From Nitrosopumilaceae archaeon AB1(1) (GTDB lineage Archaea; Thermoproteota; Nitrososphaeria; Nitrososphaerales; Nitrosopumilaceae): a stretch of DNA of 34,477 nucleotides. Position 1 is the stretch's first letter. Each line of letters opens with the position of its first letter. This document shows positions 1-34,477 of the stretch, piece by piece. Position numbers and translations under genes: made by a program. The notes beneath the pieces are model-generated. The model did not search any database, had not been told where the DNA came from, and worked only from the letters and a program-made list of their open reading frames with translations. The stretch is from NCBI GenBank assembly GCA_033471095.1, contig CP136752.1:1135497-1169973 (forward strand), read 5' to 3'.

Positions 1-1197
1 CCTCTGAACAAGAATCAAGAAAATCTATTTGGAATTTATAGAATAGATGTAGATACTGAAAAAGTTACTGCTACAGATTTCTTCAAAGTGTCAAAAAATC
101 CTGAAAATGACTCTATTGATTTAAACTATTTTGAAATATCCTCTGACAAATTATTTTATACCTTAAATGAACCTATAGTTATAAGTGGGAAAATTCCTGC
201 TGCAGCCTTTATGAATCCTGAATTCTCTTTAAATGATCCTGTGACAATTAAGATTCAAACCTCTGCATTTGCCACATTAGATACCTCAAATGTCATTATG
301 GAGCAGAACGGAGCATTCACAAGCTCATTCCTACTAAACCCATTCTTCTCAGAATCTGGAAGTTATATTGTATCTGCAATTTTTTCAGATTATACAGTAA
401 AACATGAATTTGTAATTTATGATAAATTCTCCATTCCTATATCCGTGTCTACTGATCGCTTATACTATAATCCAAATGATATTGTCTCTGTCACTCTTAG
501 TGCACCACAAGATATCAAACTGAGTCCTGTAGATGTTAGCATATACGCTTCAGTTACTAGTAGTAATTGTGATGTGATGTCGTGTACTTTGATAAATTCA
601 AGTACTATATCTGATATAGAATCTGACTCTACCACATTTACCTTTACTATACCTAATGATACCATATACACAACATATCAAATAAATGTACAAAAGTCAA
701 ACGCTAAATACTCTACTGTATTTTTTACTACACCGATTACCCCTACAACTAGTGATCCCAAAGATGTGTCCTATCTCAAACTTGTAAAATCCGATCGTAT
801 TACTGACGATTCTATACCTCTTAAAATTGAAAATATACTTTTAGATTCTAAAATTGCAACACCACTCGTAGTTCGTGGCTCATTATTCACGCCAATCCGT
901 GATGCCAACTCTGATGTCAATCTTCGTGTTGAACATAATAGTGGTATGTGTATAATTGGTCAGACATCTGAATGTAAAATTAGTGATACTACGAGAGGAG
1001 TAGATACTTTGTATACGATAATTCAAATTGATGGGATAGATTATAATGTCAGATATAATGGTCCAGATTCAATATTGGAACAATTTAGCATACTAGATTC
1101 ATTAGGAAATCCTCTGAGTAAATCAATGTGGAATGTTACAATTGATTCTGAACATCCTACACGCTTTTATTATACAATTTTGTATTCTGTAGAGTAA
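1..1197 (+). CDS. Secreted/cell-surface beta-rich protein, 3' part (5' end outside window)
   Basis: The frame is open from base 1, so the true start lies upstream; a GTG at 88 is internal. The visible part has about 398 residues, rich in Ser, Thr, Asn, Asp, Ile and Tyr, with strings of short beta-like segments resembling Ig-like or S-layer-type domains. One segment begins near base 130 around the words YFEISSDKLFYT, and a similar phrase (SVSTDRLYYNPND) appears near base 445, which suggests two repeated beta-sandwich modules. A cysteine pair near base 570 and another near base 950 could form disulphides, as expected for an exported protein. No C-terminal membrane anchor is visible before the TAA stop. 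Six bases separate it from the next gene. The function is not recognised; a cell-surface role is inferred from composition only. Confidence 0.6.
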   Translation, partial: PLNKNQENLFGIYRIDVDTEKVTATDFFKVSKNPENDSIDLNYFEISSDKLFYTLNEPIVISGKIPAAAFMNPEFSLNDPVTIKIQTSAFATLDTSNVIMEQNGAFTSSFLLNPFFSESGSYIVSAIFSDYTVKHEFVIYDKFSIPISVSTDRLYYNPNDIVSVTLSAPQDIKLSPVDVSIYASVTSSNCDVMSCTLINSSTISDIESDSTTFTFTIPNDTIYTTYQINVQKSNAKYSTVFFTTPITPTTSDPKDVSYLKLVKSDRITDDSIPLKIENILLDSKIATPLVVRGSLFTPIRDANSDVNLRVEHNSGMCIIGQTSECKISDTTRGVDTLYTIIQIDGIDYNVRYNGPDSILEQFSILDSLGNPLSKSMWNVTIDSEHPTRFYYTILYSVE

Positions 1198-1203
1198 ATA
1201 TCT

Positions 1204-1695
1204 ATGAAGATATTTTTAATACTAAAAAATCAAGATGATCCGAAAAAATGTACAGCTCTGAAACTTGAAAAATTAAAACTTGCCAAAAAAATCACACATA
1301 TTTCTGCATCCTCTCTAGTTTTACATCCATTTATTGATAATTATTTATTAAATCATGACAAGACACAGATTCGCTCCATTACTGGAATTGATTGTTCGTG
1401 GGCTAGGGCACAAGATGAATTCCTAACAAATTTTTCAGGAATTGTACGTAAACTTCCTCCACTGCTTGCTGGCAATCCTGTGAATTACTCTAAAATAGGC
1501 AAACTCAGTACCGTCGAGGCCATATCTGCATCATTGTTTCTACTTGGATATTGGGATATGGGTGAAAAACTATTAAATAAATTTAATTGGGGACATACAT
1601 TTTATGATCTAAATGAATCTCTTCTCAAGGATTACTCTAAAGCCTCTTCGAATTCTGAGATTGTTAAAATTGCCTCTAGTTATAGATTGATGTGA
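1204..1695 (+). CDS. tsr3: Tsr3-type 16S/18S rRNA aminocarboxypropyltransferase (DUF367)
   Basis: 163 residues, about the usual length for archaeal Tsr3. The family transfers the 3-amino-3-carboxypropyl group from S-adenosylmethionine to a hypermodified uridine of the small-subunit rRNA during ribosome maturation. Visible signatures are IDCSWARA near residue 61, RKLPPLLAGNPVNYSKIGKLS around residues 84-104 (the SAM-binding region of this SPOUT-like fold), LLGYWDMGEKLL and the C-terminal FNWGHTFYDLNESLL. The ATG start at 1204 follows the previous stop by six bases, so the two may share a transcript although they have no functional link. The stop is TGA followed by A. Family assignment is firm from the motifs; the exact modified nucleotide in this organism is inferred from the family. 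Confidence 0.88.
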   Translation: MKIFLILKNQDDPKKCTALKLEKLKLAKKITHISASSLVLHPFIDNYLLNHDKTQIRSITGIDCSWARAQDEFLTNFSGIVRKLPPLLAGNPVNYSKIGKLSTVEAISASLFLLGYWDMGEKLLNKFNWGHTFYDLNESLLKDYSKASSNSEIVKIASSYRLM

Positions 1696-1741
1696 ATAGA
1701 ATAAATGACTAGTTTGATCATTGAACAATTAGGTTTGAGAA

Positions 1742-4036
1742 TTGAGTGAAAATACTACAGGATTAGTACGTAGTCTATCGTTACGAGACGCTGTAATGAT
1801 TGGTGTGGCCTCTATGATTGGAGGTGCAATATTTGTATTAATTGGACCTGGAATATCAGCTGCAGGCCCAATCTTAATTGTGGCGTTTTTACTAAACGGA
1901 ATAATCACACTGTTTACCGCCCTCACATACGCCGAGGCCAGTTCTGTCTTTCCTGCAACTGGAGGAGGGTATGTATGGGTTCGTAAGGACTTCCACGACC
2001 CAACTCTTTTCTTAGTGGTTGGATGGCATGGTTCGGTCATACAATCAGCTGGCAGCCTATATGCAATTGCGTTTGGCTCTTTTCTTGGTTATCTATTAAA
2101 AGTATTAGAAGTGGTGGGAGATGATTTTCCACTGGAGAAGATATTTGGAATAATCGCCATAGTTGGATTTACATATATTAATTTCAAAGGAGCCTCTAGT
2201 ACCGGAAAGGTTGGTAATTTAATCACCTTTGCACAAATTGGAATCATCATAGTATTAATGATAGCGGCAGGATATGCAATCACTGTAAATCCAAACTGGA
2301 CGGACAATTTTATAGAATTTGCTCCAAGTGGCGTGCTTGGATTAGTGATTGCAATGGGTCTTACATTTATTGCATTTGAGGGCTATGGAATCATCTCTCA
2401 GGCAGGAGATGAGATAAAAAATCCCAAGAAAAACATACCGCGAGCCATAATACTTTCTCTGGCCATAGTAATTACACTATATGTTCTCTTCTCGCTGCTT
2501 TTCATTAGTGCGCTTGATCCTGCCAAAATTGGTGTGCCGTCGTGGAAATTTATAGGTGATTTTGGAGAACTTGGAATTGCCGAAGCTGCACGTCACATTA
2601 TGCCATATGGTATGTTGGTTGTACTAGGTGGTGGTATGATCTCTACACTTGCTGCATTAAACGCGACAACCTTTGCGTCTAGTCGTGTCTCTTTTGCAAT
2701 GGGAAAACAGTACAATCTTCCATCAATCTTTGGCAAAATTCACCCCAAACACAACACACCGTTCATCTCTATACTGATCTCCGGTGTTATGATGATACTC
2801 ATGGTAGCAACACTGGATCTGACTGCTATTGCGTTAACTGCAAGTGTTATGTTTTTATTTTTATTTACCCAAGTAAATTTGGCATCCATTGTAATTCGTA
2901 GAATGTATTCAAAGAAACTAGACTATGGGTTCAAGACTCCCTTCTTTCCCTTATTTCCAATCACCGGTATGTTGCTTGCAGCAGGTCTTGCAATTTATCT
3001 ACTATTCACATATCCACAAAGTTGGATAATTGCTGTATTTTGGATAATTATTGGTTTTTTAATTTATAAATTCTATACGTCAAAAAAGGAACTAGAGCAT
3101 TATTCTCCCACAATATTCACACAAGGCCCATCTGAGAGACAGAGTTATAGAATCATGATATTATATAATGAAAAGACTGCAAAACAGTTCTTTGAGATTG
3201 CAAAGGCAATTGCACCTGCTCAAGACAGTGAAGTGTCATTTCTCAATGTTAGACGTGTACCTGATCAAATACCTCTAACTTTGGCACATGGTTTAGGTGA
3301 ATCTGCAACCACATCTTTTAATTCATTTAAACGTACAATAAATGGCTCAATTCGAAATAGATACATCATTCGCCTGTCTCATGATATTACCGAAGCTGTA
3401 CTTGCAACTGCTGAGGAACAAGCAATCAATATTTTACTAGTCGATTTTGCATTTTTAAAAGATAATCAAAAATTACTATCCTTATCCACATGTGATGTTT
3501 TAGGTATACGCGTAGCTAAAAAACTTGCCTTGAAAAACATAATGCTAGTTTATGACAAGGATTGACATTTCTCTCTGGGCATGCGTATATCCTCTCATCT
3601 AGAGAAAAAAAATGATAGCAGTGTACGCATTGTACGAATCACCGAAGAGAAACCCGAGGTGGAACACGCTATTCTGGGTAGAATTAATGAATCAATGTTC
3701 GATTATAATATGCGAGCACATTTTGAAAGTATAACACCTAGACGTGACAAGGCGCGTGCACTACTTGCAAATGCAACTAAATATGATACTGATGTTATTG
3801 TTATGGGCACTGGGACCAAGTCAGATGTTGTGTTTAATCCCACTCATCTTAATATATTGAAAAACTTTTCTGGAACCACCATATTTGTGAGGAATCATCG
3901 TTTCTCTGAAATACACGCTCGCTCTTTTTGGGATTTATTACTAGTACAATTTGAAAAAAATCGTCATGTTTATCGATTATACGTCGAGGTGTTTAATTTA
4001 TTAAATTGGACAAATCATAGACTCGGTAAAAAATGA
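1742..4036 (+). CDS. APC-family amino acid permease with C-terminal USP-like domains, interrupted by one in-frame TGA
   Basis: TTG start at 1742 followed by MSENTTGLVRSLSLRDAV. Residues about 15-450 hold roughly 12 hydrophobic segments, with the APC signature GVASMIGGAIFVLIGPG in the first and an EGYGIISQAGDEIKNPKKN stretch after the sixth. The cytoplasmic tail (about 455 to the end) looks like two universal-stress-protein-type units, a known architecture in archaeal permeases. The frame is broken by TGA at 3563-3565 (codon 608), just after LVYDKD, where the second unit begins. The same frame continues without any other stop from 3566 to 4036, with HFSLGMRISSHLEKKN, then VIVMGTGTKSD and FVRNHRF, which are typical USP-like words. 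The total is 764 codon positions. Read as two pieces the second would start at ATG 3581. The substrate cannot be told from sequence. Confidence 0.8.
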
Positions 4037-4091
4037 TCAATTCCAAACCTGTGACATTTGGTAATATTACTCCATCTAGATATTAATTAGT

Positions 4092-4201
4092 ATGACTGAA
4101 GATTCTGTAACATCTTTGGGTGTTATTCATAGAATCATAGAGAAGAAATAGTTAAAACACCTGATAATGTTACAGAACCGTTAAAAGAAACAATTATATA
4201 G
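4092..4201 (+). pseudogene. Possible small frameshifted ORF
   Basis: ATG at 4092 opens 19 codons (MTEDSVTSLGVIHRIIEKK) ending at TAG 4149-4151. In a different frame, the overlapping sequence from about 4133 reads REEIVKTPDNVTEP and continues to TAG at 4199-4201. One small indel would join the two into a protein of about 37 residues with plausible composition. The product is not recognised and the reading may be chance. Confidence 0.25.
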
Positions 4202-4219
4202 TTCTATTTACTACCAATA

Positions 4220-4261
4220 GGCAATCACATTGGTTGTTCAGTTTTGACCAATGTGATTGCC
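4220..4261. terminator. Perfect 15-bp inverted repeat
   Basis: GGCAATCACATTGGT at 4220-4234 is exactly complementary to 4247-4261, with a 12-nt loop at 4235-4246. It sits 18 nt after the last stop of the small broken ORF and about 70 nt before the promoter of the next gene. Only a short AT-rich stretch follows, with no clear T-run, so terminator is the simplest label but an operator or a structured RNA is possible. Confidence 0.5.
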
Positions 4262-4330
4262 AGTTAATTTAACAACATTTATCTAATATGTAAGCACCCT
4301 CTAACTTGACAGAACCACCTTTTCAAAATG

Positions 4331-4340
4331 TTTATATTAA
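4331..4340 (+). promoter_or_regulatory. TATA box of the 4361 gene
   Basis: TTTATATTAA is centred 25.5 bp upstream of the ATG at 4361, so transcription should start at or next to the start codon (leaderless). Confidence 0.55.
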
Positions 4341-4360
4341 TATGTCATATGTTAAAAATC

Positions 4361-4498
4361 ATGTCTATAGAATTGATTCCAAAATCTGAACTTCCTATTT
4401 GGAGTGAGAAAGACGAGGAACGTAAAAATGAGTATATAGATTGTTTGAGATCAGGTAAATTACATCTTGTAAGTGCCAAAGATCCATCTGATCTTTAA
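4361..4498 (+). CDS. Small hypothetical protein, 45 aa
   Basis: ATG at 4361 and TAA at 4496-4498 give 45 residues beginning MSIELIPKSELPIWSEKDEE and ending SAKDPSDL. It is charged, has no membrane segment, and is probably largely helical or linear. A TATA box at the leaderless distance supports expression. It lies 14 bp upstream of the 95-residue gene at 4513, with which it is likely co-transcribed. A short acidic protein directly preceding a protein of about 95 residues is a layout common in toxin-antitoxin pairs, but no family signature is visible, so this is only a layout-based suggestion. Confidence 0.5.
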   Translation: MSIELIPKSELPIWSEKDEERKNEYIDCLRSGKLHLVSAKDPSDL

Positions 4499-4512
4499 AT
4501 GGGAAATTAATA

Positions 4513-4800
4513 ATGAGTGACGACACATATAATTTAGGACGTAGATTTAATCTCTATTTTGATTTAGATAAGGTTACACCTGTACTGGATAAACTGGATC
4601 CCACTCTAAGTGCCAAAATCAAGCAATTCATTTGGAATAAAGCATTTGAACACTCACTAGTTGATTTTAGACCTTGTGGGGAAAATGATGAATATCGTTT
4701 TTTTATAATGAAAAGTCCATCATTAAAAATTTCATATCGAGATTTGGGGAATCACTGGACTGTGTATTCTATTATACCTTATCCTGATGATGCCTCATAA
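4513..4800 (+). CDS. Hypothetical protein, 95 aa, possibly RelE/ParE-like
   Basis: ATG at 4513, TAA at 4798-4800. The protein starts MSDDTYNLGRRFNLYFDLDK, then has a helical middle (DPTLSAKIKQFIWNKAFEH) and a C-terminal part that looks like beta strands (EYRFFIMKSPSLKISYRDL, then HWTVYSIIPYP). Helices followed by a sheet with an ISYRDLG-type strand and a final hydrophobic strand resemble the RelE/ParE toxin fold, but no catalytic residues can be assigned with confidence. It follows the 45-residue gene by 14 bp. The function is unknown; the toxin idea rests on size, order and predicted strand pattern only. Confidence 0.55.
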   Translation: MSDDTYNLGRRFNLYFDLDKVTPVLDKLDPTLSAKIKQFIWNKAFEHSLVDFRPCGENDEYRFFIMKSPSLKISYRDLGNHWTVYSIIPYPDDAS

Positions 4801-4822
4801 TAAACTTGATTTGGGATGAAAC

Positions 4823-4871
4823 ATGCCAAGATTTTGTAGGTTTTCTCTCGGCTCTGTAAACTCTTAGGCAT
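4823..4871. other. Imperfect hairpin in the gap after the 95-aa gene
   Basis: ATGCCAAGA at 4823-4831 pairs with TCTTAGGCAT at 4862-4871, with one bulged A, enclosing about 30 nt. It lies in the gap between stop 4800 and start 4980. It could be a 3'-end structure or a small RNA; there is no other evidence. Confidence 0.25.
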
Positions 4872-4979
4872 ATATATCAAATATGGATCTTTTATGAAAT
4901 CCCAAAAACTGAGAAACATTATAATTCAGAACACTATTTCAATACACATTTATCGCAGTATGCGTATAAATAATGATCT

Positions 4980-5303
4980 ATGATGAGCACAGAATTAAAC
5001 GAATTAGTAAAGGGACGCATAGTAGTATATTATACTGATGATCGTGTTAAAGAAATGCTGAGCATTAAAGAAAAATTCTGTTTAGCATCACAACGAATGA
5101 TTGTTAAACGAATGGATGATTTGAATATGGAGATATCTAAAATTCATCATGCAGATAAACCAAATGGTACAATAGATCTCATTATTGAATTTAAAGGACC
5201 AAATTATAATTTAGATAAATTGCGTAAAGAGTTTAAAGAATTACAAGATATGGATGTTGGTATTGGAGGAATAGGTGTATTTACACCAGATGAAATTAAT
5301 TAA
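4980..5303 (+). CDS. Hypothetical protein, 107 aa
   Basis: Two ATG codons in tandem at 4980 and 4983; TAA at 5301-5303. An ATTTAT box at 4948-4953 lies about 29 bp upstream of the first ATG, again consistent with a leaderless message. The protein is soluble and charged: MMSTELNELVKGRIVVYYTD, then a helical KEMLSIKEKFCLASQRMIVK segment, a hydrophobic strand IDLIIEF, and a C-terminus rich in Gly and Val (DVGIGGIGVFTPDEIN). No family is recognised. The next gene starts 34 bp later on the same strand. Confidence 0.6.
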   Translation: MMSTELNELVKGRIVVYYTDDRVKEMLSIKEKFCLASQRMIVKRMDDLNMEISKIHHADKPNGTIDLIIEFKGPNYNLDKLRKEFKELQDMDVGIGGIGVFTPDEIN

Positions 5304-5337
5304 TAATTTCAAATGTTATGTTTGATTTCATCCTAAT

Positions 5338-5532
5338 GTGTCTAAACAAGTAAGAAAGGGATTAAAAACAAGGCATTGTAGAATAGAAGAATTTGATAAA
5401 AATAGTGAAGATATTGTTGATGGGAAACAGGCCTATATTGTACAATTGAAAATTAAAAAAGGAAAACTTGTGAAAAAAGAATTGATAGAATTGTTTCAAG
5501 CATTAGACGTTGAGAGAAGAAACAAAAATTAG
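5338..5532 (+). CDS. Small basic hypothetical protein, 64 aa
   Basis: GTG start at 5338, TAG at 5530-5532. The sequence is lysine- and arginine-rich: MSKQVRKGLKTRHCRIEEFD at the N-terminus, then QAYIVQLKIKKGKLVKKELI and a final LDVERRNKN. There are no membrane segments and no recognisable motif. High positive charge suggests nucleic-acid or ribosome contact, but that is inference. The decayed membrane-protein frame after it is open in the same frame directly downstream of the TAG. Confidence 0.5.
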   Translation: MSKQVRKGLKTRHCRIEEFDKNSEDIVDGKQAYIVQLKIKKGKLVKKELIELFQALDVERRNKN

Positions 5533-5535
5533 TTT

Positions 5536-5866
5536 TTAAAAATAAGAGAAACTGGTATAAAAAAATTCTTTGGTTTTATAAAAGATATATTTTTACGAAT
5601 GGTGGTGATAGGCGGTACAAGTTTCACTGTTCTTTTTATAGATTTTTTTACAAAATCCATTTCCAGATACAGTCGGACCGTACGGATATTTAATTCTAAA
5701 ATCCATTATACCTGTACTAACACATATTCCATTAGCATATTATTATGCTCCTGAAAGACATGGATAATTATATTTTGTTTTTCTAATCAATGTTTTATCT
5801 CAGTTTGTTAATTATGTTGTGTTCAATTATGTTTATACCATTATGTGGCTAGGAAAATTTTTATGA
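5536..5866 (+). pseudogene. Decayed small multi-pass membrane protein gene
   Basis: Reading begins ATAAGAGAAACTGG... (no normal start; the first ATG is 5599) and gives IKDIFLRMVVIGGTSFTVLF up to a T-run near 5640-5646. Shifting one base there continues as NPFPDTVGPYGYLILKSIIP and HIPLAYYYAPERHG, then a TAA near 5764-5766. The same frame then continues FVFLINVLSQFVNYVVFNYV and ends at TGA 5864-5866. The joined product would have about 110 residues with four hydrophobic segments. One frameshift in a homopolymer, one internal stop and no good start make a pseudogene the simplest reading; base errors in the T-run are the alternative. The protein family is not recognised. Confidence 0.5.
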
Positions 5867-5933
5867 TAAATTTCAGCAAAAAACAAAATCATGAATAAGA
5901 CTCGATAAGTTTACTGAACCTTTTTCTGACACA

Positions 5934-5943
5934 TTTAATTAAA
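5934..5943 (+). promoter_or_regulatory. TATA box of the purQLF operon
   Basis: TTTAATTAAA is centred 25.5 bp upstream of the GTG at 5964, which supports GTG as the start of a leaderless purQ message. Confidence 0.6.
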
Positions 5944-5963
5944 GTGATAATTTTATACAAATT

Positions 5964-6641
5964 GTGAAGGCTGGAATCATTAGATTTCCTGGTAGTAACT
6001 GTGATCGTGATATGTTTCATGTACTCTCTGATGTTTATGGTATGGATACTAGATACATTTGGCACGATGACACATCTACTGGTGATGTAGATCTATTGGT
6101 ACTACCAGGCGGATTCTCATATGGGGATCACTTGAGGGCAGGTGTGATTGCAGTCAGTAGCCCTATAATTAAACCGGTACGCGATGCTGCAGATTCTGGC
6201 ATGCCTATTTTAGGAGTCTGTAACGGTTTTCAAATATTGGTAGAGGCCCACATTTTGCCTGGGGCGTTACAGAGAAATACATCTTTGGAGTTTATGTGTA
6301 ACTGGACTAGTCTTATTGTGAAAAATAATAAAACCCCATTTACAACTAGTTTGGATATTGATCAACACATTCCAATTCCAATTGCAAATGGTGAGGGTAG
6401 ATACTATGTAGATGATATCACACTAGAAGAATTAAAGACAAATAATCAAATTGTATTTGTATATTCAGAATATATCAACGGCTCCACGAATGGCATTGCC
6501 GGTGTGTGTAATAAAAATAAAAATGTGGTTGGAATGATGCCGCATCCTGAAAGAGCAGCTGAATCTGCAATAAATCCACTGGATAACATCCCTGCATCAT
6601 TAATTTTCAAATCCATGCTGAATCATATTGGTGTTTTGTGA
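5964..6641 (+). CDS. purQ: Phosphoribosylformylglycinamidine synthase, glutaminase subunit PurQ
   Basis: 225 residues, the usual size for stand-alone PurQ. It releases ammonia from glutamine for PurL in step four of purine synthesis. The class I amidotransferase features are clear: MKAGIIRFPGSNCDRDM at the N-terminus, LLVLPGGFSYGDHLRAG near residue 50, the nucleophile cysteine in ILGVCNGFQILVE, and the His and Glu of MMPHPERAAE near the C-terminus. The GTG start is supported by a TATA box 25.5 bp upstream. The stop TGA overlaps the start of purL by one base (TGATG), so the two subunits are translationally coupled. A PurS gene, the third member of the complex in archaea, is not seen next to it. 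Confidence 0.95.
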   Translation: MKAGIIRFPGSNCDRDMFHVLSDVYGMDTRYIWHDDTSTGDVDLLVLPGGFSYGDHLRAGVIAVSSPIIKPVRDAADSGMPILGVCNGFQILVEAHILPGALQRNTSLEFMCNWTSLIVKNNKTPFTTSLDIDQHIPIPIANGEGRYYVDDITLEELKTNNQIVFVYSEYINGSTNGIAGVCNKNKNVVGMMPHPERAAESAINPLDNIPASLIFKSMLNHIGVL

Positions 6642-8794
6642 TGAATTTTGAAGGTAATGAATTAAAAGTATTGGAGATGCGACTGGGCCGGACACCCACA
6701 CAAACTGAGATGGAGATTGTAGTTGCCCAATGGTCTGAGCACTGCTCTTACAAATCTTCTAAAAAACATCTCAAAACACTTCCAATGACAGGCCCACACG
6801 TAATCACTGGAGCCGGATATGATTCTGGGATCATAGATGTGGGTGATGGATATGTTGTCACTGTACACATTGAGAGTCATAATCATCCTTCTGCTGTAGA
6901 GCCATTTGGAGGTGCGGCCACAGGTGTGGGAGGTGTAATTCGAGATATACTCTCTACAGGGACTAGACCAATTGGGATTTTAAACAGTTTGAGATTCGGA
7001 GATCCTCTAACAGATGATCGCGCTAAATTTCGTTTTAAAAACTCTGTGAGTGGAATTGCACATTATGGAAATTGTCTGGGAATTCCTACTGTTGGTGGCG
7101 AGGTAGGTTTTGATGAATGTTTTAATGATTATGCACTTGTAGATGTGGCAGCAGTTGGATTTGGTGAAAAGAAAAAACTATTCGTAAATCATGCTGATGT
7201 TGGTGATGTAGTGGTACTGGTTGGAGGTAATACTGGACGTGATGGTATTGGTGGTTCTCAATTTGCATCTGACGATTTAAATGTACAAGATCGCTCTGCT
7301 GTACAAATCCCTGATCCTTTTGTGGAAAAATTAGTTATAGAGGCAATACTGGAGGCAAGAGATGAAAATTGTATAAAGGCGATCAAAGATCTAGGTGGCG
7401 GTGGTCTGGCATGTGCAATATCTGAAACTGCTCACGCCATGTCTGTTGGCATTTCAATGGATGTAGATGCTATACACAAACGTGAAATCATGACTCCAGA
7501 CGAAATTATGATATCTGAATCTCAAGAAAGAATGCTAATAATCACAGACGATCCTGGTCTGGAAAAACTGCAATCCATTTGTGCAAAATATAATGTCTTG
7601 ATATCTGTTGTTGGAAGTGTAACTTTTGGTAAAAATGTATCTGTTTCACACTCTGGGAAATCTATTGCAGACATGGATGCGGAGATTATATCATCTGCAC
7701 CACTACTTGACAGACCCGCACAACGCCCCGAATATCTTGATGGTATATCGTACATTCGACCCAAACCTGTGAGACCGTTCACCGATTTGGTGTATGAATT
7801 GCTCTCAAATCCAAACATTGCTAGTAAGTCTTGGGTGTATAGACAGTATGATCATGAGGTGGGTATTCGGACAATCATCAAACCGGGTATGGATGCGGCA
7901 GCTTTGCGACTTGACAACTCTAAATATCTGTCTTTGAAGATGGATGCCAATCCTTCTCAATGCTATCTAGATCCATACAATGGCACTATTGGATGTTTTG
8001 AGGAGGCTTGCAGAAATGTAGTTTGTACCGGTGCTGCACCCGTTGGTATGGTGGATCATTTACAATTTGCAAATCCAAATGATCCGGAGATATTTTGGAC
8101 GTTTCTTGAATCTCTACGCGGACTGGTAGATTTTGCAAAGTATCTGGATGTTCCGTGTGTTGGTGGCAAGGTAAGCTTTTACAACGAAACACCTGCCGGT
8201 CCAATAAAGCCCACTCCTCTGATTGGTGTTCTTGGACTTGGAGATGACCCTCCACATATTCCAAAACATACTTGTCAAGATGACTCGATAATAATTATTG
8301 GTGATACCTTGGACGAACTTGGTGGTTCTGCATACTTGGAGTATATTTACAAATTTACTGGTTGCAAATGCCCTGTAGTTAATTTTGAGGTATCCAAAAA
8401 AAATATGAATGCTGTATTGAATGTTATAAAATCAAAACTAGTCAAATCCGTTCACGATTGTTCTATGGGCGGATTGGCAATTGCGATATGTGAATTATCC
8501 ATTAATGATAATTTAGGATGCAAGGTAAATCTTGGCAATATGCCATCTGTTTCATCTGATACTGATGTTTTATTATTCTCTGAGAGTCATTCTAGGTATC
8601 TACTTGTTGTATCTAAAGAATGTCTTGATGATACAAAAAAGATTCTTGATGCTGATGGAATATCGTATGGTGTAATTGGAACATTTGGTGGAAATACCAT
8701 TGATTTTTATCATAATGATTCATCATTTCAAATACATGTTGCCAAGGCACATAAATTTTGGAGCGAATCTCTAAGGATGATGCTAGATGGTTAA
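6641..8794 (+). CDS. purL: Phosphoribosylformylglycinamidine synthase subunit PurL
   Basis: 717 residues from ATG 6641 (a GTG one codon upstream at 6638 is also possible), which is the small PurL type that works with PurQ and PurS. It makes FGAM from FGAR, ATP and ammonia. Visible hallmarks are VVAQWSEHCSYKSSKKHL near residue 30, ESHNHPSAVEPFGGAATG near residue 80, the GRDGIGGSQFAS loop, IKDLGGGGLACAISE, and in the second half the repeated PurM-like core with VGGKVSFYNE and SVHDCSMGGLAIA. It overlaps purQ by one base and purF by eight bases, a tight operon. No interruption was found in this gene. Confidence 0.95.
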   Translation: MNFEGNELKVLEMRLGRTPTQTEMEIVVAQWSEHCSYKSSKKHLKTLPMTGPHVITGAGYDSGIIDVGDGYVVTVHIESHNHPSAVEPFGGAATGVGGVIRDILSTGTRPIGILNSLRFGDPLTDDRAKFRFKNSVSGIAHYGNCLGIPTVGGEVGFDECFNDYALVDVAAVGFGEKKKLFVNHADVGDVVVLVGGNTGRDGIGGSQFASDDLNVQDRSAVQIPDPFVEKLVIEAILEARDENCIKAIKDLGGGGLACAISETAHAMSVGISMDVDAIHKREIMTPDEIMISESQERMLIITDDPGLEKLQSICAKYNVLISVVGSVTFGKNVSVSHSGKSIADMDAEIISSAPLLDRPAQRPEYLDGISYIRPKPVRPFTDLVYELLSNPNIASKSWVYRQYDHEVGIRTIIKPGMDAAALRLDNSKYLSLKMDANPSQCYLDPYNGTIGCFEEACRNVVCTGAAPVGMVDHLQFANPNDPEIFWTFLESLRGLVDFAKYLDVPCVGGKVSFYNETPAGPIKPTPLIGVLGLGDDPPHIPKHTCQDDSIIIIGDTLDELGGSAYLEYIYKFTGCKCPVVNFEVSKKNMNAVLNVIKSKLVKSVHDCSMGGLAIAICELSINDNLGCKVNLGNMPSVSSDTDVLLFSESHSRYLLVVSKECLDDTKKILDADGISYGVIGTFGGNTIDFYHNDSSFQIHVAKAHKFWSESLRMMLDG

Positions 8795-10232
8795 AGAGAA
8801 TTGTGGCGTAGTTGGAATCTTTAGCATAAAAGGTGATAATACAGTCCCCTACGTCTTTGATGCTCTTCGAGCACTACAACACAGAGGTCAAGAGGCTTGG
8901 GGATTAGCTGTTCCAAATAAACAACCCTCCAAACACATGGGTCTTGTATCTGCATCATCTTCAAAGTTTGCCTCTCTGTCTCAACAATTCTCCTCCAACT
9001 GTGTTATTGGCCATGTGCGATACTCTACAATTGGTAGTAGTAATCTTCAGAACGCCCAACCACTAAAAGTGACTGATCTGTGCATTGCTCACAATGGAAC
9101 CATAAATAATGTCGAACAATTATCCAATATGGTGGGTGGGTGCTCATTTACTCCACAAAACTCTAGTGATACAATGCTTGTGGCCCAGCGTCTAGTCTCG
9201 CTTGTGTCTAAAAACGGACAGTTCTCTAAAGCACTTTCAATTCTGAAAAACGAGATGGTCGGTTCATACTGTTTTGTGTTCCTATCTGATGATGGCACAA
9301 TATACGCCGCACGTGATCCATATGGCTTTCGACCTCTAGTGTTAGGATATAATGAACAAGATGATCTATATGTCATAGCTTCAGAATCGGCCGCGCTTAT
9401 TGCTATTGGTGCAAAATTGATTCGTGATGTAAAACCTGGTGAATTGTTAAAAATAAACAAAGATGGTATGTCCTCTGAAATGTTTTCAGATAATGTGAAA
9501 AAATCTCATTGTTCATTCGAATTTACCTATTTTGCACATCCGTCAAGTAAGATGGAGGGGAAAAATATCTATCTGTCTAGAAAGAATATTGGTAGATATC
9601 TTGCAAAAAAATTTCCAATTCCTGATGCAGATCTAGTGATACCTGTGCCGGATTCTGCAAGACCTGCTGCCCTTGGTTTTGCCGAAGAGTTAGGTGTATC
9701 ATTTGATGAAGGGCTTTTGAAGGACAGATATAGCAAAAAAGGCCCCTTGCGTAGCTTTATTCAACCAGATCATAGTGATCGTGTTGATATTAATCGTTGG
9801 ATAGTTCCAATTGTTGATATCATTCGTGGAAAACACATCATAGTCATTGATGATAGTCTTGTTCGTGGTACAAGTTCCAAAGTGATTGTAACGACACTGC
9901 GTAATTCTGGAGTTAGTAAAATAAGTCTATTAATTACATATCCGCCCATACGTTTCCCATGTTTTGCAGGAATTGATTTTCCATCTCAAAAGGAACTTGC
10001 CACATATTCAAACGATCCTACTATTTCTAATGAGAAAATTATAGAGATGGTACGTCGTGACATTGGTGTTGATTTTCTTGGATACAACGACGCTGAAAAT
10101 CTAGCTCGCGCCATAGGGATTGATACTGACTCTATGTGCTTTACATGTCATAATGGCAATTATACTGATTTGGGAATTGAGCCTAAATTTAAAGATGGAA
10201 TTGTAACAAATGTTCAAAATATGAATGCATAG
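8787..10232 (+). CDS. purF: Amidophosphoribosyltransferase PurF
   Basis: 481 residues. It catalyses the first committed step of purine synthesis, PRPP plus glutamine to phosphoribosylamine. The N-terminal nucleophile hydrolase domain starts MVKENCGVVGIF; Cys6 would be the nucleophile after removal of a five-residue propeptide. ALRALQHRGQEAWGLA and VIGHVRYSTIGSSN follow. The PRTase half has VIPVPDSARPAALGFAEELG and the PRPP loop IIVIDDSLVRGTSS. Cysteines in FPCFAGIDFPSQ and MCFTCHNG near the C-terminus match the Fe-S ligand positions of the Bacillus-type enzyme, so a 4Fe-4S cluster is likely. It starts inside the end of purL (eight-base overlap). Confidence 0.95.
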   Translation: MVKENCGVVGIFSIKGDNTVPYVFDALRALQHRGQEAWGLAVPNKQPSKHMGLVSASSSKFASLSQQFSSNCVIGHVRYSTIGSSNLQNAQPLKVTDLCIAHNGTINNVEQLSNMVGGCSFTPQNSSDTMLVAQRLVSLVSKNGQFSKALSILKNEMVGSYCFVFLSDDGTIYAARDPYGFRPLVLGYNEQDDLYVIASESAALIAIGAKLIRDVKPGELLKINKDGMSSEMFSDNVKKSHCSFEFTYFAHPSSKMEGKNIYLSRKNIGRYLAKKFPIPDADLVIPVPDSARPAALGFAEELGVSFDEGLLKDRYSKKGPLRSFIQPDHSDRVDINRWIVPIVDIIRGKHIIVIDDSLVRGTSSKVIVTTLRNSGVSKISLLITYPPIRFPCFAGIDFPSQKELATYSNDPTISNEKIIEMVRRDIGVDFLGYNDAENLARAIGIDTDSMCFTCHNGNYTDLGIEPKFKDGIVTNVQNMNA

Positions 10233-10317
10233 TGATCTGATATTTTTCAGAATACACACAAGATGTATCTGAATAATTCACACAAGTTAAATTCTTTAAA
10301 GTAATAACGAAATATGC

Positions 10318-11136
10318 TTGAATCTACTATTCTCTGGGAAAGTCAAGGATGTCTATTCTTATGATGATGAGCACCTATTATTTAGATTCAGTGACAGGAT
10401 ATCTGCATTTGACGTTTCATTTAACGATGTTATTCCATTAAAGGGTAAAACACTGTGTGATTTTGCTGAATTTTGGTTTAAGAAATTAAACACAGATTCA
10501 CATTTTGTCAAACGTGTTGCAGATTGTGATATTTTGGTGAAAAAACTAAAGATGATACCAATGGAATGTGTTGTTCGTGGATACTATTATGGTAGTCTGA
10601 TAGATTGACATAAAACTGGCAATGTAATTTTGGACGGAAATTTACAAATGGCATCACAATTATCTACTCCTCTCTTTGATCCTACAACTAAAACAAAACA
10701 TGATAAACCAGTTGATCGTACCCAAGCCATACAACTAGGTTTGGTAACAACTGATCAATTTGATTTTCTAAAAGATAAATCAATTCAATTATACAAAATG
10801 ATGAGTATGGTGTCACAGCAGGCCGGATTTATTTTAGCAGATTTAAAATTGGAATTCGGTATTCTTGATGATAATATTATTCTTGGTGATTCAATAGGTC
10901 CGGATGAATATAGAATGTGGCCAATAGACTCGTACGCTGTGGGAAAAGTTCAGACTGCATTTGACAAGCAAATTTTACGTGATTGGCTTGAACAAAATGG
11001 CCACAAGCAACAATTCGAAGAGTCTAGAGAGAATAATGATACCCCGATTCCACCTTTAATCCCACATGATATAATCAGTCAAATCACTACTCGCTACTGT
11101 GAATCCTTTGCGAGGATATCGAAATTAGGCGTATAA
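10318..11136 (+). CDS. purC: SAICAR synthetase PurC, interrupted by one in-frame TGA
   Basis: TTG start at 10318 (MNLLFSGKVKDVYSYDDEHL), the usual beginning of archaeal PurC. ATG at 10314 is out of frame and closes quickly. The enzyme joins aspartate to CAIR in purine synthesis. Motifs: FRFSDRISAFDV, MECVVRGYYYGSLID, then TGA at 10606-10608 (codon 97), then in the same frame HKTGNVILDG, STPLFDPTTKTKHDKPV, ADLKLEFGI and LGDSIGPDEYRMWP. Both halves are fully conserved and stay in frame, giving 272 codon positions, the expected length. The TGA falls in the variable stretch after the YGSL motif where a charged residue is common. As separate pieces neither half could fold. A TTAAAT box at 10287-10292 is a fair promoter candidate. 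Confidence 0.88.
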
Positions 11137-11217
11137 TCCTTTTTGTATTGAATATATCCTTGTGACTAGTAAATTTACTATATAATTTATTATACATTAA
11201 ACTTCACTGATTGTCAA

Positions 11218-11226
11218 TTTTTAATA
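11218..11226 (+). promoter_or_regulatory. TATA box of the 11248 gene
   Basis: TTTTTAATA is centred 26 bp upstream of ATG 11248 and supports that start over the in-frame TTG at 11236. Confidence 0.45.
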
Positions 11227-11247
11227 ATATGATATTTGCGTTTAAAC

Positions 11248-11448
11248 ATGAAATATGTTAAACCTAAAAAACTTAAAGTGTTGTTGGGATTATTTTTTGG
11301 TACTGGCATACCTGGAATCGCAATAGGGTTACTCAGTGAAACCTTTTACATTACCATGCTTGGAACCATAAATCTTCTTCTAGGTGGAGTTGTAGGATGG
11401 ATCTTTTTGACACAAGGTCCTAGAATAATAGATAGCCGAAAAAAATAA
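11248..11448 (+). CDS. Small two-helix membrane protein, 66 aa
   Basis: ATG at 11248, TAA at 11446-11448. After a basic N-terminus (MKYVKPKKLK) there are two hydrophobic segments, LLGLFFGTGIPGIAIGLL and TMLGTINLLLGGVVGWIFL, and a short charged tail ending in DSRKK. Two glycine-rich helices with positive ends suggest a hairpin with both termini in the cytoplasm. An in-frame TTG at 11236 could add four residues, but the TATA spacing favours the ATG. No family is recognised. Confidence 0.6.
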   Translation: MKYVKPKKLKVLLGLFFGTGIPGIAIGLLSETFYITMLGTINLLLGGVVGWIFLTQGPRIIDSRKK

Positions 11449-11948
11449 TTCAATTATACAGTGTTGGTATTTTTTATAAATCATCATTTTCTTCTTGTAA
11501 TTTTATTATATCACATCAAACATATTTAATGTTTATTTATATTTGAAAATTTACAAATTAACTCTAGTGTATTGATATGGATACTTTTCAAGAACAACTT
11601 GTAAATCATTCAAAACAGACTCTAACATTATATAATGTGATTATTTTTATTCAGTAAAAATAATACTTGTCATTGTTTAATTATTCGTGTGTGTCTGTAT
11701 CGTGTTTAGTTGCGATATGATTATTATTACCTCTTTAATATTGGTGTTTTTCTTATCTTGGAATGCTTTTTCGGTATCATGAATCTTGATAAATTAAATA
11801 CATTGTATTCGTCTTCAATGAATAGTATATTATTGGTGTATTGTATTTCAGATATTTTACATGATATTTCTAGAAATACTGTAAATATTGTTTATTACTT
11901 GGTAGAGTGTTTAGAAACTATAATATTCAGCCAATTTTATGCTTAAAC
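11449..11948. other. 500-bp gap without a convincing gene
   Basis: Very AT-rich. It contains a 26-codon ORF from ATG 11577 (MDTFQEQLVNHSKQTLTLYN...) and several overlapping hydrophobic frames between about 11650 and 11946, including MIIITSLILVFFLSWNAF from ATG 11717. None has a start, length and composition that stand out, and the hydrophobic readings fall in more than one frame. This may be the remains of a small membrane protein gene, or simply AT-rich noise. The TATA box for the following gene lies at its right end. Confidence 0.3.
11918..11926 (+). promoter_or_regulatory. TATA box of the 11949 gene
   Basis: A CTATAATAT-like box is centred 27 bp upstream of ATG 11949, supporting that ATG rather than the upstream in-frame ATG at 11907. 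Confidence 0.5.
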
Positions 11949-12326
11949 ATGGTAGCAAATTCTGATAATCTTGTTGAACTTGCAGAAAAAATAATACAAA
12001 TTAATACTAAAATGCGTTTTGTGGCCTTTATAGACTCTGATGGAAATATTGTGGAGGGAATAATGAAGACTGGTAAGACCTCTTTACAATCGCAAAAAGA
12101 TGAAGAAAATTTTTGCAGACAGGTCGCTCAGCGCAGAGCAATGCGAAGTGAATTTGATGTCAAATTAGGTCAGGTAAAGTATGTGCATGTAGAGCGTGAG
12201 TTTGTAACCCAGCTTGTAATCTATGTCTCTAAATTTACAATATTCGCTACAGTTGAACCTGATTTGGATATACAGACCAAACTCCAAATTGTTGAATCTA
12301 TAAAAAAAATTTTTAATAATGTTTAA
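11949..12326 (+). CDS. Thaumarchaeal hypothetical protein, possibly DUF6659/roadblock-like
   Basis: 125 residues from ATG 11949 (MVANSDNLVELAEKIIQINT). The words KMRFVAFIDSDGNIVEGIM and FVTQLVIYVSKFTIFATVEP, with a final amphipathic helix LQIVESIKKIFNNV, look like a profilin- or roadblock-type alpha/beta fold, of which small stand-alone versions are common in Nitrososphaerota (I recall DUF6659, but cannot confirm it here). No catalytic motif is visible. The start was chosen from the TATA position; 14 further residues upstream are in frame but look unlike coding sequence. Function unknown, perhaps a small signalling or scaffold protein. Confidence 0.6.
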   Translation: MVANSDNLVELAEKIIQINTKMRFVAFIDSDGNIVEGIMKTGKTSLQSQKDEENFCRQVAQRRAMRSEFDVKLGQVKYVHVEREFVTQLVIYVSKFTIFATVEPDLDIQTKLQIVESIKKIFNNV

Positions 12327-12417
12327 TGATATCCTCATTATATTTTTTTAATACTTTGTAAACATCGCTCTTAATAATTTTCTTAGTCTGTAGCGTGTCG
12401 TTCATTTTATTTAAAAC

Positions 12418-12425
12418 TATAAATA
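12418..12425 (+). promoter_or_regulatory. TATA box of the arginine decarboxylase gene
   Basis: TATAAATA is centred 26.5 bp upstream of ATG 12448. The well-formed promoter argues that the interrupted gene downstream is still expressed. Confidence 0.65.
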
Positions 12426-12447
12426 AACAGATATTTTGGAATTAATA

Positions 12448-13029
12448 ATGGAATTAGTAGCAAAGAAACTTTTTCTTGTAAAGGGCAAGGGTATTCATCA
12501 AGATTGACTTACGAGCTTTGAGTTTGCACTTCGTGATGCAGGTATCGCAGGAACCAATCTTGTATTGATATCTAGTATATTCCCACCTAAAGCCAAATTA
12601 ATTTCTAGAACCTCTGGTTTGAAATTAATCCAACAAGGACAAATACTGTTTACAATTTATTCAAAGAACCAAACAAATGAACCTCATAGATTGATTGCCG
12701 CATCTGTTGGAATTGCAAGACCAAAGGATCAAACTCGGTATGGGTACTTGTCAGAGTATACATCATTTGGACAGACCCGCAAAGAGGCAGGTGACTATGC
12801 AGAAGATATTGCCGCACAGATGCTTGCCTCATCATTAGGTATAAAATTTGATATTGATAAGAGTTGGAATGAAAAGAAACAGCTGTGGAATATATCTGGA
12901 GAGATATACAAAACACAAAATATCACTCAAACTGCAATCGGTGATAAAAGAGGTAGGTGGACTACAGTCTTTGCAGCAGCTGGTACTGCTCCTCTAGTCT
13001 TTTCTTTTATATCCTCGCAGATAAAATAA
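12448..13029 (+). CDS. pdaD: Pyruvoyl-dependent arginine decarboxylase, interrupted by one in-frame TGA
   Basis: ATG 12448 gives MELVAKKLFLVKGKGIHQD, then TGA at 12505-12507 (codon 20), then in frame LTSFEFALRDAGIAGTNLVL. The following ISSIFPPKAKLI contains the Ser42-Ser43 pair at which this family cleaves itself to create the pyruvoyl group. Later words PHRLIAASVGIA, YGYLSEY, GDYAEDIAAQMLA and GRWTTVFAAAG are typical. The full frame has 193 codon positions, the size of the archaeal proteins. The family decarboxylates arginine to agmatine, the first step of archaeal polyamine synthesis; in some archaea related proteins act on other amino acids. Without reading the TGA, translation would have to start after residue 20. 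The end overlaps the convergent gene by 36 bp. Confidence 0.87.
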
Positions 13030-14136
13030 AACGATTAGTATTGCAACTATGCCAATTATTATAATTACAAAACTGTCAAATGTGTTAATTTTTGTAATCT
13101 CTGCATTCTCTGTCTGCAGTATAATCTCTACCTCTTTTTCTCCTGCTTGTACGGTGTCTCCAAATATGTATCTCCCATCTACCAAATCATTCTTCAACTC
13201 AAACACCCATCCTGATTTTGTAATGTCTGCTGGCAGTATGCTACCATCTTGCAATATGGTCTCTATCTTTGATTTCACATCTACGCCCACTATATCATTC
13301 GATGATATAATTACCTGAAGTAGTGAGTTTAGTGGATAAAATCCCTGTGAAAAATAATCTGATCTGTATAATGTGTCTATTCCAAAATGTTTTAATGGTG
13401 AAATAACATTTCCTGATTCATCTATACGTGATAGTGATACGTGGATTTGATATAGAATCTTGTCCTTTTGTGGTATCATCGATAAACTAAATGTCGTATC
13501 GTCAAATGTGGATATGTATTTTGCCGTATCGTAAAATCCACCACCTCTGGTAATTTCTTTGACAATTATTGTAGATGCGATTCCATCAAATATAAAATCT
13601 GTAGCTTTGTATGGTTCTGTGTATACTGCTGAGACATGGCGAATATTCTTTGCACCTGTATTGACTAACTGTGTATCATCTGTATGAATAAACACTGAGT
13701 GAAAATTTGCACGTGTGTTTAGTATATCATTTATGTCATTAATGACTGAATCCCCAATCTCTCTTGTAACTTTCTGTATAGCGTTAATACCGATACCTGT
13801 AGTGTTTAGTTTAACATTTACAAGTATACATACACTATCTTGCACTCCAATTATACAATTATCCTCGTTGGTGATAATCACACTTGATATTTCTCTTGTC
13901 TGTAAAATCTTATTCTCTAATGTATCGCTAATCTTAAATTCTTGATTGCTTGATGTCTGCAGTGTAATTGATACGGTAGATGTATTTGAAATTTGTTTAT
14001 CAATTATTAATCTTGCAATCTCTTGAAATGTGGCAATTTGGGGTGTTTGGGCAGATGCACTTGTATTCAACTCTGCTCCAATTATTATAATTAATAATAT
14101 GAGACAAAAATGTATCCACCTACACCTCATAAACAA
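12994..14136 (-). CDS. Membrane-anchored surface protein with N-terminal signal peptide
   Basis: 380 residues from TTG 14136, or 378 from ATG at 14130. The N-terminus has a hydrophobic core FCLILLIIIIGAELNTSASA followed by QTPQ, a plausible signal peptide with cleavage after ASA. The C-terminus has a transmembrane segment (FVIIIIGIVAILIVLFYLRG) and ends in a basic KRKD anchor stop. The part between is Thr/Ser/Ile/Asp-rich and probably beta sandwiches, with one cysteine pair in NEDNCIIGVQDSVCILV. This type Ia topology with a short basic tail is typical of archaeal cell-envelope proteins. No enzymatic motif is visible. Its last 36 bp overlap the 3' end of the arginine decarboxylase gene on the other strand. 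Confidence 0.7.
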   Translation of the reverse strand: MFMRCRWIHFCLILLIIIIGAELNTSASAQTPQIATFQEIARLIIDKQISNTSTVSITLQTSSNQEFKISDTLENKILQTREISSVIITNEDNCIIGVQDSVCILVNVKLNTTGIGINAIQKVTREIGDSVINDINDILNTRANFHSVFIHTDDTQLVNTGAKNIRHVSAVYTEPYKATDFIFDGIASTIIVKEITRGGGFYDTAKYISTFDDTTFSLSMIPQKDKILYQIHVSLSRIDESGNVISPLKHFGIDTLYRSDYFSQGFYPLNSLLQVIISSNDIVGVDVKSKIETILQDGSILPADITKSGWVFELKNDLVDGRYIFGDTVQAGEKEVEIILQTENAEITKINTFDSFVIIIIGIVAILIVLFYLRGYKRKD

Positions 14137-14270
14137 TATTAGAAATTGAATATCATAATTTAATAGTGCTTTGATTCATTAATCATTTATAATTTCATGT
14201 GTGCTGTAAAACCTTTAAATTTCACCTATTGTGAGCCTACTTGACATCGAATTCAAACCGTTCGGGAACA

Positions 14271-14304
14271 GGACTGGTAACTGAAGCGTAAAGGTTACCA
14301 GTCC
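14271..14304 (-). terminator. Hairpin directly after the peptidase gene
   Basis: GGACTGGTAAC at 14271-14281 pairs exactly with 14294-14304 (11 bp) around a 12-nt loop. It begins one base beyond the stop codon of the minus-strand peptidase gene, so it probably shapes the 3' end of that transcript. There is no clear T-run after it, so intrinsic termination is not certain. Confidence 0.55.
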
Positions 14305-14305
14305 A

Positions 14306-16075
14306 TTATAATTTTGACAACTCTTTAATCTGATATTTCATATGATTGAATCCTTCTTGCCAAAATACTCTTTTTGAAATGTCAAAATCATATTTTGCAA
14401 ACAACTCTTCGGGTTTCTCTGATCCTCCGGATGCTAGAATCTTTTCATACGTTGGGGCAAACTCTGCCCCTTCTTTTTTATATCTTTGAAATAATGATAA
14501 TGCTAATAGATTTCCAAATGAATATGCGTAACAGTAGAATGGTGTATGGAAGAAATGTGGTATGGCAACCCACTCTGAATCAAATTCTTTAGATATTGAT
14601 ACTGATTTACCAAACTGCTGATTCAGATTTTTCAGATAAATGTCTGAAATATCCTCTGACGTAGCACCCTTGTTCATGGCACGATGAGCATCAATTTCAA
14701 AAAGAGTGAAAAACGCCTGTCTTATTATTGTGGCATACAGATCATCCATTTTTTCAGATAATATTACTCTCTTTGCATGCTGAGTCATTTTTTCAGACAT
14801 ATTATGATAAAGTAATAGTTCAGAAAATGTTGATGCTGTCTCTGCTATTGGCAAGGGAGCTTGTTGTGTTAGAATGGATTTTTTCTCTGCCATCATACTA
14901 TGTACTGCGTGACCTAATTCGTGTGCTAGTGTAAATACATCTCTTATTTTGCCTGTATGATTCAACAAAATGTAAGGTGTGATTTTAGGAGATACAGTAC
15001 TACAAAATGCTCCATCTCGTTTACCTTTTCGTATGGTATAGTCCAAGTGATTCTCATCGAAGACTCGTTTTGCACTCCTTCTCATATTTTGACTATACTC
15101 TCCCAATGAATCCAAAACCATTTTTTTTGATAAACTATAATTATATTTTTTTGACCTCTCATCTCCTATTGATGAATAAATATCAAAACGCCTGAGTTTT
15201 TTCATATTTAACATCTTGGCCTTTAGTTTAAAGAAATCCCAAAAAATGGGTGCATTATCTTCACACACTTGAAGCATTACTGATATGGTGTCATCATCTA
15301 TGTCATTTGCGATATTTCTGATAGATATACTAGATTTGTGTCCTCGTATGTCTATGCCCTCATTCTTCCAATTGAGTGTAATGTTTCTATAAATGTCTGC
15401 TAGCACTTCTTTATCTTTTTGAAATCTTTTAAAAAATGTCTGATATGCAAGTTTTCTAACATGCATTGATTTGTTTCTATAAAGACTAGTCAGTTCTTCT
15501 CGTGTAAAATTTTTCTCCTTGCCATCTAGTGTGATTTTATAAATAAATGCGCCTGTGATTTTGTCATAAATTTTTACTAGTGCCGTTGCACCTGTGGTGT
15601 CTAGTATGTTTATTATTCTCTCTTCTGCCTCACTCTGTGTATATTTTGCAGACAATTTCATGTGTATTAGATAGTTTTTTAATTCCCCTGAACTCTTTAA
15701 CAATCGTTTTGTATTTTTAGCATCTAGTTGTTTCCACCAGAGATTAAAAAATAATATGTCGTTTGCAATACTTGCATATTGTTGTTGTATCATGGCCAAT
15801 CTTGATGTTGCAATTGCCGATTGTGTGTTTGCTGAATAATCTAATGATACATATCCATAAACCCTACTGGCCTCCTCTAAAATATCTTCTATCTTTTTAA
15901 TGATACCATAAAATGATTTTACAGAAATATCTGCATCTAGTTGTTTTCTTATTTTTTTAAACCTCACCACTTTACTTTGTATTTTCTCAAGCATGTTACA
16001 CATCTCTTTATCAATTGGTTTTTGAATCAGTTCTGACAAATCCCATGTACTATTCATCATACTTGTCTTTCTCAT
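14306..16075 (-). CDS. pepF: M3-family oligoendopeptidase F-like metallopeptidase
   Basis: 589 residues, near the family's usual length. A cytoplasmic zinc peptidase that degrades short peptides. The zinc motif is HELGH at residues 385-389 in VFTLAHELGHAVHSMMAE, and the third ligand Glu lies downstream in PLPIAETASTFSELLLY. Other family words are RGHKSSISIRNIAND in the middle, GAFCSTVSPKITPYILLN before the zinc motif, and HFFHTPFYCYAYSFGNLLAL near the C-terminus, which binds substrate in relatives. The start ATG at 16075 has a TATA box 26 bp upstream. A hairpin follows the stop. It stands alone between convergent and divergent neighbours. The M3B assignment is secure; the substrate is not known. 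Confidence 0.93.
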   Translation of the reverse strand: MRKTSMMNSTWDLSELIQKPIDKEMCNMLEKIQSKVVRFKKIRKQLDADISVKSFYGIIKKIEDILEEASRVYGYVSLDYSANTQSAIATSRLAMIQQQYASIANDILFFNLWWKQLDAKNTKRLLKSSGELKNYLIHMKLSAKYTQSEAEERIINILDTTGATALVKIYDKITGAFIYKITLDGKEKNFTREELTSLYRNKSMHVRKLAYQTFFKRFQKDKEVLADIYRNITLNWKNEGIDIRGHKSSISIRNIANDIDDDTISVMLQVCEDNAPIFWDFFKLKAKMLNMKKLRRFDIYSSIGDERSKKYNYSLSKKMVLDSLGEYSQNMRRSAKRVFDENHLDYTIRKGKRDGAFCSTVSPKITPYILLNHTGKIRDVFTLAHELGHAVHSMMAEKKSILTQQAPLPIAETASTFSELLLYHNMSEKMTQHAKRVILSEKMDDLYATIIRQAFFTLFEIDAHRAMNKGATSEDISDIYLKNLNQQFGKSVSISKEFDSEWVAIPHFFHTPFYCYAYSFGNLLALSLFQRYKKEGAEFAPTYEKILASGGSEKPEELFAKYDFDISKRVFWQEGFNHMKYQIKELSKL

Positions 16076-16095
16076 AATTATTTACAAAATCAATC

Positions 16096-16105
16096 TTATA
16101 TAATA
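16096..16105 (-). promoter_or_regulatory. TATA box of the pepF-like gene
   Basis: TTATATAATA on the plus strand (TATTATATAA on the coding strand) is centred 25.5 bp upstream of the ATG at 16075. Confidence 0.6.
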
Positions 16106-16347
16106 ATACATAAATTTTACATCTAGGAATGGTTTTAAATCTCTCCTTTATCTCACTTTATGATTCTGTCGTTATGTATTGTGTTGATTCTATCAATTCA
16201 AAAACTGCTCTGAATACTTGACAAATCCCTACTCTACATTCATTTTTTACCTATTTGATATTTCCTGATAATATCTATCATTTATAATGCATACTGTATG
16301 ACTCATCAACCAACATTGCTTTATTTGAACCAATTTATAGCAAAAAA
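16106..16347. other. Divergent intergenic region between pepF and carA
   Basis: AT-rich with no ORF worth calling. It holds the promoters of both flanking genes at its edges and one ACTTGACA octamer at 16216-16223. Confidence 0.4.
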
Positions 16348-16354
16348 TTTAAAT
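16348..16354 (+). promoter_or_regulatory. TATA box of the carAB operon
   Basis: TTTAAAT is centred at 16351. By the 25-28 bp rule seen elsewhere in the window, transcription should begin near 16377-16380, well upstream of the first normal start codon (GTG 16461). Confidence 0.5.
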
Positions 16355-16385
16355 CCATAACAAAATTCAAATCACGAGGGTTCAA

Positions 16386-17552
16386 ATTTTCACAAAGAAT
16401 TCAAGTTATACAGGCAAGTTTGCAAAGCTCATACTGAGTGATGGTACAACCATCGATGGAGTGGGTTTTGGATACCCTACTGATGTGTTTGGCGAATTAG
16501 TATTCAATACTGGTATGGTAGGTTATGTGGAGGCTCTTACAAATCCCTCTTATGGGGGCCAACTTCTTACTCTCACTTATCCACTTGTTGGAAATTATGG
16601 TGTACCTGATCCCGGCCTTGTGGATGAGTTTGGAATTACCAAATATTTTGAATCCAATAAAATTCAGGCACGGGCATTAATTATTCACAACCTGTCAAAT
16701 AATCCAAGTCACTGGAATTTATCCATGACACTTGATGAATGGATGTATAAAGAAAAGATTCCCGGAATATCAAATGTTGATACTAGGATGCTGACTCAAA
16801 AAATACGTAAACAAGGTGTTATGATGGCCGGTCTAATTGTATCTGATGAGAAAATTGATGTCTCTGCTGCCAATACACTGTCTGAAAATTTAACAAACAC
16901 AAAATTGTATAATGACACTGATTTTGTATCTGACATTTCTACTCCCAAACCTGTAGAGTATGGTTCTGGAAGACCAGTTATTGTGATAGATACTGGAGTA
17001 AAAAATGCCATACTGCGCAACATTTGTAGTATGGGGTATCGTGCAGTTGTTGTGCCGTGGAATGTATCTTTTCAAACAATATCTTCATTCAATCCACATG
17101 CCGTTGTGATTAGTAGTGGTCCGGGAGATCCGCAAAAATGCTCTGCCACTATTAATACTGCTAAAGAATTGATTAATCATGATATACCGACACTTGGAAT
17201 ATGTCTTGGGGCACAAATTATCGCCATTGCAGGAGGCGCTCAGACCTACAAGCTAAAATATGGTCATAGAGGACAAAATAAACCCTGTATGGATTTGCTT
17301 GATGATGATAAAGTATACGTCACTAGTCAGAATCATGGTTATTGTATAGATTCTGAATCATTGAATAATACTGATTTTGATATTTGGTTTACAAATGTAG
17401 ATGATGATACCGTCGAGGGTATCAAAAGTAGTAACAAAAAGTGTCTTGCTGTACAGTTTCATCCTGAAGCATCACCTGGTCCATTTGACTGTAAGTTCAT
17501 CTTCGAACAGCTACGACATATTATGGAGGAGGAAAACCCTGCCAAAAAATGA
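16386..17552 (+). CDS. carA: Carbamoyl-phosphate synthase small subunit CarA; start codon uncertain
   Basis: The glutaminase subunit supplies ammonia to CarB for carbamoyl phosphate, used in pyrimidine and arginine synthesis. The frame shows GFGYPTDVFGELVFNTGMVG, NPSYGGQLLTLTYPLVGNYG and the GATase domain with VVISSGPGDPQ, the nucleophile in TLGICLGAQIIAIAGG, and VQFHPEASPGP. The first ordinary start, GTG 16461, would remove the conserved first strand (TGKFAKLILSDGTTIDGVG), which reads in frame from about 16410. Upstream to the TAA at 16350 there is no ATG, GTG or TTG in frame. The coordinate given is an ATT at 16386; GTT at 16380 fits the TATA spacing better. Only TGAGACG separates it from carB, so they form an operon. 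Confidence 0.85.
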   Translation: MFTKNSSYTGKFAKLILSDGTTIDGVGFGYPTDVFGELVFNTGMVGYVEALTNPSYGGQLLTLTYPLVGNYGVPDPGLVDEFGITKYFESNKIQARALIIHNLSNNPSHWNLSMTLDEWMYKEKIPGISNVDTRMLTQKIRKQGVMMAGLIVSDEKIDVSAANTLSENLTNTKLYNDTDFVSDISTPKPVEYGSGRPVIVIDTGVKNAILRNICSMGYRAVVVPWNVSFQTISSFNPHAVVISSGPGDPQKCSATINTAKELINHDIPTLGICLGAQIIAIAGGAQTYKLKYGHRGQNKPCMDLLDDDKVYVTSQNHGYCIDSESLNNTDFDIWFTNVDDDTVEGIKSSNKKCLAVQFHPEASPGPFDCKFIFEQLRHIMEEENPAKK

Positions 17553-17556
17553 GACG

Positions 17557-20500
17557 TTGAAGAGGATACTTGTACTTGGAAGTGGGGCAATAAAGATCGG
17601 AGAAGCCGGCGAAAGTCACAAAAATGACCGCTAATTTGACTACTCTGGTAGCCAATGCCTCAAGGCAATTCAAGAGGATGGCATAAAAAGCATTCTTGTT
17701 AATCCAAATATTGCAACAATTCAAACAGATACTCGCTTTGCAGACAAGGTCTATCTTTTACCTGTTCAACCGAATTTTGTCGAATCTGTAATAGAGTCTG
17801 AGCGCCCAGATGGCATAATGCTTGCGTATGGTGGACAGACTGCATTGAACTGTGGTGTAAAATTGGATGATAGTGGATTGTTGAAGAAATATGGCATAAA
17901 AGTTTTGGGAACACCAATTTCGGGAATTAAACAAACAGAAGACAGACAATTGTTCAAAGATTCTATGCAAAAGTGTGGTATATCAACTCTGCTAGGTAAA
18001 ACCATTCAAACGTTTGATGAGGCAAAACAGGCCGCACAAGATATTGGATATCCTGTAATCATTCGCGTGGCGTATACTCTGGGAGGTAAGGGTGGCGGTG
18101 TTGCACAAAACGAATTAGATCTATATGAGATTGTGACTCGTGGATTGAACGCTAGTATGGTAGGTCAGGTATTGGTTGAAAAATATGTTGGTCGATGGAA
18201 ACAGATAGAATATGAAGTGATACGTGATCACTCTGAGAATCAAGTAATTGTGTGTAACATGGAGAATGTTTTATCCATGCGTGTTCACACCGGTGATAAC
18301 ATTGTAGTTGCTCCGTCTCAAACTTTGAATAATTCTGAATATCACATGCTAAGAACAGCATCTTTGCACGCAACAAAGTACGTAGGTATTGTGGGGGAGT
18401 GTAATATTCAATTTGCGCTAAACCCTGAATCTTCCGAGTATGCGGCCATTGAAATTAATCCTAGATTATCACGCTCATCTGCTCTTGCAAGTAAGGCAAC
18501 AGGATATCCACTTGCTTACATGTCTGCAAAAATTGGACTAGGCTATGATTTATCAGAGTTGACAAATCGTATTACAAAGATAACAACAGCATGTTTTGAA
18601 CCATCTTTGGATTATATAGTGTGTAAACATCCGCGTTGGGATTTTGAGAAATTTGAATTAGCAAATAAAACACTGGGACCTACAATGAAATCCATCGGAG
18701 AAGTCATGGGTATCGGAAGAACGTTTGAAGAATCTTTGCAAAAAGCTATTAGAATGTTGGATAATAATCATAATGGTCTAGTGGGCGACCCATCCCACAA
18801 ATCACTTACTGAGGAGGAACTAGAAAACAAACTCTTGCAACCTGATGATTCCATCTTGTATCATGTAGCACATGCACTATACACTGGAATGTCTAAAGAG
18901 AAGATTCGGCAACTAACAATGATAAATCCTTGGTTTATTCATAAAATTAATAATATTGTAAATATGATGAAAAAACTCGATACTACTACTAATTACTCTT
19001 CATTATTACGTGAATCCAAACAATTAGGATTCTCAGATAAACAACTGGCAAATATTGTAAAAACAGATGAAGGTGAAATTCGTAAACAACGTAAACAACT
19101 AGGAATAACTCCTGTTGTAAAACAGATTGATACACTTGCTGCTGAATGGCCTGTGAAGACAAATTATCTCTATTTTACATATGGTGGTACTACTAATGAC
19201 ATTGAAGTTGATGACTCTAAAAGTATTATTGTTTTAGGTGCCGGTCCATATCGCATTGGAAGTAGTGTAGAGTTTGATTGGGGTACTGTCAATATGGTGT
19301 GGGGAATACAAAAAAACTCCGATTATACTATTTCTATTATTAATTGTAATCCAGAGACTGTGTCTACTGATTATGATATATGTGATTGATTATACTTTGA
19401 AGAGTTGACGTATGAGAGAATTTTAGACATTTGTGACTTTGAAAGACCGTCAGGAATTATAACTTGTGTGGGTGGGCAGACTGCAAATAATCTTATACCA
19501 AGACTTGATGCAAATCCAAACTCTCCAGTGCTTGGAACATTGCCGGCAAATATTGACAGGGCAGAGAATCGTTCTAAATTTAGTTCTGTTTTAGACAAAC
19601 TACACATAAAACAGCCCATCTGGGAAAAGTTTTCCAACCTTGAGAATGCCAGAGAGTTTGCACAAAATGTTGGTTATCCTGTGATTGTAAGACCATCCTA
19701 TGTTTTGAGTGGTGCGGCAATGAAGGTGGTATGGTCAAAAGAAGAGATGCGCTCCTTTGTTAGAGGTGCAACTAATTTATCATCTGATCACCCTGTGGTT
19801 ATCTCAAAGTTTATGCTCAATTCTCTTGAAGCTGATGTTGATGGTGTATGTGATGGTAGTAATGTTGTAATTGGAGCAATAATTGAACACATTGAAAGTG
19901 CAGGTATTCACTCTGGTGATGCAATAATGTGTATTCCACCACGTCGTCTTAGTACTCATATTATTGAAAAGATAACAGACTATGCCAAACAAATTGCACT
20001 AGAGTTTAAAATAATTGGTCCCTTTAATCTACAATTTCTAATTCATGATGGGCACGTCTATGTGATTGAATTGAATATACGAGCATCACGCTCTATGCCA
20101 TTTGTATCTAAATTTGTTGGCATAAATTTGATTGATCTTGCATCACGTGCTATTCTTGGAAATAAACTTCCCGCAATAGATGATAATTCGTGGCAAAAGA
20201 TAACACAGTATGGTGTCAAAACCCCACAGTTCTCCTTTATGCAACTAGACGGTGCTGATATTGTACTTGGAGTAGAGATGCAATCTACTGGAGAGTCTGC
20301 ATGTTTTGGAGATAGCTTTTATGATGCTCTCTCAAAGAGTTTGACATCTGTTGGTAATACATTACCCTCATCTGGCTCTGCACTAATCACTATTGGTGGC
20401 ATGGATAACAAAGAAAAACTATATCCTACAATTATTCTACTGCACAAGTTGGGCTTTAAGATATTTGCAACGGAGCATACTGCAGAATTTTTATCACAAA

Positions 20501-20796
20501 AGATAGATGACATTACCATAGTCCATAAAATTAGTGAGCCGGACAAATCCCCAAACATATCTGATTATCTGTATACACGAAAGATTGATTTTATAATTAA
20601 CATCCCATCAACGTCCACACTTGAAAAATATGTTGGTATGCTTTACGATGAGTATCAGATACGTCGTAAGGCCCTTGAACTTGGTATACCTGTTCTTACC
20701 ACTGTAGAGCTTGCAGAATCTTTTGTAAAGACTTTGGAATGGTTACGCTCAAACAAACCTACTCTGAAACCCCTAGATTCATACAAAGATGTCTAG
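17557..20796 (+). CDS. carB: Carbamoyl-phosphate synthase large subunit CarB with two internal stops
   Basis: TTG start at 17557 gives MKRILVLGSGAIKIGEAGE, the normal N-terminus. There follow a 21-nt insertion (17614-17634) that ends in TAA, and then FDYSGSQCLKAIQEDGIKS in frame, exactly where the family continues. The first ATP-grasp half has LAYGGQTALNCGVKL, RVAYTLGGKGGGVA and EINPRLSRSSALASKATGYP. The second half opens with VLGAGPYRIGSSVEFDWGTV and NPETVSTDYDICD, then TGA at 19387-19389 (codon 611), then LYFEELTYERILDICDFE and VRPSYVLSGAAMKVV. The C-terminal regulatory domain ends at TAG 20796. In relatives the TGA position is Lys or Arg (D-K-LYFEEL). Apart from the two stops the 1,079-codon frame is complete and well conserved, so recent damage, artefact or recoding are all possible. 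Confidence 0.88.
17614..17634 (+). other. 21-nt in-frame insertion with terminal TAA inside carB
   Basis: Removing these 21 bases joins GEAGE to FDYSGSQ, the invariant motif of the family. The insert holds a small inverted repeat (GTCA at 17615-17618 and TGAC at 17625-17628) and ends TAA. Its edges are ambiguous by two bases because both sides carry AA. No target duplication longer than that is visible. Confidence 0.75.
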
Positions 20797-21560
20797 AGGA
20801 CATTATGTATAATATCTTCATTTCCAATTATGGTGCCATCAAGTGTGATGATTTTCACTACAAACTCTTTTTTTAATATTCTAGAGATGATGGGGGATAT
20901 TGCACTTTTCTTCCTATGTCTGTATACTGGTACTATATACTGATTAAATGATGGTACAACTGTAACATCAAGTTTGCCACTTGTTGATGGAAATATTATT
21001 CTTCTATCACATTGTAAATTTACCCACACTCGTTGTCCATTTAAAATTGAATCATTGGAAAAGAAGATTGGATGTACATGTCCCATAATAATTCTAGACA
21101 CATACGACATTTTTCTTGTTGGTAAGATATGTCCATGTGTTAATAGTATGTTTCCTAACGTTATTCCAATGTTGCTTGTAACTGAACTTTGTGTAGATAT
21201 TTTCTGTATGTTCGAGTCATGATTACCAGGTATTATTATCAAATGCGTGATATCATTTAATTTTTTCATTAATTTTGACATCTCTTTCCATTCGAGATCT
21301 GAAATTCTATTAATACTAGATTTTATATCCCCCAGTATAATGACAGAGTCTGAATTTGTACTCTTTATCAGCTCTTCAATACTTTGTATAGATTCAACAC
21401 CATACGTGTTGCTCCCAATATTAATCTCCTTTCCAAATAATATCGATTCGAATCCTAGATGAATATCTGTGATGATTAAATAATTTTTATTTTCATAATT
21501 TAACGTCATGGCAGGCTTGTGTGGAACAATACGTGTATCTTTCACACTATTTTTCTGCAT
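20793..21560 (-). CDS. Archaeal SbcD-related calcineurin-like phosphoesterase
   Basis: 255 residues from ATG 21560. Metal-binding motifs of the calcineurin-like superfamily are visible in order: IITDIHLGFE near residue 30 (D-x-H), VIILGDIKSS near residue 75 (GD), LIIIPGNHDSN (GNHD) and later LLTHGHILPT and IIMGHVHPIFF (GHxH). The organisation matches the archaeal family often annotated as SbcD-related phosphoesterase (TIGR00024), whose exact substrate is not established. The last four bases overlap the carB stop on the opposite strand. The gap to EF-1alpha on the other side (about 110-125 bp) carries divergent promoters. Confidence 0.88.
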   Translation of the reverse strand: MQKNSVKDTRIVPHKPAMTLNYENKNYLIITDIHLGFESILFGKEINIGSNTYGVESIQSIEELIKSTNSDSVIILGDIKSSINRISDLEWKEMSKLMKKLNDITHLIIIPGNHDSNIQKISTQSSVTSNIGITLGNILLTHGHILPTRKMSYVSRIIMGHVHPIFFSNDSILNGQRVWVNLQCDRRIIFPSTSGKLDVTVVPSFNQYIVPVYRHRKKSAISPIISRILKKEFVVKIITLDGTIIGNEDIIHNVL

Positions 21561-21685
21561 CTTGTGTGTTAAAGTTGTTATTACAATTGTGTGATATTCT
21601 TGATGCTGAACTCTAATTTTAGAAATTATTTTCTGATATAATTTGTAAATAACATTAATATGTGTATAAAATGGGCAAATTATTT

Positions 21686-22984
21686 ATGGCAAACAAAGAT
21701 CACCTGAATCTTATTGTGACTGGTCACATTGATAATGGTAAATCTACTACGATGGGTCATTTCCTAATGGATTTGGGTGTAGTGGATCAGCGTACAATCG
21801 ATGCACATGCAAAGGCATCTGAGGAGACTGGAAAAGGTGATACTTTCAAGTATGCTTGGGTTATGGATAATATCAAAGATGAACGTGAACGTGGTATAAC
21901 TATAGATTTGGCATTTCAAAAATTTGAGACAAACAAATTCTTTTTTACATTAATTGATGCTCCTGGACATCGTGATTTTATTAAAAATATGATTACCGGT
22001 GCATCTGAAGCTGATGCTGCAGTACTAGTCTTGTCTGCAAAAGAGGGTGAAACTGATACTGCGATTGCCCCTGGTGGACAAGCTCGTGAACATGCCTTCT
22101 TGTTAAAGACATTGGGTGTAGGTCAACTCATAGTTGCAATTAACAAAATGGATGTTAGCAACTATTCTGAAGATGCCTTCAACGCCGCTGTTGAAAAAGG
22201 TAAAAAACTTGTTCAATCTGTAGGATATAAAGTTGACAATGTACCATTTGTGCCAGTATCTGGTTGGAAGGGCGATAATCTAGTCAAAAAATCTGACAGT
22301 ATGTCTTGGTGGAAAGGTAAGACACTATTGGAGACTTTTGACGACTTTACACTTCCTGAAAAACCAATTGGTAAACCACTGCGTGTTCCTATTCAAGATG
22401 TATATACAATTACTGGTGTTGGTACTGTACCTGTTGGTCGTGTTGAGACTGGAACCATGAAACCAAATGATAAAATTATTGTTATGCCTTCTGGTTCTAT
22501 CGGTGAGATTAAATCTATAGAGACTCATCATGCTGAAATGCCATCTGCACAAGCCGGTGACAATATCGGATTTAACCTACGTGGAATTGAAAAGAAAGAT
22601 ATCAAACGTGGTGATGTCTTGGGTACTCCAGACAATCCTCCAAAGGTAGCTAAAGAATTTAAGGCACAAATTATAATAATACACCATCCTACTGCTCTGG
22701 CCCCTGGCTATACACCAGTGATGCATTGTCACACAGCACAGGTTGCAGCAACTATAACTGAATTTCTTGCAAAGATAAATCCTGCAACTGGAGCTACTGA
22801 TGAAGAGAATCCAAAATTCCTCAAAGTAGGAGACTCTGCAATTGTTAAAATTCGACCTGTTCGACCAACACCAATTGAAACTTTTCAGGAATTCCCTGAA
22901 ATGGGTAGATTTGCACTTCGTGATATGGGTGCAACTATTGCTGCCGGTGTTGTTAAAGAAATTACTGAAGAACACAAACCCTAG
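21686..22984 (+). CDS. tuf: Translation elongation factor 1-alpha (aEF1A)
   Basis: 432 residues from ATG 21686 (MANKDHLNLIVTGHIDNGKS), the usual N-terminus. An in-frame ATG at 21671 and GTG at 21662 would add 5 or 8 unusual residues, though a TATAAT at 21637-21642 would allow them. It delivers aminoacyl-tRNA to the ribosome. GTPase motifs: GHIDNGKST (G1), RERGITIDLAF (G2), DAPGHRDFIKNM (G3), AINKMD (G4) and VPVSGWKGDN near G5. Domains II and III follow with VYTITGVGTVPVGRVETG and KVGDSAIVKIRPVRP. uS10 follows after 18 bp, a common archaeal pairing. Confidence 0.96.
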   Translation: MANKDHLNLIVTGHIDNGKSTTMGHFLMDLGVVDQRTIDAHAKASEETGKGDTFKYAWVMDNIKDERERGITIDLAFQKFETNKFFFTLIDAPGHRDFIKNMITGASEADAAVLVLSAKEGETDTAIAPGGQAREHAFLLKTLGVGQLIVAINKMDVSNYSEDAFNAAVEKGKKLVQSVGYKVDNVPFVPVSGWKGDNLVKKSDSMSWWKGKTLLETFDDFTLPEKPIGKPLRVPIQDVYTITGVGTVPVGRVETGTMKPNDKIIVMPSGSIGEIKSIETHHAEMPSAQAGDNIGFNLRGIEKKDIKRGDVLGTPDNPPKVAKEFKAQIIIIHHPTALAPGYTPVMHCHTAQVAATITEFLAKINPATGATDEENPKFLKVGDSAIVKIRPVRPTPIETFQEFPEMGRFALRDMGATIAAGVVKEITEEHKP

Positions 22985-23002
22985 GGAGTATGGTGTCCAA
23001 CA

Positions 23003-23305
23003 TTGACACAATCTGCCCGTATCAAACTTACTAGTATCCATCTTTCTAAACTTGTTGGTGTATGTGATGAAATTATAGACATGGGAATCAAGGCTGGTGT
23101 AAAATTTAAAGGCCCAACACCACTACCTGTAAAAAAACTACACATTGCAACTAGAAAATCCCCTTGTGGAAGCGGTACAGAGACATATGAGAAATGGGAG
23201 ATGAGAACACATCGTAGAATAATCGACATTGATCATAAAGTGATCAAGCAAATAATGCGTCTCAACATACCATCTGGTGTGTACATTGAGATGTTACTAA
23301 CATAA
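23003..23305 (+). CDS. rps10: Ribosomal protein uS10
   Basis: 100 residues from TTG 23003 (MTQSARIKLTSIHLSKL), TAA at 23303-23305. Family words: GVKFKGPTPLPVKKLHIATR, then SPCGSGTETYEKWEMRTHRR and PSGVYIEMLLT at the end, all typical of archaeal and eukaryotic uS10. It is a small-subunit protein of the 3' head domain. It lies 18 bp after EF-1alpha and is probably in the same transcript. No ATG is available in frame near the start, so the TTG is the best choice. A T-rich stretch just after the stop (about 23310-23321) may end the transcript. Confidence 0.95.
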   Translation: MTQSARIKLTSIHLSKLVGVCDEIIDMGIKAGVKFKGPTPLPVKKLHIATRKSPCGSGTETYEKWEMRTHRRIIDIDHKVIKQIMRLNIPSGVYIEMLLT

Positions 23306-23364
23306 CTATATTTTTAAATTTTTAACACCTATGACAAGATAACGACCTACACATACAAGTATCC

Positions 23365-23371
23365 TTTAAAT
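23365..23371 (+). promoter_or_regulatory. TATA box of the rpo12 gene
   Basis: TTTAAAT is centred 27 bp upstream of TTG 23395, which selects this TTG over an earlier in-frame TTG at 23371. Confidence 0.6.
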
Positions 23372-23394
23372 TGCTGTATTTTCAAATCCTTGTA

Positions 23395-23601
23395 TTGTCA
23401 TCTGAAGAATCTGAGGTTCAAGAAGTAGAAGAGGTTAAAGAAGAACCACCACGATATGAAGCTCAATACTCTTGTCTTCGTTGTGGTACAAATGTCTCAA
23501 ATGTAGAACTTGAGCGTCTACCTGAGATAAAATGTATTTGTGGTTTTCGCATATTTACCAAACTTCGCTCAGAGGGTATAAAGCGAATAAAAGCAATCTA
23601 G
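23395..23601 (+). CDS. rpo12: DNA-directed RNA polymerase subunit Rpo12 (RpoP)
   Basis: 68 residues from TTG 23395. An acidic N-terminal tail (SSEESEVQEVEEVKEE) precedes the zinc ribbon YSCLRCGTNVSNVELERLPE, with the second pair in KCICGFRIFTKLRSEG. This Cx2C...CxCG arrangement with an FRI(F/L)xKxR end is the signature of the Rpb12/RpoP subunit, which joins Rpo3 and Rpo10 in the assembly platform. The acidic tail is longer than in many archaea. An earlier TTG at 23371 would add eight residues; the TATA position excludes it. The stop overlaps the end of the convergent zinc-finger gene by four bases. Confidence 0.88.
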   Translation: MSSEESEVQEVEEVKEEPPRYEAQYSCLRCGTNVSNVELERLPEIKCICGFRIFTKLRSEGIKRIKAI

Positions 23602-23786
23602 ATTTTTGTATGAAATTTTTGCATATGTGTACGCATTTGCTCCATTCCTGAAAACTCTACACCACAAACGTTACAATCATACTTGTTATTTTTATAATGA
23701 ATAGTTAATTTATGGTGCATCACATCTTCTTCTTGTTTGAATTTTTCATTACACATATCACACTTGTGTCTCTTGAATATATTCAA
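23598..23786 (-). CDS. Two-finger C2H2 zinc-finger protein, 62 aa
   Basis: ATG at 23786, stop at 23598-23600. The protein is almost entirely two classical C2H2 fingers: CDMCNEKFKQEEDVMHHK with a following LTIH, and CNVCGVEFSGMEQMRTHM followed by QKFH, joined by a short basic linker. Such fingers bind DNA, RNA or protein; small one- or two-finger proteins are known in Nitrososphaerota but their roles are mostly untested. The gene starts two bases after the stop of the triple zinc-ribbon gene, so they are probably co-transcribed. It converges on rpo12 with a four-base overlap. Confidence 0.8.
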   Translation of the reverse strand: MNIFKRHKCDMCNEKFKQEEDVMHHKLTIHYKNNKYDCNVCGVEFSGMEQMRTHMQKFHTKI

Positions 23787-23788
23787 AA

Positions 23789-24199
23789 TTATTCATTCTC
23801 TGCTTTTTGCTCATCCCAACATTTTCTACACAACTGTCCTGTTACTTTCCATTTACTCTTTGGATTGTAACGAATAAATCCTAATTTTTCACCACAAACA
23901 CTGCAGAAATTTTTCTCAACCTTAAAAGTTTGCTCCTTTTCATCAAAACAAGTTTTACATAATAGCCCTTCCATGTCCCACTGCCATCGTGGCTCCCATA
24001 AATTCATAATTTTATCCTTCTTTTTACAAACAATACATTCTTGAATTGCCTTGGCCTCATGATGCTCCCTTGTCTTATCTAGATGACATTTTCCACATAG
24101 ACGACCCTCGATTCCCCATTCGCGTTTAGGTTTATGTCTGTGGGTCAAACGTACATTACATACAGTACAAAATAACGGCTTTCTAGAAAATAGATTCAT
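23789..24199 (-). CDS. Triple zinc-ribbon repeat protein, 136 aa
   Basis: ATG at 24199, TAA at 23789-23791, with a TATA-like box 25.5 bp upstream. The sequence consists of three repeats of about 40 residues. Each has CxxC, a basic or aromatic stretch with Trp, then G-x-LC-x2-C: FCTVCNVRL with WGIEGRLCGKC; CIVCKKKDK with WDMEGLLCKTC; FCSVCGEKL with WKVTGQLCRKC. Twelve cysteines should bind three zinc ions. The conserved W-x3-G-x-L-C word is diagnostic of internal duplication. No known family is recalled for this triple form. Charge and zinc ribbons suggest nucleic-acid binding; this is inference. Confidence 0.75.
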   Translation of the reverse strand: MNLFSRKPLFCTVCNVRLTHRHKPKREWGIEGRLCGKCHLDKTREHHEAKAIQECIVCKKKDKIMNLWEPRWQWDMEGLLCKTCFDEKEQTFKVEKNFCSVCGEKLGFIRYNPKSKWKVTGQLCRKCWDEQKAENE

Positions 24200-24220
24200 A
24201 ATGATTTTAGTGTGTCTAAT

Positions 24221-24228
24221 AATTTATC
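24221..24228 (-). promoter_or_regulatory. TATA box of the zinc-ribbon/C2H2 pair
   Basis: AATTTATC on the plus strand (GATAAATT on the coding strand) is centred 25.5 bp upstream of the ATG at 24199. Confidence 0.45.
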
Positions 24229-24240
24229 TTTACTGTATCT

Positions 24241-24384
24241 TTATTCTTCTCTCAATATTTTCTCTAGAGCTTGAGATGCATTTAACAAACCGTGTTGTTT
24301 AGCATACTCTTGTATCATTTCATATTGTTGTTTTGTAAAGCATACGGGGATGGATTTTCTCATGATATCATTAACATTAATCAT
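24241..24384 (-). CDS. Small ribbon-helix-helix-like protein, 47 aa
   Basis: ATG at 24384, TAA at 24241-24243, 47 residues: MINVNDIMRKSIPVCFTKQQ, then YEMIQEYAKQHGLLNASQAL and EKILREE. A short basic strand (RKSIPVCFT) followed by two helices, with ASQALEKIL in the second, is the pattern of CopG/Arc-type ribbon-helix-helix DNA-binding proteins, which pair as dimers. An internal ATG at 24363 (MRKSIPV) is the alternative start. It lies just upstream of the zinc-ribbon gene on the same strand. Likely a small transcription regulator; its target is unknown. Confidence 0.6.
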   Translation of the reverse strand: MINVNDIMRKSIPVCFTKQQYEMIQEYAKQHGLLNASQALEKILREE

Positions 24385-24544
24385 TTTAAAAACTTTGCTA
24401 GTTTGATGTCTATTAAGTTATATATGATTAGAGATAATGCGGTTGTTCTCTGAAATGTTGAAACTCTGCTGTCTTTTTTTTTATGTAATTCTCAAACCTT
24501 TACCTCTGATACATATTTTATCATTTAAAATAATTACACGAATA

Positions 24545-24552
24545 TTATATTA
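24545..24552 (+). promoter_or_regulatory. TATA box of the citrate synthase gene
   Basis: TTATATTA is centred 26.5 bp upstream of ATG 24575. A second AT-rich box (ATTTAAAATAA near 24523) is too far for a leaderless start. Confidence 0.5.
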
Positions 24553-24574
24553 ACAAGCCAAAACCAATTATCAC

Positions 24575-25738
24575 ATGGATACTAAAAATATTGGTCTGAG
24601 AAATGTAGAGGTGGCCGATACACGTGTCTCTAACATTGATGGTGTAAATGGTAAACTAATTTATCGTGGTTTTGATATTAGTGATTTGGCATCAAAATCA
24701 AATTTTGAAGAAACTGCATACCTATTACTACATGATGCTCTGCCAAATAATGATCAATTACTAAATTTTAAATCTGAAATGATAAAGGCCCGTGTAATTC
24801 CAAAACAGATGCAAAAAAACATGGCAAATTGGAGATCGGATGCAGATCCAATGGATATGCTGCAGGCCTTTGTAGCTGCGCTAGCAGGATATTATGATGA
24901 AGAGTTTAAAGACAAATTTGCCAGTTATCAACGTGCTACAAATGTTATTGCAAAAATTCCAACAATAGTTGCCAGTTGGCAAAGAATACGAAATAATCTA
25001 GAGGTTGTTCATCCTCGTGACGATCTTAGTCATGCTGCAAACTTTCTTTACATGATGAATGGAACAATTCCTGATCAAGAAACTGAAAAGATGTTTGACG
25101 TTGCTCTCATACTACACGCTGATCATACATTTAATGCATCTACATTTACTGCACGTCAGGTTGCATCTACACGAGCACATATGTATTCTGCAATTAGCTC
25201 TGCGATTGGCTCTCTTAGTGGGGAACTACATGGCGGTGCAAATTATGAGGTCATGAAAATGTTACTTGATATTCAGACAGTCGATAATGTGTCTGATTGG
25301 ATTAAAGCTAGAATGAATAAAGGGGAGCGAATCATGGGCATGGGACATGCGGTCTATAAAACATTTGATCCGCGCTCTGTATTGTTGAAAAATCTGTCCA
25401 AATCTCTTGCTAAAAAATTATCACTTCCTTGGTTTGATATTACTCAAAAAGTTGAACAGGTGACAATTCAAGAGATAAAAAATACTAAAAACATCTCTAT
25501 ATACCCAAATGTTGATCTATACAGTGCGTCACTTTACTACATGCTTGGCATTCCTATGGATCTGAATACTCCTATCTTTGCAATGTCCCGTGTTGCTGGC
25601 TGGACCGCACATATAATTGAGGAAAAATTTGCCGAGGCAGCTCCGAAACCGGCACTTTACAGACCAAAGGCAAACTATGTTGGAAAGTATTGTGATCCTG
25701 ACGGTTGTAAATATACTCCGTTAGAACTTCGTGTATAG
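24575..25738 (+). CDS. gltA: Citrate synthase
   Basis: 387 residues, the length of archaeal and Gram-positive type I citrate synthases. It condenses oxaloacetate and acetyl-CoA at the entry to the TCA cycle. N-terminal words VSNIDGVNGKLIYRGFDISD are typical. Catalytic residues are visible as the His in LSGELHGGANYEVMKML, the His in GMGHAVYKTFDPRS and the Asp in YPNVDLYSASLYYMLGIP; MSRVAGWTAHIIEE follows. 2-methylcitrate synthase is the main alternative, but no other methylcitrate-pathway genes are nearby. The DHH gene starts five bases after its stop, so the two are probably co-transcribed. Confidence 0.94.
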   Translation: MDTKNIGLRNVEVADTRVSNIDGVNGKLIYRGFDISDLASKSNFEETAYLLLHDALPNNDQLLNFKSEMIKARVIPKQMQKNMANWRSDADPMDMLQAFVAALAGYYDEEFKDKFASYQRATNVIAKIPTIVASWQRIRNNLEVVHPRDDLSHAANFLYMMNGTIPDQETEKMFDVALILHADHTFNASTFTARQVASTRAHMYSAISSAIGSLSGELHGGANYEVMKMLLDIQTVDNVSDWIKARMNKGERIMGMGHAVYKTFDPRSVLLKNLSKSLAKKLSLPWFDITQKVEQVTIQEIKNTKNISIYPNVDLYSASLYYMLGIPMDLNTPIFAMSRVAGWTAHIIEEKFAEAAPKPALYRPKANYVGKYCDPDGCKYTPLELRV

Positions 25739-25743
25739 AGATT

Positions 25744-26790
25744 TTGGATTTAAATGAGGGATTTTCAGATTCTTCAATATTGGTTGCAAAGAAATCCTCA
25801 AAGGCTAAACTTGTAAAAACACGCATTGCGTGCCTCTCACATAAAGAAGATGCTGATGGTATTAGTTCTGCATCTCTAATTAAACAATCATTCAACGCTG
25901 ATATCACTTTGGTAGATTATCCAGGACAGATAGCAGCACTAGAGGAGATTGCATCTGATAAAAAATTAAAAATGTTATTCATCTGTGATTTTGGTCTTAG
26001 CAAAACAAATCAAGATAAATTTGTAGAAATCCTCACTGCTTTAAGAAAGCGTCTAGTAAAGATTGCTTATATTGATCATCATGATATTGATCCGAAGATT
26101 GCTAAAAAAATTAAAAAAATCGGAGTGCAACTTGTTCACAACATAAATGAATGTGCAACAGTACTAGTCTATGATACATTTAGAAAAAAACTTGATAAAC
26201 ACGCCTCATTTGTAGCTGCATGTGCTGCAATTACTGATTATATGGATGACAGACCACTAGGCTCAAAACTCTTAGCCATGTATGACAGGCAATTTGTATT
26301 AATCAATGCCACCTCTCTTACCTTTAATATTGTGGGACACCAGAAAAAAGAAGAATTTCTACTAGACTTGGTTAACGACCTATCAAAATCAAAGTACCCT
26401 CATGATATTGATGGCTTTTTTGATTTTGCACAATCTCAAGCAAGTACACTTGCTGATGTTATGAACAAAGTAACACGTTCGATGAAGGTGTTGAAGAATC
26501 TTGGATACGTTGAGGTAAAGGATTCTGGAGTTAGTGGGGCTGTAAACTTTGTCTTGGGTTTTTCTGGTCGTGATGTAGGAATTGCGTACAAGAACAGAGT
26601 TGATCACAACATCTATTCTGTATCCATTCGTGGATCCAAAAATTGCAAAACTCATCTAGGACGGCTTACAAATAAACTTGCTACATCTCTTGGTGGTTCA
26701 GGTGGTGGTCATGACAAAGCATGCGGCGCTATAATACCACACTCAAAAATAAAAAAATTTATTATGGAATTTAATAAAAGTCTATCATGA
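25744..26790 (+). CDS. Archaeal DHH-family phosphoesterase (RecJ-like)
   Basis: 348 residues from TTG 25744. DHH motifs in order: CLSHKEDADGISSASL (motif I, with the Asp pair), FICDFGLSK (motif II), IAYIDHHDID (the DHH itself), and the DHHA1 end with GGSGGGHDKACGAIIP. These belong to single-strand nucleases and phosphodiesterases related to RecJ; the archaeal RecJ-like proteins include the GINS-associated nuclease, but this short form could also be an oligoribonuclease or cyclic-dinucleotide enzyme. It begins five bases after citrate synthase and ends with a six-base overlap with the convergent RidA-like gene. Confidence 0.85.
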   Translation: MDLNEGFSDSSILVAKKSSKAKLVKTRIACLSHKEDADGISSASLIKQSFNADITLVDYPGQIAALEEIASDKKLKMLFICDFGLSKTNQDKFVEILTALRKRLVKIAYIDHHDIDPKIAKKIKKIGVQLVHNINECATVLVYDTFRKKLDKHASFVAACAAITDYMDDRPLGSKLLAMYDRQFVLINATSLTFNIVGHQKKEEFLLDLVNDLSKSKYPHDIDGFFDFAQSQASTLADVMNKVTRSMKVLKNLGYVEVKDSGVSGAVNFVLGFSGRDVGIAYKNRVDHNIYSVSIRGSKNCKTHLGRLTNKLATSLGGSGGGHDKACGAIIPHSKIKKFIMEFNKSLS

Positions 26791-27237
26791 TTTAATCTCT
26801 ACAATCATATCAATCTCTGTCATTGCATCTAGCGGTAATGAGGGCACCCCTATTGCGATTCTTGAATGTCCCTCCATTTCAATAAAAATCTCATTTAATA
26901 GTTTGGATGCGGCATCCATTACTTTGTGCTGCATAGTGAATTGTGGTGTTGAATTTACATATCCTGAGATTCGTATTATTCTCTTAATACTCTCTAACTT
27001 TACGCTAGATTCGAGTTGAGCTAGACAATTAATTATGCACAGTTTCACTGATTCTTTTGCCTCCTCTATATTTTCATCAGATACTTTTCCTGTATATATG
27101 ACATTACCTGATTTTATTGGTATTTGTCCAGACACATATGTCAAATTATTCGTGCACGATACAGGAGTATACATTCCAGCTGGTTTGGGTGTTGGGGGAA
27201 GTATGATATTTAATTTTTCTAGTCGCTCTTTAATCAA
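26785..27237 (-). CDS. RidA/YjgF-family protein
   Basis: 150 residues from TTG 27237 (MIKERLEKLNIILPPTPKPA). The YjgF/RidA pattern is seen in NNLTYVSGQIPIKSGNVIYT, then a helix EEAKESVKLCIINCLAQLES, RIIRISGYVNSTP and the final HSRIAIGVPSLPLDAMTEID. The family hydrolyses reactive enamine/imine intermediates from PLP enzymes, but the arginine of the RidA clade cannot be placed with certainty here. In this longer clade (about 150 residues) the activity is less well studied. It is probably transcribed after the proteasome gene on the same strand, 26 bp downstream of it. Confidence 0.85.
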   Translation of the reverse strand: MIKERLEKLNIILPPTPKPAGMYTPVSCTNNLTYVSGQIPIKSGNVIYTGKVSDENIEEAKESVKLCIINCLAQLESSVKLESIKRIIRISGYVNSTPQFTMQHKVMDAASKLLNEIFIEMEGHSRIAIGVPSLPLDAMTEIDMIVEIKS

Positions 27238-27263
27238 TTAAAATTGTAACATTGTCTGATATT

Positions 27264-27989
27264 TTATGTTTTTGGGTATTTTTCTACTGCCATCTTTAAA
27301 TATTTTTCAATCTTATCTACTGATAAATTATTTATGACTCCTTTGTCTCTTATCTCCGATATTTTTACATGTGTGTGATCTAACATATCGTCACTTTTTG
27401 CATTTATTGCTGCAATTGCCAAAATCGTTGCGTCTTCTTGAGAGAGTTTTGAAGTAAATTTTTTCTCCAAGAAATCATTCACATTGTCTGAGCCTGCACC
27501 AATTGATATTGCTGAATACTGTACATATGTTCCACTTGGATCAATGAGGTAAATTGATTTGCCATTTTGATCAATCCCTGCTATTATTAATGCAACACCG
27601 TATGGTCTGACACCGGCGTATTGAGTAAATTGATGACACTGATCTGCCAAGTGTTTAGTGATGACCTCTACGTCTACTTGTTCATCATATGATATTTCGT
27701 TTCCCTGTGAAAAATTTCTAGCATTATCAATTTGTACTCGTGCATCTGGAATATATCCTGCCGCAGCAGCACCAATGTGATCATCTATGTTGAATATCTT
27801 TTGTGTAATGCCTGCAGATTGCAGAGTTCTTGATTTCTCCTCTACTGCCATTATTACACCCTCGTTACTCTTAATACCCAAAGCTAATGTTCCTCGTTTT
27901 ACTGTCTCTAATGCATACTCTACTTGGTATATTCTACCGTCTGGCGAATACATTGTTGGGGTCATATCATACCCACGTGATGTCATCAT
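27264..27989 (-). CDS. psmA: Proteasome subunit alpha
   Basis: 241 residues from ATG 27989 (a second ATG follows directly). The alpha-subunit signature GYDMTPTMYSPDGRIYQVEY at the N-terminus marks it as alpha rather than beta; it is not processed and forms the outer rings and gate of the 20S core. VKRGTLALGIKSNEGVIMAV and GAAAAGYIPDARV follow, then RPYGVALIIAGID. The N-terminal gate residues and the lysine (GTLALGIKS) that docks AAA partners are in place. A TATA box lies 27 bp upstream. The RidA-like gene follows on the same strand. Confidence 0.94.
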   Translation of the reverse strand: MMTSRGYDMTPTMYSPDGRIYQVEYALETVKRGTLALGIKSNEGVIMAVEEKSRTLQSAGITQKIFNIDDHIGAAAAGYIPDARVQIDNARNFSQGNEISYDEQVDVEVITKHLADQCHQFTQYAGVRPYGVALIIAGIDQNGKSIYLIDPSGTYVQYSAISIGAGSDNVNDFLEKKFTSKLSQEDATILAIAAINAKSDDMLDHTHVKISEIRDKGVINNLSVDKIEKYLKMAVEKYPKT

Positions 27990-28012
27990 TGTAAAAATTG
28001 GTGTATTGATTC

Positions 28013-28020
28013 AATTTAAG
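28013..28020 (-). promoter_or_regulatory. TATA box of the proteasome alpha gene
   Basis: AATTTAAG on the plus strand (CTTAAATT on the coding strand) is centred 27.5 bp upstream of the ATG at 27989. Confidence 0.55.
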
Positions 28021-28519
28021 GGTAAGTATGTGTTGCCATTAGATTTATAATTACTGAATAATTTAAACATCTTTTCTCATACTTGACAGAAATCAGGAAT
28101 GATTTTTATTCTTAGAATAATACAAATGTATCAAGTTTTATGGTATAATTTTAGTCAGAAATATATCATTAATAATATCTGGTGGTTATCCTCTACGTAT
28201 ATTTCTGAACAGATGAAATTCCATAATCTGCCAAACGTAACTATTCTGATGAGTCTAGATGTGATACTATCTGACAGAATACTCGTAATTATATCTCTAT
28301 GAGAACCTTGTACACTTGATATTTTCTAGTGGATAATTGATACTAAATAGAGGACTCCCTACAGGTATGGTATATTACTTTGGTTTTTTGTCTCCACAGC
28401 GAATTTTGGTATATATTTTGATCTATTCATTTACATTTTCAAAGAATCATTGATACTGCTATATATCTTATATAATGTACTATATACACATTTCTGACTA
28501 TTGACCACTAGACAAACAG
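28021..28519. other. 500-bp intergenic region
   Basis: AT-rich and without a convincing gene. A 67-codon frame from 28099 has unusual composition and no promoter at the expected distance, so it is not called. The stretch holds an ACTTGACA octamer at 28081-28088 and AT-rich near-palindromes around 28460-28490, and it ends at the promoter of the giant surface-protein gene. Confidence 0.4.
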
Positions 28520-28527
28520 TTATAAAT
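28520..28527 (+). promoter_or_regulatory. TATA box of the giant surface-protein gene
   Basis: TTATAAAT is centred 27.5 bp upstream of TTG 28551 and supports that TTG as a leaderless start rather than the ATG at 28575. Confidence 0.6.
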
Positions 28528-28550
28528 CATTTTTTTATTTTTATTAAATA

Positions 28551-31500
28551 TTGCATAATTACTGTCATTCGCCTATGATGATTCTATCTTTAACTGCTAT
28601 TGTTGTTCTCTCTGCCACTTTGCTCTTTCCACTAGGTTCTGCTTTTGGACAAGTACTAGCAGGTGCATATACTAATATTGATGGTGATACGATAATTTTA
28701 CATGTGCATTCAGCTTTCACTATCACATACACAGATTCAGTTAATATAAATAATCTAAATTCATCTTTTATGTTTAATCCTCCAAACTATAACATAACTG
28801 CCTTTTCTAATGCTACCTCTAATACTATCACCATTGATGTATCTCCGCCCATACTTCCTACTACTAGTCTTAGTCTAAATTTTGATAGTAGATTTAGTAC
28901 ACCTAATGTAATTCTGATAAAAAGTTCAGGTTTCAATACTTCCCTCACTAATATTGTTAATGTAACAAATAATGTAGTTCTGTATCCTCCTAGTTTTAGT
29001 AGCGCATATACTGATACATCTGGTAGCTATATTACTGTTGTATTTTCTGAAAATATTGCAGTAGGTAATACTACATTCCTTAGCGACTTTGCTATAATTA
29101 ATTCATCTGCTTCTGTGAATAGTATAACTAGTAATAATGCAACTTCTATAATTCTTTCACTAAACTCTACCCTATCTCTTGACGACTCTCCACTTTTATC
29201 ATACAACGATACAGGCACAAATATCACTAATAGTCTACACCCTACTTTATCACTTGCAAACTTTACAAATCAACCAATCACTAATAATGTTCAATTATTT
29301 CCAATCTTTGTTAACGCCTATACAAACCAGCGAGGTGACAACATAATTGTCAACTTTGATAGAGGAATCAATCTTACCAGTACCACTTCTCCAACTGACT
29401 TTGCAGTAAGTATTTCAGGTATTGCCACAACTAGTATAACTAAACATAATGACACTGCCATCAATCTAGCACTAGACTCTAACATTCCACCTGTATTGCC
29501 ATTAACACTATCATATAATCGAACAACTAGTAATATTACAGATACAAATGATTTATCACTTGCAAACTTTACAAATCAACCAATCACTAATAATGTTCCA
29601 TCATACCCAATTTTTGTTAGTGCTTACACAAACCAGCGAGGTGACAACATAATTGTCAACTTTGATAAAGTAGTCAATCTTACCAGTATCACTCCTCCAA
29701 CTGACTTTGCAGTAAGTATTTCAGGTATTGCCACAACTAGTATAACTAGACATAATGACACTGCCATCAATCTAACACTAGACTCTAACATTCTACCTGC
29801 ATTACCATTAACACTATCATATAGTCAAACAACTAGTGATATTACAAACGTAAATGATTTATCACTTGCAAACTTTACAAATCAACCAATCACTAATAAT
29901 GTTCTACCACCCCCAATCTTTGTTAACGCCTATACAAACCAGCGAGGTGACAACATAATTGTCAACTTTGATAGAGGAATCAATCTTACCAGTACCACTC
30001 CTCCAACTGACTTTGCAGTAAATATTTCAGGTATTGCCACAACTAGTATAACTAGATATAATGACACTGCCATCAATCTAGCACTAGACTCTAACATTCC
30101 ACCTGCATTACCATTAACACTATCATATAATCAAACAACTAGTAGTATTACAAACGTAAATGATTTATCACTTGCAAACTTTACAAATCAACCAATCACT
30201 AATAATGTTCTACCACCCCCAATCTTTGTTAACGCCTATACAAACCAGCAAGGTAACAACATAATTGTCAACTTTGATAGAGGAATCAATCTTACCAGTA
30301 CCACTTCTCCAACTGACTTTGCAGTAAATATTTCAGGTATTGCCACAACTAGTATAACTAAACATAATGACACTGCCATCAATCTAACACTAGACTCTAA
30401 CATTCTACCTGCATTACCATTAACACTATCATATAGTCAAACAACTAGTAGTATTACAAACGTAAATAATTTATCACTTGCAAACTTTACAAATCAACCA
30501 ATCACTAATAATGCTCAAATTATTAATCTACCTTCCTTGTGGAATACTAGACAGAAAATTACTATTAACAGTAACCAAATAACTGCAACTCTTCAAAACT
30601 TTACCCTTCTAGTAAGTATCTCTGATTCTGCTTTGAGCAATTCATCTGTTCTACCTAACGGTGCTGATATTATTTTCACTAGCAGTGATGGATTTACTAT
30701 ATTACAGCATGAAATTGAATCATTTACTAATAATATCACTACCGGTACTCTAGTAGCTTGGGTTCGTCTACCTACTTTGAGCAGTACCAGTGATACCATA
30801 CTCTACATGTATTATAATGTCTCAACAGAGTCACATATTCCATATCCTGATGTTTGGGACTCAGACTATGAAATAATTTATCACATGGATCAATCCACTT
30901 TTGGTGCACAATCTACACTAGACTCATCAGGGAATAATCGTCATGCAACACCACTATCTACAGGCTCTACTGCCTTTGAATCTAATGATTTAATATCTGC
31001 ACAAATTGGTAATGGGCTAAACTTTGATGGAGTAAACAACACGGACGGAGATTATCTTGATCTTCCAGACTTGGAAGGTAGTCTATTTCACAATACAAAC
31101 TTTACCATCTCGGTATGGGCAAATATTGATGTCCTTAAAAATTGGGCTAGAATCGTTGATTTTGGCAATGCTCAGAGACACAATATTCAAATTGCTATCC
31201 GTGAAAATACCACGGATTTGATATATGAAATACTTGTGTTTACAACCGTTGAGACTCTCACAACTAGTAATGTTCTACAGACAGGTCAATGGGCATACTT
31301 TACAGTTGTACATAAAACACCATCAGGTGAATTAACTATCTACAAAAATGGTATCTTAATTAATAGTAATATCCAACAAGTATCTCTTGATGTGGATAGA
31401 GCATCAAACTATATCGGAAAATCCCATCGGACAGGTGATTCCTACTTTGATGGCAAATTCGATGAATTCCGACTATCATCTACTGCTCGCTCTGCAGACT

Positions 31501-34477
31501 GGATTGCAACAGAGTATGCAAATCAAAACTCTCCTTCTACTTTCTTAACTTTCTCTGCACCTGAAGATAGACGTGTAGTAATATCTTCTGCTATTACCAA
31601 TACACAAGGTGATAACATTATAGTTACTTTTAATGAAAACATTATCTATTCGGTTATTCCTACTACTGACTTTACTCTTACTGGCACATCTGCTACAATA
31701 TCTGGAATTATATCTGATTCCTCTTCAATTACTCTGAATTTAAGCAGAAATCTCTTGGCAAATGAAACCATCACTATCTCATATACTAAAACCAGTGGTG
31801 GAATAAACTCTACTCAAAATACCAACACAACACTAGAAAGCTTTGTGAATCAACCTGTGAATAACAACATTCCAAAAACACCACCTGTTATTACTAGTGC
31901 AGTTACCAACAACTTGGGTAATCTAATTACTCTAACATTTGATGAGACTATAATACTATCAAACCCAGTACAATCAGACTTTGCCTTCAACACTACATAT
32001 TCTATAAATATAACTGGATTTACCAAGACTAGTAATAATATGGTTGATATGACAACAACCAGTATTTTAACAAATGAAACCATTGGAATGAATTACTCTA
32101 GATCTGTGACATCAAATGGAATCACAGATACAAACGGCACTTTTCTTGCAGACTTTGTCGATTTAGTTGTAGCAAATAATATTATCCAAACACCACCTGT
32201 TATTACTAGTGCTTCCACTAATCTACTTGGAAGTGTTATCACTCTGACATTTAATGAATCTGTCACACTGAATAATCCATCGCCTTCTGACTTTACTTTC
32301 AACAAAACTGGTTTTACTGTTTCCGGTTTTAATTCTACTAGTAGTAATGTAATTGATTTAAGTATTAACGGTATAATACCTAGTGGACAAAACTTTACAC
32401 TATCTTACAACAATACTGGTGGTACCAGTACTACCATTAATGATCAAAACGGTACTGCCCTAGCATTTGTTAATGGCTCACTTGTTCATAATCTTATACT
32501 TCCATATTTGGAGTTTACATCAGTCAATACTAGTACCTCTGGTGACTCGATAATTCTTACCTTTGATAATAATATTACTCTGACTGGTGTATCTGAATCA
32601 AACTTTACGATAACTACCAATGGTACTACCACTATTCCTTCAAGCATTACTGTAATTGCTAACACTCTAGTTCTTAACCTAAATAATAATATCCTGTTTA
32701 ATCAAACCACTCTTCTATCATATGTACAGGGATCAGGTGTGATAAATGATACTGTACCATTGGTGGTAGGTTCCTTCTCATTACTACCTGTAAACAATAA
32801 TGTTCTAGCTGATGTCTTTTCTGTTGACTCTATATACACAAACAAATTTGGTGACTCTATTCTTCTTTTTCTCTCTCACAATCTAGTCTCATTTAATTTC
32901 ATCACTACAGACTTTACTCTTAATGAAACTAGTATTGGTATAGTTTCGGCAACCGCATCTGATGATGTCATTACTTTAACACTAAACTCTACAATAGACC
33001 TTGGTCAAAGCGTCAGCTTGAGTTTTAGTGCAGCGTCATCAACCACACTCAATTACCAAAACACCGCTCTATCTAGTTTCCAAGATGTATCTGTGATTAA
33101 TGATGTCTTTTCTGATCTCCTGCAATCTGATTGGAATACTAGACAGAAAATTACTATTAATAGTAACCAAATAACTACAACTCTTCAAAACTTTACCCTT
33201 CTAGTAAGCATCTCTGATTCTGCTTTGAGCAATTCATCTGTTCTACCTAACGGTGCTGATATTATTTTCACAAGCAGTGATGGATTTACTATATTACGGC
33301 ATGAAATTGAATCATTTACTAATAATATCACTACCGGTACCCTAGTAGCTTGGGTTCGTCTACCTACTTTGAGCAGTACCGGTGATACCATACTCTACAT
33401 GTATTATAATGTCTCAACAGCGTCACCTATTCCGTATCCTGATGTTTGGGATTCAGACTATGAAATAATTTATCACATGGATCAATCCACTTTTGGTGCA
33501 CAATCTACACTAGACTCATCAGGGAATAATCGTCATGCAACACCACTATCTACAGGCTCTACTTCCTTTGACTCTAATGATTTAGTATCTGCACAAATTG
33601 GTAATGGACTAAACTTTGATGGAGTAGACGACTCCCACGGAGATTATCTTGATCTTCCAGACTTGGCAAGTAGTCTATTCTACAATACAGACTTTACCAT
33701 CTCGGCATGGGCAAATATTGATGTCCTTAAAAATTGGGCTAGAATCGTTGATTTTGGCAAGGGTCAGGATGATAACAATATTCTAATTGCTGCCCATCGC
33801 ACTAACCCGCATTTGAGATATGATATGCGACAGGGTACCAGCTCTGATGGTGTCACAGCTAGTGATATTTTGCAGACAGGTCAATGGGCATACTTTACAG
33901 TTGTACATGAATCATCAGGTACAGCAACTATCTACAAAAATGGCACCTCAATTACTAGTGATGCTGTGCATACATCTCTTAATGAGAGTAGAGCATCAAA
34001 CTATATCGGAAGATCCAATTGGGGAACTGATTCCTACTTTGATGGCAAATTCGATGAATTCCGACTATCATCTACTGCTCGCTCTGCAGACTGGATTGCA
34101 ACAGAGTATGCAAATCAAAACTCTCCTTCTACTTTCTTTACTATATCTGCACCTGAAGATAGAAGTGTAGTGATAACTTCTGCTATTACCAACACACAAG
34201 GTGATAACATTATAATTACTTTTAATGAAAACATTATCTATTCGGTTATTCCTACTACAGACTTTACTCTTACTGGTACATCTGCTACAATAGATAGTAT
34301 AACATCAAACTCCTCTTCAATTACTCTGACTATAAATAGGAGTCTCTTGGATCTGAAACCATCACTATCTCATATACTAAAACTAGTGGTGGAATAAACT
34401 CTACTCAAAATACAGACATAACACTAGAAAACTTTGTGAATCAACCTGTAATTAATAGCGTTCCAGATATCACTCCG
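28551..34477 (+). CDS. Giant secreted repeat protein with SWM-like, DUF2341 and LamG-like domains; frameshifted, runs off the window
   Basis: TTG start at 28551, then a signal peptide (MMILSLTAIVVLSATLLFPL, cleavage near SAFGQ). Residues about 251-658 are four nearly identical 102-residue repeats of the SwmB/Ig-like type (AYTNQRGDNIIVNFDRGINL). Residues about 660-1000 are a DUF2341 module (WNTRQKITINSNQ, LYMYYNVS) plus a LamG/concanavalin-like domain (GNGLNFDGV, FDGKFDEFRLSSTARS). More SWM-like repeats follow to about 1520, then a second DUF2341-LamG copy. After SSSITLTINRSLL one base is missing relative to the first copy (between 34350 and 34351). The frame then ends at TAA 34395-34397, but the next frame continues ETITISYTKTSGGINS to the window edge. 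Probably an adhesin or envelope protein; sugar binding is inferred from LamG. Confidence 0.85.
29301..30524 (+). repeat. Four tandem 306-bp repeats
   Basis: Units begin at 29301, 29607, 29913 and 30219, each exactly 306 bp (102 codons). They share long identical stretches such as AACATAATTGTCAACTTTGA and differ at scattered sites, as expected for recent duplication with homogenisation. They encode successive SWM/Ig-like units of the giant surface protein. Confidence 0.9.
30540..31800 (+). repeat. Long direct repeat, copy 1 (DUF2341-LamG-SWM)
   Basis: Starts TGGAATACTAGACAGAAAAT. It matches copy 2 at a constant offset of 2592 bp (864 codons), checked at the start, at CCTACTTTGATGGC (31441/34033) and at the GAAGATAGA near 31562/34154. 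Some internal stretches, for example in the LamG loops near 31170-31260, have diverged strongly. Confidence 0.85.
33132..34390 (+). repeat. Long direct repeat, copy 2
   Basis: Second copy of the 30540 unit at +2592 bp. Near 34350 it lacks one base found in copy 1 (CTCTTGGCAA versus CTCTTGGATC), which shifts the reading frame. Confidence 0.85.

Follow-up and report, generated by a model that had tools for sequence, protein, structure and literature searches.

Among the zinc-finger micro-proteins of Haloferax, phenotypes were reported for 12 of 16 deletion mutants (PMC6562870). The zinc-finger protein AFV1p06 binds both zinc and DNA, and a 2013 paper reported no thaumarchaeal homologue of it (PMC3541406). 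We analysed a cluster of three small genes encoding a putative ribbon-helix-helix (RHH) protein, a protein with three cysteine-rich fingers (the triple-finger protein) and a two-finger C2H2 protein. It lies in a 34,477-nucleotide stretch of the Nitrosopumilaceae archaeon AB1(1) genome, which is referred to as a whole as the window. Literature searches of main texts found no paper on this cluster. We propose, with a probability of about 0.45, that it is a small lineage-specific regulatory, nucleic-acid-binding set with the RHH protein as its probable autoregulator. The features, with the evidence for each, are as follows.

23395-23601, plus strand: rpo12 (RNA polymerase subunit P), convergent with the cluster (matches to PF03604 and NCBIfam subunit P that fall short of the cut-offs; start alignment)
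23598-23786, minus strand: gene for a C2H2 protein of 62 aa with two fingers, starting at TTG (PF00096, conserved ligands, dN/dS)
23789-24199, minus strand: gene for the predicted triple treble-clef protein, 136 aa, pI 9.1, 12 Cys (alignment, AlphaFold2, dN/dS)
24086-24169, minus strand: finger 1, C11-C38 (alignment)
23948-24037, minus strand: finger 2, C55-C84 (alignment)
23819-23905, minus strand: finger 3, C99-C127 (alignment; weak DUF4428 matches fall here in several members)
24216-24227, minus strand: TATA-like stretch ATAAATTATTAG ahead of the triple-finger gene (located by inspection of the sequence)
24241-24363, minus strand: putative RHH gene, 40 aa (alignment of 25 relatives, predicted fold, weak RHH_1 matches)
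24384-24398, minus strand: candidate RHH core promoter GCAAAGTTTTTAAAA, where relatives carry AAARGATATTAG (upstream comparison)

An earlier note, made from the sequence of the window alone, had pointed to three tiny minus-strand ORFs in a row, the last two separated by two bases. All three are present at these positions, between rpo12 on one side and, on the other, a putative citrate synthase gene; two bases separate the stop codon of the triple-finger gene from the start of the C2H2 gene. All three are real genes under purifying selection in relatives: the median dN/dS was 0.106 for the triple-finger gene, 0.110 for the C2H2 gene and 0.075 for the RHH gene, compared with 0.159 for rpo12 and 0.052 for EF1A (pairs with dS 0.3-1.5), these values being descriptive because the sequence pairs are not independent. 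Loss of gene order was named in the same note as grounds for giving up its reading. The order RHH, triple-finger, C2H2, tail to tail with rpo12-S10-EF1A (S10 and EF1A scored where the contig reaches that far), is kept in 75 of 80 named relatives, mainly Nitrosopumilus, Nitrosarchaeum and other Nitrosopumilaceae. With gene order and coding constraint both kept, the cluster exceeds chance. A further C2H2-like match is found on the opposite strand, upstream of the RHH gene, in 28 of the named loci L071-L150.

Elsewhere in the window, in-frame TGA codons at 19387-19389 and 10606-10608 interrupt ORFs that, from their sequence motifs, we presume to be carB-like and purC-like, respectively. These codons may reflect sequencing error, decay or read-through. 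At about 17613-17634, the carB-like frame has SHKNDR and a stop codon within the motif IGEAGE/FDYSGSQ.

Linkage of the three genes varies in other families. In family f8, genome G452 keeps the triple-finger and C2H2 genes convergent with rpo12 and has the RHH gene about 2 kb away, while in G081 the cluster genes lie near each other in a different arrangement, surrounded by genes for an ammonium transporter, P-II and cation efflux (locus L031). In two other f8 genomes, G067 and G098, the RHH gene adjoins the C2H2 gene and is apart from the triple-finger gene. In f3 each of the three genes sits on a contig of its own, and the RHH and C2H2 genes are apart in f2. The C2H2 orthologue is missing from genera g5 and g15, and in L159 (g15) a short transposase-like ORF, named by eye, occupies its place. 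The strongest rival explanation is that these are separate genes with no common function, which remain neighbours because rearrangement beside a convergent, overlapping rpo12 is rarely tolerated. The unlinked genes of f3 and f2, the loss of the C2H2 gene alone in g5 and g15 and the separate upstream elements of the RHH and triple-finger genes all favour this explanation. It fits poorly with G067 and G098, where the RHH and C2H2 genes are paired at a distance from the triple-finger gene, and with the RHH gene staying upstream of the triple-finger gene across up to about 3.4 kb; on balance we consider it doubtful.

The 62-residue protein had been read as a two-finger C2H2 protein, and two complete fingers were found: it scores 33.8 bits with PF00096 (gathering score 25.2, E-value: 3.8e-8) over two stretches, and all eight zinc ligands are conserved among 23 aligned sequences. 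Its gene and rpo12 meet tail to tail, with stop codons on opposite strands at 23598-23601. The set thus adjoins rpo12 as had been proposed, by a 4-bp overlap of the stop codons rather than by simply ending against it. The rpo12 frame most likely starts at TTG 23395, judging from alignment with relatives, and would encode 68 aa. The acidic stretch noticed earlier in this protein exists; it is N-terminal and common to relatives rather than an extended tail.

The 136-residue protein contains three units of the form CxxC-x(~10)-P-[KR]-x2-W-x3-G-x-[LI]-C-x2-C. Their mutual similarity extends beyond the cysteines, as only 0, 0 and 1 of 1000 shuffles with the cysteines fixed reached the observed scores. 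Among 39 aligned relatives all 12 cysteines are invariant, and each finger has, besides its cysteines, strongly conserved W, P and G residues. The AlphaFold2 model (mean pLDDT 89.4, pTM 0.58) predicts three treble clefs, a fold made of a CxxC knuckle, a hairpin and a second CxxC at the N-terminus of a helix; in each finger of the model a helix (residues 36-50, 82-97 and 125-135) begins at the second CxxC. The earlier reading of three zinc ribbons is upheld for the repeated CxxC...W-x3-G-x-LC-x2-C pattern and revised for the fold, as the fingers are predicted to be treble clefs. In a tree of single fingers (40 columns only, with many unresolved forks), first fingers fall together, as do third fingers, and second fingers need two changes. 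Because this tree groups the fingers by position, the triplication most likely predates the split of f1, f3 and f8. Second, more divergent triple-finger copies (L037, L038, L040, L047 and L050) are found in genera g6 and g8, and L051 2031-2189 (G000:C1, about 874.6 kb) encodes a 52-aa single-finger relative, which in several relatives is close to an ORF of about 580 aa and one of 93 aa. No constant neighbour that would name a function was found for these extra copies and single-finger relatives.

The repeat could not be matched to a known family in the first reading, and in profile searches the triple-finger protein of the window likewise passes no Pfam or NCBIfam cut-off; DUF4428 (PF14471) is closest, with 11.1 bits against a gathering score of 27.8. 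The other ground named in the note for giving up its reading, a clear match to an unrelated known family, thus does not apply. Among the 39 members, 29 match DUF4428 at E ≤ 0.1 (best E-value: 1.5e-6), a single relative (L047, 28.4) exceeds its gathering score and 12 match Ribosomal_S14 weakly. The top PDB sequence matches were multihaem cytochromes, which share CxxC motifs, and assignment to a named family was rejected. A viral origin was also rejected: none of 28 pattern-matching viral stretches encodes a relative, and matches to PHROGs were weak only.

Foldseek searches of the PDB with the triple-finger model gave no match at E ≤ 0.001. The tandem fingers of LMO2/LIM proteins ranked first (E-value: 0.007, not significant), as might be expected of a LIM-like protein-protein adaptor, perhaps one attached to the ribosome, to RNA polymerase or to the membrane. 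DUF4428 is, moreover, one of two globular N-terminal domains in SNIPE homologues without a transmembrane segment (PMC13190303). Since the TM-scores are low (about 0.2) and the basic charge fits nucleic acid equally well, we think such an adaptor unlikely. Zinc or copper buffering by a cysteine-rich metal store is a good deal less probable. In its favour are the 12 cysteines of the protein, the cation-efflux gene close to the cluster in G081 and the Na/Ca exchanger gene that adjoins the triple-finger gene in G062. Against it, each finger is a cysteine tetrad with strongly conserved W, P and G in addition to the cysteines, and metal-transport neighbours vary among relatives.

The third protein had been described as a ribbon-helix-helix-like 47-mer. 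The class fits the evidence and the length is probably shorter: translation most likely starts at the ATG at 24363, giving 40 aa rather than the 47 aa counted from 24384, because relatives begin there and the ATG at 24384 falls in a TATA-like stretch. In the AlphaFold2 model (pLDDT 89), residues 1-10 are extended and residues 11-23 and 29-39 are helical, which is the strand-helix-helix order of a domain of about 40-50 aa; the model is of a single chain, and the RHH strand forms only in a dimer. High-ranking Foldseek matches are mostly RHH repressors (TM-scores 0.7-0.8), with E-values that do not reach significance for a chain of this length, and the model resembles CopG, Arc, NikR and MazE. 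Pfam RHH_1 (PF01402) matches weakly in five of 25 members (best E-value: 6.5e-4), the window protein not being listed among them. An alignment of the 25 relatives shows an invariant proline and an invariant cysteine in the strand. MazE and AtaR among the high-ranking structural matches raise the idea of an antitoxin from a toxin-antitoxin pair, which we regard as highly improbable, as the gene is single-copy in nearly all sampled AmoA-bearing genomes, no toxin-like neighbour was recognised and a 40-aa RHH protein has no C-terminal extension usable as a toxin-binding tail.

Upstream of the RHH gene, 43 of 49 non-redundant relatives have their best match to AAARGATATTAG at -33/-34 relative to the ATG, and 39 of the 49 show at most two mismatches. 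This position would fit the BRE/TATA box of a leaderless transcript. Over 12 columns the element carries 14.2 bits, a descriptive value because the element was chosen by eye from the same sequences; ahead of the triple-finger gene, the highest-scoring 12 columns reach 3.1 bits. These results support a strong and conserved RHH core promoter in relatives, and its conservation suggests autoregulation, by analogy only. It may, however, be merely a strong promoter, because that of EF1A is similarly conserved (12.8 bits per 12 columns, n = 18 after redundancy removal). The region upstream of S10 was dropped as a promoter control, as it lies inside an operon and the neighbouring coding sequence is conserved. 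In the window the element (GCAAAGTTTTTAAAA) is degenerate relative to the AAARGATATTAG of relatives. No regulon was visible in a search of five genomes, because the exact 12-mer matched at most once per genome and its reversed control was at least as frequent. A TATA-like sequence occurs near a similar place upstream of the triple-finger gene in relatives, with weak conservation. The RHH gene seems to form one transcription unit, and the triple-finger and C2H2 genes together another.

In a set of 101 relatives, only families f1, f2, f3 and f8 carry AmoA (PF12942). The RHH gene has the same range, occurring in these four families and in none of the other 13 of the order, in one copy per genome except for two in a contaminated assembly; a few incomplete f1 assemblies are without it. 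In a draw of 300 genomes from the phylum, RHH matches occurred in f1, f2 and f8 only. Families f1, f2, f3 and f8 all have the C2H2 orthologue (E < 1e-18), and full triple-finger proteins are present in f1, f3 and f8; f2 has a single-finger relative only, and within f8, G067 has a single-finger match only and G098 a match over two of the three fingers. Among the lineages sampled, the gene families of the cluster mark the AmoA-bearing one. The RHH protein might be a regulator tied to the ammonia-oxidizing lifestyle (acting, for example, on amo, Amt or P-II genes) and might have the finger proteins as its partners; its gene does adjoin a P-II gene in G081 and G452, with an Amt or multicopper oxidase gene nearby. 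The shared distribution and the P-II neighbours are hints only, and we give this proposal little credence. The AmoA-bearing families are understood to form one clade, in which case a single gain explains the pattern; it thus shows no functional tie to ammonia oxidation. Lineage restriction alone is also unsurprising, as Abby et al. (PMC7554672) infer a gain of 289 gene families leading up to the last common ancestor of ammonia-oxidizing archaea.

In the regulatory set that we favour, the RHH protein would form a CopG/Arc-type dimer that contacts DNA through its N-terminal strand and would probably control its own promoter. The other transcription unit would supply a basic three-finger treble-clef protein and then the two-finger C2H2 protein, both of which would bind nucleic acid as accessory regulators or RNA-handling factors. 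The guess of a small regulatory or RNA-handling module in the earlier note is thus partly supported. The genes themselves, their order and coding constraint, the predicted RHH-like and treble-clef folds, the triplication within the 136-residue protein, the phyletic range and the conserved RHH core promoter of relatives come from the computations; joint action of the three proteins, their division into two transcription units, control of the RHH gene by its own product, binding of nucleic acid and loading with zinc are inferred. The regulatory reading draws on the order kept in 75 of 80 loci, the linkage in f8, the purifying selection, the RHH-like fold, the conserved RHH promoter, the pI of the triple-finger protein and the weak Ribosomal_S14 matches. 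It is weakened by the degenerate element in the window, the absence of a visible regulon, the missing C2H2 gene in g5 and g15 and the unlinked genes in f3 and f2. Treble clefs and C2H2 fingers bind proteins too, which counts against the nucleic-acid part of this reading. To our knowledge, gene regulation in ammonia-oxidizing archaea is little understood, and a single-copy RHH-like protein that marks the families bearing AmoA, together with the two finger proteins linked to it, provides a short, testable list of candidates.

Like CopG/Arc-type repressors, the RHH protein is about 40 aa long with a predicted strand-helix-helix fold and Foldseek matches to CopG, Arc and NikR, and in relatives it has a conserved element at its own promoter. 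It differs from them in that only five of 25 members match RHH_1, and weakly, in the invariant proline and cysteine of its strand and in being chromosomal and confined, in the genomes sampled, to AmoA-bearing families. The triple-finger units share the CxxC ... G-x-LC-x2-C layout of DUF4428 (PF14471), but there are three in tandem, and the window protein scores far short of the gathering threshold. Like HVO_0758 and the other zinc-finger micro-proteins of Haloferax, these are very small archaeal proteins predicted to carry zinc fingers (PMC6562870, PMC10716476); C(P)XCG motifs belong to the Haloferax proteins, the two groups being compared by description. Finally, AFV1p06, like the 62-residue protein, is an archaeal C2H2 zinc finger, but it is viral and uses glutamate as its fourth zinc ligand (PMC3541406).
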